From NCBI GenBank assembly GCA_927797885.1, contig OV696605.1:1339157-1403156 (forward strand): DNA of 64,000 nt, given 5' to 3'. The notes under the pieces were generated by a model. The model did not search any database. It saw only the letters and a list, made by a program, of their open reading frames with translations, and was not told the origin of the DNA. Source of the DNA: Gloeomargaritales cyanobacterium VI4D9 (lineage in GTDB: Bacteria; Cyanobacteriota; Cyanobacteriia; Gloeomargaritales; Gloeomargaritaceae). A program made the translations under genes and the position numbers. Shown here piece by piece: positions 1 through 64,000 of this stretch. Positions within the stretch are counted from its first letter, which is position 1. Each line of letters starts with the position of its first letter.

Positions 1-1392
1 CCGATCCGGGACAGCCAAGGGCGGATCATTGGCTTTGGGGGACGCAGTTTGGATGGGGAAGAACCCAAGTATCTCAACTCCCCGGAAACCCCTTTATTTA
101 ATAAAAGCCAAACCCTTTTTGCCCTGGATCAGGCGAAGGATGCCATTGCCCGCCAGGATCAGGTGTTGGTGGTGGAAGGGTATTTCGATGCGATTGCCCT
201 GCACCAAGCGGGGTTGACCCACACGGTCGCCGTCCTGGGAACCGCCCTCAATGCCGACCAGGTGCGCCTACTGTTGCGTTACACCGAATCCAAGCGGGTG
301 ATTTTGAATTTTGATGCGGACAAAGCCGGACAAAAGGCGGTGGAGCGGGTGATCGGTGAGGTGAAAGACTTGGCTTACAAAGGGGAAGTATCATTACATA
401 TTCTGTACTTGCCCGAGGGGAAAGATGCCGCCGAATATCTGCAACAGCATTCCGCCAGCGATTATCAAACCCTGGTGCAGGCGGCACCCCTGTGGTTGGA
501 CTGGCAAATTAATCAGATTCTATTGCAACGGGACAGCCAACGCCCGGATGAATTTCAGTTGATCCTCAAACAACTCGCCGCCCTGCTCCGGCAAATTCCC
601 AACCCCGCCCTGCGCCTGCGCTACATCAGTTTGGCGGTAAATGACTTAAGCAAGGGCAATTCCCGCCTGGTTCTGCAACTGGAAGCCTATCTGAACCGCC
701 TCCTGCGCTGGCGTGAGGACCACCCCCGCCGTCCGCCCCCCGCCCCCGTCACCAGTGCCAACTTACTGGAAGCCGCCGAAGCCCAACTATTACGCATTTA
801 TCTGCATTTGCCCGCCCTGCGCCAACGGGTGGTGGATGCCCTCGAGGAGTGGGATTTGGCGTTTTGTAGCCGTAGCCATCGGTGGCTCTGGCAACAGATT
901 CGGGACATGGAGCAGAAGGTTGCCCAGACCGGCGGCGTGCCCCACACCCTGGATTTGATTGTGGGTCTGCAACGGCTGTACCAGGAAGCCCCCGAGCCAA
1001 TGCGCCAGGTGCAAGGGTTATTCCAGTTGGACGAGGTGACGGAATTGGAACTGTGCCAACCCCATTTGGTGATCCAATCGGCGGTGGCGACGATGGCGCG
1101 GGTGATTTGTGAAAAAAATTGCAAACAATTGCTTTCCCTGTGGCAAGAACGCAGTACCTTACTCGCCCAGACCCAGGAGCAGGAGCAACGCCAAGCCCTG
1201 CTCGCCGAACTTCAACGCCTGCAAGATTCCATTCACACGGAAAAAAGCTACCTGGAAAACCTGGATCGGCAACGCTGTCTGCACCCGGGTCGCCCTTATC
1301 CCTCAGATTCAAAATCAGTAATTACAGAAATTAATAACATGATATTTGATGATATGATAGTCACAGGTAGTTGCGAAGATATAAGCGAATAA
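1..1392 (+). CDS. dnaG: DNA primase DnaG, 5'-truncated by window edge
   Basis: Primase that lays down RNA primers for chromosome replication. The reading frame is open from base 1, so the N-terminal zinc-binding domain and part of the catalytic core lie outside the window. The visible part begins in the region leading into the TOPRIM fold (RDSQGRIIGFGGRSL, then SPETPLFNKS), continues through VVEGYFDAIAL and the NFDADKAGQKA metal-binding segment, and ends with the helical DnaB-interacting region. The last roughly 28 codons, after about position 1310, turn abruptly AT-rich and do not look like primase, so the 3' end was probably replaced when the adjacent restriction-modification cassette arrived. 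Identification of the family is firm; the true C-terminus is uncertain. Confidence 0.95.
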   Translation, partial: PIRDSQGRIIGFGGRSLDGEEPKYLNSPETPLFNKSQTLFALDQAKDAIARQDQVLVVEGYFDAIALHQAGLTHTVAVLGTALNADQVRLLLRYTESKRVILNFDADKAGQKAVERVIGEVKDLAYKGEVSLHILYLPEGKDAAEYLQQHSASDYQTLVQAAPLWLDWQINQILLQRDSQRPDEFQLILKQLAALLRQIPNPALRLRYISLAVNDLSKGNSRLVLQLEAYLNRLLRWREDHPRRPPPAPVTSANLLEAAEAQLLRIYLHLPALRQRVVDALEEWDLAFCSRSHRWLWQQIRDMEQKVAQTGGVPHTLDLIVGLQRLYQEAPEPMRQVQGLFQLDEVTELELCQPHLVIQSAVATMARVICEKNCKQLLSLWQERSTLLAQTQEQEQRQALLAELQRLQDSIHTEKSYLENLDRQRCLHPGRPYPSDSKSVITEINNMIFDDMIVTGSCEDISE

Positions 1393-1802
1393 AATCATGT
1401 TTAGTCAAGACCCATATCAAGATTTTATCAGTCGTCTAAAATTGTTGGTTAGAAAGTATCCTGACCTCATGTTGACAACTTTAAGTAATATTTTCACTAT
1501 GCGTTTAATTGGTAACAAAACTCACGGGGATTTGGCAGAAATAGGGATTGCAGAATTTATCAATCAATATATGTATGATTTTCGCTCAGTCCATGTAGGA
1601 AAAGACTTATATCGAGCCAAGTCACAAGAAGAAGACATTAAAATAATTAATGAAATCAGTAATTTAGAATTTAATGTTAGTCTTAAAGCCTATGGTCACG
1701 GCCCACTTCAATTATCCACTGACAAAGACTCTCTTATGTTTCGCAGGCTTGAGCGGGAAAAGAAAGACATTATTAAAGATAATGAATTAAAATCTATTTT
1801 AA

Positions 1803-3031
1803 GGGCACCTCTATTAATTGATTTTGGGAGGGATTTGTGAGATAATTAGTATTAACGACGTGGAGAGGGAAAATGGGTCAAAAAGGATTTTGGGATGAGC
1901 AAGAGCGGCGGGAAAAACTCAATCAAAAAAAGCCCATGCTGAAGTGGCTCAATGAACATATTAACTGGGAAGATTTCCGCCCAATATTAGAAACAATATA
2001 TGACAAGGAAAGAAAGAGCAATGCAGGTCGTAAACCCACCGACGTGATTGTGATGTTTAAATTGTTGATTCTCCAACAAATGTATGCCATTAGTGATGAT
2101 GAACTCGAGTTGCAAGTGAATGACCGTATCTCGTTCATGGAATTCCTAGGATTGGGTATCGAAGACGCTATCCCTGATGCCAAAACTATCTGGTTATTTC
2201 GGGATAATCTCGCTAAGCATGAGCTGGTCAAAGAACTATTTGCTCGCTTTGATAATTACCTGAGAGAAAAAGGATATATTGTCGAAGTTGGCCAGATTGT
2301 GGATGCCACTCTCATTCCCGTGCCAGTTCAACGGAATACTCGGCAAGAAAATCAAGAAGTGAAGGAAGGGAACATTCCTAAACAATGGGAGGAAAAACCC
2401 CATGTTTTACGGCAAAAGATGCCCGTTGGGTAAAGAAAAAGGGTATCAGCTATTTTGGCTATAAAAATCATATCAGCGTGGATGTAAAATATGGTTTTGT
2501 GCGTCATTATGTGGTCACGGATGCCTCCGTGCATGACTCCCAAGTATTCAGTCAACTTGTGGATATTGATGGGTCGGAAATCTGGGGAGATAGTGCTTAT
2601 CACAGCACGGATTTAGAATGGACGTTAGCCAGGATTGGGTTTACCAGTCACATCCATGAAAAAGGCTACCGAAATCAGCCCCTAACCGCCGAGCAAAAGG
2701 AACGGAATCGCATCAAATCTCAAGTGAGAGCCAAGGTGGAACACGTATTTGGTCAGTGGGTGATGTGTCTTGGGGGTAAATTCATGCGTCTGATTGGTAA
2801 AACCAGAGTACAGGCGGCAATTGGGTTGAAAAATCTCGCTTATAATTTCCGCCGTTATGCGTTTTGGGAGCGGCGGCTGATAATCTGTGAGTTTTGACCC
2901 CCTACTAAGTCTCTTTTCAATCATATCTACACCAATCTATAAAACCCAGTCATCTTAGTACAAAAAAGTACTGAGCAATGACCTGCTGTTTTTGTGTTTC
3001 GTTCTCATATTTTGAATAAATAGAGGTGCCC
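1803..3031 (+). mobile_element. IS5-family insertion sequence, degenerate copy (1229 bp)
   Basis: The ends are inverted repeats: GGGCACCTCTATTAATTG on the left and the complement of GGGCACCTCTATTTATTC on the right. The flanks are the 4-bp direct repeat TTAA (1799-1802 and 3032-3035), fitting the YTAR-type target of the IS5 subgroup. It is 14 bp shorter than the copy at 45217-46459, through two separate 7-bp losses in the transposase gene. Many scattered base differences from that copy show that the two did not separate recently. Confidence 0.9.
1873..2897 (+). pseudogene. IS5-family transposase, frameshifted
   Basis: DDE transposase of the IS5 family. The first frame (1873-2433, 186 residues) matches the N-terminal half of the intact 343-residue protein of the second copy, then shifts after VLRQK where 7 bp are missing. 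The rest continues in another frame to 2897. A second 7-bp loss alters the last residues (FWERRLIICEF here, FWERQSLADNL in the intact copy). The gene is non-functional, but the element could still be moved by the intact copy because its ends are preserved. Confidence 0.9.
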
Positions 3032-3515
3032 TTAAGTGATCCGATTTTTTCTGCATTCCAAAGTAGAAATGTGTTATCCCTTATTTATGATGAATCCAAA
3101 CAACACTGTAACATTCTGATATTCAAATATAAACAAGCTCTAGAGAAAACCGCTTCTATCCGGAAAGAAAAGCCTGTTGACAATGCAAGTGCAGAGATGG
3201 GAGAACAAAAGAAGAGAAGAGGGAGAACGCATCCCGTGTATCGTTTTTATGATGAGGAAAATAATTATATCTGTGAAGTTCGTTATGGTAATGCACGAGC
3301 TAATGCGCTACAAAGGGGATTATGGACTAACACAAAATGGGCTACGAAATATTTTGATAGCATTGCTGATGATTGGATTAAGTATTCACATAATTTTACT
3401 TTGATTCGTTTGTTTTCCCATGGTCTAGTTTGTTCCGAAGTCGGTCACCTCTTAGCATTTGAGAAGGTTCAAGAAGATATTGCCCGATTGAAACGAACAC
3501 TAACTTAGTAATACT

Positions 3516-4658
3516 ATGCAACAACTTTCATTACTTGACAAATTTGGTACTAACGTATTTGGTATTAATGTACCAACTGAAGGAATTAAATATGCGGGTT
3601 CTAAATTAAAACTAATTCCCTACATTCTCAGTCTGATAAAAAAACTTGATGTTAGAACTGTCCTGGATGGTTTTTCAGGAACAACTAGAGTTTCTCAAGC
3701 TCTGGCGAAATGTGGTTATCAAGTGATTTGTAATGATATTGCAGTTTGGTCTAAAGTTTTTGGCACTTGTTACCTATTAAATCGAAAAAATTCATGGGAA
3801 TATCAGGAGTTAATTGATCATCTTAATTCCATACCTCCTGTAGATGGATGGTTTACAGAGTTTTATGGAGGATATGATTATGAAGGATGTGCCATTCAAG
3901 CAGATGGTCTTAAAAGGCCTTGGCAAGTACATAATACCCGAAAATTAGATGCAATCCGCAAAGAAATAGAAGACCTTTGTCTTAACGAAGTTGATAAGTC
4001 TGTAGCTCTTACAAGTCTAATTCTGGCTTTAGATCAAGTGGATAACACTTTAGGACATTTTGCGGCTTATCTCAAAGATTGGTCGCGTCGGTCATATCAT
4101 CATTTACACTTAAAAGTACCATTACTTTTTAGAACGAGGAGAGATCATCAGGTTTTTCAGGCTAATGTGTTTGATATTTTGCCAAATGTATCAGTTGATT
4201 TAGCCTACTTCGACCCACCTTATGGCTCGAATAATGATAAAATGCCCCCATCCCGAGTTCGCTATGCTTCTTATTATCATCTTTGGACGACAGTGTGTCT
4301 ATTTGACCAACCTCAACTTTTTGGAAGAGCTAACCGTAGGCAAGACACCTCAGATAGAATGTCATCATCGGTATTTGAAGAATTTCGGCGAGATGCTTGT
4401 GGTAAATACATTGCAGTCAATGAAATTGAACGTTTGATTAAGGAAGTCAATTCTCGATGGGTTATTTTATCGTATAGTTCCGGGGGGCGGGCAACTGCAG
4501 AAGAATTGAATGACGTTATTAATCAAAATGGAAAACTACTGCAAGTTTTAGAAATTGATTATAAAAGTAATGTAATGGCTAGCATGAGATGGACGAATGA
4601 ATGGTTAAGAGATGTTGCGCAACCAAATCGTGAATTTTTATTTTTGATTGAAAAGTAA
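3516..4658 (+). CDS. DNA adenine-specific methyltransferase (D12 class)
   Basis: A 380-residue N6-adenine DNA methyltransferase of the D12 (Dam/DpnII/EcoRV-like) class. It would methylate the site once cut by the adjacent nuclease. The S-adenosylmethionine-binding motif is VLDGFSGTTRVS at residues 49-60, preceded by IKYAGSKLKLIP, and the catalytic DPPY is at residues 233-236 (DLAYFDPPYGSNN). The start is 7 bp after the nuclease frame, so the two were an operon. Composition is AT-rich compared with pilT downstream, which supports acquisition by transfer. The frame is intact, so this is probably now a solitary methylase because its nuclease partner is broken. Confidence 0.93.
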   Translation: MQQLSLLDKFGTNVFGINVPTEGIKYAGSKLKLIPYILSLIKKLDVRTVLDGFSGTTRVSQALAKCGYQVICNDIAVWSKVFGTCYLLNRKNSWEYQELIDHLNSIPPVDGWFTEFYGGYDYEGCAIQADGLKRPWQVHNTRKLDAIRKEIEDLCLNEVDKSVALTSLILALDQVDNTLGHFAAYLKDWSRRSYHHLHLKVPLLFRTRRDHQVFQANVFDILPNVSVDLAYFDPPYGSNNDKMPPSRVRYASYYHLWTTVCLFDQPQLFGRANRRQDTSDRMSSSVFEEFRRDACGKYIAVNEIERLIKEVNSRWVILSYSSGGRATAEELNDVINQNGKLLQVLEIDYKSNVMASMRWTNEWLRDVAQPNREFLFLIEK

Positions 4659-4812
4659 TGTGAACATCAGCCCCCACTTGCACTTGTGCACTTGATTAAC
4701 CTGCCTCCTAGCCCAGGTGCAATAGCCATTTCACCCAGACCACGCTAAAATCAAGGCACAAATTTGGGTACAGTAACATTAATCTGCTCTACCCATCCTG
4801 GAGGATAAACCC

Positions 4813-6033
4813 GTGAGTACCACCCCCATCCCTCCCCCACCCCGGGGCGGTATCCCCCCCGTTCCCCCGGTGCCCCCCCGCCCGACCATGCCCACCATGC
4901 CAGTTGCGCCCCCGGCACCTAAAGCTCCCGCTCCCCCCGCCCCCAAAAGCAGTGGTGTGCGGATTCCCTCCATGGAAGAATTGGTTTTTCGTGCCCAGGA
5001 TGAGGGGGTTTCCGATATTCATGTGGGGGTGAACGAACGTCCCCGCTTCCGCAAACGGGGGATCATGGAAATCATCGAAGACTTGCCCGTCACAGACCTG
5101 GAAACCTACGACCGGTGGGTAGCGGAAATGCTCCAGCCCGACCAGATCGAACAGTTTCGCAAAAACATGGAATTTGATGGTGCCTGCACCTTCCAGGACA
5201 AAATCCGGGTGCGGATTAACCTATTCATCTCCCTGCGGGGACCGGGGCTGGTACTGCGGTTGATCCCCTTGAAAATCCTCACCCTGGAGCAGTTGAATTT
5301 GCCCTCGGTGTTTAAGGACTTGTGCCACTACCACAAGGGTTTGATTTTGGTCACGGGTCCCACCGGTTCTGGGAAATCCACCACCTTGGCGGCGATGGTG
5401 GACTACATCAACCAAACTCTGCCGAAACATATCATCTCCATCGAGGACCCGGTGGAATTTGTCCATTTCAGCAAAAAATCCTTCATCCGCCAACGGGAAG
5501 TGGGCATCCACACCCATAAGTTTGAAAACGCCCTGAAAGCCTCCCTGCGGGAAGACCCGGACATTATCCTAATTGGGGAAATGCGGGATCGAGAAACGGT
5601 GAATATCGCCATGAAAGCCGCCCAAACCGGTCACCTGGTCTTTGGCACCCTGCACACCAACAGCGCCGTGAAAACCATTGACCGGATTCTCAACCTGTAT
5701 GAACCCTCGGAGCAACCCCCCATGCGGGTGCAGATTGCCGAAACTTTGGTGGCGGTGATTGCCCAGTCCTTGGTGCGGACGACGGATGGGAAACGGGCGG
5801 CTATTCACGAAATCATGGTGAATACGGATGCCATCAAGGACTACATCCGCCGGGATGAGGTGGAGGAAATCGAGCAGATCATCCCCCGTTCCAACTTTGA
5901 TGGGATGTGTACCATGAACCAGTGCCTGCAACGGCTCTACGAGGAGGGACGGATCACGGAGGAAACCGCCCTGGAAGCCTCCCCCAAACCCAACGAAATG
6001 GCGATGATCCTGCGGGGTCGGGCGGGTTACTAA
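4813..6033 (+). CDS. pilT: twitching motility ATPase PilT, PilT2-like
   Basis: Hexameric cytoplasmic ATPase that powers type IV pilus retraction. The 406-residue protein has a proline-rich N-terminal tail (residues 1-48), a PAS-like N-domain, Walker A GPTGSGKST at 182-190, and Walker B/Asp-box segments around EDPVEF and DIILIGEMRD. The usual PilT C-terminal AIRNLIRE motif is replaced by TDAIKDYIRRDE. The tail and this divergence resemble the second cyanobacterial paralogue (PilT2) more than PilT1, so it may modulate phototactic direction rather than be the main retraction motor. The start is GTG at 4813, nine bases after GGAGG. It stands alone on the plus strand, converging with the deaminase gene 6 bp downstream. 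Confidence 0.93.
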   Translation: MSTTPIPPPPRGGIPPVPPVPPRPTMPTMPVAPPAPKAPAPPAPKSSGVRIPSMEELVFRAQDEGVSDIHVGVNERPRFRKRGIMEIIEDLPVTDLETYDRWVAEMLQPDQIEQFRKNMEFDGACTFQDKIRVRINLFISLRGPGLVLRLIPLKILTLEQLNLPSVFKDLCHYHKGLILVTGPTGSGKSTTLAAMVDYINQTLPKHIISIEDPVEFVHFSKKSFIRQREVGIHTHKFENALKASLREDPDIILIGEMRDRETVNIAMKAAQTGHLVFGTLHTNSAVKTIDRILNLYEPSEQPPMRVQIAETLVAVIAQSLVRTTDGKRAAIHEIMVNTDAIKDYIRRDEVEEIEQIIPRSNFDGMCTMNQCLQRLYEEGRITEETALEASPKPNEMAMILRGRAGY

Positions 6034-6039
6034 ACCCCC

Positions 6040-6564
6040 TCACAGCCTTTGGGGTAACCGGGAGGTGGCGGCTTGCAAAAACTGCACAGCCCGAGCCATC
6101 ACCGCAGGCGTAATTTCCACCTGGCGCAGGTGTACCAACCCCTCGGTGATAAAGCCCCCTTGCACCGTATTATCCCCATGGAACGGGGTTTCATAGACCA
6201 CCTCCCGTATCCCAGCGGAAATAATCAGCTTCAAGCAGGACAAACAGGGAGCCAGGGTAACGTAAAGGGTAGCTCCCTCGGTGGCAATTCCGTGTCGTGC
6301 CGCCTGGGCAATTGCATTCGCCTCCGCATGGATCGCCCGGGAGGGTAGGGTGCGGCTGGCATCACACCGGGGCAAACCCGGATAACAATACCCCTGCGCC
6401 GTGCAATGGGGCGACCCGGAAGGGGGCCCATTGTAGCCCGTCGCCAACACCTGCCGTTGTTTGACAATCACCGCCCCCACCGGCAGAGCCAGACAGGTCG
6501 AGCGAGTGGCGGCTAACTTCGCCAACATCAAAAAATATTCATCCCAACTGGGGCGGGTCTCCAT
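6040..6564 (-). CDS. dCMP deaminase (ComEB-type cytidine/deoxycytidylate deaminase)
   Basis: Zinc-dependent deaminase of 174 residues, converting dCMP to dUMP to supply dTTP synthesis. The zinc site is complete: HAEANAI supplies the histidine and the proton-shuttling glutamate, and APCLSCLK supplies the two cysteines. The N-terminal SWDEYFLMLAKLAATRS and the CDASRTLPSRAIHAE stretch match the ComEB/dCMP deaminase branch rather than tRNA or guanine deaminases. The gene converges with pilT and lies 6 bp downstream of the secreted-protein gene on the same strand, so the two may be co-transcribed. The family is clear; dCMP as the substrate is by homology. Confidence 0.9.
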   Translation of the reverse strand: METRPSWDEYFLMLAKLAATRSTCLALPVGAVIVKQRQVLATGYNGPPSGSPHCTAQGYCYPGLPRCDASRTLPSRAIHAEANAIAQAARHGIATEGATLYVTLAPCLSCLKLIISAGIREVVYETPFHGDNTVQGGFITEGLVHLRQVEITPAVMARAVQFLQAATSRLPQRL

Positions 6565-6570
6565 CCAGCC

Positions 6571-7239
6571 TTACCGGGGGGCGGGGGTTGGTTGGGGCGT
6601 AGGAGCCGCTGGCCGGGATTGGGGTTGCACTGGGGTCGCCGGAGTCCCTGGCCGGGGTGCCGTATCGCCAAACCGGGGGAAGGGCACATCCACAAAACCA
6701 ATTTCCAGTAACTGTTGGTACGCTTTTTGCCCCAACTCCCGGGTCGGTTGTTGACTGCGAATAATCTGGACTAACAGCGGCACCGCCAAATCCGATTCCT
6801 TTTGCGCCCGATGCACCAAAGCCAGTTGGTACGTGGCCTGATCCCGCATTTCCGCCGCTTCCCCAGCTTTGCGCCGTTGACTGTCCGCCACCTGATTATC
6901 AATCCCCGTAAAACTCGTCACCAACTGGGAGTGAAAGGTGGACACCTGGTTAAAGACCTGCCGGGCATCCTGCAACTTGGACACCGCCAACTTGTAGTCC
7001 TGGCGGGCAATCGCCTGCGCCGCCTCATCCATCAGCCTACGGCCACCGGGCATACTCAGCAATCTTGGGGGTGAAACCGTCGCATCCAGGGGGTCAACCC
7101 CAATGGGATTAGCCGGTTGACTCGCCGGAGCAGAGGTTTGCGCCTGGGATAGCCCCGTTGCCCCCAAAATCACCAGCCCGGTAATTGCCAACCCCACCAG
7201 CAGGGTGCGGAGCCATTGCAGAGAGTGACGAACACGCAT
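6571..7239 (-). CDS. secreted helical protein of unknown function
   Basis: 222 residues. The N-terminus (residues 1-34) is a basic stretch plus a hydrophobic core ending SQAQ, a convincing Sec signal peptide, so the protein should be periplasmic. The middle (about 65-185) is helical with TPR-like spacing, for example AQAIARQDYKLAVSKLQDARQVFN and KESDLAVPLLVQIIRSQQ. The C-terminal 35 residues are a proline/alanine-rich tail. It looks like a cyanobacterial conserved protein for which I know no function. The start has a normal arrangement, and the 6-bp gap to the deaminase suggests a shared transcript. Confidence 0.75.
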   Translation of the reverse strand: MRVRHSLQWLRTLLVGLAITGLVILGATGLSQAQTSAPASQPANPIGVDPLDATVSPPRLLSMPGGRRLMDEAAQAIARQDYKLAVSKLQDARQVFNQVSTFHSQLVTSFTGIDNQVADSQRRKAGEAAEMRDQATYQLALVHRAQKESDLAVPLLVQIIRSQQPTRELGQKAYQQLLEIGFVDVPFPRFGDTAPRPGTPATPVQPQSRPAAPTPQPTPAPR

Positions 7240-7345
7240 GAACGGTAACCCAAAAAACGAATTTATTTGGTATGATAACAGGGCTGTACCGAAAGCATCT
7301 AATTGTTACACTAGAAAGTGTGCAATGGGTGAAATCGGTTGGTTT

Positions 7346-7418
7346 GGGCATGTAGCTCAGTGGATAGAGCACCAGATTCCGGTTCTGGGTGTCGGGGGTT
7401 CAAATCCCTCCATGCTCG
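7346..7418 (+). tRNA. tRNA-Arg (CCG)
   Basis: A 73-base cloverleaf. The acceptor stem GGGCATG pairs with CATGCTC (one G-U), the D arm contains TAGCTCAGTGGATAGAGCA, the anticodon stem is CCAGA/TCTGG, and the T arm is GGGGGTTCAAATCCCTC. The seven-base anticodon loop is TTCCGGT, giving anticodon CCG at 7379-7381, which reads the Arg codon CGG. No CCA is encoded. Confidence 0.96.
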
Positions 7419-7435
7419 TAAATCTCAAACTCCGA

Positions 7436-7452
7436 CCCTCAGCGGGTTTTTT
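7436..7452 (+). terminator. possible terminator of the tRNA gene
   Basis: A short CCC...GGG stem is followed directly by six T residues, 18 bases beyond the tRNA. The stem is weak, so this is only a candidate. Confidence 0.4.
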
Positions 7453-7536
7453 AATATCTAGCGTAAATACTTTGCCTTACGCATTGTCAATAAGGAGCCC
7501 ATTTAGTGCGACAGAAAATGCCACTTTGAGGCTCTA

Positions 7537-7657
7537 TAGCAATCCTACTTGGTTTACATTAGCTTGCGTGCCGTAGGCATACAAAAGTTTTCCAGAAGCA
7601 AGTACGGGGGCGGTGCCCCTGCGACCCCTGTTCCATCCTCATTTAGGATTGTTGCTA
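7537..7657. repeat. TA-type MITE (TAGCAATCCTA ends)
   Basis: A 121-bp element that starts TAGCAATCCTA and ends with the imperfect inverse TAGGATTGTTGCTA. The interior carries the GC-rich core GGGGCGGTGCCCCTGCGACC, which recurs in inverse orientation in the copies at 36418, 56425 and 59603. It occupies most of the 379-bp gap between the tRNA and the hemerythrin gene, where no gene is visible. Confidence 0.8.
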
Positions 7658-7797
7658 GATTTCCTCATCAGTCCAAGGTGGTCTCAAAAAGTGAACCAAT
7701 GGCTACATTAACCAGGGCTGTGTTTGCCAAATTAAGGGTTAATGGAACCATTAATTCATTAATTCAATGAGGGATTGGCGTACTTCAAACTCTGAAT

Positions 7798-8229
7798 TTA
7801 TAATGCAGATTGACACTTTTGCAGGCAGACATGATCCCCAATTTGTTTATCCACCCGCAGAATGTGACCCACAAGCCAATCGGCTAGGCGTTGGTGAATT
7901 TCCAGGGCGACTTTTTCGTCAGCTTGGCTGGCACGGTAACGCTGTTCTAAACCTTGGAAAATCTGCACAAATTGCCCATGCGCCCGCTGGTTGACCTCTG
8001 CCATAGGACATTGGTGTTTTGCCGCCACCGTTTCTTCGTGAGCAAAGTGCCACTCGGCGTAGTATTTCATAAAAGAAAGGAGTTGCTTAATTGCCCGGGT
8101 GCCCTGACCCATTTCAATCGCATCCGCCAGGTCATTCACCGCCTGCACCAATTCCCGGTGTTGGGTATCAATGCTGGCAACGCCCACTTTTAGGGATTCA
8201 TTCCACTCAAAACGGGGCAACTTATTCAT
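7798..8229 (-). CDS. bacteriohemerythrin with one altered iron ligand
   Basis: A di-iron oxygen-binding protein of 143 residues, last gene of the globin operon. The ATG at 8229 is preferred over an upstream in-frame codon because AGGAGG lies 7 bases before it. Ligand positions of the family are H24 (DTQHREL), H61 and E65 (WHFAHEE), H84 (RAHGQF), H122 and D127 (GHILRVD). The position expected to hold the first histidine of the HxxxH pair is N80 (AEVNQRAH). The di-iron site may therefore be modified or have lower affinity. The role is probably oxygen (or NO) buffering or sensing in the cytoplasm, inferred from the family and from the heme globin in the same operon. Confidence 0.88.
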   Translation of the reverse strand: MNKLPRFEWNESLKVGVASIDTQHRELVQAVNDLADAIEMGQGTRAIKQLLSFMKYYAEWHFAHEETVAAKHQCPMAEVNQRAHGQFVQIFQGLEQRYRASQADEKVALEIHQRLADWLVGHILRVDKQIGDHVCLQKCQSAL

Positions 8230-8287
8230 GATCAAACCTCCTAAATGAATCATTCAATCGCTACGAAAATGAATCGTCTGTTAGCTC

Positions 8288-9133
8288 TTAAGTAGCATTT
8301 TTCTTCCCTTTTAGAAACGTCAATAACCCGTGTAAAAACGAATGGCTGATTTCGCTGACCGGTAGTGTATCCATCTCTGGTTCGTGGTTGGCAATCAATG
8401 GTTCCACTGCAGTAATTCCTGCCACCTCCTCAACCATACCAATGACCATAAAGCGGAAACAAATTTTTTGAACATCTAAAACTAACTGCTCCAAATGAGT
8501 GGCAATTTGTTCAATCGAAAGGGTACCGTCAATATGCTCCCATACCTGATACTCACCCTGATTCAGATGATAGGGCAATTCCCCATGAATTAAACGGATG
8601 ACCGTCGAGCTAGGTAAAGGCAATTTATCCAGCAAAGGTGTCCAGTCCCGCAATAACCGTAAACCCGCTAGGGCAATTTCCATCGGTGATGCCGTGAGAC
8701 CCGTCATTTCCTCATAGGGTAAGGGGTGGTTGGCATCAAATTCAAACCAACCCTCCTCAATACTAAAAAGCTGGGGAATCGGGGTAAGTACCTGTTGCTT
8801 AAACAGTAATTTAAGCTGTTCCCCATCCAAAGCACCCTGGGTTTTCAGACATAATCCCAAGGTGGCTCTCGGCGAGCACAATTGGGCAATTTTTTGAATC
8901 GTAGGAATCCGCAACCACCCCCGCTTGGCAATGAGCCGCTGGAGTTCCTGGTGGTCAAGGCTGATCGTCGAAGCCACAATATTGCCGTGGTGGAAAAAGG
9001 TGTGGTATTCCGACGCAATTTCATCCCGCGTGTCCACTGGCTTAATGGTCAAGCAACCAGTTTTTTGACCCTGTGCCAGAAACCTAAAAATTTCCCCTAG
9101 GGAAAACTCGGAAAGATAACCCGTAATTTTCAT
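8288..9133 (-). CDS. DUF4388 (PatA N-terminal-like) protein
   Basis: 281 residues. The N-terminal part (GYLSEFSLGEIFRFLAQGQKTGCLTI) is the start of a DUF4388 domain, found at the N-terminus of PatA-type response regulators and in proteins linked to gliding motility and small GTPases. No receiver domain is present. The C-terminal half is helical, with a winged-helix-like segment around IDGTLSIEQIATHLEQLV. It lies 21 bp downstream of the small GTPase gene and 58 bp upstream of hemerythrin, in one operon. Biochemical function is unknown; a scaffold or effector of the GTPase module is an inference from context. Confidence 0.8.
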   Translation of the reverse strand: MKITGYLSEFSLGEIFRFLAQGQKTGCLTIKPVDTRDEIASEYHTFFHHGNIVASTISLDHQELQRLIAKRGWLRIPTIQKIAQLCSPRATLGLCLKTQGALDGEQLKLLFKQQVLTPIPQLFSIEEGWFEFDANHPLPYEEMTGLTASPMEIALAGLRLLRDWTPLLDKLPLPSSTVIRLIHGELPYHLNQGEYQVWEHIDGTLSIEQIATHLEQLVLDVQKICFRFMVIGMVEEVAGITAVEPLIANHEPEMDTLPVSEISHSFLHGLLTFLKGKKNAT

Positions 9134-9154
9134 GGTTGCTCCTACATCATGCCA

Positions 9155-9727
9155 CTAAATCAAAGCATCTTTATTCAATCGGTTTAACTCTGCCATTTGG
9201 TCACGGGCGTAGGCCTCAATCAATGCCGCCAGTGCGTTCGCCACTGAGGTGGTTTCCAGGGCATTGACCGGCACCGTCGGGGGACGATTGTGGGGACTGA
9301 GATACCCCAATGCCAACATGATTTCCTCCATCGGCCAGGCCGCCGGATTATCCGCATGACTCAGGCCAATCAACATGGGAATTTTCGCCCGATGACGCAT
9401 AAACGCCAAAATCCGACGGGCAGAGCGAAAATCCTGGGGACGGTGGGAACTCACCAGCAAAACAAACGCATGGGCTTTGCGGATGAGAATATCCCACATA
9501 AAATCAAATCGTTCCTGCCCCGGCGTACCGTATAGATGCAGAGCGACATTTTGCCCAAATTGCAACCGGCCAAAATCCATTGCTACGGTCGTTTTGGTTT
9601 TCAATGCCGCCGTTTCATCCGTCGCTTTGCGGTCCGTATCCACCGCTTCAATTTCGCTAATGGTACGAATAAAGCTGGATTTGCCTGCCCCCACCGGCCC
9701 CGTAACCACGATCCGCATGATTTCCAT
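9155..9727 (-). CDS. small Ras-like GTPase (MglA/Srprb-type)
   Basis: 190-residue P-loop GTPase. G1 is GPVGAGKSS (residues 9-17) and G3 is GTPGQERF. The G4 position reads GLSHAD instead of NKxD, an unusual guanine-specificity motif that also varies in other bacterial members of this group. Such GTPases pair with roadblock/LC7 proteins that regulate nucleotide state; MglA-MglB in polarity control and the Streptomyces conservons are known examples. Here a roadblock gene lies 18 bp upstream, which supports the same pairing. An alternative start is ATG at residue 4 (MRIVVTGP). The output pathway is unknown. Confidence 0.87.
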   Translation of the reverse strand: MEIMRIVVTGPVGAGKSSFIRTISEIEAVDTDRKATDETAALKTKTTVAMDFGRLQFGQNVALHLYGTPGQERFDFMWDILIRKAHAFVLLVSSHRPQDFRSARRILAFMRHRAKIPMLIGLSHADNPAAWPMEEIMLALGYLSPHNRPPTVPVNALETTSVANALAALIEAYARDQMAELNRLNKDALI

Positions 9728-9745
9728 ACGTGCCTTTTCCCCCTG

Positions 9746-10141
9746 TCAAAGACCAACGGGTTGTGCCAACCCCAGTAGTTGTTTGCGGAGTTCCCCAATC
9801 ACATTTTTGATTTCCAGATTGATCACCCCCAACTTGGCATTGTGATCCGCCAGGATCAAAAACACCGCCTCTTCGGTACAACTGGTGAGGATGCCGTAAC
9901 CCTGTTCCCCCTCCACCAGAATCCGGGCAATGTCCCCCCGATTCAGTTCCCGACCGATGCGCTCCCCCAAGGACAACATGGCGGCAGACATGGCAGCCAC
10001 CCGCTCCTCATCCATGCCCCCCGGTAAGCTACTGGCTAGGGTTAACCCATCCGGGGAGACCAGCGCCGCCCCCTGCACATTGCTCGCATTCGCCACAAAC
10101 TGTTGTAGCGTCATTTCCAACTTGGTCACATTAATCGCCAT
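9746..10141 (-). CDS. roadblock/LC7-domain protein
   Basis: 131 residues forming a single roadblock/LC7 domain (FVANASNVQGAALVSPDGLTLASSLPGG, then AAMSAAMLSLGERIGREL, and EAVFLILADHNAKLGVINLEI). Family members dimerise and act as GTPase-activating or scaffolding partners of MglA-like GTPases. The cognate GTPase is probably the product of the next gene, 18 bp downstream. It is second in the operon, after the globin gene. Confidence 0.87.
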   Translation of the reverse strand: MAINVTKLEMTLQQFVANASNVQGAALVSPDGLTLASSLPGGMDEERVAAMSAAMLSLGERIGRELNRGDIARILVEGEQGYGILTSCTEEAVFLILADHNAKLGVINLEIKNVIGELRKQLLGLAQPVGL

Positions 10142-10184
10142 AGGATAAACCTCAACCTCAAAAACAACCCATCAACACCCGCCC

Positions 10185-10727
10185 CTATACCTGCGCTGCG
10201 CCCTTGGCAATCAACCGTTGGAACAAAGCCTGTGTCCAACCCGTTTCCTGGAGCAAGGCTTCGGAATAGGCCTGCTCAATAAACGCCAAGTCAATCATGC
10301 AAATTTTACTTAGGGCATCACTGAGAACTTCTGGTTTGTGGTCACGGCGTAACTGTTGCCCCACAGCGGTTACGACCACCGCCATCGCTGGGACGACGTG
10401 TTGGGGACCAATCCCCGTCCGCACATGCACCAAACCAATCTTCCAACGGCAGTCCGCATAGGCCTTGCCCCAGCCATCAATGCCCGTGAACATCTCGTAA
10501 AACCATTGAATAAAGGTTTCCCGCAGGCGATGGATGCGCCCCTCCTTGGCATTGAGAATGGCATTCATCTCCTCATCTCGCCCCAAATAATCGTAAAAAA
10601 TATCCGCCATTTGGGGTGCAATGGTTTTGCCCCAGTCCGCCTCTTGTTTGAGCAACTCCTTATCCTGTTCATTCAACTGAACCCGTCGCACAATCGCTTC
10701 CATAAAGCTCAGCGGTTCCACGTTCAT
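10185..10727 (-). CDS. protoglobin/globin-sensor domain protein
   Basis: 180 residues with the fold signature of the globin-coupled-sensor/protoglobin family and no output domain attached. The proximal heme ligand is probably H101 in IGLVHVRTGIGP, the family's IGxxHxxxGL pattern. The helical N-terminus (VQLNEQDKELLKQEADWGK) and the FYDYLGRDEEM segment also fit. It is first in a five-gene operon with roadblock, GTPase, DUF4388 and hemerythrin genes, so it probably supplies a gas signal to the GTPase module in trans. Upstream is an AT-rich leader with a GTAN8TAC box about 85 bp before the start. Confidence 0.85.
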   Translation of the reverse strand: MNVEPLSFMEAIVRRVQLNEQDKELLKQEADWGKTIAPQMADIFYDYLGRDEEMNAILNAKEGRIHRLRETFIQWFYEMFTGIDGWGKAYADCRWKIGLVHVRTGIGPQHVVPAMAVVVTAVGQQLRRDHKPEVLSDALSKICMIDLAFIEQAYSEALLQETGWTQALFQRLIAKGAAQV

Positions 10728-10811
10728 ACCACCTCCTGCTTGAGGATTAACTATTCATTAAGGTAGCCATTTGGCTCATATCTATCCTGCTGGATATGTA
10801 ATTAAAAAAGG

Positions 10812-10825
10812 GTATTACAAACTAC
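10812..10825. promoter_or_regulatory. possible NtcA box (GTAN8TAC) upstream of globin operon
   Basis: GTA-TTACAAAC-TAC matches the palindromic NtcA consensus, in an AT-rich stretch about 85 bp upstream of the globin start. About 16 matches are expected by chance in a window this size, and I see no convincing -10 at the usual distance, so this is weak. Confidence 0.3.
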
Positions 10826-11388
10826 ATTTAACCTGCAAAAAGAATGAAATTAAAATAAAGAAATAAATAAAAAATAAAGATTATTCCGAGTGGTTAAAGC
10901 CCGTCCAAGAAGCCTGAAAAAAAACCGATTAGCCCAGAGTTTTCATGGGTTATGGCTCAAAATCCTATGCTCCCATCGAAGCAGTTTTGTAAAACCAATT
11001 ACAGTTGGTGATGATTTTAGCCACCATAGGTATTTATATCGCTCTTATTGTTGCTTCACCTGTGGCATCAGCTTCGCTTCCGGATTTGATTCTGTAGAAT
11101 TTCTATTCCTTGAATGCCTTCAACACGCAGGCTATGGGGGGCTCATTCTAACCATTACCAAGAAACACCAGAGTACAGCCTGTTCACAGATTCAAGAACA
11201 CAAAACATCGCGTTTCCAAAGCCTAACCTCAATGAGGTTAGGACAAATGGGTTGGCAACTGTATCCCGTAACCACTTAATAAGGTTCGAGGGCGTAGCCC
11301 CCGGCTTTGGTTCTGGATAGCATGGGTATTCCAGCGAGATAACCTGCCCGTGGTGCCAACCAATAGAGGTGCCCACGACCGACGGAAG
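10826..11388. other. gene-free stretch with decayed insertion-sequence debris
   Basis: No convincing gene. The stretch around 10960-11110 can be read as a short cysteine-containing peptide ending CCFTCGISFASG, faintly like the zinc-ribbon start of a small transposase, but there is no supported start or continuation. From 11280 to 11377 lies a relic with the MITE core (GAGGGCGTAGCCCCCGG, TTGGTTCTGGATAGCATGGG) ending in AATAGAGGTGCCC, the right end of the IS5-family element; its left end is missing. A stretch at 11251-11277 resembles one at 62523-62550. Confidence 0.5.
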
Positions 11389-11754
11389 CTAAAGTTTCCT
11401 GGGACGGTTATCCCTCAACTGCTTGAGTTTTCGACATAGGGTGGGCGTACTCGTAACCATTCCCGTTCTCCCTAAAAAGAGTTTTTGATACTCAACCAAG
11501 GTAGCATTTGGGTACTCTTCTACTAACATCTTCAAGGCTTCATAGTGCCGTTCTTGCCAGCGGGAAATACGGCCTCGATAGGGCTTTGGGGCAATCGAAC
11601 CTTCCCGCTTCATCTTATAGACCAGTTTCTGTACAAAAGAACTACTTACCTGAAACCGTTCTGCTAATTCGCTAAATGTCAATTTCGATTCATTGTACAC
11701 ATCCAGTATCTTTTGCCGTAAGTCAATGGAGTATGCCCTCATTTCGCTTCTCAA
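11389..11754 (-). pseudogene. IS630-family transposase, N-terminal remnant
   Basis: 121 residues beginning MRSEMRAYSIDLRQKILDVY and continuing with a helix-turn-helix (TFSELAERFQVSSSFVQKLV), typical of the DNA-binding half of IS630 transposases. The frame stops after LCRKLKQLRDNRPRKL, before the DDE catalytic domain, and no continuation is visible. It is therefore a truncated remnant, flanked downstream by MITE-like debris. Confidence 0.85.
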
Positions 11755-12067
11755 TTACTACTCTAATATCATAACCTATCTATATGAAACACGCCATACC
11801 AAATGGTGAGTAAGTGATCAGGTTAGGGTTATGGTTGGCCACGCTATGGCAATTTCAGACCATTTATGTGAACAACAAGGTTGCTTAGAATCAGAACGGG
11901 GCGATGCTCTCGAACCTTTGATCCTCTGAGTATAAAATTTTTACTCATCATTCAGGCGAGACTGCCATAGCTAATTCTAGGATTGAGGCGCACGGGCTGG
12001 ACACCGAATATTCCCGGTGGGTAGTAGCCATTACCCTAGGTTTTCTTTCAGCAGGTGATGTCAATCT
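11755..12067. other. gene-free stretch downstream of modBC
   Basis: 313 bp between the IS630 remnant and modBC. It includes TATGAAACACGCCATACCAA near 11782, possibly the outer end of the IS630 element. The plus strand is open from 11922 to a stop at 12072 without a start codon, and may be the tail of a lost gene. Nothing else is recognised. Confidence 0.4.
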
Positions 12068-13870
12068 TTAGGACTGGAGCAATAATAGCCTGTTACTTGG
12101 CAAACTCACTAACCAAGGGAATGGTTGCTTCTCCAGTAATTGCCATTTGTCTTTTAATAATTCCGTTTGCAGATGGTAATCATGGCTACCAGTGGGCGGT
12201 GCATGGAGTTTGAGATAGAGGGTCAGGCGGTGGGGCGTTTCGCTCGTCCAAGCGACCCAGGCGGGAAACGTATTGGGTTGATCAAGGTCAGGAGCAAAGG
12301 TGAGGTGATGGGCACGGATGCCAATGTGCGTATGTGCAGGGCTAAGGGGTTCGGCAATATGCAGGGTACACTGCCAATCACGGGCGTAAACCGTATGAGA
12401 ATCAATCATCTCAATTGTCGAAAAATTCTTACAACCCGTAAGTTGGGCAATGGTCAGGGTATGGGGATGGTCAAATACGGCGCGCTTGTGAGCGCAGGCG
12501 ATGGCTTTACCCCCAGACATAACCATTAACCTGTCGCAGACCCGATAGAGTTCCTCGAGGTTGTGGCTGACAAAGAGGGTACAGCCGCCGTAGTTCGCCA
12601 GGGTTTGGATCAACTGCTGTTCCATGTGGTGGCGCAGGTGGGTGTCCAGCGCCGCAAAAGGTTCATCCAGCAAGAGGGCTTCGGGTTCCGTCGCCAGTGC
12701 CCGTGCCAGAGCCACTCGCTGTTGTTGTCCGCCCGACAATTGATGGGGGTAGCGGTTTCCCAATCCCGATAGATGAAAGGCATCTAGGTAGTGGTGAATG
12801 CGCCGCCTGCGTTCCTGTTGGTCTAAGTGTTGGAGTCCAAAACCGATATTTTGGCTGACGGTCAGGTGCGGAAACAGGGCGTAGTGTTGAAAGACCAAGC
12901 TGACCTGGCGCCGATGGCTAGGGACATTGATCCCCTTCTGGGAGTCAAACAGGGTACGACCGTTGAGGACAATGCGCCCCCAAGTCGGAGTCTCCACCCC
13001 GGCAATGCACTTAAGGGTCATGCTTTTGCCCGAACCCGACCCCCCCAAAATTCCCAAGCTCTCCGACTCTGCCTGAAACGCCAACTGGAGGCAAAAACTG
13101 CCCAGACGCTTTTCTATATCCACCGCCAGCCCCGTCCCCTTGACCGTGGCAATGGGAACCGTCGGGTTTGCCCCTGCATACCGCAGTTGCACCCTAGGAA
13201 ACTTTTGGGGATGCCCTAGCCACAGATTGACCAACGCAATCCCCGTGAAAGAAAGCCCCATGATTGCCCCTGTCCAGAGCCACGCCTCCGCCACATCCCC
13301 CGCCTCCACAGCGAAATAGATTGCCATCGGCATCGTCTGGGTTTCCCCTTTAATGTTGCCCGCCAACATCAGGGTTGCCCCAAATTCCCCCAGTGCCCTG
13401 GCAAAAGATAGCACCGTGCCCGCCGCCACCCCCGGCAGGGACAAGGGCAAAAGAATCTGCCAAAAGGTACGCCAAGGGTTAGCTCCCAAGGTTTGGGCGA
13501 CCGCCACCAGGCTGTGATCCACCTGGGCAAACGCCCCCGCCACCGTTTTGTACATCAGGGGAAATGCCACCACCGCCGCCGCGATTACCCCCCCGTACCA
13601 AGTGAACACTACCGAAAAATTAAACTGCGCCAGCCAATGCCCCAGCCAGCCATTTTTGCCAAAGAGCACCAACAGGATAAACCCCACCACCGTCGGCGGC
13701 AGTACCAAGGGAGCCAAAAAAATTCCCTCCAGCAAAGATTTCCAGCGCCCCCGATAGCCCAGCATGGCATAAGCCGTGCCCAGTCCTAAAAAAAAGACCA
13801 CAACTGTTGCGACCCCAGCAATTTTTAGGGAAATCCAGAAGGGTGAAAAGTCCAGATTATCCCAGTTCAT
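12068..13870 (-). CDS. modBC: molybdate ABC transporter, permease-ATPase fusion ModBC
   Basis: 600-residue fusion protein for molybdate import across the inner membrane. Residues 1 to about 225 are the ModB permease with about five hydrophobic helices and the EAA-type loop (VAVAQTLGANPWRTFWQILLP). The following ABC ATPase contains Walker A GGSGSGKS, signature LSGGQQQR and Walker B LLLDEP. The last 100 or so residues are a Mop/TOBE-like regulatory tail. Fusion of ModB and ModC is known in cyanobacteria. The start is ATG at 13870, overlapping the modA stop as TGATG, so translation is coupled. Its place beside the nif cluster fits the molybdenum demand of FeMo-cofactor. Confidence 0.95.
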   Translation of the reverse strand: MNWDNLDFSPFWISLKIAGVATVVVFFLGLGTAYAMLGYRGRWKSLLEGIFLAPLVLPPTVVGFILLVLFGKNGWLGHWLAQFNFSVVFTWYGGVIAAAVVAFPLMYKTVAGAFAQVDHSLVAVAQTLGANPWRTFWQILLPLSLPGVAAGTVLSFARALGEFGATLMLAGNIKGETQTMPMAIYFAVEAGDVAEAWLWTGAIMGLSFTGIALVNLWLGHPQKFPRVQLRYAGANPTVPIATVKGTGLAVDIEKRLGSFCLQLAFQAESESLGILGGSGSGKSMTLKCIAGVETPTWGRIVLNGRTLFDSQKGINVPSHRRQVSLVFQHYALFPHLTVSQNIGFGLQHLDQQERRRRIHHYLDAFHLSGLGNRYPHQLSGGQQQRVALARALATEPEALLLDEPFAALDTHLRHHMEQQLIQTLANYGGCTLFVSHNLEELYRVCDRLMVMSGGKAIACAHKRAVFDHPHTLTIAQLTGCKNFSTIEMIDSHTVYARDWQCTLHIAEPLSPAHTHIGIRAHHLTFAPDLDQPNTFPAWVAWTSETPHRLTLYLKLHAPPTGSHDYHLQTELLKDKWQLLEKQPFPWLVSLPSNRLLLLQS

Positions 13871-14661
13871 CAACGCACCATGCCAAAACCGTACTTGCTG
13901 AAGACCGGGCGGGCGCGGGAGCTAGTGAGAAACGCCACATAAGCCTGAGCGGATTTCTGTTGGCGACTGGCAGACACCACCGCAATAGGATAGACAACCG
14001 GCGCATGGGAATCCTTGGGAGCCACAGCCACCTGCCTAACCCGTTGGCTGATTTTGGCATCGGTCATAAACACAATCCCCGCATCGGCATTGCCGCTCTC
14101 CACCGTAGCCAGCACATTGCGGGCGGTATTACCCAGCACCAGCTTGGGGCGCAGTTGTTCCCAAATGCCCAGGGATCGCAATACTTCCTCAGCATATTGT
14201 CCTACAGGAACAGATCGAGGTTCCCCCATAGCAATGCGCTTCACCTCATTTTTAGTCAGTTGGCGAAAATCCGTCAGCACCAGGGAAGAATTGCGGGGAA
14301 CCACCAAAGCCAGTTGATTGCTCACCAGACTGCGGCGGGTTTCCGGGAGAATCAGCCCCTTGGCTTGCAGGGCATCCATCTGTTTACTGGCACCGGAGAT
14401 AAACACATCAATAGGTGCACCCCGCTCGATCTGCTGTTGGAGGGAACCGGGAGCCGTAAAACTGTACTTCACCGTGATCCCGGGATGGGCTGATTGAAAA
14501 AGGGGCGTGAGTTCTTTTAGGGCATCTTGCAAGCTACTGGCTGACCCCACCAACAGGGTGACAGGTTCGGCGACCGCCCCACTGGGTAGAGCCAACTTCA
14601 GGGCAATGGTCAGGGCGAATGCCAAAAAAAAGCAAAGTAATGGACGGAACTTCAGGGTCAT
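13870..14661 (-). CDS. modA: molybdate-binding periplasmic protein ModA
   Basis: 263-residue substrate-binding protein that delivers molybdate (or tungstate) to the ModBC transporter. The signal peptide covers about the first 32 residues and ends GAVAEPV. Family segments are LLVGSASSLQDALKEL, YSFTAPGSLQQQIERGAPIDVFISG and ANADAGIVFMTDA-type ligand loops (here ESGNADAGIVFMTDAKI). I chose ATG 14661, because a longer reading would need a TTG codon and would displace the signal peptide. It is followed directly by modBC. The 292 bp upstream hold no gene and presumably the promoter. Confidence 0.95.
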   Translation of the reverse strand: MTLKFRPLLCFFLAFALTIALKLALPSGAVAEPVTLLVGSASSLQDALKELTPLFQSAHPGITVKYSFTAPGSLQQQIERGAPIDVFISGASKQMDALQAKGLILPETRRSLVSNQLALVVPRNSSLVLTDFRQLTKNEVKRIAMGEPRSVPVGQYAEEVLRSLGIWEQLRPKLVLGNTARNVLATVESGNADAGIVFMTDAKISQRVRQVAVAPKDSHAPVVYPIAVVSASRQQKSAQAYVAFLTSSRARPVFSKYGFGMVR

Positions 14662-14953
14662 CTGGGAGCCATCAATAGGGAATACTAGGAATAGAGTTCC
14701 ATGATTCAATTAACCCTTTGGTAGCTTACATAGCAGAATTTATATACAAAATTCACAGAGTTCTCCCCAGGAGATTGATGCCGGTAGAAATTACATCAAA
14801 AATCCCCATTTAACTCCTCCCAAATCGGAGCATTTTGGGTGAATGTTAGGTTAACAAATCAGGGGTTTTCCTATGGAGATATTGGGGAAAAATCGGGGCG
14901 GGGCTAAAACATTGCTGTTAGAGACACCAGCCCCTTGTTGCTCAACGTCATTG

Positions 14954-15592
14954 CTAATCTACGGGGGTGGAAACCGCCAGGTCGTGGTGGCGCACCCGCA
15001 GAATTTCAGGATGCTCCAAACAGTACTGTTGGAAGGCAGTCATTTCCACAGGTGGCGTATTTTCCAAGTAAGCGGCTTCCGCTTGCAGGTCTTCGACGAG
15101 TGCCCACGCCTTCACACAGGCATCGCTATCAAACCCTTCAGCACTACAAATAGAGCGGGCATTCGCAATCGCATTGGTCAGATTTCTAGCTAAGACCGAG
15201 GATTTGGGATTTTCCAGATAATCCCCCCGATTGAGGATATTGGTCAAGGTCACCATCCCCAGCAGGGTACCTTGAATCACCGACGCAACCCGGATGCCCG
15301 TATTGGCAAATAGGCGAGCTACATATTCAACTCCTAAATCGGGATTGACCGTGATGCAGGGTTTGGTCATGATTTCGTAAATCCGCATCTTGTTGGGGTC
15401 TTTGCCATAGGCAACTACCTTGTAAACGATGTCGGTTTGGGTGACAATCCCATAGGCATCATCGGGGTCACGGACATCCACAATCAAAGCTCCCAAACCT
15501 TTGAGGCGCATCAATTTGATTGCCTCCGCAACGGTGGCAGAACCTTTGACCAAAGGTACATCGGTGGTCATGATGTCAATGGCGCGCAACAT
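14954..15592 (-). CDS. CBS-CP12 fusion protein
   Basis: 212 residues. Two CBS motifs (about residues 8-60 and 72-122) form an adenylate-binding Bateman module. A CP12-like tail follows from about 145, with C149 and C159 (CSAEGFDSDAC) and the core AWALVEDLQAEAAY at 162-175. CP12 is the redox switch that bundles phosphoribulokinase and GAPDH in the Calvin cycle. CBS-CP12 fusions are known in cyanobacteria, and one is linked to heterocysts. In the C-terminal pair only C191 remains; the position expected for its partner is V200, so only the N-terminal disulfide can form. It is the last gene of the nifE-to-fdxB run, suggesting carbon metabolism is adjusted during nitrogen fixation. Confidence 0.9.
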   Translation of the reverse strand: MLRAIDIMTTDVPLVKGSATVAEAIKLMRLKGLGALIVDVRDPDDAYGIVTQTDIVYKVVAYGKDPNKMRIYEIMTKPCITVNPDLGVEYVARLFANTGIRVASVIQGTLLGMVTLTNILNRGDYLENPKSSVLARNLTNAIANARSICSAEGFDSDACVKAWALVEDLQAEAAYLENTPPVEMTAFQQYCLEHPEILRVRHHDLAVSTPVD

Positions 15593-15635
15593 GATTTTTC
15601 TCCTTTTTTGGATAGAGTGGGATAGATGAGGCTGG

Positions 15636-15929
15636 TTAGTTCAACGATTGCGCCGCATGGGTGTAGCAATTTTTGGGACAAATGCGGGAGCAAGCCTGAC
15701 AGCCAATGCACAGTTCCGGGTGTGCAATGGTCATCACTTTGCGTTCGCTTTCTTCCTCGTCTTCATCGACAAATTCAAATTCATCGTTCACCGCCTGTAA
15801 ATGCAGAACATTTCTGCCACAGACTTTCAAACAACGACCACAACCCAAACATTTGGTGATGTCAATTGCTTGCACAAATTTGGGAACCCAGGTGGTTCCA
15901 CTTTGGGTCAATGCAGTTAAGTAAGCCAT
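15636..15929 (-). CDS. fdxB: nif-specific ferredoxin III (2[4Fe-4S])
   Basis: 97-residue bacterial-type ferredoxin. Two cluster motifs are visible, [14 protein letters not shown] and [14 protein letters not shown], separated by an acidic insert ([16 protein letters not shown]) typical of the FdxB/ferredoxin III group. The N-terminus [21 protein letters not shown] also matches that group. It probably donates electrons to nitrogenase or to cofactor assembly. It lies between fdxH and the CBS-CP12 gene on the same strand. Confidence 0.93.
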
Positions 15930-15977
15930 GATTGATTCCCCTCTAAGGTGATGGAACTGTGATGCTGAAAAACTCGA

Positions 15978-16070
15978 TTAAAATCTGCTCTCCAACGGCG
16001 GCGGGTAACGAATGCGGTTGACAATTCGCTTGGGATGAAAGGGGATCAGTGGGTTAAATGTGGGCATCAT
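15978..16070 (-). CDS. possible 30-residue basic peptide
   Basis: A short frame beginning MMPTFNPLIPFHPKRIVNRI and ending just before fdxB. The start lies only 5 bp after the fdxH stop, and the peptide is rich in Pro and Arg. There is no strong ribosome binding site. It could be a real small gene of the cluster or chance; conservation would decide. Confidence 0.35.
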   Translation of the reverse strand: MMPTFNPLIPFHPKRIVNRIRYPPPLESRF

Positions 16071-16075
16071 AATTC

Positions 16076-16707
<632 letters not shown>

Positions 16708-16712
16708 GGTTT

Positions 16713-17465
16713 TTACTCCTGAAAAAGATGGCTACAAACTGGACATTCTGGCTCCCGAAAGGTGCGTAGTTTCTGAAAATGGAGTGCGTTCAAATTCATC
16801 ACGAATAGTTCTCCCAAAAGGGTAGGAGCAATGCCGGTGATGAACTTAATCACCTCCAGGGCAGTCAGACACGCTAAAGTGCCAGAAACCGCTCCTAGCA
16901 CCCCAAAGCCACGCCGATCCCAAGGGGGAAATTCGGGGTAGAGACACCTCAAGCAGGGAGTTTTTCCAGGTACGATTGTGGTCAGGTAGGCGGACATTTC
17001 ATCCATCGCTGATTCCACGAAAGGTTTGCGCTGTTCTACGCAGGTTTGATTGAGTAAAGAGCGCTCCTCAAAGTTGTGGGTGCAACTGACCGCTAGATCG
17101 CATCTTTCGATCAGCGACACCCGATTTGCTTCGGTCAAATACTCAGGAATTGCCTCAATCACCACATCGGGATTGATGGATTGCAGGGTATTTTTTGCCT
17201 GCCAAACCCTGGGTTTGCCTACCCAATCGTGGGTCATCAGCACTTGGCGATTCATGTCATCGAGGCGCAAATTGCCACCCCGCACAAGAATTAGTTTGCC
17301 GATTCCCGCCACCGCCAAATAGAGGGCGACGGTTCCCCCCAGCCCACCCACTCCCGTAATCAGCACCGTAGATTTCTTAAGGGCAATCTGGGCTGATTCG
17401 CCAAAGTTGGGCAGTTGCATCTGGCGGCGATAGCGTTCCAGTTCTTGGGGGGATAGGGCGACCAT
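16713..17465 (-). CDS. hesA: HesA, MoeB/ThiF-family adenylyltransferase
   Basis: 250-residue E1-like enzyme. The nucleotide-binding loop is TGVGGLGGTVALYLAVAGIG near the N-terminus, and the structural zinc is held by CLRC and a later CPVC. MoeB/ThiF relatives adenylate a small sulfur carrier's C-terminus. HesA is required for efficient nitrogen fixation in cyanobacteria and is proposed to act in molybdenum/cofactor processing; its exact substrate is not settled. It lies between nifW and hesB. Confidence 0.93.
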   Translation of the reverse strand: MVALSPQELERYRRQMQLPNFGESAQIALKKSTVLITGVGGLGGTVALYLAVAGIGKLILVRGGNLRLDDMNRQVLMTHDWVGKPRVWQAKNTLQSINPDVVIEAIPEYLTEANRVSLIERCDLAVSCTHNFEERSLLNQTCVEQRKPFVESAMDEMSAYLTTIVPGKTPCLRCLYPEFPPWDRRGFGVLGAVSGTLACLTALEVIKFITGIAPTLLGELFVMNLNALHFQKLRTFREPECPVCSHLFQE

Positions 17466-17474
17466 CTGCGTCCC

Positions 17475-17786
17475 TCACTCCTCCTTGATTTCTGACACCA
17501 GCACCACATTGGGCTTGGCGTCTTGGAATACCTTGAACAGTTTTTGCTCTGGAGCGGAAGAGGACAAAAACAGTTCATAGGCGGCTTGCAATGCCTCACG
17601 ATAGCGGTCGAGTCTTGTCTGGGGATCAAGAGTTTCTTGGTCAATTTCTGCCTTCAGTTGGGAGAATTTTTGCAGGATGTGCAAACGATTCACATTCACT
17701 ACCTTGGGATCGTAGGGCAGTGCCAGAAATTGAAAGAAATCCTCGGCATTGGTGAGTTTGTTGAATTCCTCTAGGGTGCCTGTCAT
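17475..17786 (-). CDS. nifW: nitrogenase stabilising/protective protein NifW
   Basis: 103-residue NifW. It begins MTGTLEEFNKLTNAEDFFQF, has the conserved LPYDPKVVNVNRLHILQKF core, and ends in an acidic tail. NifW is thought to interact with apo-MoFe protein and protect or help mature it under oxygen. The start ATG 17786 overlaps the stop of the DUF683 gene by 4 bp, indicating coupling. An upstream frame extension (cysteine-rich) is not part of the family. Confidence 0.93.
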   Translation of the reverse strand: MTGTLEEFNKLTNAEDFFQFLALPYDPKVVNVNRLHILQKFSQLKAEIDQETLDPQTRLDRYREALQAAYELFLSSSAPEQKLFKVFQDAKPNVVLVSEIKEE

Positions 17787-18004
17787 GGTGTGCGCTCCAA
17801 TTTTGCAAGCTGTTTTTTGAGGCAATCAATCTGGTGGAAAATCTCGTAGGTTTGACTTGCCACCGTCATCAACTGCTCGTAGTTGGTCGGCAATCCCTCT
17901 GCGAGGTCATGTAAGTCCATCTTCATCTGTCCTGCTTTGCTATTCAGGCGACGAATTTGGCTTTTTAACTCCTCTACGCTGAGGTTTTCTACGGTTTGTG
18001 TCAT
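17783..18004 (-). CDS. NifX-associated small helical protein (DUF683/CCE_0567 family)
   Basis: 73 residues from MTQTVENLSVEELKSQIRRL, almost entirely helical, with coiled-coil spacing through KKQLAKLERTP. Members of the DUF683 family occur next to nifX and DUF269 in nif clusters; the Cyanothece protein CCE_0567 is a helical hairpin that forms tetramers. Function is unknown, perhaps metal or cofactor handling. It overlaps nifW by 4 bp and follows the DUF269 gene by 18 bp. Confidence 0.9.
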   Translation of the reverse strand: MTQTVENLSVEELKSQIRRLNSKAGQMKMDLHDLAEGLPTNYEQLMTVASQTYEIFHQIDCLKKQLAKLERTP

Positions 18005-18022
18005 GGCGTTTTCCCCCATCCT

Positions 18023-18469
18023 TTAGGCTTCAGCAACTTCGGGAAACTTTTGAATGAGGGCGATGCCCGCCTGTACGGCTTTTTCTCCCTCCTGTGCCAA
18101 CTGCTCTAGGCTGGTAAAACCGAAGCGTTGGGCATCACGCAGGGTGCGGGTAACCGCGAGGAGTTTGCCGCTAAAAACTAATGCCCAACCAAACCCTTCC
18201 TCATTCACATTGATAACAACCTGCATCAATTTGCCGGTTTGCCGCTCAATTTCCCTGGCAATTGCCCCATAGAAGTAGGTGATTCTGCCTTTGGTAACCG
18301 GATCAACCGGGGTATCTACGGGAATTTTGCGCTTCTCTTCTTTGCTGAGAATGTAGGGTTTGAGGAGCAATTCATCACTCCACGAGCGATAAACGCCGTA
18401 GGGGTCTTGGGCACGAATTTGGGAAACTAATGCCTGTACAAAAGTCGAATTGGTAACATCGGTAATCAT
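18023..18469 (-). CDS. NifX-associated protein, DUF269
   Basis: 148 residues from MITDVTNSTFVQALVSQIRA. Typical DUF269 segments are DPYGVYRSWSDELLLKPYI and YFYGAIAREIERQTG followed by GFGWALVFSGKLLAVTRTLRD. The family is confined to nitrogen fixers and lies between nifX and the DUF683 gene, as here. The role is unproven, probably FeMo-cofactor biosynthesis. Its ATG overlaps the nifX stop by 4 bp (18466-18469). Confidence 0.92.
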   Translation of the reverse strand: MITDVTNSTFVQALVSQIRAQDPYGVYRSWSDELLLKPYILSKEEKRKIPVDTPVDPVTKGRITYFYGAIAREIERQTGKLMQVVINVNEEGFGWALVFSGKLLAVTRTLRDAQRFGFTSLEQLAQEGEKAVQAGIALIQKFPEVAEA

Positions 18470-18867
18470 AGGTCTTCCTCCGTAAATTGGGGTTTGAGTC
18501 CAAGGGCTTTGCGTAACCAAGGGGGCGGGCTGGTGCGTAGGGTGCTGACCAGGCGATCCAGCAGGGCAGTAATGCTGTCCTCCTCCGATTGGGATTTGAT
18601 GGGCGTGATGCCTTGATTAATCAACCGGGCGGCGGCACTGCCCCCAATCGCTGAAACGTAAACAATTTTGCAGTCCTGACAGCTTTGCAAAAATTCCAAT
18701 TTTGGCACCAATTTATCCTCATTACCATCTTCCGCACTCTGGGGGAAGGAATGGTGTTCTACTAAGGCGTATCCTTGCGGTGAAACCTCGTAAACGGATA
18801 GGGTCTCTGCCCAACCAAAATGGGCATTGATGTGTTCGCCGTCCATCGTAGCAAAAGCAACTTTCAT
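18466..18867 (-). CDS. nifX: NifX, cofactor-trafficking protein
   Basis: 133 residues from MKVAFATMDGEHINAHFGWA, the NifX/NafY/NifB-C-terminal domain that binds NifB-co and the VK-cluster during FeMo-cofactor synthesis. HFGWA, CKIVYVSAIGGSAAARL and the tail SPPPWLRKAL are diagnostic. The start at 18867 is chosen because the longer frame would run back into nifN. It is 34 bp downstream of nifN. Confidence 0.94.
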   Translation of the reverse strand: MKVAFATMDGEHINAHFGWAETLSVYEVSPQGYALVEHHSFPQSAEDGNEDKLVPKLEFLQSCQDCKIVYVSAIGGSAAARLINQGITPIKSQSEEDSITALLDRLVSTLRTSPPPWLRKALGLKPQFTEEDL

Positions 18868-18901
18868 GGTGGTTCTCCTAAGCAAAATGGAACGATGAAA
18901 T

Positions 18902-20176
18902 TCAATGGGTCTCCGCTTCGATGAGCAAATTCCCCATGTCAAACAACAACTGCGTGGTGCCCCGATAGCCCACATAGGAACGCAGTCCATTTCCTAAGCG
19001 GTCAAAGATGGGAAAACCCAAACGCAGTAAGGGAATTCCCAAGGTTTTGGCAATGCCAGCCCCCCGAGAATTAGTAATCAGCAAATCTGCTCCCTGGGCA
19101 TGGGTTTCCAAGTCATGCAGATCACCGATCATCACTTGCTCACAGGGCAGTTTTTCTAACTGTGGGGAACGGGTGGGGGAAACCGCCACTTGGATCATCG
19201 CTCCCATACTCGTTAGAAACTGACTGATGCCATAGAGCAAATCTGGTTCCAAAGCGAGGGCAACCCGTTTGCCGCCAAGATAGAAATGGGTATCCAGCAT
19301 GGCATCCAACAATTGCCGCCGTTGCCATGGATACTGGGCAGGTACCTTGCCTCCACTCCATGCCATCAGGCACTGGATCAGGTGATCACTCGCCTCCAAA
19401 CCCGTGACACTTGGGAGCAGGTTGCAAGGCACATGGAAGCGTTCCTGCCAAATCTTCGTAGCCGGTCGCATGGATTCCCCAATCGCCAGCACAAATGCGG
19501 ATCGCCCCGCCAGTTGTAATTCCTCCAGCGTTACCCCGCCTGTGGAAACTCCCTGATAGCTATCCGCCAGATGCCCATCCATGGAAGTAGAAAGGTCGGG
19601 AATGGCAATGGGAATCAGATCAAAATCCCGCACCAACTGTTTGATGTCCGCCACCTCCCCAGGGGTCAAGTCCGAGCCAAGCAGCAGGGTAACTTGCCTG
19701 GTGTGCAATGCCCCTGCTTGGGGAATGGTTTTGACAATCGCCTCCACCGCTCGACTGTAACCATCGCTCAGAGAGCCGTAGAAATCCGGCGTGTTGGCGT
19801 AAATCACCGGTACAGGCAGGTCACAGGTGCGTAAAATCCCCGCCACATCTTCCCCGCGGGCTTCCGAAAGCGCCGTGGAACATAGCCCGATCAGCGTGGG
19901 GTGAGACTGTTCAATCAGCACCTTGAGGCTCTGTTTGATGTTGTCCTCACCGCCGAGAATCGTGGACACTTCCGAGAGAGCCGTGGTCGCCAAGGGAATT
20001 GCCTCGCGATAGTGGCGTACCAACATCACTTTGGCAAAAGCAGTACAGCCTTGGGAACCGTGAAACAGGGGAATGGCTCCTTTAATTCCCAAGAAGGCTA
20101 ACGCCGCTCCCAGGGGTTGGCTCAGCTTGAGGGGCTTAACCGCTACGGGTTTGGAATTAGCGATTACCTTACTCAT
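18902..20176 (-). CDS. nifN: nitrogenase FeMo-cofactor scaffold subunit NifN
   Basis: 424 residues, the beta-like half of the NifEN scaffold on which the NifB-co precursor is matured. Conserved segments include LGIKGAIPLFHGSQGCTAFAKVMLVRHYREAIPL, CSTALSEARGEDV and ITNSRGAGIAKTLGIPLLRLGFPIFDRLG. Two ATGs are adjacent; the second (20176) sits six bases after GGAGG and is preferred. The start lies inside the last codons of nifE. The gene itself is intact, but its partner NifE is interrupted, so a working NifEN complex is not expected from this sequence. Confidence 0.95.
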   Translation of the reverse strand: MSKVIANSKPVAVKPLKLSQPLGAALAFLGIKGAIPLFHGSQGCTAFAKVMLVRHYREAIPLATTALSEVSTILGGEDNIKQSLKVLIEQSHPTLIGLCSTALSEARGEDVAGILRTCDLPVPVIYANTPDFYGSLSDGYSRAVEAIVKTIPQAGALHTRQVTLLLGSDLTPGEVADIKQLVRDFDLIPIAIPDLSTSMDGHLADSYQGVSTGGVTLEELQLAGRSAFVLAIGESMRPATKIWQERFHVPCNLLPSVTGLEASDHLIQCLMAWSGGKVPAQYPWQRRQLLDAMLDTHFYLGGKRVALALEPDLLYGISQFLTSMGAMIQVAVSPTRSPQLEKLPCEQVMIGDLHDLETHAQGADLLITNSRGAGIAKTLGIPLLRLGFPIFDRLGNGLRSYVGYRGTTQLLFDMGNLLIEAETH

Positions 20177-20918
20177 CATCCACCTCCCAAGGGGCTGGCT
20201 GGCTGATTTGTCCCCAAATGGGGCTGTAGAGGGCGTGGGTCAATTCTTGGGCGAGGGTAATCATTCCCGCATAACCGGCGTAGCCCTTGTGCCGCTCTTG
20301 ATTGATGTCTAGGAAAGGAATGCGGGCTTTCAGGGCAGTGTACTGGTTCCTTCCTCCAGCGATTAACATATCCGCCTTGGTGCGCCGAATGACATCCAAT
20401 AACTCCTTCGCACCACCTCCCTCGATGGTCATCCCATCCGCCCCTAGCAACTCCTTAATGCGGGCTTTGTCCTCCGCCGTACTCTTTTTGGTGCTGGTAG
20501 CGACGACTTTAATGCCCAAATCCTGCGCCGCTGAGATCACCGACCAACTTTTAACCCCACCGGTATAAAGCACTACTTTTTTACCCGCCAATTGGGCACG
20601 GTAGGGAGCGAGGGCTTGGTCTAACTTTTGCGTTTCCTCGGCAATCAGGGCTTCTACTTTAGCGGTGAGTTCGGGGTCTTGAAAATGCTGGGCAATTTGC
20701 CGCAGACATTGATTCATATCCGAGATGCCATAGAAGGAACATTCCAGGTAAGGAATGCCATAGCGTTCTTCCATCTTGCGGGCGACATTCAGCAGAGCTT
20801 TGGCGCAAATCACCAAATTCAAGTGGGCGTGATGGGCGTAGGTAATTTCCTCGTAACGGGCATCCCCCGTCATTTTGGCGAGTACCTGAATTCCTAATCG
20901 TTCAAATAGGGGTAAAAC

Positions 20919-22026
20919 CACAAGTGTTGAATCCTGCAATAAAACTTTACATATTTAGGCGTGGGACGACCCGATTGAGCCAATGGACAAAATTCCACTC
21001 CTGCCGTATTAAGATTTGTATATATCGGAACTTATCTGCCAATTTACTTCCGTACATCCGTGGAACTTTTAACAGTTGCAATATCAAGTAAACTATTAAA
21101 ATTACATAAATTTGAATGGTAATTCCATTCAAATTTTTACTCATCATTTTATCGAGCTTTAAGTTCATCTTTAGAAATTTCCATAGTACCTCTATCGCCC
21201 AGCGTTGTCTATAGGCTTCCCCTATCTCTTCATTACTCATTACATCCTCAGGAATATTGGTAGCTAAATAATAGTCTACTTTCTGTTGAACATTGCCAAA
21301 ACAAACTACTCTCGCCTTACCTCGTTCTGTGGTGATATGATAGTTTTCATCCCATTTCCAATTCGACTTAATACGGATAATAAAAAGGGCATCATTTTCG
21401 ATAAATTGTTCAAATACTTTGTGACTGCAAAACCCTCTATCCCCGACTGCGACTCCATTTTCCGGTAGCATTTTCACAATATCTTCACCAAAATTAATCT
21501 CATGTGCCTGTCCAGGACTAACAATTAAATGACCAGTAGATTTCGTATCTTGATTCAAAGTGGTTATTAACTTTACTTGGCGATAGCCTTGGAGCCAAAA
21601 TAACTTACTCATCAGCGGTATTACGGTAGCATCAAAAGGACATAAAACCAACCTCTTTTCAGGATGAGCTTCCTCAATATAATGCAATAATTTATGATAA
21701 AGATGCATAAAAATTTGTGGGTCTCTTGTCTTGTTCGCCTTAGAAAACGTGGATAAGTCAACCTTAATGCCCGCATGATTTAATTGGTAAAATAAGTCCC
21801 GTAAACTGTTGATTCCTTTGTCCAAAATGCCAGCAAACCAGATTGAACAAAATAAGCGAGAATTTAGAACTGGATAATCATTAGTTGGCAGGTCTTTGAG
21901 TAAAAATTTGACAATCCCGGGAAAAGAATTGAATTTCATAGTTGTTTCATGTTTTGGTTTATATGAATTAGAATACCATATTTTGACCCCTCTTTTTCTG
22001 CCTTTACCTACCTTTCAACACTTCTG
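20919..22026 (-). mobile_element. IS4-family insertion sequence (1108 bp) inside nifE
   Basis: The ends are CACAAGTGTTGAATCC and, inverted, CAGAAGTGTTGAAAGG. The 9-bp target duplication GGGTAAAAC is at 20910-20918 and 22027-22035. It contains one complete transposase gene. The second copy at 34891-35998 is the same length and encodes an identical protein, indicating recent activity. Confidence 0.95.
20947..21939 (-). CDS. IS4-family DDE transposase
   Basis: 330-residue transposase that cuts and pastes the surrounding element. Catalytic residues are expected in CPFDATVIP (first Asp), GVAVGDRGF (second Asp) and YRQRWAIEVLWKFLK (Glu within a YREK-like signature of the IS4 family). The frame is intact and identical to that of the copy at 34978-35970. 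The gene is carried within nifE and transcribed in the same direction as it. Confidence 0.93.
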   Translation of the reverse strand: MKFNSFPGIVKFLLKDLPTNDYPVLNSRLFCSIWFAGILDKGINSLRDLFYQLNHAGIKVDLSTFSKANKTRDPQIFMHLYHKLLHYIEEAHPEKRLVLCPFDATVIPLMSKLFWLQGYRQVKLITTLNQDTKSTGHLIVSPGQAHEINFGEDIVKMLPENGVAVGDRGFCSHKVFEQFIENDALFIIRIKSNWKWDENYHITTERGKARVVCFGNVQQKVDYYLATNIPEDVMSNEEIGEAYRQRWAIEVLWKFLKMNLKLDKMMSKNLNGITIQIYVILIVYLILQLLKVPRMYGSKLADKFRYIQILIRQEWNFVHWLNRVVPRLNM

Positions 22027-22669
22027 GGGTAAAACATACCACATCTCCCCAGCGATGTTGTATTCGCCGATTAAATTAATAACAAACTTACCCAAGGTAG
22101 GCGGTTCTCCTGTACCGATGACATGATCGAGGAGCGCTTCCCCTGCCAACCGATTGCCCAGATTTTTACTCCCCACAAACCCCGGCGACATTACGGGAAT
22201 CACCGGCAATCCCAGTTTCTGCTTTGCCGATGCACAAACTGCCTCCACATCCTCCCCCGTGAGGGCAGGGACACAGGTGCAATAGACAAAAATGGCGGCA
22301 GGCTGATAGTTTTGAGCAATGTATTTGATGGATTGATACAGGCGTTTTTCGCCCCCCATGATGATGTCCTGCTCACTCAAATCGGTGGTAAATCCCGTTT
22401 GGAACAGATTAGAACCAGAGGACAAACTGCCCCGACTCCCCCAGGAATTCCCTGCACAGGCGATGGGACCATGCACCAAATGGGCGCAGTCCGTAATTGG
22501 CACCAGGGTAATGCTAGCGCCATCAAAAGCGCATCCCCCTTGGGCTGACCCCGGCTTTGCCTGTTGGGAACAACTGCGGTTCTTTTTGTCCCCGTGATGG
22601 TGGTTGTGTTTACAGGCGGGTTCTGTGAGTAATTGATTAACTTTCGCTTGTAACATGGTGATCCTCCCC

Positions 22670-22954
22670 TTATGGCTCTAAGTAGGGGGTTATATCTATC
22701 TCCAGAACCGTGAGATAATCGAGGGCACGCAGACGCAGAGCCACCAGCTCCTCATAGACGGGATTGAAATGGCACAGGGGCGGGATATGAATCTTTTTGC
22801 CTGCCACATAGAAGGTGCGCTCAAAGGGGCAACGGCTGGGAATCAACCGACAGATGAGGTGAGCGGTGCGGGAATTCCTAATCTCTATCCCGTTCAGGGC
22901 TTGGCGCAGAGGATAGAGCCAATCTTTAGGAGTTTCAAAAGCTAGGGTGTGCAT
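22670..22954 (-). CDS. Mo-nitrogenase-associated small protein (Mo-nitro_C family)
   Basis: 94 residues resembling the cyanobacterial family labelled Mo-dependent nitrogenase C-terminal: [28 protein letters not shown], then [27 protein letters not shown]. Despite the family name it is not part of NifD or NifK. It lies between nifK and nifE with 14 bp to nifE, as in other cyanobacterial nif clusters. Function is unknown. The two cysteines in IPSRCPFER and PPLCHFNP are conserved family positions as far as I recall. Confidence 0.8.
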
Positions 22955-23027
22955 AGGGGTTCCCTCCAGGGGATGTGCTGGTTAATCCCCATTCCCTGGG
23001 TAGAGTTTGGGGATAACCAGTCGGTGT

Positions 23028-24557
23028 TTAGCGGATCAAGTCAAAGGAAATATCCGTCTTGGCGGGGATAATGGTCTGCCGATCCAACTCATCTAAGACC
23101 GTATTCACGATCCAGTTGAGCAGGTTAATCGCTCCCTGATAGCCCAGGGTGGGATAGCGGTGCAGGTGATGGCGATCAAACAGGGGATAGCCAATCCGCA
23201 CGATGGGGGTGTGGGTGTCCCGCCAGAGGTATTTACCGTAGGAATTGCCGATGAGCAGGTCCACGGGTTCGGTAAACATCAGCGAGCGCAGATGCCAGAG
23301 GTCTTTGCCGCCCCAAACCGTCCCCTCACTGCCATTGGGATAGCTGGCAAGCAGGGCTTTGGCTTCGGCTTCAAACGCCTCATTGCTGTTGGTGACCACG
23401 ATATGCACCGGCTCCATCCCCATTTCCAAGGTGAAGGACAGCACACTCAGCACCAGGTCAGGGTCGCCGTAGATGGCAAAGCGTTTGCCGTGCAACCAGG
23501 CTTGGGAATCGGTCATGGCATCCACCGCCCGTCCCCGTTCAATTTCCAACTGGCGGGGAATGGGTTTGCCCGTGAGTTCCGAGAGCTTCATCAAAAAGGC
23601 ATCCGTTCCCCGAATCCCAAAGGGACGCAGGACATGAACCGGTTGCCCCCAGTCGGTTTGAATGAACGCTCTGGTTTTCTCAGTGGAATAGGCTTGCAGG
23701 GAAATCGTCCCTTCGGCATTCACCGCATCCCGGGTTTCCGCCAGGGTGGTCTTGCCGTTGTACATCACGAACTCCCCTTCATTGGGCGAATCGAAGGAAT
23801 CGGAATTGTCCGCCAAGATGGTATGGGGAATGTCCATCAGGTTCAGGATGCGATCCAATTCCCGATTGTTGGTGATATAGGTGTCAAAACCGGGGATGAA
23901 GTTCCATTTCCCATTGGGAGTCGTTTTCTCGCCCCCCAACTCGGTGAGAATGCCCTTGAGCATGTTGTCATAGCCCGTAATGTGGGAGCCGACAAAGCTG
24001 GGGGTGTGGGCATAGGGCACCGGGAACTCTTTGGGAATCGCTCCCTCGTTTTTGGCGGTGGTGATGAAAGCCCCCAAGTCATCCCCAATCACTTCCGCCA
24101 TGCAGGTCGTGCACAGGGCGATCATGGTGGGCTTGTAGAGGGTGTAGGAATTCGCCAAACCCTCAATCATGTTCTTCAAGCCCCCGAACACAGCCGCATC
24201 TTCCGTCATGGAGGAGGAAACTGCCGAGAAGGGTTCCTTGAAGTGGCGGGTGAGGTGGGTGCGGAAATAAGCCACACAGCCCTGGGAACCATGCACAAAG
24301 GGCAATGTCCCCTCAAACCCTGCGGCAGCAAAAATCGCCCCCAGGGGTTGGCAGGCTTTGGCGGGGTTGACAGTGAGGGCTTCCCGGGCGAAGTTCTTTT
24401 CCCGATAGTCCCAACTCTTGGTCCATTCCGCCACCCGCTGGACTTCTTCCGGGCTGTGGCAATTCTCAAACTCCCGCTTGCGAGCAAATAACTCCTGATA
24501 CTCCGGCTGGTGAAACAGTCGGGCGTGATCGTTAATCTTTTCGACATTTTGAGACAT
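23028..24557 (-). CDS. nifK: nitrogenase MoFe protein beta subunit NifK
   Basis: 509 residues from MSQNVEKINDHARLFHQPEY. Together with NifD it forms the alpha2-beta2 dinitrogenase. P-cluster cysteines are recognisable in KACQPLGAIFAAAG, GSQGCVAYFRTHL and CTTCMAEVIGDD. The ATG at 24557 has an AGGAG site upstream and is preferred to a longer frame. It is 26 bp downstream of nifD. The frame is intact with no missing key residue. Confidence 0.97.
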   Translation of the reverse strand: MSQNVEKINDHARLFHQPEYQELFARKREFENCHSPEEVQRVAEWTKSWDYREKNFAREALTVNPAKACQPLGAIFAAAGFEGTLPFVHGSQGCVAYFRTHLTRHFKEPFSAVSSSMTEDAAVFGGLKNMIEGLANSYTLYKPTMIALCTTCMAEVIGDDLGAFITTAKNEGAIPKEFPVPYAHTPSFVGSHITGYDNMLKGILTELGGEKTTPNGKWNFIPGFDTYITNNRELDRILNLMDIPHTILADNSDSFDSPNEGEFVMYNGKTTLAETRDAVNAEGTISLQAYSTEKTRAFIQTDWGQPVHVLRPFGIRGTDAFLMKLSELTGKPIPRQLEIERGRAVDAMTDSQAWLHGKRFAIYGDPDLVLSVLSFTLEMGMEPVHIVVTNSNEAFEAEAKALLASYPNGSEGTVWGGKDLWHLRSLMFTEPVDLLIGNSYGKYLWRDTHTPIVRIGYPLFDRHHLHRYPTLGYQGAINLLNWIVNTVLDELDRQTIIPAKTDISFDLIR

Positions 24558-24583
24558 GACAGTTCTCCTGCTAAATGGGGTGA

Positions 24584-26035
24584 TTAGGCGGTCTTCCAAG
24601 GGGTGCTGACCAATCCCCAGGTGGGACTATTGAGCGCCAAGTCCATGTCTCTAGCGAAAATGGCAAAGCCATCGTAGCCGTGGTACGGACCGGAATAATC
24701 CCAAGAGTGCATCTGCCGGAAAGGCAGTGCCATCTTTTGGAAAACATATTTTTCCTTGATGCCAGCGGCGATCAGGTCGGGCTTCAGCTTGCGGGCAAAT
24801 TCCTCAAATTCGTAACCTGTAACATCGTCGTAGATCACGGTGCCGGGGTCGGTGTAGTGGGTGGTGCGCTGGTAATCGTCACTGTGCCCAAACTCGTACC
24901 CGGTCCCGATCACTTCCATCCCCAAATCCCGGAAGGCGGGAATCACGTGGCGGGGACGCAAGCCACCCACCATCAACATCACCCGTTTGCCCTCCAAACG
25001 GGGACGGTATTTGGCGATCACCGCATCGGTCTGGGGTTGGTACTTGGCAATCACCTCTTCTGCCTTGGCTTGAATGGTTTCATCAAAGCGAGAGGCGATC
25101 TCCCGCAGGGAACGGGCAATCTCCGTAGGACCAAAGAAGTTGTACTCCAGCCAGGGGATACCGTATTTTTCCTCCATGTGGCGGCAGAGGTAGTTCATCG
25201 AGCGGTAGCAGTGGATCAGATTGATTTTTGCCCGATGGCTGAGCATCACCTCGTGGAGCGTGCCGTCCCCAGAGAACTGGGAAATCACCCGCAGACCGAT
25301 CTCTTCTAGGAGAATCCGGGAAGACCAGGCATCCCCCCCGATGTTGTAATCCCCGATGACGCTCACATCATAGGGAGAAGGGGTGAAACCGAGTTCTTCG
25401 TTGGGAATTTTCTCCGATTTGGAAAACACCCAGTCCCGCACCGTGTCGTTGGCGATGTGGTGCCCGAGGGATTGGGAAACGCCCCGGAAGCCTTCGCACC
25501 GTACAGGCACAACCGGTTTGCCGATCTGCTTGCTCTTTTTCTTGGACACCGCCTCGATGTCATCCCCGATCAGACCGATGGGGCATTCCGATTCGATGGT
25601 GACCCCTTGACTGAGGGGAAACAGGGTTTCCAATTCGTCAATGAGTTTGTCCAGCTTTTTGTCGCCGCCGAAGACAATGTCCCGCTCTTGGAAGTCGCTG
25701 GTAAACTGCATGGTGCCGAAGGTATCTACCCCCGTCGTACCGATGTAGTAGTTACGGCGACCGGACCAGGAGTAGTAGCCGCATCCCACTGGACCGTGGC
25801 TCAAGTGGATCATGTCTTTGACGGGACCCCAGACCACCCCTTTGGCACCGGCGTAGGCACAGCCGCGGGTGGTCATCACCCCTGGAATGGACTTAATGTT
25901 AGACTTCACACCGCAGTCGGATTTGCCTTCTTCGGTGACATTCAGGTGCTTTTCCCGCTTTTTGCGCGACTTTTCAGGATATGCCTCGAGCACCTCCTTG
26001 ATAATTTGTCGCTTTTCGTCTTGAGTGTACGTCAT
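24584..26035 (-). CDS. nifD: nitrogenase MoFe protein alpha subunit NifD
   Basis: 483 residues. P-cluster ligands are in [22 protein letters not shown] and [12 protein letters not shown]. The FeMo-cofactor cysteine is in [11 protein letters not shown] and the homocitrate-side histidine in [13 protein letters not shown]. The substrate-gating Gln/His pair is in [13 protein letters not shown]. All are present, so the catalytic subunit is intact. It lies between nifH, 70 bp upstream across a strong hairpin, and nifK. No excision element of the heterocyst type interrupts it. Confidence 0.97.
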
Positions 26036-26067
26036 GGTATTGTCCTCATTGGTAGTGGGTGGTTCAA

Positions 26068-26090
26068 CCCCTCCCCAGAGCGGGAAGGGG
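26068..26090 (-). promoter_or_regulatory. nifH-nifD intercistronic RNA hairpin
   Basis: On the minus strand CCCCTTCCC-GCTCT-GGGGAGGGG folds into a 9-bp stem with one G-U pair and a five-base loop. No T-run follows, so it is not a classical terminator. Hairpins between nifH and nifD in other diazotrophs stabilise the nifH message and set the excess of NifH over NifDK; the same role is inferred here. Confidence 0.75.
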
Positions 26091-26105
26091 CTGAGATTGC
26101 GTTAG

Positions 26106-27366
<1,261 letters not shown>

Positions 27367-28203
27367 CTAAACCGCTTCCACCGCTTCCACGGTGAGGGAG
27401 GCAAACACCTCCTGCCGTAAACGCTCTTCAATGAGACCTTTGAGGGTGTCTAAACTACTGGCGCAACTCCCACAGGCACCCTTGAGAATCACCAAAACCC
27501 GGTCGTTGTCCACATCAAACAACTCCACATCGCCCCCATCCGCCTGCAGGTAGGGACGCAGGCTCTCCAGGGTGGCTTGAATTTTGTTGATCTTTTGCAA
27601 ATTCGTCATCCCGGCGGGCGCCTGGCAACTCGCCAGAATGTCATCAATGACACTCAAACAGGAGCCACAACCCCCCCCTGCCTTGACATAGCTCATCACC
27701 TGTTCAGCGGTGGTCAGGCGATTTTCTTTGATCACCTTGCGGAGGCGTTCCCCGCTCACCCCAAAACAGGTGCAGACCAAACTGCCTTCATCCTCCTCAT
27801 GTTCGGGAAGCGAAATGCCCCGATAGTGATAAATGGCTTTTTCCAATGCCTCTTGACCCATCACCGAGCAGTGCATTTTCTGTTCCGGCAAGCCTCCTAA
27901 ATAATTGGCAATGTCCCGGTTGGTAATGGCGAGGGCTTCATCCAGGGTCAAACCTTTCACCATTTCCGTCAAGGCAGAGGAGGAGGCAATGGCACTGGTA
28001 CAGCCAAAGGTTTGGAATTTGGCATCCACGATTTTGTCGGAGGCAATCTCAATTTTGAGGTGCAATCTCAGCGCATCCCCACAGGCAATACTCCCCACTT
28101 CCCCACGGGATACCGCATATTCGGGTTCACCCTGGTCTTCAATCACGCCCTGATTGCGGGGATGGTAAAACAGCTCTAAGACCTTTTCGCTATAGTTCCA
28201 CAT
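27367..28203 (-). CDS. nifU: nitrogenase Fe-S scaffold NifU
   Basis: 278 residues in the three-part NifU layout: IscU-like N-terminal domain (GSIACGDALRLHLKI, FGCTSAIASSSALTEMV), central [2Fe-2S] domain (LVCTCFGVSG and GGGCGSCLSVIDD), and C-terminal Nfu domain (LKGACGSCASSLDTLKG). It assembles clusters with sulfur from NifS for NifH and NifB. It lies 14 bp downstream of nifS. The 183 bp to nifH contain no gene and presumably the nifH promoter. Confidence 0.97.
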   Translation of the reverse strand: MWNYSEKVLELFYHPRNQGVIEDQGEPEYAVSRGEVGSIACGDALRLHLKIEIASDKIVDAKFQTFGCTSAIASSSALTEMVKGLTLDEALAITNRDIANYLGGLPEQKMHCSVMGQEALEKAIYHYRGISLPEHEEDEGSLVCTCFGVSGERLRKVIKENRLTTAEQVMSYVKAGGGCGSCLSVIDDILASCQAPAGMTNLQKINKIQATLESLRPYLQADGGDVELFDVDNDRVLVILKGACGSCASSLDTLKGLIEERLRQEVFASLTVEAVEAV

Positions 28204-28217
28204 GGTTGTTTCACCTC

Positions 28218-29414
28218 CTATTTGGGGACAACAGCTTGAGTGCGTTCTTCGATCCAGCCCTGATCCGCCGCATTAAAAGGAGAAAGGGCACGGAGTTGCG
28301 CCACAATTCCCGGCAGTACGGCGAGCAACTGCTCAACTTCCGCTTCGGTCGTGTAGCGGGAGAGACTGAAGCGAATGGAACCATGCAAAACGCTGTAGGG
28401 AAGCCCCATCGCCCGCAGGACATGGGAAGGTTCCAAAGAGTCGGAAGTACAGGCAGAACCAGAGGAAGCGCAAATGCCCTCCCGATCCATCAGAAGGAGG
28501 ATCGCTTCTCCCTCGATGTACTTAAAGCCAATGTTGGTGGTATTCGGCAACCGGGGACTGCCCTGACCGTTGACCACCGTATCGGGGATGGTGCGGAGGA
28601 TCGCCGTTTCTAGGTAGTCCCGCAGAGCTTGGACAGATTGCATTTGTGCCAGATTCTGTTGTGCCAATAGTGCTGCCTGCCCCAGCCCCACAATCCCCGC
28701 CACGTTTTCGGTGCCGCCCCTGCGGTTGCGTTCCTGGTGCCCGCCGATGAGCAGGGGACGAAAGCGTACCCCCCGTCGGACGAATAGGGCACCCACCCCC
28801 TTGGGCGCATGGAATTTATGCCCCGATAGGGTGAGAAAATCAATGGCACTGTTTTGCAAATTGATGGGAATTTTCCCCACCGCTTGCACCGCATCCACAT
28901 GGAATAAAGCGCCGTAGGACTTGACCAAAGCACCAATCTGTTCAACCGGGAAAATCACCCCCGTTTCGTTGTTGGCATACATGGTGGAAACCACCGCCGT
29001 ATCCCCCGTCAAAGCCGCCTCCAATTCCAGCAAGTCCAACATTCCTTGGCTATCCACCGAGAGATAGGTCACCCGATAGCCCTGTTTTTCCAAGGTCTTG
29101 CAGAGATTGAGAACGCAGGCGTGTTCCACTTGGGTGGTGATAATGTGCTTGCGGTCGGGGAAGGTCGCCAACGCCGAGCGGATCGCCGCATTATTCCCTT
29201 CCGTGCCACAACTGGTGAAAATGATTTCCGAAGGGAGTGCCCCAATCAGGTCTGCCAACTGTTCCCGGGCAGTTTGGACTGCCTTTGCCACCTGTCCACC
29301 AAAGCGGTGCATACTGGAAGGATTGCCATAAAACTCGGTCAAATAGGGCAACATGGCGGCTAAAACCCGCTCATCCACCTGGGTAGTGGCGTTGTTATCT
29401 AAGTAAATGGTCAT
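28218..29414 (-). CDS. nifS: cysteine desulfurase NifS
   Basis: 398-residue PLP enzyme from [18 protein letters not shown]. The PLP lysine is in LTLSGHKFHAPKG and the sulfur-carrying cysteine in CASSGSACTSDSLEPS. The start at 29414 overlaps the fdxN stop by 4 bp (29411-29414); the longer frame upstream is the fdxN region and not part of NifS. It delivers sulfur to NifU. Confidence 0.96.
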   Translation of the reverse strand: MTIYLDNNATTQVDERVLAAMLPYLTEFYGNPSSMHRFGGQVAKAVQTAREQLADLIGALPSEIIFTSCGTEGNNAAIRSALATFPDRKHIITTQVEHACVLNLCKTLEKQGYRVTYLSVDSQGMLDLLELEAALTGDTAVVSTMYANNETGVIFPVEQIGALVKSYGALFHVDAVQAVGKIPINLQNSAIDFLTLSGHKFHAPKGVGALFVRRGVRFRPLLIGGHQERNRRGGTENVAGIVGLGQAALLAQQNLAQMQSVQALRDYLETAILRTIPDTVVNGQGSPRLPNTTNIGFKYIEGEAILLLMDREGICASSGSACTSDSLEPSHVLRAMGLPYSVLHGSIRFSLSRYTTEAEVEQLLAVLPGIVAQLRALSPFNAADQGWIEERTQAVVPK

Positions 29415-29680
29415 GCCCGTCCTCCTTTTTGGCGCAAGCGATGGACAAGTTGGTTGTAGTGGGTGAACCATTCCCGCCAGTAGGTATTGAAATCCTCCAA
29501 CTGGTAGGGAGAATTGTTGACAAAAATGCCGCCGCAGGGATATTCCTTCAGGCTGTGACAGCGGTCGCATAACTTGGCATCGAGTTGATAATGGTGGTTA
29601 CGGTACTGAATGGCACCCCGCGGACACCGGGCACGGCATTCCGCCCAACTCATGTATTGATTAGTTGCTGTGTAGGGCAT
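29411..29680 (-). CDS. fdxN: FdxN-like ferredoxin with missing cluster cysteines
   Basis: 89 residues in the fdxN position between nifB and nifS, overlapping nifB by 20 bp. The start MPYTATNQ and the C-terminal helix [17 protein letters not shown] match cyanobacterial FdxN. The first cluster motif, normally CxxCxxCxxxCP, reads [12 protein letters not shown], with Y9 and W12 replacing the first two cysteines. The second region retains C38, C41 and C49 but lacks the usual following CP. Only five cysteines remain, so at most one unusual cluster could form. FdxN supplies electrons to NifB, so this version may have changed function or be decaying. Confidence 0.85.
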
Positions 29681-31094
29681 GATCCACCTCCATTTGCGTA
29701 CGCATAAACTGGGTGTAAAACTTGCGCGCGACGGTTTCGATCACGTCATAATCTTCAAACGGTTCAATCCCGCTCTTTCTTAGTTTTTCCTGGGGACAAC
29801 TCCCAATTTTGGAACAAAGTACACCCCTGCAATCACTGATGGTTTGGATGATATTTTCCAAAGTTGCTTCTTCGCCATAACCACTTTGGCAATAGTGATC
29901 AATCTTGCGGTGTCCCACAAAATTCACACTGTTGCCATCCACTTCATAGATGAGAAATTCCTTCGCATGACCAAAGTGTTGATTGACCAAGCCACCGCCT
30001 TTGCTGGCAACGGCAACCAAAATTTTGGGAGTGGGTTTGACATTTTTGCCCTGAAGTTTGGCTTTTTGTTCTGCCAATTCCATTTTTCGGAGTTCGATGC
30101 GGGTATGCGCCAACCGCCGCTGTTCCGTATCGTATTCGGGTTGCATGGTCATGAATTTCTCTTTGGTGAACTCTTGGGAGCGGTCTTCCCCTAATAAACC
30201 CACCGCATCCGCCCGACATTGCCGACAATGGCGCATCATCTTCATATCGCCCGCGCACCTATCCTGCAATTCCTTCAGTTCTTTGGGCGTGGGTCCCCGC
30301 TGTCCATTCAGACCAAAATAAGTGCCATGCTCTGGTGCGGAAATCAGGGGCATAATGTTATGTAAAAATGCGCCCCGCTCCCGAATCACCCGATTCACTT
30401 CCACCAAATGCTGGTCATTAATGCCGGGAATCATCACCGAATTCACCTTGCAGAGAATGTCCGCTTCTTGGAGTGCCTGCAAACCTTCCTGTTGCCGTTC
30501 GAGGAGGATTTTCACCCCTTCGATGCCCTTAATCCGCTTTCTCTGCCAGCGAATCCAAGGATAAATGCGAGCGCCAATTTCCGGGTCAACGGTGTTAATC
30601 GTGATCGTCACATGGTCAATGTTCAGTTCCTTGATTTTGTCCACATAGTCCGGCAAATTTAAGCCATTCGTAGAAAGGCAGAGTTTAATATCCGGGGCTT
30701 TTTCGGCAATCCGAGCAAAGGTTTCAAAGGTCTGTTTGGGATTTGCCAAGGGATCGCCAGGACCCGCAATGCCCACCACCGTCATCTGCGGAATTTTGCC
30801 CGCAATCACCAGTACCTTATGGGCGGCTTCCTCTGGGGTCAGGGTTTCGCTCACCACACCAGGGCGGCTCTCATTGGCGCAGTCATATTTGCGATTGCAA
30901 TAATTGCACTGAATGTTACACGCTGGCGCCACCGCTACGTGCATCCGGGCGTAATGGTGGTGCGCCTCCTCGCTATAACAGGGATGCTTGGCAATACGCT
31001 CCTTGATACGTTCATCCCGACTGGCGAGGGTATCGCCGAGATTTTGTTGGGTACATCCGCAATTTTTAGCGGGATTAGAAGGGGGGGGAGTCAT
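29661..31094 (-). CDS. nifB: FeMo-cofactor biosynthesis protein NifB
   Basis: 477-residue radical-SAM enzyme that fuses two 4Fe clusters and inserts carbide to make NifB-co. The SAM cluster motif is [15 protein letters not shown], followed by the [11 protein letters not shown] segment. Cysteine motifs near the middle ([13 protein letters not shown]) are also present. The C-terminal ~110 residues ([20 protein letters not shown] onward) form a NifX-like domain. It is the first gene of the minus-strand nif operon, facing the 658-bp control region. Confidence 0.97.
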
Positions 31095-31193
31095 GGAAGA
31101 GTGCCTGTATGAATTGATTGCACTCGTTATAACACCGCCCCCTTTTGCCGACGGACATCCCCCTGGGAATAACTTGATTAAACCTATTAAAAA

Positions 31194-31590
31194 TGTACTC
31201 AGCCCCCCAATCCCTATGCCCCTGGGACATTGATTTTTCTTTTGCCCCCGAGAACGGGTATATTTCCAGGCAGGGTCAGGATATATCTGCGGATTTTTGA
31301 GATTAAATGCACTCAGCCAAACCCTTGGCTGGCAAGGATTTCAGGGATAAATCGCCACCGCTTATCAGTGTACTCACCCCCACCTAATCCACTGGTTAAA
31401 CCCTCCACTGACTTCTGTATAAATAGTAACATAATCCCCGCAAATGGTCACATAAGATACCAAAAATAACGTTAAATTTTTTCTCTATCGGGCAACTGGT
31501 AGTAAATAATACAAATTAGGGTGAGTACAGCCTATTCACCGGCACATTTCCCCGTTGATACGGATGGGGATGAACGTTGCGTTGAGTACA
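31194..31590. promoter_or_regulatory. mirror-symmetric TGAGTACA motif array between nifB and orf83-nifV
   Basis: Five near-identical octamers. TGTACTCA occurs at 31194-31201 and 31369-31376, and TGCACTCA at 31308-31315. The inverse TGAGTACA occurs at 31522-31529 and 31583-31590. Pairs on each side are 61 bp apart and point toward their own operon. The inner four are mirror-symmetric about position 31449. The array occupies the gene-free 658 bp separating divergent nif operons, so it is a likely activator site set. CnfR is one candidate regulator, but I cannot confirm the match to its published element from memory. Confidence 0.7.
31499..31512. promoter_or_regulatory. NtcA box GTAN8TAC in the nif control region
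   Basis: GTA-GTAAATAA-TAC is a perfect match to the NtcA consensus. It lies ten bases before a TGAGTACA motif and about 240 bp upstream of orf83, with CTATTCACC about 20 bp downstream as a poor -10. Nitrogen control through NtcA is plausible given its position among nif promoters. Confidence 0.5.
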
Positions 31591-31752
31591 CATATTCCTA
31601 CTTCGGCAACCGGAAATCCATAGAAAACTGCGGAAAACACCCGTACCTGCCCCTGGATTGCAATAAATCCAATAAAACGATTTGGACTTGGTGTCTAAGC
31701 CTAATGCCAGACACTTGCTATAACCAAGCCATCCCATTACGGAGTTTTATTC

Positions 31753-32004
31753 ATGCCAGAGTCTATCTTGACCGACCGCATTGATTCCCTACCCATTGGG
31801 GAGCGGTGGAATGTGCGTTTGCGTTTGGAAGAACTAGCGATTAGTTGCGAATGCCGGAAAGATGGTTCATTGGATATTCACATCAAGAATTCCAACGAGG
31901 CGTTGTTAGTTCGCATGATTCTTTTGCGGCACAAGGCTTCCCGTTCACAACATTTGGCATGGTTAGAACGATGTTGGCATTCATCTCCAGACTCAGGAGG
32001 CTAA
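31753..32004 (+). CDS. small nif-cluster protein of unknown function (83 aa)
   Basis: 83 residues starting MPESILTDRIDSLPIGERWN, first gene of the plus-strand operon that contains nifV and nifZ. GGAG precedes the ATG by nine bases. The sequence has a beta-rich middle (VRLRLEELAISCECRKDGSL) and two helices with several Arg/His residues. I do not recognise the family with certainty. Its stop lies within the leader of the next small gene, so both are translated together. Confidence 0.7.
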   Translation: MPESILTDRIDSLPIGERWNVRLRLEELAISCECRKDGSLDIHIKNSNEALLVRMILLRHKASRSQHLAWLERCWHSSPDSGG

Positions 32005-32008
32005 AGCC

Positions 32009-32092
32009 ATGACGACTGTCACTTTTTTGGTAATTTACCTGTTGATTTTTTGGTTGTTTCTCAAAGGTATGTTTGGGAATCAACTCAAATGA
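32009..32092 (+). CDS. 27-residue single-pass membrane peptide
   Basis: A short frame, too small for usual gene calling. Its ATG is eight bases after a perfect AGGAGG that overlaps the end of the preceding gene. The peptide starts MTTVTFLVIYLLIFWLFLKG and ends in a short polar tail, a clear single transmembrane helix. The ribosome site, position between two nif genes and composition make it a likely real product, possibly a partner of a membrane transporter or protease. No family is recognised. Confidence 0.65.
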   Translation: MTTVTFLVIYLLIFWLFLKGMFGNQLK

Positions 32093-32149
32093 TTGACCCT
32101 CAATTGCTAGGCATCATGCCTTGGTTAGTCATCTCGTTTGTGAGCAATC

Positions 32150-33286
32150 ATGATTGACCCAATTATCATCAACGATACCACCCTAAGAGATGGGGAACAG
32201 ACCGCTGGGGTTGCTTTTAATATGCGGGAAAAATTAGCCATTGCCCGTCTATTAGACCAAATTGGCATCCCCGAATTAGAGGTAGGCATTCCCATCATGG
32301 GGGGCGAGGAAGCAGAAGCGATCAAAGCTCTGGTGCAAGCGGGATTAACCGCCCGTTTACTCGGCTGGAATCGCTGTAAAATTTCCGACCTGGAAGCGTC
32401 CCTCGCCTGTGGGCTGGAACGGGTGCATATTTCCGTGCCCGTATCCGATGTGCAAATTGCCGTCAAATTTCACAGCAACCGCTGGGCGATGCTTGCCCAA
32501 CTGAAACACTGCATCGAGTTTGCCAAAGCCCACGGTCTCTTTGTGGCGGTCGGGGGGGAGGATAGTTCCCGGGCAGACCCGGAGTTTCTCTTGGACGTTG
32601 CCCGCTATAGCCAAGCCTGGGGAGCGGAGCGATTTCGTTTTTGTGACACGGTGGGAAAACTAGACCCCTTTGCCACCTACGCACAGATTGAAAAATTAAC
32701 CGCCGCCCTGGAGATTCCTGTGGAAATGCACACCCACAATGACCTGGGGATGGCGGTGGCGAATGCGTTGGCAGGCATCAGAGCCGGGGCGCGCTCGGTG
32801 AATACCACGGTGAATGGGTTAGGAGAACGGGCGGGGAATGCGGCACTCGAGGAAGTCGTGATCGCCCTCAAGGAACTCTATGGCATCAAATTACCCATCC
32901 GCACGGAGCGTTTTTGGGAACTCTCCCAAGTGGTCGCCCAAGCCGCCAATTCTCCTCCCCCGTTGTGCAAGCCCGTGGTGGGTGAAAATACCTTTTCCCA
33001 CGAATCGGGTATCCATGTCCACGGTCTTTTGGTCAATGCCGACACCTATGAACCCTACCCCCCGGAAGTCGTCGGGCGGCAACGCCGGTTTGTGATTGGC
33101 AAGCACTCGGGCACCCATTTCATCACCCATTTTCTGCAACAGGAGGGCATCCAAATTACTCCCCCGCAAGCCCGGGCAATTTTAGCCATCGTGCGCCGTC
33201 GGGCTACGGAATCCAAAAGGGGGTTATCCCTGGCGGAGTTAGTGCAAATTAGTCAACAAATCAATCAAACCCTGGAGGTATCCTAA
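32150..33286 (+). CDS. nifV: homocitrate synthase NifV
   Basis: 378 residues. It condenses acetyl-CoA with 2-oxoglutarate to homocitrate, the organic ligand of FeMo-cofactor. Family signatures are [18 protein letters not shown] at the N-terminus, [18 protein letters not shown] (metal-binding His pair) and [15 protein letters not shown]. The length matches NifV rather than the longer isopropylmalate synthases. nifZ starts 1 bp after its stop, so the two are coupled. Confidence 0.96.
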
Positions 33287-33287
33287 A

Positions 33288-33587
33288 ATGAGCCGTTCAG
33301 AAATGGAACTCGACGCACCCCCAATTTTTGAGATTGGTCAGAAAGTGCAACTAACCAAAACCATCCGCAATGACGGCACCTTTTCTGGTCGGGAACTCCG
33401 GGAAATTCTCGCCCGCAAAGGCGATGTAGGCTACGTTGTGGCAATTGGCACGTTTTTACAATCCTTCTACATCTACAGTGTGCATTTCATTGAGTTGGGG
33501 ATTGTGGTGGGGTGCCGTGCCTCTGAATTAGCATCCCCAGTGGGAGAAAAAAGTCAAATCCGCTACCAAAATCCAGAAAACTCTTAA
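33288..33587 (+). CDS. nifZ: NifZ
   Basis: 99 residues. The core FEIGQKVQLTKTIRNDGTF followed by ARKGDVGYVVAIGTFLQSFYIYSVHFIELGIVVGCR is typical of NifZ, which helps P-cluster maturation in the MoFe protein. It starts immediately after nifV. The C-terminal tail is poorly conserved. Confidence 0.93.
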   Translation: MSRSEMELDAPPIFEIGQKVQLTKTIRNDGTFSGRELREILARKGDVGYVVAIGTFLQSFYIYSVHFIELGIVVGCRASELASPVGEKSQIRYQNPENS

Positions 33588-34890
33588 AAAATAGTAAATA
33601 TGCTTAACAGATAACAGAAAATTATCAGTCTGCGCCCTTAAAGTTTGAACTACTTTAACCGTATCTGCCCATGACTGACCCGGCGCAAAATTGCGGGATT
33701 TGCCCCATCCAAACCTTCAAGAACCAGGAAGTCCAGGGGGATGCGGTACCCGAGCCAATTGCCCTCTCGCCGGTGGATTCAGCCTGCCAACAAGTATCTT
33801 CCTGTCTAAGTAATTGGTTCAGCGTCCCCCAGGGCAAACCGGCGACGATTGACTATCCCCAAGCCAATATCACGCTCTATCAAAATGGGAAAAATCAACC
33901 CTTTGCCTCCTGTCTGGTGATTTGGCAAGCCTGTCATTTGATGACCCAAAGACCCTACCAGCACTGGCAACCCGCCGGGGAATTCATGACCTATGAATAT
34001 GAAAGCCGAGCCGGTCGGTTGATTTATCGCCTCCCCCGCCATGCGGTAAAAAACATGGATACTCGGGTGGTTTTGATCCATTTATTCTTCGCCGCCTGTG
34101 CCACTCAAAAAGCCCGTCCCTGGGAAGAGGAAATGGTGATTAATGACCGGATTATTGCCGAATTTTTGGGACTCAACCAACGCAAGGATATAAACCGGGT
34201 AAAGAAACTACTTTTAATCGAATCTTTGGTCAGGCAAGCCTGCGAATTACAAGTAGAAATCCATTGGCAACAAAAAGGCAGGATCAAAGCCATCCATCTG
34301 CCGGCGGAACCCCTCTGGTTTGCCCGTCCTGCGTACCATATTGCCAAAGCGGAAGACGGTTTCCATTATCTGAGCGGTTTATCCTTCCGAATGTTAGCAG
34401 GTCGTTGGTCAACCTATTTTTTGAATCAACAACAGGCACGGAGCAAAACCGCCTATTACCAATACGGGTGTCTGCCCATGTCTTTGCCCCCTAAAATCAT
34501 GTATCTCTGGCAACGGCATGAGGGGGCAGTCGTAATGTTACTACACTTCCTATTTCGGTTACGGGTTGGGCAAGACCGCAGTGCCAAAATTGCGACCTTA
34601 CTGAAACTCATTTATGGGGAAGAATATCTGCAAATCGCCTGGTATAAATCGGACGTGCGGCGCAAGTTAATTACCAGCTTTGAAGCCGATCTGGAGCAAT
34701 TATTTTATTACGGTATCAAACCCTTATTTGAGAGCAGTACCTATCCTGAGTCCATTCAACCCTGGTGGGTGCGTGCCCAGGATTTACCGGATGATCCAGA
34801 GGAAGCGCTGAACTACTGGACAGAAGTAGCTCAGGAAGAAAAAACAACGGTCAACTCGAAGCAAAAATGGTCTCAGTTATTGAATGCGGC

Positions 34891-35998
34891 CAGAAGTGTT
34901 GAAAGGTAGGTAAAGGCAGAAAAAGAGGGGTCAAAATATGGTATTCTAATTCATATAAACCAAAACATGAAACAACTATGAAATTCAATTCTTTTCCCGG
35001 GATTGTCAAATTTTTACTCAAAGACCTGCCAACTAATGATTATCCAGTTCTAAATTCTCGCTTATTTTGTTCAATCTGGTTTGCTGGCATTTTAGACAAA
35101 GGAATCAACAGTTTACGGGACTTATTTTACCAATTAAATCATGCGGGCATTAAGGTTGACTTATCCACGTTTTCTAAGGCGAACAAGACAAGAGACCCAC
35201 AAATTTTTATGCATCTTTATCATAAATTATTGCATTATATTGAGGAAGCTCATCCTGAAAAGAGGTTGGTTTTATGTCCTTTTGATGCTACCGTAATACC
35301 GCTGATGAGTAAGTTATTTTGGCTCCAAGGCTATCGCCAAGTAAAGTTAATAACCACTTTGAATCAAGATACGAAATCTACTGGTCATTTAATTGTTAGT
35401 CCTGGACAGGCACATGAGATTAATTTTGGTGAAGATATTGTGAAAATGCTACCGGAAAATGGAGTCGCAGTCGGGGATAGAGGGTTTTGCAGTCACAAAG
35501 TATTTGAACAATTTATCGAAAATGATGCCCTTTTTATTATCCGTATTAAGTCGAATTGGAAATGGGATGAAAACTATCATATCACCACAGAACGAGGTAA
35601 GGCGAGAGTAGTTTGTTTTGGCAATGTTCAACAGAAAGTAGACTATTATTTAGCTACCAATATTCCTGAGGATGTAATGAGTAATGAAGAGATAGGGGAA
35701 GCCTATAGACAACGCTGGGCGATAGAGGTACTATGGAAATTTCTAAAGATGAACTTAAAGCTCGATAAAATGATGAGTAAAAATTTGAATGGAATTACCA
35801 TTCAAATTTATGTAATTTTAATAGTTTACTTGATATTGCAACTGTTAAAAGTTCCACGGATGTACGGAAGTAAATTGGCAGATAAGTTCCGATATATACA
35901 AATCTTAATACGGCAGGAGTGGAATTTTGTCCATTGGCTCAATCGGGTCGTCCCACGCCTAAATATGTAAAGTTTTATTGCAGGATTCAACACTTGTG
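34891..35998 (+). mobile_element. IS4-family insertion sequence (1108 bp), second copy
   Basis: Same length and ends as the copy in nifE (CAGAAGTGTTGAAAGG at left, inverted CACAAGTGTTGAATCC at right), here in plus orientation. The 9-bp duplication GAATGCGGC is at 34882-34890 and 35999-36007. The sequence stretches I compared with the nifE copy are identical. Confidence 0.95.
34978..35970 (+). CDS. IS4-family DDE transposase (second copy)
   Basis: 330 residues, identical to the transposase in nifE (catalytic segments CPFDATVIP, AVGDRGF and YRQRWAIEVLWK). Both copies are intact, so either could drive movement of the element and of the 175-bp MITE in nifH. Confidence 0.93.
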   Translation: MKFNSFPGIVKFLLKDLPTNDYPVLNSRLFCSIWFAGILDKGINSLRDLFYQLNHAGIKVDLSTFSKANKTRDPQIFMHLYHKLLHYIEEAHPEKRLVLCPFDATVIPLMSKLFWLQGYRQVKLITTLNQDTKSTGHLIVSPGQAHEINFGEDIVKMLPENGVAVGDRGFCSHKVFEQFIENDALFIIRIKSNWKWDENYHITTERGKARVVCFGNVQQKVDYYLATNIPEDVMSNEEIGEAYRQRWAIEVLWKFLKMNLKLDKMMSKNLNGITIQIYVILIVYLILQLLKVPRMYGSKLADKFRYIQILIRQEWNFVHWLNRVVPRLNM

Positions 35999-36284
35999 GA
36001 ATGCGGCAATTACGATCAGGGAATTTCCCGAGGATTGGCAGGCAGAAACCCCTAAAAAAGAAATCAGACCCAGAACGAACCGCAAATCCACCCCGGCTTA
36101 TTCGGTTACGGGTGCCATGATCAAACAAGCCAGACTCCGGCAGGGGATTAGTCAAAGGCAGCTTTCTACCTTGTTGCATAAAAGTCAAAGCTGGATTCGT
36201 GATATTGAATTAGAGAGATATAAAATCAAACCCAAAGATGTACAACTTCTTGCTTCCGTGCTGGTGGATTTACCCCATTCATAA

Positions 36285-36686
36285 TACATTCATAATCTGT
36301 AACATTACTCTAAGCCGTTTCTCTTATTATCGGACGTTATTTCTATGGGAATACTTTGATAATTATTTGATAATTAAGATGATTTTCTAATAATTATTTT
36401 CCAATAGTGCTCTAATATAGCAATCCTAAACGAAAGTAGAACAGGGTCGCAGGGGCACCGCCCCCGTCCTTGGTTCTAGGAAATTTCTGTATGCCTACGG
36501 CACGCAGGCTAACGTTAATCCAATAGGATTGCTATTAGTGAAAATAGAAGGCAATTATTAGAAGCATTCATAAAATTTCACGATAAAATTCTAACGGAAT
36601 TGTAAAATTCCTGGGACAACTTTGGCGAACAGGCTGATAATAGAAGCAGGGGAATACTACGATGTCCCCAAAGGAAGGGGAAACCT
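36285..36686. other. AT-rich leader of the pfl operon with an embedded MITE
   Basis: 402 bp without a gene. From 36354 there is a direct repeat of TTTGATAATTA in an AT-rich tract, then the MITE at 36418-36534. From 36560 to 36686 lies the probable promoter and leader of pflB, with AAGGAAGGGG just before the start. I see no clear FNR or NtcA box. Confidence 0.5.
36418..36534. repeat. TA-type MITE (TAGCAATCCTA ends)
   Basis: 117 bp starting TAGCAATCCTA and ending with the exact inverse TAGGATTGCTA. It contains the core GTCGCAGGGGCACCGCCCCC followed by TTGGTTCTAGG. It lies in the leader of the pfl operon, so it may affect its expression. Confidence 0.88.
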
Positions 36687-38993
36687 ATGGGCAAAGAAGG
36701 CTTGGAAGCAGGATTTTTGACGGACAACAATTTAGCAGAACTTCCCTCAAAAGAGGGGGGGAAATTGCGGGTAGAGTGGCAAGGATTTAAGCCGAATCTA
36801 TGGAATGAAACGGTTAATGTACGGGATTTTATTCAAACCAATTACACCCCTTATACCGGGGATGGTTCCTTTTTAACCGGAGCAACTGCCCGGACGGAAA
36901 AGCTCTGGGCACAGGTCAAGGAACTTATGCGCCAAGAACGGGAAAAAGGGGTATTGGATGCGGATACGGCAGTGCCTTCTGGCATCACTGCCCATGCCCC
37001 TGGCTATATTGACCGGGAATTGGAGCAGATCGTCGGACTGCAAACGGATAAGCCCCTTAAGCGTGCCATCATGCCCTTTGGCGGAATTCGCATGGTCAAA
37101 AGTGCCCTGGAAGCCTACGGTTATCAGCTTGACCCCCAAACGGAGGCGATTTTCACCAAGTACCGCAAAACCCATAACGACGGGGTGTTTGATGCCTATA
37201 CGACGGAGATGCGCAACTGTCGCCGGTCGGGGATTATCACGGGTCTGCCGGATGCCTATGGACGGGGACGGATCATCGGGGACTACCGCCGGGTAGCCCT
37301 CTATGGCACCGAATTTTTGATCAAGGACAAGCAGGAGCAACTGCGCTCCCTGGAAGGCAATGTCATGGATGAGCCGACCATTCGCCTGCGGGAGGAACTT
37401 TCCGAGCAAATTAAAGCCCTGAAAGAATTGCAACAGATGGCGCAAAGCTACGGTTTTGACATCAGCCAGCCTGCGGCAAATGCCAGGGAAGCTTTCCAGT
37501 GGCTCTATTTTGCCTATTTGGCGGCGGTGAAGGAACAAAACGGAGCGGCGATGTCCTTGGGTCGGGTATCCACGTTCCTCGATATTTATTGCGAACGGGA
37601 CTTGGCGCTAGGACTGATCACCGAAGCAGAAATCCAGGAGTTGGTCGATCATTTTGTGATGAAACTCCGCATGGTGCGATTCCTCAGAACGCCCGATTAC
37701 AACGAACTGTTTTCTGGCGATCCCACTTGGGTCACGGAGGCGATTGGGGGCGTGGGAGAAGACGGCAGACCCCTGGTGACGAAAAACAGTTTCCGGTTTT
37801 TGCAGACGCTCTATAACTTGGGACCCGCCCCGGAACCCAATTTGACGGTGTTGTGGTCAGAACAATTACCGGACAACTTCAAACGTTTTTGCGCCCAAAC
37901 TTCCGTTGATACCAGTTCCATCCAGTACGAAAACGATGACCTGATGCGTCCCTACTACGGGGATGACTACGGTATTGCCTGCTGTGTCTCGGCGATGCGG
38001 ATCGGCAAGCAAATGCAGTTCTTTGGTGCCAGGGTCAACTTAGCAAAAGCACTTCTCTATGCCATCAATGGCGGTCGGGATGAAAAGTCGGGGGATCAGG
38101 CTGCGCCCGTGATGCCTCCCATCACCGACGAAGTGCTGAATTTTGACGTGGTAAAAGCCCGGTTTGAAGAGGTCATAGCCTGGTTGGCACGCACCTATGT
38201 CCATACTCTCAATGTGATTCACTATATGCACGACAAGTACTGCTACGAACGCATTGAGATGGCACTCCACGACCGGGATGTGTATCGCACGATGGCGTGT
38301 GGCATTGCGGGGCTGTCGGTGGTGGCTGATTCCCTGTCAGCGATTAGATATGCTAAAGTGCAACCCATTCGGGACGACCGGGGTTTAGCCGTTGACTTCA
38401 AGATTGAGGGTAGCTATCCCACCTACGGTAACAACGATGACCGGGCGGATGAACTGGCGGTCTGGGTGGTGCAAACCATGATGAACGCCCTTAGACAACA
38501 AAAGACCTACCGGGATGCGGTGCCGACCCAATCGGTGCTGACCATTACTTCCAATGTGGTCTATGGCAAAAAGACCGGTACAACCCCCGATGGACGCAAG
38601 GCTGGTCAACCCTTTGCCCCCGGTGCCAACCCCATGCACGGGCGGGACTGTTGCGGTGCGCTTGCTTCTTTGGCTTCTGTTGCGAAGTTGCCCTACCAGG
38701 ACAGCTTGGACGGCATTTCCAACACCTTCTCCATCGTGCCCAAGGCGTTAGGACGTACGGGAGCCGAGCAGGTGAGCAACTTGGTGAATATGCTGGACGG
38801 CTATTTCCACGATGGCGGGCATCACCTGAACGTGAATGTGCTGCAACGGGAAACCCTGCTCGATGCGATGGAACACCCCGAACAGTATCCCCAACTCACC
38901 ATCCGGGTATCGGGTTATGCGGTCAACTTTGTCAAACTTACCCGTGAGCAACAACTTGATGTCATCAGCCGCACCTTCCACGACCGGTGTTAA
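36687..38993 (+). CDS. pflB: formate C-acetyltransferase (pyruvate formate-lyase) PflB
   Basis: 768-residue glycyl-radical enzyme that cleaves pyruvate with CoA to acetyl-CoA and formate under anoxia. The active cysteine pair is in [14 protein letters not shown] and the radical glycine is G743 in RVSGYAVNF, 25 residues from the end. The [23 protein letters not shown] segment is also typical. The enzyme is oxygen-labile once activated. It is first of four consecutive fermentation genes; its activase gene overlaps its 3' end. PFL is uncommon in cyanobacteria and known from some mat species that ferment at night. Confidence 0.96.
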
Positions 38994-39708
38994 GGGCAAA
39001 ATCCATTCCTTCGAGAGCATGGGGACGGTGGACGGTCCCGGTATCCGCTTTGTGGTGTTTACCCAGGGCTGTCCCCTCCGATGCCTCTATTGCCACAATC
39101 CCGACTGTCGGACAATCTACGGCGGCAGGGAAATCACGGCAGGGGAAGTGATAACAGAAGTTCAGAAGTACCGTTCCTACCTGAAGGGGGGCGGGGTGAC
39201 GGTGAGCGGCGGTGAACCCCTCATCCAACCGGAGTTTGTCTCTGCCATCTTTCAGGGTTGCCACGAGTTGGGACTCCATACCGCCCTGGATACCTCTGGC
39301 TATTGCCCTGTGGCGGTTGCCCAGCCCGTTTTGGAGCATACGGATTTGGTGCTTTTGGATATTAAGTCCTTTGATCCCCAAATCTATCAGCGGGTGACCC
39401 ATGTTTCCCTGGAGCCGACCCTGGCGATGGCAAGGCATTTAAGCAGGATACAGAAACCTACCTGGATTCGCTTTGTCTTGGTGCCCGGTCTGACGGATGC
39501 CCCCCATAACATTGAGGGATTGGCGGATTTTGTGGCGACCCTCAGTAATGTGGAGCGGGTAGAGGTATTGCCCTTTCACAAAATGGGGGAATACAAATGG
39601 GAACAGTTGGGTTTGAACTATCTGTTAAAAGATACGCCGGAACCGGAGGAATCCTTAATCAGCCAAACCAAAGCCACTTTCCGAGCGAGGGGACTATTTA
39701 CCCCTTGA
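38959..39708 (+). CDS. pflA: pyruvate formate-lyase activating enzyme PflA
   Basis: 249-residue radical-SAM activase that places the radical on G743 of PflB. The SAM-cluster motif is [13 protein letters not shown], preceded by [18 protein letters not shown] and followed by [12 protein letters not shown] chose ATG 38959 ([10 protein letters not shown]), which overlaps pflB by 35 bp; an upstream frame extension is the shadow of pflB. It is clearly co-translated with pflB. Confidence 0.95.
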
Positions 39709-39786
39709 TCCCAATCAGAAGCTGAAGTTTCCTAGCAGAAAAGTAAAAACGTTTGTAGCCTAAAGATAGGCAAAGGAGGAACTGAG

Positions 39787-42441
39787 ATGCGCGTCACTGA
39801 TGAAGCAACCTTAAATGAGTTGATTGCCAGGGTCAAAATTGCCCAAGAGGAGTTCGCCACCTTTTCCCAGGCGCAGGTTGACCGGATTTTTCAACAGGCG
39901 GCAATCGCGGCGAATGAAGCCCGTATTCCCCTAGCGAAAATGGCGGTGGCGGAAACCGGCATGGGCATTGTGGAAGATAAGGTGATCAAAAACCATTTTG
40001 CCTCGGAAATTATCTACAACAAATATAAGGATGAAAAAACCTGTGGAGTGATTGAAGAAGATAAACATTTCGGTATCCAAAAAATTGCCGAACCCGTAGG
40101 CATTTTGGCGGGCATTGTTCCTACGACCAATCCCACTTCTACGACGATTTTTAAGGCATTATTAGCCATCAAAACCCGCAATGCCATTATTTTTTCCCCC
40201 CACCCCAGAGCCAAAGCCTGCACGATTGAAGCCGCCCGCATTGTCCTCAAAGCCGCTGTCGCCGCCGGTGCCCCCGATCCCATCATTGGCTGGATTGATG
40301 AACCCACCGTGCCCCTGTCCCAAGCCCTCATGCAACACCCGGACATCAAACTCATCCTGGCAACGGGGGGACCGGCGATGGTCAAAGCCGCCTACTCGTC
40401 CGGGCATCCGTCCTTGGGGGTAGGGGCTGGCAATACCCCCGCCTTGATTGATGTCAGCGCCGATATACCGATGGCGGTCAGTTCCATTCTGCTGAGCAAA
40501 ACCTTTGACAATGGCACGATTTGCGCTTCGGAGCAGGCGGTGATCGTGGTGGAAGATATTTATGAATCAGTGAAGCAAGAATTTGTCCGGCGGGGTGCTT
40601 ATATCCTTTCTCCTGAAGAAGTGGAGAACGTGCGCCAAATTATTCTCCAAGATGGCAGGTTAAATCCGGCGATTGTAGGACAGCCGGTGGAGCGCATTGC
40701 GGAATTGGCAGGCTTTACGGTTCCCCAGGGGACTCGGTTGTTAATTGGCGAAGTGACAGAAGTAGGGGAACATGAACCCTTTTCCTATGAAAAATTATCA
40801 CCGATTTTAGCCATGTATCAGGCACCGAATTTCCAGGCTGGGGTAGAAATTGCTTCCCAGTTGGTGAATTTTGGCGGTAAGGGGCATACGGCGGTACTCT
40901 ACACTGACCCTGCGAACCGGGATGACCTCGCCTATTTTGAACACCATGTCGCCGCCAGTCGGGTGTTATTAAATACGCCTTCTTCCCAGGGGGCAATTGG
41001 GGATTTGTATAACTTCAAACTCGATCCTTCTCTCACTTTGGGTTGCGGTACTTGGGGCGGTAATTCCATCTCGGAAAACGTGGCTCCTCATCATTTGCTG
41101 AATATCAAAACCGTGACGGAACGGCGGGAAAATATGCTTTGGTTCCGGGTGCCCCCCAAAATTTATTTCAAGTTTGGTTGTCTGCCGGTGGCATTGCGGG
41201 AATTGCAGGGGAAAAAACGGGCATTTCTGGTTACTGACAAGCCCCTATTTGATATGGGAATGCTCAAGGAAGTGGAGGACATTTTGGAAGAACTGGGGAT
41301 CGAGTTTCAAACTTTCTATGAAGTGGAACCCGACCCGACCCTGACGACGGTGGAGAAAGGTTTAGCCCGGTGTCGCAGTTTTAACCCCGATGTGATCATT
41401 GCCTTTGGCGGCGGTTCCCCGATGGATGCGGCGAAGGTGATCTGGCTGATGTATGAACATCCTGAAGTGGAATTTTCCGGGATCGCCATGCGGTTTATGG
41501 ACATCCGCAAGCGGGTCTATGCCCTGCCCACCCTGGGACAAAAGGCGATTTTGGTGGCGATTCCCACTACTTCCGGTACGGGGTCAGAAGTAACGCCCTT
41601 TGCCGTCGTGACCGATGATCGCACGGGCATTAAATATCCCCTGGCGGACTATGCCCTCACCCCCAATATGGCAATCGTTGACCCGGAATTGGTGATGAAT
41701 ATGCCCAAGAAACTCACTGCCTACGGGGGGATTGATGCCCTTACCCATGCGATTGAAGCCTATGTTTCGATCCTGGCGACGGAATTTACGGAAGGGCTGG
41801 CACGGGAGGCGATTCAACTGTTATTTGAATATCTGCCCAGGGCGTATAAACTCGGTGCGAAAGACCCCGTTGCCAGGGAAAAAGTTCATTATGCCGCCAC
41901 GATTGCGGGGATGGCGTTTGCCAATGCGTTTTTGGGGATTTGTCACTCTTTGGCGCACAAACTCGGCTCCACCTTCCATGTGCCGCACGGTCTGGCGAAT
42001 GCCCTGATGATCTCCCATGTGATCCGTTACAACGCCACCGATGCCCCCTTCAAGCAGGCAATCTTTCCCCAATACACCTATCCCCACGCCAAACAACGCT
42101 ATGCGGAAATTGCCGACTTTCTTCACCTGGGCGGGCGCACGGAGGACGACAAGGTCGAGCGGTTGATCCATGCCATTGAAAACCTCAAACAGGAACTGGA
42201 TATTCCCCTTTCCATTAAGGAAGCACTCCCGGATCGGGAACGGGAATTTTATGAAAGCGTGGAAAAAATGGCAGAACAGGCTTTTGACGACCAATGCACG
42301 GGTGCCAATCCCCGTTATCCCCTGATGCGGGACCTGAAGGAGCTTTACATCCTGTCCTACCAAGGGTGTCGTCTGGACAGTGCCCTGTACCATCAACCGG
42401 ACAACTGGGACAACTTAGCGGTCACCACCACCGATGGTTAA
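39787..42441 (+). CDS. adhE: bifunctional acetaldehyde-CoA/alcohol dehydrogenase AdhE
   Basis: 884 residues. The N-terminal aldehyde-dehydrogenase half carries the catalytic cysteine in NGTICASEQAVIV. The C-terminal iron alcohol dehydrogenase half has GGGSPMDAAK and the metal histidines in ALTHAIEAY and CHSLAHKLGSTFHVPHG. It reduces acetyl-CoA to ethanol, reoxidising two NADH. AGGAGG lies before the ATG. AdhE can also reactivate or protect PFL in enterobacteria. It is third in the fermentation run, 78 bp after pflA. Confidence 0.96.
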   Translation: MRVTDEATLNELIARVKIAQEEFATFSQAQVDRIFQQAAIAANEARIPLAKMAVAETGMGIVEDKVIKNHFASEIIYNKYKDEKTCGVIEEDKHFGIQKIAEPVGILAGIVPTTNPTSTTIFKALLAIKTRNAIIFSPHPRAKACTIEAARIVLKAAVAAGAPDPIIGWIDEPTVPLSQALMQHPDIKLILATGGPAMVKAAYSSGHPSLGVGAGNTPALIDVSADIPMAVSSILLSKTFDNGTICASEQAVIVVEDIYESVKQEFVRRGAYILSPEEVENVRQIILQDGRLNPAIVGQPVERIAELAGFTVPQGTRLLIGEVTEVGEHEPFSYEKLSPILAMYQAPNFQAGVEIASQLVNFGGKGHTAVLYTDPANRDDLAYFEHHVAASRVLLNTPSSQGAIGDLYNFKLDPSLTLGCGTWGGNSISENVAPHHLLNIKTVTERRENMLWFRVPPKIYFKFGCLPVALRELQGKKRAFLVTDKPLFDMGMLKEVEDILEELGIEFQTFYEVEPDPTLTTVEKGLARCRSFNPDVIIAFGGGSPMDAAKVIWLMYEHPEVEFSGIAMRFMDIRKRVYALPTLGQKAILVAIPTTSGTGSEVTPFAVVTDDRTGIKYPLADYALTPNMAIVDPELVMNMPKKLTAYGGIDALTHAIEAYVSILATEFTEGLAREAIQLLFEYLPRAYKLGAKDPVAREKVHYAATIAGMAFANAFLGICHSLAHKLGSTFHVPHGLANALMISHVIRYNATDAPFKQAIFPQYTYPHAKQRYAEIADFLHLGGRTEDDKVERLIHAIENLKQELDIPLSIKEALPDREREFYESVEKMAEQAFDDQCTGANPRYPLMRDLKELYILSYQGCRLDSALYHQPDNWDNLAVTTTDG

Positions 42442-42465
42442 TTGGTTCATTTAAGGAGAACCCCG

Positions 42466-45216
42466 ATGCAGTCCGCCACCCTTGTCCTTGGAAATGAAGC
42501 GATTTCTGACGTTTGGCGCACCCCCTACCGTTATCCCCTGGAGGTTTTTTTCCACCCCCAAACCATCGCCGTGATTGGGGCAACGGAACGCCCTGGCAGT
42601 GTGGGACGCACCCTTCTCAGCAATCTCATCGCCACGCCCTTTGGGGGAACCGTGTTCCCCATCAATCCCAAGCGTCCGAGTGTGTTGGGGATCAAAGCCT
42701 ATCCCACCATTCACGATGTCCCCGACCGGGTTGATCTGGCGGTGGTGGTCACGCCTGCGCCGACGGTACCGGGGGTGATTGCCGAATGTGCCCAGGCGGG
42801 GGTGAAGGGAGCCATCGTGATCTCGGCGGGCTTTAAGGAAATTGGCGCAGAGGGGATGGCGCTGGAGCAAGCAATTCTGGAGAATGCGGGTCAAATGCGG
42901 ATTATTGGACCCAACTGCCTGGGGGTGATGAACCCCGTTACCGGCTTAAATGCCACCTTTGCCAGCACCATTGCCCGCCCTGGGAGTGTGGGGTTTATTT
43001 CCCAGAGTGGGGCGCTGTGTACTTCGATTTTGGACTGGAGTTTTCAGGAAAATATCGGGTTTAGTGCCTTTATCTCCATCGGCTCCATGCTGGATGTGAG
43101 TTGGGGGGATTTGATCTACTACTTAGGAGATGACCTCCACACCAAAAGCATTGTCATTTACATGGAATCCATCGGCGATGCCCGTTCCTTTCTCTCGGCG
43201 GCTCGGGAGGTGGCATTAACCAAACCGATCATTGTCCTGAAGGCAGGGCGTACCCCAGCGGCGGCGCAAGCCTCTACCTCTCACACGGGGGCGTTGGCGG
43301 GGAGCGATGAGGTTCTGAATGCCGCCTTTCGTCGGTGTGGCGTTTTGCGGGTGGATAATATCTCCGATCTATTTGACATGGCGGAGGTGCTTTCCAAACA
43401 GCCCAAACTGCCCCAGGGAAATCGTTTAATTATTCTCACCAATGCCGGTGGTCCGGGGGTGATCGCCACGGATGCGTTTATTGAGGGGGGGGGCACCCTA
43501 GCGGCAATCGCTCCTGAAACGAAAGCCAAACTCGACCCGATTTTACCCAAGCACTGGAGTCACGGGAATCCGGTGGATATTTTGGGGGATGCGGATGCCC
43601 AACGGTATGCCCAAGCCTTAGAAGTCGTCACCCATGACCCCAATGGGGATGCCATTTTAGTAATTCTCACGCCCCAAGCCATGTCCCAGCTCAAGGAAAC
43701 GGCGGAACAACTGATTGCCTGTGCGAAAAATTATCCCAAACCGATTTTAGCCAGTTGGATGGGGGGAGAAAGTGTCGCCCCTGCCATGCACGCCTTGAAT
43801 GAAGCGGGGATTCCCACCTTTAGTTATCCCGACACGGCGGCGCATATTTTCAATTATATGTGTCATTACAGTAGCAACCTGCGGGCACTCTACGAGACTC
43901 CCCAACTGCCCCCGGATTCGGACGCATTTACCCCAAACCGCCCCCTGGTACAGGAGATATTTGCCCAGGCGCGCCAAGCCGGGCGGAACCTGCTCACCGA
44001 GTACGAAGCCAAGCAAGTCCTCACCGCCTATGGGATACCCACGGTGCCGACGGAAATTGCCACCACCGCTGAGGAAGCCATTGCCATTGCCAACCGCATG
44101 GGTTATCCGGTGGTCGTGAAATTGCTTTCGGAAGTAATCACCCATAAGAGCGATGTGGGGGGTGTGCAACTGAATTTATCCAACCCTGAGGCGGTAGGGG
44201 CGGCGTTTAATTTGATTCGCACCAACGTCAAACCTTGGGAAGCTCAGCATCCCGATGTGTTTTTGGGTGTTACCGTGCAACCCATGTTCCGTGCCCAGGG
44301 CTATGAACTGATTGTGGGCAGTAGTATTGACGTGCAATTTGGTCCCGTGATTCTCTTTGGGACGGGCGGGCAACTGGTAGAAGTCTTCCAGGATCGTTCC
44401 CTGGCACTGCCGCCCCTGAACAGCACCTTAGCCAAGCGGATGATGGAACGCACCCGGATTTACCAAGCCCTGTTGGGGGTACGGGGCAACCGTCCGGTGG
44501 ACATGGATGGTTTGGCGCAACTGCTGGTGCGGTTTAGCCAGTTGGTGGTGGAACAGCCGGAAATTCAAGAGATTGACATCAATCCCCTCTTGGCTTCGGC
44601 GGAACATCTGATTGCTTTGGATGCCAGGGTGGTTTTGCGTTCCGATGCGCCCCCCAAATTGGCGATTCGTCCCTATCCCAGTCAATATATCAGCACTTTT
44701 ACCCTCAAAAATCATCTGCCGGTCACCATTCGCCCGATTCGCCCGGAGGATGAACCCCTGCTGGTGGAATTTCATAAACTCCTGTCCGAGGAGAGCGTGT
44801 ATATGCGCTACACCCACATGATGAAACTGCAATACCGCATTGCCCATGACCGGCTCACCCGCATTTGTTTTATTGACTACGACCGGGAAATGGTGTTGGT
44901 TGCCGACCACAAAGACCCCCAAACGGGCAACCATCATGTGGTGGGAGTGGGGCGGTTATCCCGTTTTCATAACTCAAATAAGGCGGAATTTGCCATGATC
45001 ATCGGGAACCGTTTTCAAAAGCAAGGTTTGGGCACCGAACTCCTGCGCCGTTTGGTGGAAATTGCCCGGATGGAAAATATATTCCAAGTGGAAGCCTATA
45101 TGCTACCGACTAATACTGCCATGCAAAAAATTTGTGAACGGGCAGGGTTTGCCTTTGACCCCCAATTAGAAGAAGGGATGGTGAAAGCCGTTCTGATTTT
45201 ATCCGAGAAACAATAA
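42466..45216 (+). CDS. ADP-forming acetyl-CoA synthetase with C-terminal GNAT domain
   Basis: 916 residues. Order of parts: CoA-binding domain (residues ~20-145, [20 protein letters not shown]), succinyl-CoA-ligase-like domain with [16 protein letters not shown]-grasp domain (~480-700) and a C-terminal N-acetyltransferase (~740-916, [18 protein letters not shown]). This is the PatZ/Pat-type layout. It could either make acetate plus ATP from acetyl-CoA in fermentation or act as a protein lysine acetyltransferase; the position after adhE favours the first, with acetylation as feedback. ATG 42466 follows AAGGAG. The TAA stop overlaps the target duplication of the IS downstream, so the gene is not damaged. 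Confidence 0.9.
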
Positions 45217-46459
45217 GGGCACCTCTATTAATTGATTTTGGGAGGGATTTGTGAGATAATTAGTATTAACGACGTGGAGAGGGAAAATGGGTCAAAAAGG
45301 ATTTTGGGATGAGCAAGAGCGGCGGGAAAAACTCAATCAGAAAAAGCCCATGCTGAAGTGGCTCAATGAAAATATTAACTGGGAAGATTTCCGACCCATA
45401 TTAGAAACCATATATGACAAGGAAAGAAAGAGTAATGCGGGTCGAAAACCCACCGACGTCATTGTGATGTTTAAATTGTTGATTCTCCAACAAATGTATG
45501 CCCTTAGTGACGATGAACTCGAGTTTCAAGTGAATGACCGTATCTCGTTCATGGAATTCCTAGGATTGGGTATCGAAGACGCTATCCCTGATGCCAAAAC
45601 GGTCTGGCTATTTCGGGATAATCTCGCCAAGCACGATCTAGTCAAAGAAGTATTTGCTCACTTTGATAATTACCTGAGAGAAAAAGGATATATTGTCGAA
45701 GTTGGTCAGATTGTGGATGCCACTCTCATTCCCGTGCCAGTCCAACGAAATACTCGGCAAGAAAATCAAGAAGTAAAGGAAGGGAAAATTCCTAAGCAAT
45801 GGGAGGAAAAACCCCAGGTTTTACGGCAAAAGGATAGAGATGCCCGTTGGGTAAAGAAAAATGGTGTCAGCTATTTTGGCTATAAAAATCATATCAGTGT
45901 GGATGTAAAATATGGTTTTGTGCGTCATTATGTGGTCACGGATGCCTCCGTGCATGACTCACAAGTATTCAGTCAACTGGTGGATATTGATGGGTCGGAA
46001 ATCTGGGGAGATAGTGCCTATCACAGCACGGATTTAGAATGGACGTTAGCCAGGATTGGATTTACCAGTCACATCCATGAAAAAGGCTACCGAAATCAGC
46101 CCCTAACCGCAGAGCAAAATGAAAAGAATCGCATCAAATCTAAAGTGAGAGCCAAGGTGGAACACGTATTTGGTCAGTGGGTGATGTGTCTTGGGGGTAA
46201 ATTCATGCGTCTGATTGGTAAAACCAGAGTAGAAGCGGCAATTGGGTTGAAAAATCTGGCTTATAATTTCCGCCGTTATGCGTTTTGGGAGCGGCAGTCC
46301 CTGGCCGATAATCTGTGAGTTTTGACCCCCTACTAAGTCTCTTTTCAATCATATCTACAGCAATCTATAAAACCCAGTCATCTTAGTACAAAAAAGTACT
46401 GAGCAATGCTATGCTGTTTTTGTGTTTCGTTCTCATATTTTGAATAAATAGAGGTGCCC
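45217..46459 (+). mobile_element. IS5-family insertion sequence, intact copy (1243 bp)
   Basis: Ends GGGCACCTCTATTAATTG and inverted GGGCACCTCTATTTATTC. The 4-bp duplication ATAA is at 45213-45216 and 46460-46463, the left copy including the stop codon of the upstream gene. It contains the complete transposase gene that is frameshifted in the copy at 1803-3031. Confidence 0.92.
45287..46318 (+). CDS. IS5-family transposase (intact)
   Basis: 343 residues with an InsH-type N-terminal region (MGQKGFWDEQERREKL, RKPTDVIVMFKLLILQQMY) and a DDE domain: first Asp in GQIVDATLIPVP, second in GDSAYHSTD, and Glu probably in RAKVEHVFGQWV. The frame is complete. It could act on both IS5-family copies and on the 120-bp MITE at 55941. 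Confidence 0.92.
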   Translation: MGQKGFWDEQERREKLNQKKPMLKWLNENINWEDFRPILETIYDKERKSNAGRKPTDVIVMFKLLILQQMYALSDDELEFQVNDRISFMEFLGLGIEDAIPDAKTVWLFRDNLAKHDLVKEVFAHFDNYLREKGYIVEVGQIVDATLIPVPVQRNTRQENQEVKEGKIPKQWEEKPQVLRQKDRDARWVKKNGVSYFGYKNHISVDVKYGFVRHYVVTDASVHDSQVFSQLVDIDGSEIWGDSAYHSTDLEWTLARIGFTSHIHEKGYRNQPLTAEQNEKNRIKSKVRAKVEHVFGQWVMCLGGKFMRLIGKTRVEAAIGLKNLAYNFRRYAFWERQSLADNL

Positions 46460-46547
46460 ATAATTGATATTTGCAGTCCCATAAATCCGTGTGATAGTAT
46501 AACCTGAATTGTTTTGGAAGGGTTATCGCCACATGGAGGGTAATACC

Positions 46548-49500
46548 ATGCCTTGTGCCTCTAACGTGACCGGGCGCATTTTGCAGTTTTTGCTGTGGTG
46601 TTTGATGGCCATAGGTCTAGGGTGGGAATCTCCGGTTTCTGCCCAAATTACCCCCGGTGGCAGTGGTACGGTCGTCAACCAAAATGGTCAGCAATTTAAT
46701 ATCACGGGTGGGACGCAAGCAGGACGCAATTTATTTCATACGTTTCACCAGTTTGGTCTTAATCAGGGGCAGGTCGCTAATTTTTTTAGTAATCCAGCGA
46801 TTGCCAATATCCTGGCACGGGTGAATGGCGGATCGGCTTCCTATATCAATGGATTAATTCAGGTATTAGGGGGCAATAGCAATTTATTTTTAATGAATCC
46901 AGCGGGGATTGTGTTTGGACCAAATGCTTCTTTGAATGTACCTGCCGCTTTTACTGCTACCACAGCAGATAGGATCATGTTTCCGGGGGGAAGTTTCAAC
47001 GCCTATGGTAATAACGACTACAGTAAATTAGCGGGAGAACCAATTGGTTTTGCATTTGACCGTAAGGAACCAGCGGCAATCATCAACGAAGGCAAATTAA
47101 CAGTGAATCCGGGGCAAAGTGTCAGTTTAATCGCCGGACAAGTGATCAATACGGGCACCATTCAAGCCCCTGGTGGTAATATCACGATTGCGGCAGTACC
47201 GGGAGAAAATTTAGTGCGTTTATCGCAAAAGGGACAATTATTAAGTTTAGAATTTAACCCCCAACAAGCGGCGAGTATGGCGGATGCGGCAGGGAATATT
47301 CCCGTCATTCGTTTGCCAGAATTGCTCACCGGGGGGGGCGTAACCACTGTCACGCAGAATACCAATGGAACAGTGGCAACAGCAGGTTCTAATTTACAAA
47401 TTCCCGTATCATCAGGAACAGCCATCGTTTCAGGTACATTAGACGTATCTAGCGAGAATAAAACCGGCGGAACAATTGGGGTTTTTGGTAGCAAAATTGC
47501 GGTGGTTAATGGGGAATTAAATGCCTCTGGTTACAGCGGCGGTGGTCAAATTTTAGTAGGTGGAGAATTTCAAGGCAAAGGTTCAGTTCCCAATGCAGAA
47601 TACACATTTATTAGTAGTAGTTCTAAATTATTAGCCGATGCGGTCAATACTGGTGATGGGGGCAGGGTGATTGTCTGGGCAGACAAGGCAACGCAATTTT
47701 GGGGAACCATTAGTGCGAGGGGAGGACAAGTATCGGGTAATGGCGGTTTTGTAGAAGTTTCAGGGAAAGAAAGTTTGAATTTCCAAGGGCAAGTGGATAC
47801 TTTTGCACCTCAGGGGCAAGCAGGAACCTTACTCCTTGATCCAGCAAATATCATTGTGAGTAACGATTTTGATGATGATAGTCAACTGGATGATAATCAA
47901 ATTTTATTTGCCGATAGTCCAGGCGCAACGTTTAAGATTTCTACTGCTAAATTGAACAGTCAATTAGGAACGGGCAATGTAATTCTGCAAGCAACCAATA
48001 ACATAACATTTAGCGTTGATTTTAGCTACACAGGACTGGCTACGAGCATACTTGAGATTGAAGCAGGCAATAGCATTAGCACACAAGGAATTACTGTAGC
48101 CTCTGGTTCTCGGATAGGACTTAATTTCAAAGCAGGCAATACCATTACCATTAGTGATTTAGTTGAAACAGGTAGGGGTAATGTCGCTTTGCAAGCGAAT
48201 GGGAATATTACGACGCAAGGTATCAATACCTCATCAAGTTTTGGAAGTGCCGGTTCCGTCCAAATAACGAGTGCAAATGGTAGCATTACCACTGGTGCTA
48301 TTGAGGCTTCTATTCCTGAGGGCAATGGGGGCAATGTCACTTTAGTAGCGGCTCAGGGCATTCAAACCGGTTCTATTGATACATTTGGTTTTCGTGGAGG
48401 CAATGTTACTCTGACATCAAACCAAAATATCCAAACTGGTTCTATCAACACATCTGCCCTAGATGACAAGGGTGGCAATGTCACATTAACCGCAGGTCAA
48501 AACATTCAAACTGATGTTATTCGTACATTATCCTCTGAGGGTGATGGCGGCAATGTCACCCTAACAGCAGGCAAAGATATTAAAGCTGAATACATTGATG
48601 CTCGGTCATTATTTGGCACAACTGGAGGAATTGTTAATATCAGTGCCCCACAAGGGAATGTCAGACTAACAGGGCTATTCGACACCTGCACTGACTGTAC
48701 TCCAACCAACTTTGACACTACAATTGCTACTAACAATAATCCTATCACCATCACTCACGGAGGAAATGGCATCATACCATTTATTGTCGGTGATGCCAAT
48801 ACTAATGGCAGTGCAGGTATTTTGACTACAGGTACTTCTAGTATTTCCCCCACCCAGAGCTTCTTCCCATCTACCGTAGTTGGTAACATTAGCATTCTCA
48901 CGGGTACGAACCCACCCCCTGTGGTACCGCCGCCCCCAGAACCCCCATCAAATCCTGCATCTCCTCCTTTATTACCAACTGATAATATTGATGAAATTCT
49001 TTTTGGCACGATTCCCTCTCCCATTGAACCTGATGCCCCTGGAGAGGTAATCCTGAATACGGTTCCGGTTGACCGTTCTACGGTTTTAGCTCTTTTAGAA
49101 CGTGATCCCGGTCAAATAATTATCCTTGAACAATCATTTTCCAACTTATTTGGACAATTTTTGAATATTAGCCCAATTAACTCTTTCGATAGCATCGAAG
49201 CTATTCAAATTGCTCTGGCAGAAATTGCCGAAAAAACGGGTACTCGTCCAGCGGTTATTTATTTAATTGTTGATGAAGAACAACTGGGTATTGTGGTAAT
49301 TCTACCGGGCAGACCCCAGGGAATTGCCAGTAATTCTGGAGTTAAAGTTGCCAGTACCCAACTCCCAATCTGGACAGCTCAGGCTCCGATTGCCAATGCG
49401 CCCATATTTCGCAGTGTCCCCCAAGCCAAAGCGGCAAATTTACAAGCGACAGTGCAAGCATTTCTAAATGCAATTAAAGAACCACGTCAGCGGGCGACTA

Positions 49501-50387
49501 ATAATTATCAGCGAGCAGGTAAACAACTTTATGACTGGCTGATTGCCCCGATAGAGGCGGAGTTAAAAGCCCAGGGAATTGACACCATCATGTTCATCCC
49601 CGATGAGGGTTTGCGAACCTTACCTCTTGGGGCTTTGTGGGATGGACAGCAGTTTTTAATAGAAAAATTTAGTTTGGGTCAGCTTCCCAGCATCAATCTC
49701 GTTGATTTTAACTATAGACCCGTACAAGGGGCAAACTTATTAGCAATGGGTGCTTCTCAATTCAAAAATCAAGAACCGTTGAAAGGGGTACCTATTGAAC
49801 TTGAAACAATCGCCAAAGAATGGGGGGGCAAAGCACTTTTGAATGAGCAATTTACTATTAGCAACCTCATCCGTGAGCGAGAACAAACCGGTTTTGTCTT
49901 ACTGCATTTAGCTACCCATGCGGAGTTTCGTCCTAGCACCTTAAAAGATGCCTATATTGAGTTCTGGAATGAGCAGTTAACCCTAGATCAGGTGCGGAAT
50001 TTGCCCCTACGGAAACCGCCGGTGGAACTACTGGTGTTGAGTGCCTGTCGGACTGCGGTGGGTGATCCCTACAGTGAACTGGGTTTTGCCGGTCTGGCGG
50101 TGGCTTCTGGGGTGAAATCTGCCCTGGCAAGTTCCTGGTATGTGAGTGATGTGGGCACGGTGGCGTTGATGGCGGAACTTTATCAGCAGTTGCAAAAGTT
50201 TCCTACCAAGGCACAGGCGGTACGGCAGGCACAATTGCAGATGATCAGGGGACAAGTACGTTTAGAAGGTGATAAAATTATCCGCACAAACAAGACCCCC
50301 CTTCCCTCCCCGGAACCGGGATTTCAGGCGGATTTGAGCCATCCTTACTACTGGGCGGGGTTTACGCTGATTGGCAGTCCGTGGTAG
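46548..50387 (+). CDS. secreted TPS-domain protein with C-terminal CHAT protease domain
   Basis: 1279 residues. I chose ATG 46548 because GGAGGG lies six bases upstream. A signal peptide ends SPVSAQ. An N-terminal filamentous-hemagglutinin/two-partner-secretion domain follows (NGQQFNITGG, FLMNPAGIVFGPNASLNV), then a beta-helical repeat region with GGNVTLTAGQNIQT-type repeats up to about residue 750 and a proline-rich linker. The last ~400 residues are a caspase-like CHAT domain with the catalytic histidine in LLHLATHAEF and cysteine in LVLSACRTAVGD. Such fusions occur in cyanobacteria, but no role is established. No TpsB-type exporter is visible in the window. A surface-located, self-processing protease or self-recognition protein is an inference. 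Confidence 0.9.
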   Translation: MPCASNVTGRILQFLLWCLMAIGLGWESPVSAQITPGGSGTVVNQNGQQFNITGGTQAGRNLFHTFHQFGLNQGQVANFFSNPAIANILARVNGGSASYINGLIQVLGGNSNLFLMNPAGIVFGPNASLNVPAAFTATTADRIMFPGGSFNAYGNNDYSKLAGEPIGFAFDRKEPAAIINEGKLTVNPGQSVSLIAGQVINTGTIQAPGGNITIAAVPGENLVRLSQKGQLLSLEFNPQQAASMADAAGNIPVIRLPELLTGGGVTTVTQNTNGTVATAGSNLQIPVSSGTAIVSGTLDVSSENKTGGTIGVFGSKIAVVNGELNASGYSGGGQILVGGEFQGKGSVPNAEYTFISSSSKLLADAVNTGDGGRVIVWADKATQFWGTISARGGQVSGNGGFVEVSGKESLNFQGQVDTFAPQGQAGTLLLDPANIIVSNDFDDDSQLDDNQILFADSPGATFKISTAKLNSQLGTGNVILQATNNITFSVDFSYTGLATSILEIEAGNSISTQGITVASGSRIGLNFKAGNTITISDLVETGRGNVALQANGNITTQGINTSSSFGSAGSVQITSANGSITTGAIEASIPEGNGGNVTLVAAQGIQTGSIDTFGFRGGNVTLTSNQNIQTGSINTSALDDKGGNVTLTAGQNIQTDVIRTLSSEGDGGNVTLTAGKDIKAEYIDARSLFGTTGGIVNISAPQGNVRLTGLFDTCTDCTPTNFDTTIATNNNPITITHGGNGIIPFIVGDANTNGSAGILTTGTSSISPTQSFFPSTVVGNISILTGTNPPPVVPPPPEPPSNPASPPLLPTDNIDEILFGTIPSPIEPDAPGEVILNTVPVDRSTVLALLERDPGQIIILEQSFSNLFGQFLNISPINSFDSIEAIQIALAEIAEKTGTRPAVIYLIVDEEQLGIVVILPGRPQGIASNSGVKVASTQLPIWTAQAPIANAPIFRSVPQAKAANLQATVQAFLNAIKEPRQRATNNYQRAGKQLYDWLIAPIEAELKAQGIDTIMFIPDEGLRTLPLGALWDGQQFLIEKFSLGQLPSINLVDFNYRPVQGANLLAMGASQFKNQEPLKGVPIELETIAKEWGGKALLNEQFTISNLIREREQTGFVLLHLATHAEFRPSTLKDAYIEFWNEQLTLDQVRNLPLRKPPVELLVLSACRTAVGDPYSELGFAGLAVASGVKSALASSWYVSDVGTVALMAELYQQLQKFPTKAQAVRQAQLQMIRGQVRLEGDKIIRTNKTPLPSPEPGFQADLSHPYYWAGFTLIGSPW

Positions 50388-50407
50388 TTTAACTTACTAA
50401 CAACTTA

Positions 50408-53400
50408 CTAACAATTTACTAATGCGTGACATGCCGCTGGAAAACCTGCCTGGGTTAACGCCTGAGCGGTTTCAACCCCGTTTTGCACCCGAAATTGGGA
50501 GCCAAAGCGCACCTGGATGGGTCGCAGGGGATGGCTAACCGTCGCCACCACCGGTATTTTCGCCGTTTCCCCACACCAGGGTTTCAGAATCTCCCGCAGT
50601 TGGGACTGCTTTTGGATGTCTCCCGCCTGTTCAACGGTCAAGGTGAGGCTGAGAATCCGAGCTTCCTGCGCCAACTGCACATCCTCCACAATCAATTGCA
50701 TCTGTTCATCCCGCTGATCCAGCCGACCCCAGAGGACGAGGGGTTGTTCCGGGATTAACAAATCCCCAATTTGGGCAAATACATTGGGGAACGCCACTGC
50801 TTCACAACTGCCGCTCAAATCCTCTAGCGTGACCACCGCCATCCGGTCACCTTTTTTAGTAGTAATCGGCTTGATTTGGGTAATCAAAGCGAGGGCAACA
50901 ACTGGGCGATTGACCTCTACCCGTTCCAATTGACCTAAACTAATGGGAGCCAAAATCTGCGCCCGATGTGCCAAAGGTTTTAACGGATGATCAGAGATAT
51001 AAAAACCCAGCAATTCTTTCTCAAACTTGAGTTTTTCTGGGGACGAATAATCCTCCACCGGTGGGGCTTTGGGTGCTGACAAAACAGGGGTCTCATTAAT
51101 CGTGCCACCCAACAAACTAAAAAGGTCTGCTTGACCCATTTCTCGGTCTTTTGCCCGACGATTTGCCCAGTCTAAAAGCAATTCTAAATCCATCATCATT
51201 TGATGACGATTAGGGTGCAGTTTATCCAGCGCTCCCGACTGGATCAACGCTTCTAATGCCCGCCGGTTTACCACCCCGGTATCCACCCGGTCACAGACAT
51301 CCGCCAAGGAGGCAAATTTACCCGTTTGCCGCACCTGTAAAATATGTTCGACCGCCCCCTGCCCCACATTTCGTACCGCTGTTAAACCAAAGAGAATTTT
51401 CCGGCTATCTTTCAGGGGGGTAAAATCCATATCTGACCGGTTAATATCCGGGGGTTCTACTTCAATCCCCATCATTTGACAGGTGGCAATATAGCGTTGA
51501 ATTTTATCCTGATTGCCAATTTGCGAGGACAATAAAGCCGCCATATATTCCACTGGGAAATGGGCTTTGAGATAGGCGGTTTGATAGGTAATATAAGCAT
51601 AGGCGGTGGAATGGGATTTATTAAAACAATACTCGGCGAATAAAAGCATCTGTTCAAATAAATCTAAAGCAATGGTTTTGGGGATACCATTTTTTGCCGC
51701 CCCTTCTAAAAAAACCTGCCGTTGTTTTTCCATTTCTTCGGGTTTCTTTTTCCCCATCGCCCGCCGTAATAAATCCGCCTGTCCCAGGGAATATCCCGCC
51801 ATATCCTGGGCAATTTTCATGATTTGCTCTTGGTAAATAATTAACCCGTAGGTTTCCTTGAGAATTTGCTCTAGCATGGGATGGGAGTATTCGACCTTTT
51901 CCCGCCCGTGTTTTCGGTCAATGAATTTGGGAATTAGACCCGCATCTAAAGGTCCCGGGCGATAGAGGGCTAAAATGGAAGAAATATCCTCAATATTGGA
52001 AGGTTTCAAATCCCGGACAATCTGCCGCATCCCCGCTGATTCTAATTGGAAAATTCCCTCCAATTCCCCCTGGGATAATAACTCGTAGGGTTTGGGGTCA
52101 TCCAAGGGCAAATGATCCAAATCAATATGAATCCCATGATTTTTTTGAATGAGCTTAATTGCCTGTTGAATTAAGGTCAGATTTCGCAACCCCAGGAAAT
52201 CCATTTTCAGTAACCCCAGGGATTCAATGTCCTCCATCGGATATTGGGTAATAATCGCCCCGTCATTATTCCGTTGTAGGGGCACCAATTCATCCAAGGG
52301 TTGGGGGGCAATCACCACCCCGGCGGCGTGTACGCCAAAGGTTTTATTCACTCCCTCAATCCGCATGGCTAAATCAATCCAATGGCGCACTTTTTCTTCC
52401 TGTTCATACCGGGTTTTGAATTCCGGGGCGGGGGTTTCATCCCCGATCATTTCCTGTAAACGGGCGGGTTTGCCCCGAAATACCGGAATATATTTCGCCA
52501 TCTGATCCGCTTCCCGATGGCTGATGCCTTCCAAAACCCGTGCCACATCCTTCAAAACCGCCTTGGAAGTCATCCGGTTAAAGGTGATAATTTGTGCCAC
52601 CCGTTCTTCCCCATAATGTTGGGTGACATATTCAATCAAACGATCCCGGTTATCAATGCAAAAATCCGTATCAATATCGGGCATGGATTTGCGTTCCGGG
52701 TTCAAAAATCGTTCAAATAATAGCCCGTGATGTACCGGGTCAATGTTGGTAATTCTCAGGGCATACGCTACTAGGGAACCCGCCGCTGAACCCCGCCCTG
52801 GTCCCACTGGAATCTGATGGTCTCGGGCGTATTTTACATAGTCCCACACTACTAAAAAATAACCGGAAAATCCCCGTTGTTGAATGATTCTCAACTCATA
52901 AACCAATCGGTCTTTATAATTAGCCGGAATTTGGTCTCGTTTCACCCCCAAGCAGTCAGCTAAACCCTGCCAAGCTATCTGTTCTAAATAGGTATCTACC
53001 GTATGACCCACAGGGACATCGTATTCCGGCAAACGGGACTCGCCTAAAATGTTATAGGGTTCGATCTTGTGGGCAATTTCTAGGGTGGTTTTTAGGGCGG
53101 TTTGAATCACCTCATCTTCTAAATGATCCCGAAAGAGGTGCTCCATCTCCTGCATGGATTTCAGGTATTCGGTGCCGCTGTAACGCAAGCGTTTGGATTC
53201 CGTAATCAGTTTGCCGGTTTGAATACACAAAAGGGCATCGTGGGCTTCCACATCGTAACAGGAAATGTAGTGGGAATCATTGGTGGCAATATACTTAATC
53301 CCCAGTTCTTGAGCGATGTTAATAATTTCCACATTTACCAGCCGGTCTTCCGGGGAGCCGTGGTCTTGAATTTCTAAATAAAAATCATCCCCAAAGGTCT

Positions 53401-53893
53401 TTTGATACCATTGGGCAACTTCCCGGGCTTCCTGGTGTTTCCCCTGGAGAATTTTTTGGGGTATTTCTCCCCCTAAACAGGCACTGGTGACAATCAATCC
53501 CTGACGATATTCCGCCAGAAGTTCTTTATTGATACAAGGACGAGAAAAAATGCCTTTGCCCTGCACCCCTCGCAAGTGGGAAATGGTGGTCAGTTTGACC
53601 AAATTTTTATAGCCTTCCGTATTTTTAGCCAGGACAATTTGGTGATAGCGGGGACGACGTTCCTGTTTGGTAATATCCCCATTAATCACATACATTTCAT
53701 TACCAATAATCGGTTTAATGCCCCGTTCTCGACATTGTTTAATCAATTCAATTGCCCCATACATCACCCCATGATCGGTGATGGCAATAGCGGGCATATT
53801 CAGTGCCACCGCCCGTTCCACCAACTGGGGAATTTGACTGGCACCATCAAGCAAACTGTATTCTGTGTGGATGTGCAGACCGACAAAGGACAT
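50408..53893 (-). CDS. dnaE: DNA polymerase III alpha subunit DnaE, unsplit
   Basis: 1161-residue replicative polymerase. The N-terminal PHP domain starts [18 protein letters not shown], the polymerase core includes [16 protein letters not shown] and [15 protein letters not shown], and OB-fold segments follow near the C-terminus. In many cyanobacteria the gene is split by the Npu/Ssp-type intein between Y and C of the YCFNKSHS segment; here [18 protein letters not shown] is continuous, with no intein and no second gene. ATG 53893 is chosen; upstream codons in frame are leader. It converges with the CHAT gene 20 bp away. Confidence 0.97.
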
Positions 53894-54075
53894 GGACGCT
53901 ACCGGCAATGGGGGATAAATTAATTTTGATGTAAATGATACAAAATGGCATTTTAAGGCAGAACGGGTGGGCTTGGGGGTTTCCCCTGATCCTGAAATTT
54001 TCCTGCATTTTTGGGCGAGATTCCCAGGGAATTGTGTCACACTGAATTATCAATTTTTTGGGAGCGGCAAGTCCT

Positions 54076-55218
54076 ATGCGGGTAGCAGTGATGAAAGAGC
54101 GTGAGGTGGGGGAATCCCGGGTGGCTTTGGTTCCCGAAACCGTGGGACGGCTGGTACAAAAGGGGTTGACCGTACTGGTGGAAAAAGGAGCTGGGGAGAG
54201 TGCCTACTTCCCTGACCATGCCTACGAGGAGGCGGGGGCGCAGGTGGTCAGTGACCCCTTGGCGTTGTTGGCGGAAGCGGAGGTGGTGCTCAAGGTGGCT
54301 CCCCCCCAGGAGACGGAGGTGCATTTGCTCCATCCGGGGGCGGTTTTGATTAGTTTCATTGACCCGCTCGGTCGTCCCCTATTGGTCAAGGATTTGGCAA
54401 AACGGGGGGTTACGACCTTCAGTATGGAGATGATTCCCCGCACGTCCCGGGCGCAGGGGATGGATGCCCTCTCTTCCCAAGCCTCCCTGGCGGGTTACAA
54501 AGCGGTACTGATTGCGGCGGCGAATTTACCTAAATTTTTCCCCATGCTGACCACGGCGGCGGGCACGATTCCCCCGGCGAAGGTGTTTATCATCGGTGCG
54601 GGGGTGGCGGGGTTGCAGGCGATTGCCACGGCTCGGCGGTTGGGAGCGGTGGTGGAAGCCTTTGATATTCGCCCCCAGGTCAAGGAGGAGGTGCAAAGTC
54701 TGGGAGCCAAGTTTGTGGAGGTGGTGCTGGACGAATCAGCGGAAGCCACCGGGGGATACGCCCGGGAGGTCTCGGAAGCGAGTAAGGAAAAATCCCGCCA
54801 ACTGATCCATGACCATGTGGTGCGGGCGGATGTGGTGATCACGACGGCGCAAGTGCCGGGAAAACGGGCACCCCTGTTGGTTACGGCGGAGATGGTGGCG
54901 CGGATGAAACCGGGCAGTGTGATCATTGACCTGGCGGCACCCCAGGGGGGAAATTGTGCCGGTACGGAGGCGGGACATCAGGTGGTTAAAGGGGGCGTGA
55001 CCCTGATTGGTCCAGTGAATTTGCCCGCTTCCATGCCGATCCATGCCAGCCAAATGTACAGCAAAAATATATCTAATTTACTGAATTTGCTCATCCAGGA
55101 TCACCACCTGAATCTGGATTTTGCCGACGATATTATCCAGAGTGCCTGTGTGACGCACGGGGGGGAAATCCGTTCGCAACGGGTCAAGGATGCCCTGGCG
55201 CAGGAGTTGGTGACTTAG
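54076..55218 (+). CDS. pntA: NAD(P)+ transhydrogenase alpha subunit, part 1
   Basis: 380 residues from MRVAVMKEREVGESRVALVP, the NAD(H)-binding domain I of proton-translocating transhydrogenase. It contains the nucleotide loop IIGAGVAGLQAIATARRLGA and the characteristic EMIPRTSRAQGMDALSSQA segment. Cyanobacterial alpha subunits are split into pntAA and pntAB; this is the soluble part. No membrane subunits follow in the window, the next gene being convergent and overlapping its 3' end by 35 bp. Alanine dehydrogenase is a relative but lacks the RAQGMDALSSQA region. Confidence 0.92.
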   Translation: MRVAVMKEREVGESRVALVPETVGRLVQKGLTVLVEKGAGESAYFPDHAYEEAGAQVVSDPLALLAEAEVVLKVAPPQETEVHLLHPGAVLISFIDPLGRPLLVKDLAKRGVTTFSMEMIPRTSRAQGMDALSSQASLAGYKAVLIAAANLPKFFPMLTTAAGTIPPAKVFIIGAGVAGLQAIATARRLGAVVEAFDIRPQVKEEVQSLGAKFVEVVLDESAEATGGYAREVSEASKEKSRQLIHDHVVRADVVITTAQVPGKRAPLLVTAEMVARMKPGSVIIDLAAPQGGNCAGTEAGHQVVKGGVTLIGPVNLPASMPIHASQMYSKNISNLLNLLIQDHHLNLDFADDIIQSACVTHGGEIRSQRVKDALAQELVT

Positions 55219-55885
55219 GACAGGGGCAGGCGTTCCGGCTATGCCAAAGCAAACTCTGGCTCAGTAAGGGCAATAGGGGGGTTGGTACCCCTGCGTGATC
55301 GAGTCCCTTCGCTGTCCAATGGTTGCAGGTAAATAACAGGGAGTACCCCGGTTGTCCCTGGAAAAATTGCCCGGTGGCGTGGAACCCCCGCCCTAGGGGA
55401 ATCAGTTCACCTTGGGGGTTGCGCTGGAAAGAACTTTCAATGTACTGCACCAATTCCCCGTATTGGGAGGCGGTCAAGCCGATACATTGGGCAGTGGCGG
55501 GTACCTCTTCGATGGGATTGACAAACAGGATGCTGGAATTTGCCCAAAACAATGCCCGCAGTCCATCGGGCGAGCGCAGGAGCAGGGAACCCGGTTCCCC
55601 CATGTAAAAATGCTGTTCCCCAAACCCAAAACTTAAATATGCCGTTTCTTGGGCATCTTGGGCACCGATTTTTGCCAAAGGCAGGCGTTCCCCCCAGTCC
55701 ACGTAGGCATGGCGGCGGGGTAAAATCACATCCGTGTGAATCGCTCCCCCCTGGAGATAAATCGGAATCGGGCAATCGGTCACGTCAGGCAACCCCCACC
55801 GCCGGGGTAAGAGGGAACCCAGCCCCACCGTCAGGATTAGGCTGAAAACCCCACCCCCCACCATCATTTGCCAGCCCAGACGCAT
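55184..55885 (-). CDS. DUF2459 membrane-anchored protein
   Basis: 233 residues. An N-terminal hydrophobic segment (residues ~8-28, VGGGVFSLILTVGLGSLL) looks like a signal anchor. The body has the DUF2459/TIGR02117 features: GGAIHTDVILPRR, YLSFGFGEQHFYM and LLFTCNHWTAKGLDHAG near the end, where the Cys/Asn/His are conserved. Function unknown. The 3' end overlaps pntA tail to tail by 35 bp. Confidence 0.8.
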   Translation of the reverse strand: MRLGWQMMVGGGVFSLILTVGLGSLLPRRWGLPDVTDCPIPIYLQGGAIHTDVILPRRHAYVDWGERLPLAKIGAQDAQETAYLSFGFGEQHFYMGEPGSLLLRSPDGLRALFWANSSILFVNPIEEVPATAQCIGLTASQYGELVQYIESSFQRNPQGELIPLGRGFHATGQFFQGQPGYSLLFTCNHWTAKGLDHAGVPTPLLPLLSQSLLWHSRNACPCPKSPTPAPGHP

Positions 55886-55940
55886 CAGACATCTCCAGGA
55901 ATAATTGCTCTGAGGAAATAGGCTCTCTTATCCAACTAAA

Positions 55941-56060
55941 GGGCACCTCTATAAATTGTAAATTGGCGGTCGCAGGGGGGCACCCCCCGCCCTTGGTTCT
56001 GGGTAATATGGGCATTCCAAGGATGAGATTTTTCATCGGTTCAAATAAATAGAGATGCCC
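55941..56060. mobile_element. 120-bp MITE with IS5-family ends
   Basis: Starts GGGCACCTCTATAAATTG and ends with inverted GGGCATCTCTATTTATTT, matching the IS5-family ends. It is flanked by the 4-bp duplication TAAA (55937-55940 and 56061-56064). The interior carries a GC-rich core (GGTCGCAGGGGGGCACCCCCC, then CCTTGGTTCTGGG) like that of the TA-type MITEs. It is non-coding and would need the full-length IS5-family transposase. Confidence 0.9.
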
Positions 56061-56336
56061 TAAAGAACGAACACTCCGATAGCTTGCGTGGCGTAGCCCC
56101 GTCGGAATCACACAAGACCAGAAATTGTCATCACTATCCGGTCGTACTTGTCTGAACTTAATTTATAGTAATTGCAAACAAGTTTGCGACATTAGCCTTT
56201 ACTTGCAACCCCTGTACTGGAAGGGGATAGAGCAATTACAGGTGCCTCGAAGGTGTTGCATTTTTTTGTGCAATAACTATACTGTCTGCAATGGCATCCA
56301 CTCCCTTAGCAAAGCATGATGCTAATTGTAATAACA

Positions 56337-56532
56337 TAGCAATCCCAAGGAACAATTGAACGCAGGTTGCAGAGGCACCGCCCGCTTCCTTAGTTTTGCA
56401 AAATTTCTGTTTGTTAATCAAATATAGCAATCCTAAATAAGAATGGAACAGGGGTCGCAGGGGCACCGCCCCCGTCCCTGGTTCTGGGAAATTTGTGTTC
56501 GTTAATCAAATAGGATTGCTATAGGATTGCTA
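56337..56532. repeat. TA-type MITE, outer element interrupted by a second copy
   Basis: The outer copy begins TAGCAATCCCAAGG at 56337. It runs through a diverged core (GTTGCAGAGGCACCGCCCGC) to TTAATCAAATA, is broken by the inner copy, and ends GGATTGCTA at 56532. Confidence 0.82.
56425..56521. repeat. TA-type MITE, inner nested copy
   Basis: 97 bp, TAGCAATCCTA to TAGGATTGCTA, inserted in the terminal repeat of the outer copy. TA precedes it (56423-56424) and follows it (56522-56523), showing that this family duplicates a TA target, as IS630/Tc1-type elements do. Confidence 0.88.
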
Positions 56533-56578
56533 CATTACAATAAATAATTACTTGGATAGCACCACCAATTCAAACGCA

Positions 56579-56603
56579 ATAAAAAACCCCTCAGAGCGAG
56601 GGG
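56579..56603 (-). terminator. rho-independent terminator of the porin gene
   Basis: On the minus strand CCCCTC-GCTCT-GAGGGG is followed by TTTTTTATT, about 30 bp after the porin stop. A perfect 6-bp GC-rich stem with a T-run. Confidence 0.9.
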
Positions 56604-56632
56604 CAAATGAACGTTGAGTTCAGGTTGAGAAG

Positions 56633-58546
56633 TTAAAAACTAAAGGTAGAACGAATGACACCCACAAATACCGTATCATTGGCACTGTTACCTTCTGGGT
56701 TAAAGATGGCAATGATACCGGGAGTAATGGAGAGGTATTCGGTGAATTTGAACCGGTAGGAAGCCTCTACCAAAATGGGCACATCATCCGAACTGGCACC
56801 CACCAAACGAGAGGCACGCAGACCAGAACTACTGCTCAAATAGGGGGGCGCACCCACCACAATCTGGGCTTGGCTACCCTTCGTGCCCACATCCGGGAAA
56901 GCAAACACCAGGGCATAGTTCAAAGCAGTGCCGGAACCCGTTACCCGTTTTTTCACCACACTGGGGTCGTCGGTGAAGTCAATCACCCCATCAAGATTGG
57001 TATCGGTATCAAATACCTGAATATTGGTATTACCAGCACCATTGAACCAGGTCACCCCGAACCAGCCCCCCAGAATGAAGTTCTGCAGGGGTTGCCATTT
57101 GAATTGGAAGCCCAGGTTGTCCGCTTGGGAAGCTACCCCCACGTTGTTAAACGCTTCAATTGATTGGGTTCCTACCCCACCCCCGTAGCTCAAGGGCAGA
57201 CTGGGGTCACTGCCGCTACGAATGTACAACAGACTCAAGCCCAAATTATCCGTGGGGTAACCGGTCAACTGGGCGTAGGCATTGAACGAGGAACCGAACA
57301 GACCATCAATTTCACCCCGTCCATTGGCAGGCGTGCTGACTGGCGCAAAAGCCCCTAGCCCTGCATTCCCACTGGCTAAATAACCGATGGAGAAATTGAG
57401 TTTGCCGTCAAAGAAGTCATAGCCAAAGCCAGCCCCTACCCCTAAAGCCCCGTTTTGGTTATACAGGGGGTTGCGCAGACCAAAGGCAGACAGCGCCCCC
57501 TGACCGGCATCATTTAAGGGACTGAGGGTATCTACATAGTCATTCACTCCACCCCCGTAGCCCGTAATGAAGATTTTGCCCTTGTCCGCCAAAACCGGGA
57601 AGCTGTAGCTGAGATACCAAATACCTGCCACCCCGCCGCCAGCCCGGTTCAAGACGCTATAGCTCAAAGCAGAGTTCTGAGTTCCCGTAAGACTGTAGGC
57701 ATTAGCTCCCAAGGTGACATCATCCATCTGCACCGTGGTCACCAGCAAATCCTTGCCACTAAAGCTGGTGTTAAAATTCAGATTCACCACATAGCCCAAG
57801 GTTGTTGCATCAGCGACTCGGGTATCCCGTGGCGAAGCATTGAGAACTTCTCCATCCTTGCTTACAAAGGTACCAAAAGGTTTCTGGGGTAGATCACCGG
57901 GTTTGAACTTAATTCCGGGCTGGAGATCCGTTGTGGGGACAGACCCCTTGGGTACAGCCACATTTTTAGCCCCAAACGCCCCCTGAACTGACAAAATCAC
58001 CTGACCCGTCAACTTGGTCGTGGTGGAAAATTGTTGCGCTTCCAAGGTGGCTGTCCGAGCTTCCAGGGTGTCCACCCGTCCCCGCAACAGTGCCAGTTCG
58101 GCGGCAAATTCTTCTTGCAAGCGTTGGATGAGCTTCATGTCCTCCTTGGTGACCAGGTTTTCCACCGAGGCGGCAATCAGTTCATTAATCCGGTCTAAAC
58201 AGGCATTCAAACCAGCGGCAAACTCGTAGCGGGTGGTCGCCCTACGCCCTTGGTAAGTCGGGGGATTGGTGGGCAGACCGACGATACAGCCATACCGTTC
58301 CACCAGGGATTGCAACGCCAAAAACGCCCAATCCGTCGGCTTCACATCCACAAACTCGGAAACCGAAGTGACTTGCCCCAACTCGTTATCTTCCTTGAGT
58401 TCCCGAACGTACTCCCGGACTTTATTGATGGACTCCCGGGAATTTTGGGTGGTGATTTGGGCTTGCGCTTCCCCAGCCATCGCCAAGGACACCCCCATTG
58501 CCAGGGAACCCGTTGCCAACAACGTGAACATCAATTTCTTAGACAT
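56633..58546 (-). CDS. SLH/OprB-type outer-membrane porin (iron-uptake porin family)
   Basis: 637 residues. Signal peptide ends GEAQAQ (about residue 30). An SLH domain follows (KPTDWAFLALQSLVERYGCIVGLPTNPPTYQG, RATTRYEFAAGLNACLDRI), then a coiled coil (LRGRVDTLEARTATLEAQQ) and an OprB-like beta-barrel ending in F (VGVIRSTFSF), as expected for outer-membrane proteins. This is the common cyanobacterial porin architecture; substrates include inorganic ions. It is monocistronic with a good terminator. The ~170 bp upstream should hold its promoter. Confidence 0.93.
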   Translation of the reverse strand: MSKKLMFTLLATGSLAMGVSLAMAGEAQAQITTQNSRESINKVREYVRELKEDNELGQVTSVSEFVDVKPTDWAFLALQSLVERYGCIVGLPTNPPTYQGRRATTRYEFAAGLNACLDRINELIAASVENLVTKEDMKLIQRLQEEFAAELALLRGRVDTLEARTATLEAQQFSTTTKLTGQVILSVQGAFGAKNVAVPKGSVPTTDLQPGIKFKPGDLPQKPFGTFVSKDGEVLNASPRDTRVADATTLGYVVNLNFNTSFSGKDLLVTTVQMDDVTLGANAYSLTGTQNSALSYSVLNRAGGGVAGIWYLSYSFPVLADKGKIFITGYGGGVNDYVDTLSPLNDAGQGALSAFGLRNPLYNQNGALGVGAGFGYDFFDGKLNFSIGYLASGNAGLGAFAPVSTPANGRGEIDGLFGSSFNAYAQLTGYPTDNLGLSLLYIRSGSDPSLPLSYGGGVGTQSIEAFNNVGVASQADNLGFQFKWQPLQNFILGGWFGVTWFNGAGNTNIQVFDTDTNLDGVIDFTDDPSVVKKRVTGSGTALNYALVFAFPDVGTKGSQAQIVVGAPPYLSSSSGLRASRLVGASSDDVPILVEASYRFKFTEYLSITPGIIAIFNPEGNSANDTVFVGVIRSTFSF

Positions 58547-58715
58547 GGTTTACCCTCACACCGAAACGAACAACAGATGCACCACAGGTCAATGCTGAAC
58601 CTCGAACCGCAAGACTCATGAACAGCATAGTCATTAGTTTAAGACAAGTTTATCCCCGTTGACAATAGGTTAAAATGGTAAAATCTGATACATTCTTGCC
58701 AAAAGGTTCGCCATT

Positions 58716-58997
58716 TCATAGCAATTGGCTAATTTGTTTTGCCAGGTCAAAATCTTTTTGGGTCAAGCCGCCAGCGTCGTGGGTAGTGAGGGTGATGACC
58801 ACCCGGTTGTAGGAGATGAAAATATCGGGGTGATGCCCCATCTGTTCCGCCGGTTCCACCAGGGAATTGACAAATTTCATCGCCGCCAAAAAATCCCCAA
58901 ACCGATGTTCCCACTTGAGGGTCTTGCCTTCCACGCTCCAGCCGGTTAACTCCGCCGCCTGGGTGTTGATCTCTTCTGGGGTGAGCAATACCGCCAT
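58716..58997 (-). CDS. pterin-4a-carbinolamine dehydratase
   Basis: 93 residues, PhhB/DCoH family, which dehydrates 4a-hydroxy-tetrahydropterin. Characteristic segments are LTGWSVEGKTLKWEHRFGDFLAAMKFVN and MGHHPDIFISYNRVVITLTTHDAGGLT, including the active-site HHP. In cyanobacteria the physiological role is unclear, perhaps pterin recycling or a link to carbon metabolism. It is divergent from the next gene, with 45 bp between starts. Confidence 0.92.
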   Translation of the reverse strand: MAVLLTPEEINTQAAELTGWSVEGKTLKWEHRFGDFLAAMKFVNSLVEPAEQMGHHPDIFISYNRVVITLTTHDAGGLTQKDFDLAKQISQLL

Positions 58998-59042
58998 GAT
59001 CGTTACCTCCGAAATTAGACTTTTATTTATTTACCTTTTAAT

Positions 59043-59135
59043 ATGGGCGGCGCGTTTTTGCCACCTATGGCTCTGGTGTTGGGGGCATTGCCTGTGATTT
59101 ACTGGGGGTGCAATCAACTAGGTAGGACGGGCTGA
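59043..59135 (+). CDS. possible 30-residue membrane peptide
   Basis: Short frame starting MGGAFLPPMALVLGALPVIY, hydrophobic, with its TGA overlapping the ATG of the pilin-like gene (TGATG), which suggests coupling. There is no good ribosome site upstream, so it could also be only a leader of that gene. Confidence 0.35.
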   Translation: MGGAFLPPMALVLGALPVIYWGCNQLGRTG

Positions 59136-59599
59136 TGAAAATCGGGGCGGTGTGGGGCATCATGGGCAGTGCGGTGATTGCCGGTGCAGTCCAGGCGCAA
59201 CCCGTTGCTTGGCGACCCCTGAGTGCGATCACCCGGGCGCAAAAGACCTATCACCAGCGGCATGGCAGGTTTACGGCGGCGTTTTCCCCCCTGGAGCGGA
59301 TTGCGGGGGTGCGCTTGGTATCCGGGTACACCTATGCGATCCGGACAACGGTGCGGGGGGCGTTTATTTACGGGATTCCCACGGTTGCATCCCGCCGTCC
59401 CCTGGTGAGTGCCATTTTTATTGACCAAGCCGCCGCTGGTCCCAATAATATGACGATGGTGGTCTGTGAAGCCCGCACCCCAGGACGTTTTCGCCCTGCC
59501 GACCCAGTCTTTCGCCCGGGGGCTGACCCCACCACCCGCAAGGGGCAAATTGCCTGTGGGGATGGGACGGTGATTGTGGATGGACCGTTTGATCTATAG
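59135..59599 (+). CDS. exported type IV pilin-like (G/H family) protein
   Basis: 154 residues. The N-terminus MKIGAVWGIMGSAVIAGAVQAQ looks like a cleavable signal peptide, not a type III prepilin leader. The body has the pilin-like G/H pattern LSAITRAQKTYHQRHGRFTAAFSPLERI, then a beta-rich segment with SGYTYAIR and a Cys pair (C110-type MVVCEAR and IACGDG) that could form a disulfide. It is therefore probably a soluble periplasmic relative of minor pilins. Family assignment is moderate. Confidence 0.65.
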   Translation: MKIGAVWGIMGSAVIAGAVQAQPVAWRPLSAITRAQKTYHQRHGRFTAAFSPLERIAGVRLVSGYTYAIRTTVRGAFIYGIPTVASRRPLVSAIFIDQAAAGPNNMTMVVCEARTPGRFRPADPVFRPGADPTTRKGQIACGDGTVIVDGPFDL

Positions 59600-59602
59600 C
59601 AA

Positions 59603-59715
59603 TAGCAATCCTAAATGAACATAGGGGTCGCAGGGGCACCGCCCCCGTCTTGGGTTCTGGAGAATTTCTGTACGCCTAGGGCACGCCAGCTAACGCCAAT
59701 CAAATAGGACGGCTA
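59603..59715. repeat. TA-type MITE
   Basis: 113 bp, TAGCAATCCTA to a diverged TAGGACGGCTA, with the core GTCGCAGGGGCACCGCCCCC followed by TGGGTTCTGG. It fills the space between two convergent genes. Confidence 0.85.
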
Positions 59716-59724
59716 CACAAAAAT

Positions 59725-60594
59725 CTATCCCAACGCCTGCACCACCTGTTGCGGGGCAATTGCCGCCAAAGTGCCCGCCCGCAGGGGAATACACAGTTCG
59801 GAAGCCGGTAACAGCCGTTCTGGGGTTGCAGACGATAACAGCGCCACCACCGGGGTCTGCACCGCCACCGCCAATTGCAAAAGCAGGGGTTGGGCTTCGC
59901 TCACCAGCACCAGGGTTGCCCCCGCCAACAGTGCCGCCTGTTGACCCTCATCCGCCGCCTCCAGGGTGGGAAGGTCCAACCCCGCCCCCAACGCCACCAG
60001 GGGTACATCCGGCTGTTGCTGTTGCAATTGCGCCGCCACCTGTCCCCAATGGGGATAGGCAGAGTCCGCCACCAGCAGGACATACCCGGCTTCGATGCCC
60101 AACTGCCGCTGTTGCTGTTCCGCCCAAGTCACCGCCGCCCCCGGAATCTGTACCGCCAGTTCCCCACAGGGCACCTGCAACCCCAACCCCCTCGCCAAAT
60201 CGTGGTAATACTCCGGGGGATACTGCTCCAGCTTCGGGGTCACCACCTGGGTCAACCACCTTTGTCCCGCCCCGGCAAACCCCACCCGCTCCCGCACCCC
60301 ACTCAGCCACAGCAAAAAACTCAAATTGCCACTGGGACGGGTCAGCACCACCCCATCGTAATAACCATCCCGCACCGTCCCCAACAAATTCACCCACTCG
60401 GTGAGACTGTTGCGACTGCCGTACTCGTAGGGCAACACCCGGGTCACCCAAGGGCAAAGCTGGTACAGGGACATGACCGCCGGAGCCACCACCACATCCA
60501 CCTGCGCCGGGGTTTGACTCAAACTGCGTAACAGGGGAAATAGCCACAACTGCTCAACGCTCGTACCCGGCGATAACACCAGAAATCGCAACAT
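59725..60594 (-). CDS. glycosyltransferase family 9 (heptosyltransferase-like) protein
   Basis: 289 residues. The N-terminal LRFLVLSPGTSVEQLWLFPLLRSLSQ and the middle YDGVVLTRPSGNLSFLLWLSGVRERVGFAGAG resemble the GT9 family, which adds heptose or related sugars to lipopolysaccharide. The C-terminal half has a Rossmann-like fold with VLLVADSAYPHWGQVAAQL and glutamine-rich stretches. The protein is shorter than typical heptosyltransferases (about 340), and several donor-binding motifs are weak, so substrate is unknown. Confidence 0.75.
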   Translation of the reverse strand: MLRFLVLSPGTSVEQLWLFPLLRSLSQTPAQVDVVVAPAVMSLYQLCPWVTRVLPYEYGSRNSLTEWVNLLGTVRDGYYDGVVLTRPSGNLSFLLWLSGVRERVGFAGAGQRWLTQVVTPKLEQYPPEYYHDLARGLGLQVPCGELAVQIPGAAVTWAEQQQRQLGIEAGYVLLVADSAYPHWGQVAAQLQQQQPDVPLVALGAGLDLPTLEAADEGQQAALLAGATLVLVSEAQPLLLQLAVAVQTPVVALLSSATPERLLPASELCIPLRAGTLAAIAPQQVVQALG

Positions 60595-60635
60595 GGTTTT
60601 TAGGCTCCGCAGACACCACTCCAGTTATACCCCGC

Positions 60636-60836
60636 CTACCGGGGCACCCGAAATAGGGTATCCAAATAAACCCGCGCCACCCGCCGGTCACTCTCCGCAT
60701 TCTGAAGCAAAAACAGGGACAATGCCGCACTGCACACCCGATGCACATCCCAATCAGGATGCTTGGCTAAATACCCCTCCAAACTCTCATGCAATTCCCC
60801 CGGAATCTCCGCCCGTACCAACACCCGACCACTCAT
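60636..60836 (-). CDS. DUF2811 protein
   Basis: 66 residues, widespread cyanobacterial small protein. Diagnostic run: EIPGELHESLEGYLAKHP, then HRVCSAALSLFLLQN and SDRRVARVYLDTLFR at the end. Function unknown; the N-terminal part resembles a ribbon-helix-helix-like start. It lies between the GT9 gene and the DnaA-box array. Confidence 0.85.
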   Translation of the reverse strand: MSGRVLVRAEIPGELHESLEGYLAKHPDWDVHRVCSAALSLFLLQNAESDRRVARVYLDTLFRVPR

Positions 60837-60949
60837 ATACCTCGCCCCGTAATGTTACAAATTGTTTACAATTTCGCCTGTCCTTACCTGTGGTTATTTC
60901 AGCCGAAACCAAGACAGGCTGTCAAATTCCCTGAATTGGCTGGCTTTGT

Positions 60950-61160
60950 AATAATTCTTAATGCTTAACGTGGATACGGGGTTTGGGGCGGATTTTTGTT
61001 ACATTCCGTTACAGGGAAAAGTTATCCACAGATGGGGCTGGAATGGGGATAATAACGTTAGAGCCTGTGGATAACTGGGGATAACCTGTGGATAACTTGG
61101 GGATAAGTGGGGATAACCTGGGGATAACCTGGGCAAAATGTGAAAAATTATTACAATTCG
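60950..61160. other. candidate chromosomal origin (oriC): phased DnaA-box array
   Basis: The array has TTATCCACA at 61022-61030 and the inverse TGTGGATAA at 61066 and 61087. The one-base variant TGGGGATAA occurs at 61044, 61076, 61098, 61108 and 61119. Starts from 61066 onward are spaced 10, 11, 11, 10 and 11 bp, one helical turn each, all in one orientation; 61044 is two turns upstream. AT-rich stretches flank it on both sides (around 60950 and 61134-61160). Such a phased array fits cooperative DnaA loading and unwinding. The 325-bp gap has no gene. Confidence 0.75.
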
Positions 61161-61167
61161 TGTGACA

Positions 61168-62304
61168 ATGCGACCGGAGACGGCGGCGGAACTGGGGGAA
61201 ATTCTGCGGCAATCCGGGGCGCAGGCGGTACACTTAGAGGGGCAAAACAGCAAAGCCCATTGGGGTAATCAGCGGGATGGCGTGGGGATAACCATTAGTA
61301 CAGCCGCATTGAATCGTATTCTCAATTATGAGGTGGCGGATTTAGTCGTGACGGTGGAAGCGGGGGTGAAGTGGGTAGATTTACGGAGGGTTTTGGCGGC
61401 GCAGGGGCAATTTTGGGCGGTGCAACCTTTGTACCCAGACCAGGCGACGGTTGGGGGGATTATGGCGACGGCGGACAGCGGGGCGTGGCGGCAGCGGTAT
61501 GGCGGGGTGCGGGATGGGGTATTGGGCATTCATTGGGTGCGCCCGGACGGTGCCGAGACCAAAGCGGGGGGGCAGGTGGTGAAAAATGTGGCGGGTTACG
61601 ACCTGATGAAACTGCTGACCGGCTCCTGGGGCACCTTGGGCTGTATTACCCAGGCGACCTTGCGTCTGTATCCCCTTCCCCCCGTGACCCGGAGTTTTCT
61701 CATCCAGGGGGAGGATTTGGAGCAATGGCGGCAGGGGCTGTTGGACTCGGCGTTGCAACCCACGGCTTGGGATGTGCTCTCCGCCCCTCTGGTGGCGCAG
61801 TTGGGCTATCCGGCGCAGATGGGTTTGTGGTTGGAACTGCGGGGGACAGCCTTGGCAGTGGCGGAACAGGTGGCACGATTACCCCAGGTTTTGATGGGGG
61901 CGACGGTGCAGGAACTTGACCCGGAGACGGGGGAACAGTTAACCCGCCATCTCAGCCTGCCGGGGACGCAACCCCAGCTTTTACTAAAAATTGGCGTATT
62001 GCCCACCCGTACCGTGGCTCTGGTGACCTATCTCCAGCAGATTGCCCCCCACGCCTGGGTACAAATGCACAGTGGGGTGGGGGTAGGGTGGTTTGTCCTA
62101 ACACCGATGCCCGCCGATGTGGAAGCCCTGGTCACCAAAATCCGGCAATTTGTTTACCCTGAAGGATTTGCGAGCGTGGTGTGCGGACCAGCGATTCCCA
62201 ACCGTTGGGATGTGCGGGGCAATAGTTTGGCGTTAATGCGCCGGGTCAAAGACCAGTTCGACCCCCAGCATCGGTTCAACCCCGGGCGTTGGTTGTGGGA
62301 TTAA
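61168..62304 (+). CDS. glcE: glycolate oxidase subunit GlcE (FAD-binding)
   Basis: 378 residues, FAD-binding oxidoreductase of the glycolate oxidase/dehydrogenase group, used in photorespiration. The PP-loop region is VEAGVKWVDLRRVL, then GGIMATADSGAWRQRYGG and KNVAGYDLMKLLTGSWGTLGCITQATLRL, and the end is LALMRRVKDQFDPQHRFNPGR. ATG 61168 is used; GTG 61162 in the same frame is possible. No GlcD or GlcF gene adjoins it. Its start lies just outside the DnaA-box array. Confidence 0.88.
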   Translation: MRPETAAELGEILRQSGAQAVHLEGQNSKAHWGNQRDGVGITISTAALNRILNYEVADLVVTVEAGVKWVDLRRVLAAQGQFWAVQPLYPDQATVGGIMATADSGAWRQRYGGVRDGVLGIHWVRPDGAETKAGGQVVKNVAGYDLMKLLTGSWGTLGCITQATLRLYPLPPVTRSFLIQGEDLEQWRQGLLDSALQPTAWDVLSAPLVAQLGYPAQMGLWLELRGTALAVAEQVARLPQVLMGATVQELDPETGEQLTRHLSLPGTQPQLLLKIGVLPTRTVALVTYLQQIAPHAWVQMHSGVGVGWFVLTPMPADVEALVTKIRQFVYPEGFASVVCGPAIPNRWDVRGNSLALMRRVKDQFDPQHRFNPGRWLWD

Positions 62305-62580
62305 AGGTTTTGGGTTGACTTTCCTCAGAACCGTTCATTAATTTGCACCACCAGAAAGTTATCTCGCTGGAATGCCCATATTGATTAACCAAGGATGGGG
62401 GCAGTGCACCTGTGACCTATTTTTGGAAGTGTCCTGAATAGAGATAAAGTCTATTTATTAATTAAAGGATACAAAAAGCCTCGATTATCCTAAAGGCTTA
62501 GCATGATTGACCTACAGCAATTAGGGTTCAATTGTATCCCATAACCACTCAAAAGACTGTACCAGGTGCCCACAAGAAGT
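62305..62580. repeat. decayed MITE debris
   Basis: No gene. Read on the minus strand, 62340-62415 contains GCACTGCCCCCATCCTTGG followed by ATGGGCATTCCAGCGAGATA, the core of the MITE families (compare 11293-11345 and 55970-56030). Stretch 62523-62550 resembles 11251-11277. Confidence 0.5.
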
Positions 62581-63798
62581 CTACTCAATTATTCTCAAAT
62601 TTATTGCTCTTTGTCTTCCATCATTTCTTTGTAGCGATAACTCAAATTCAACCTCTAATCCAACTCTTAATCTTGAAGCAATCTCAATCTGTTTTACACT
62701 AAAATACACTGACTCTGAATCCCCATATCTCAAAAATCCATCAGCACCTCTTTCATTATTGTTTAAGATTCTATGAATTCTCCCCCTTATTTTTTCAGCT
62801 CTTGGTCTTCGAGGCGGTCTATTTTCTAATTGTGCATTTCCCAAGGATAGCCAATAACTCTTTAACTCTGATTTTAGCTTTGGTAAGTCCGTCAGGTTTA
62901 TTTGCGTAAATGAAAACTGGCTAAGAGCTAAGGTTAAAGACTCTGGAACTCTCCATCCTTGTTCAAGCCTAAGTAATCTCGATAATGAATAATGTTTGAA
63001 AGCCAACTCCTGCTCGCCCCTTGCGTTGAGTAAATCTCCTATTAAAATAAGTAAATCCACCTTATATTCTATGTTTCCCGAATTGTTAACGGCTACAATG
63101 GCATACTTAAAGGCTTCTTCTATTTCACCTTTTTCTTTATAAATTTCTGCAATCTCTCTTTGGATAAACCATTCTTTTTTCTTTTTTGAAACCTGTAGTA
63201 ATTCATTGAGTGCTTCATCTAAGTTGCCCAAATATCTCTTCGATAAAGCAATTCTTCGGGCAAACCATACTTCATTTGAATAATGAAACTTTTCAAATGA
63301 TTCTAATGCCTTCTTTGATAGCTCAAAACATTGTTGATAATTTCGGGTCTCAAACAAAGCCTTTGTATTTAAAGCGTACCATTCTTCTCTTGGAGAAGCC
63401 ATTTCCATTTGCTTACCCCTTCCTCTTATTTCAAGATTCCTAATTTCACATGCTGTATCTAGTTGTTCAGGATTAATCAAATCGCAAAACCGGCTAACTG
63501 CAGTCCAATTTATAGACAATTCCTTCCTTTTAACTTTATCTTTGACTTTTCTAAGCAAAAAGGAGAAGGTTTCTGGTTCAAGAGTCACTTGATAATCTTC
63601 AATAAATCTGAAAATATCATCCCAATTATTTACTTCTATTAAGGCGGTTATAACGTAGTAAACAATAAACTTGTTGAAACGTATTTGCTCAGGTGTAAAT
63701 TCATCTTTATTCTGTCTGAAATATCTTAGGGTCTCAGCAAATCTTCCCTCTCTGTTGAGTCTTGATAAGGCTTGACTGAAATCGAAAAGAGTACACAT
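62581..63798 (-). CDS. TPR protein with C-terminal cold-shock-like domain
   Basis: 405 residues from ATG 63798 (MCTLFDFSQALSRLNREGRF); a TTG 33 bases upstream is an alternative start. Most of the protein is helical TPR-like repeats (ETRNYQQCFELSKKALESF, IAEIYKEKGEIEEAFKYAI). The last ~70 residues, GRIHRILNNNERGADGFLRY followed by VYFSVKQI and LRVGLEVEFELSLQRN, look like a cold-shock/S1-type nucleic-acid-binding beta barrel. The gene is much more AT-rich than its neighbours, suggesting transfer. TPR-cold-shock proteins appear in some genomic islands, but I cannot assign a function. The upstream gene ends 53 bp before the ATG. Confidence 0.75.
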   Translation of the reverse strand: MCTLFDFSQALSRLNREGRFAETLRYFRQNKDEFTPEQIRFNKFIVYYVITALIEVNNWDDIFRFIEDYQVTLEPETFSFLLRKVKDKVKRKELSINWTAVSRFCDLINPEQLDTACEIRNLEIRGRGKQMEMASPREEWYALNTKALFETRNYQQCFELSKKALESFEKFHYSNEVWFARRIALSKRYLGNLDEALNELLQVSKKKKEWFIQREIAEIYKEKGEIEEAFKYAIVAVNNSGNIEYKVDLLILIGDLLNARGEQELAFKHYSLSRLLRLEQGWRVPESLTLALSQFSFTQINLTDLPKLKSELKSYWLSLGNAQLENRPPRRPRAEKIRGRIHRILNNNERGADGFLRYGDSESVYFSVKQIEIASRLRVGLEVEFELSLQRNDGRQRAINLRIIE

Positions 63799-63851
63799 AA
63801 TCTCAGTTAATGAAGAGAAGCTACATTCCAAACTTCGCGTGTAGGGAAGAA

Positions 63852-64000
63852 CTAGTCAATTTGCTTGCCTACAGCATTCGTGAAAACTACCCAGATGTCT
63901 GAACTGGAGTAGTACCTGGCAGTTGCCCTGGTGAACTTTCCACTCCCATCATAATCTATATCTACATCAAGTTCATCTTGATAGCTAGAAAATTTAATTG
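63852..64000 (-). CDS. C-terminal end of an unknown gene, cut by window edge
   Basis: The minus strand is open from the window edge to TAG at 63852-63854. The 48 visible residues begin IKFSSYQDELDVDIDYDGSG and end VVFTNAVGKQID. No family is recognised. It is AT-rich like the TPR gene just downstream, with which it probably forms a two-gene unit. Confidence 0.55.
   Translation of the reverse strand, partial: IKFSSYQDELDVDIDYDGSGKFTRATARYYSSSDIWVVFTNAVGKQID

Follow-up and report, generated by a model that had tools for sequence, protein, structure and literature searches.

We propose that the intergenic region between the divergent nifB and orf83-nifV operons of Gloeomargaritales cyanobacterium VI4D9 is a bidirectional CnfR-type operator that survives as the recent relic of a dead nif system, a reading to which we assign a probability of about 0.83. 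An operator of this kind is already known; the instance is new and apparently orphaned, and the unexpected part is a homologue of CnfR without the ferredoxin-type motifs. All positions refer to the window, the 64,000-nucleotide stretch that we analysed from a 3.16-Mb, single-contig genome (G000), and the features are collected in the table.

A first-pass annotation of this DNA had described five octamers in about 400 bp, three on the nifB side in one orientation and two on the nifV side in the other, with the inner four equally spaced at 61 bp and symmetric about 31449. The positions and the orientation split are as described, and upon recomputing the geometry we obtained inner spacings of 61 bp and 61 bp, with both inner pairs centred on 31449.0; perfect symmetry is limited to these four sites. 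The copy at 31308 is TGAGTGCA, however, and the array thus consists of four exact TGAGTACA sites and one TGAGTGCA, three of the five facing nifB and two facing orf83-nifV. Clustering beyond chance was borne out: the four exact copies are the only ones in the window (0.73 expected from shuffles), and the Poisson probability of four in 397 bp is ~9 × 10−11, or ~8 × 10−7 genome-wide. The genome-wide count proposed earlier gave 55 exact copies of TGAGTACA, compared to 25 for a reversed control pattern, and no 400-bp stretch outside the array held more than one. We read 26 of the 51 copies outside the array and found no extended -10 within 130 bp of any, so there is no sign of a wider TGAGTACA regulon. 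TGAGTRCANNNNTAAT occurs once in the genome, at the nifB-side proximal site. The pair at the strongly conserved array centre is similar to the TTCTGTATC..ATATCATTT motif that many other cyanobacteria have upstream of nifB; central GTN10AC matches were not adopted as NtcA sites, as they resemble this separate, conserved TTCTGTATC motif.

Table. Features of the nif region (positions in the window unless a locus is named; ".", no strand).
Feature	Position	Strand	Remarks
IS4-family element splitting nifE	20919..22026	-	same element as in cnfR; target repeat GGGTAAAAC
175-bp miniature element splitting nifH	26503..26677	-	terminal repeats related to the IS; target repeat CCCCGGGCG
nifB	29661..31094	-	first gene of left operon
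nifB promoter extended -10, TGTTATAAC	31126..31136	-	conserved in all nif-bearing Gloeomargarita
nifB-side proximal CnfR-type site, TGAGTACA	31194..31201	-	followed by TTTTTAATAGGTTTAATCAAG, A/T-rich element; 67 bp before extended -10
nifB-side middle site, TGAGTGCA	31308..31315	-	one mismatch to TGAGTACA; kept in G002 and G006
nifB-side distal site, TGAGTACA	31369..31376	-	
Conserved array centre	31413..31461	.	TTCTGTATAAATAGTAACAT and inverted relative GGTATCTTATGTGAC
nifV-side distal site, TGAGTACA	31522..31529	+	
nifV-side middle site, TGAGTACA	31583..31590	+	
71-bp deletion junction relative to G002	31656..31657	.	nifV-side proximal site removed, downstream half AATAAATCCAATAA left; from alignment
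orf83-nifV promoter extended -10, TGCTATAAC	31715..31725	+	
orf83	31753..32004	+	first gene of right operon; Asr1405/Asl0597 family (NCBIfam NF045598 match on G002 orthologue)
nifV	32150..33286	+	homocitrate synthase by sequence; synteny kept in all relatives
nifZ	33288..33587	+	Pfam NifZ, 1.7 × 10−31
Degraded NtcA-like box before cnfR homologue, GTAAATATGCTTAAC	33594..33608	+	GTAAATATGCTTAC in G002 and G277
cnfR homologue, N-terminal part	33671..34890	+	interrupted gene; residues 1 to about 406
IS4-family element, 1108 bp	34891..35998	+	splits cnfR homologue; 9-bp target repeat GAATGCGGC
cnfR homologue, C-terminal HTH part	35999..36284	+	86% identical to G002 residues 402-497
Orthologues of motif-less CnfR homologue	L165:5382-6878; others L168-L173		

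We surveyed 50 cyanobacterial nifB loci, which are not independent of each other (many are from Nostocales), and found TGAGTACA to be the most widespread 8-mer upstream of nifB (48/50 loci). There were 138 TGAGTACA sites in 46 kb upstream of nifB, compared to 1.6 expected from shuffles, and 4 in 231 kb downstream; none was found upstream of nifB in 31 proteobacterial control loci. Typically, three TGAGTACA sites point towards nifB at intervals of mostly 70-74 and 113-129 bp. After the last of them come an A/T-rich stretch, with a consensus close to TAATAAATCCAATAA, and, about 66 bp on, an extended -10. The functional unit is a triplet per promoter (proximal, middle and distal) in which the proximal site has the extra A/T-rich element; the earlier idea of an activator serving both promoters is supported, but its unit is this triplet and not a pair. 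Counting TGAGTGCA as a site, full mirrored 3+3 arrays were present in L049, L055, L068, L069, L078 and the sister genome G002; mirrored arrays are general among cyanobacteria, and the array is ordinary in kind. The 61-bp spacing is peculiar to the Gloeomargarita lineage, with 70-74 bp at most other loci, and the exact 61-bp symmetry is not found in all relatives. We rejected a need for exact symmetry, since in G002 the proximal-middle spacing is 114 bp on one side and 138 bp on the other. Our search of Gloeomargaritaceae yielded six nif-bearing members of one genus (G000 and G002-G006); no true nifB was found in two further family members, G001 and G007. The closest named NifB is that of Gloeomargarita sp. 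SKYG116.

PMC8510180 describes three conserved cis-elements in front of nifB as the presumed binding sites of CnfR, and promoters with an extended -10 and no -35; the conserved motif is printed as TGAGTATA, with three copies marked, in PMC4284476. A literature search for the letters of TGAGTACA returned only unrelated sequences. We equate the array with the CnfR element because it is conserved and because it agrees with the published summaries, as far as these describe the element (three elements, extended -10). As summarized in PMC8510180 and PMC5943405, the nifB/nifP cis-element of Leptolyngbya boryana, for which nine motifs (I-IX) are defined (Tsujimoto et al. 2016), likewise lies in a single intergenic region between divergent nif operons, with conserved elements upstream of the promoters and CnfR-dependent activation, a dependence that we infer for the array here. 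Judging from the same summaries, the right-hand operon of L. boryana is nifP-ENXW, whereas here it is orf83-nifV-nifZ followed by cnfR, and the genome examined differs further in having one site deleted and the regulator broken. In Anabaena variabilis, nifB1 and nifB2 are likewise preceded by three copies of a TGAGTA-type motif and an extended -10 promoter (PMC4284476, PMC8510180); the array here has in addition a second, mirrored triplet on the side of the divergent operon. Most Nostocales loci that we read have spacings of ~71 and 126 bp, as opposed to 61 and 114 bp here.

The uneven count of three sites against two is true of this genome, but it is the result of a strain-specific deletion. 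In G002, which has three sites per side, a third nifV-side TGAGTACA lies 138 bp further out, and by alignment G002 and four other Gloeomargarita have TGAGTACA or TGAGTGCA at the place deleted here, in the latter four at 62-63 bp from the extended -10; the imbalance therefore reflects loss of the nifV-side proximal site. On the nifB side, the distance from the proximal site to the extended -10 is the same as in relatives. On the divergent side this distance is 61-65 bp in G002-G006 and G277, while in the genome examined the site is gone and the nearest surviving one is 132 bp from the extended -10. Taken together, conservation, the fixed distance to the -10 and the published work support an activator array serving both promoters, with CnfR as the lead candidate.

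An IS4-family element interrupts the cnfR homologue, which is the fourth gene in the right-hand operon. We found no second homologue in this genome and hence no intact CnfR. The same element splits nifE, and a miniature element splits nifH. In G002, nifH, nifE and the cnfR homologue are intact, the last encoding a regulator of 498 amino acids. The other full-length NifH-family match in the genome examined is 480 kb away and is probably chlL. There has been a burst of the IS4-family element in this genome, with at least 41 identical full 1108-bp copies; G002 has at least two diverged full-length relatives among the matches listed (40 candidate regions were scored, and copy counts are lower bounds). 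The 175-bp miniature element has ~28 near-full-length genomic copies, many of them identical. Since dN/dS relative to G002 is low (0.04-0.24 across the genes compared) and the intergenic region is 96.7% identical to that of G002 outside the deletion, the inactivation is recent. Directly downstream of the nif cluster (36687-45216) are fermentation genes for pyruvate formate-lyase, its activase, an AdhE-type alcohol dehydrogenase and an acyl-CoA synthetase, the first three of which are also present in G002.

Our searches of the nif loci for CnfR with Fer4_7 and with a cysteine-motif scan returned no candidate, because the local homologue is without these motifs. Both N-terminal ferredoxin-type [4Fe-4S] motifs are missing in all seven lineage members examined. 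Compared to the CnfR/PatB regulators, the homologue shows ~40% identity over some 430 residues, a C-terminal XRE domain (Pfam HTH_3 1.8 × 10−9 in the G002 orthologue) and an identical recognition-helix core (KSQSW[IL]RD in the seven lineage members; canonical helix KSQSWIRD), but matches no more than four of the eight ligand cysteines. Four cysteines are left in most members, with fewer at canonical positions in G004 and G005. Of the features of the CnfR family, it thus has the middle-region homology, the nif linkage and the XRE domain, and lacks the two [4Fe-4S] motifs. About half of the sampled cyanobacteria have proteins ~40% identical to the homologue; the best 22, which we read, have N-terminal ferredoxin-type cysteine motifs, the first (CX2CX2CX3C) being present in 22/22. 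With a strict threshold, the motif-less type was found among 390 sampled genomes only in Gloeomargarita and in G231 and G277, which belong to another family. A branch with an SH-aLRT support of 100 divides this type from canonical CnfR. Every one of the six nif-bearing Gloeomargarita has the homologue; none was found in G001 and G007, which are without a true nifB, and in all seven relatives the gene adjoins nifZ. G231 (L196) has a nif cluster in the same gene order, and its NifB is 87% identical to the window NifB, nearer than any Gloeomargarita NifB except that of G002; this closeness suggests horizontal transfer of a nif cluster involving G231. We consider it an even bet that the homologue is a nif activator of the CnfR type, used by Gloeomargarita and these two other cyanobacteria, that has kept the helix and the TGAGTACA triplets and lost both [4Fe-4S] motifs, so that it would sense low oxygen in another way or not at all.

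When the system is intact, as in G002, both of the divergent nif promoters have three sites each, with the proximal one 61-67 bp upstream of the extended -10. The NtcA consensus is GTAN8TAC. Before cnfR this pattern is perfect in G002 and G277, a near-match in G231 and G006, and mutated in the genome examined; it was not found before the homologue in G003-G005. NtcA may thus switch on cnfR, and the level of the regulator could also rise by read-through from the nifV operon. Once made, the CnfR homologue would bind at all six sites through its conserved XRE helix-turn-helix and turn on the two operons. The cue is probably nitrogen starvation combined with low oxygen, though a protein without the canonical [4Fe-4S] motifs may respond to a different one. 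In the genome examined, the mobile elements in cnfR, nifE and nifH and the deletion of the nifV-side proximal site would have orphaned the array, and nitrogen fixation would have been lost with it. Given these interruptions and the deleted site, the array is probably out of operation here.

It is improbable that the array still works in this strain, kept active by what is left of the regulator, by another XRE protein or by IS excision, with nitrogen fixation under some conditions. Such a working array is consistent with the near-identity of the intergenic region to that of G002 and with the intact frames and low dN/dS of most nif genes, and heterocystous cyanobacteria are known for programmed excision from nif genes. 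A single assembly is also compatible with a mixed population that includes intact copies, or with precise excision of the elements. However, the IS sits before the HTH of the only CnfR homologue found, nifE and nifH are interrupted as well, and the element is a generic IS in dozens of copies and not a site-specific excision element.

We are just as doubtful that the main protein bound at the sites is not CnfR but, say, NtcA or another XRE protein, and that the ORF after nifZ is merely CnfR-like. The modest identity of the homologue to canonical CnfR and its missing Fe-S motifs would fit this, but the octamer is the same and the triplets are similar in genomes with canonical CnfR, the recognition helix is invariant, and within the family the homologue was found in the six members with nif and in neither of the two that lack nifB; furthermore, TGAGTACA does not match GTAN8TAC. 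We give almost no credence to an octamer cluster formed by chance or local duplication: though the motif is short and the exact 61-bp symmetry is not shared by all relatives, the probability is ~10−10 per stretch, and the strong phylogenetic conservation already refutes this origin.

These results place a known operator, in its full mirrored 3+3 layout in G002, in the Gloeomargarita lineage, which is thought to be the closest to plastids. The genome examined would represent a nif system caught just after its inactivation. Finally, with the motif-less CnfR homologue, nature has provided a way to test if it is the [4Fe-4S] clusters that couple CnfR to oxygen, a question that bears on the transfer of nitrogenase to photosynthetic hosts.
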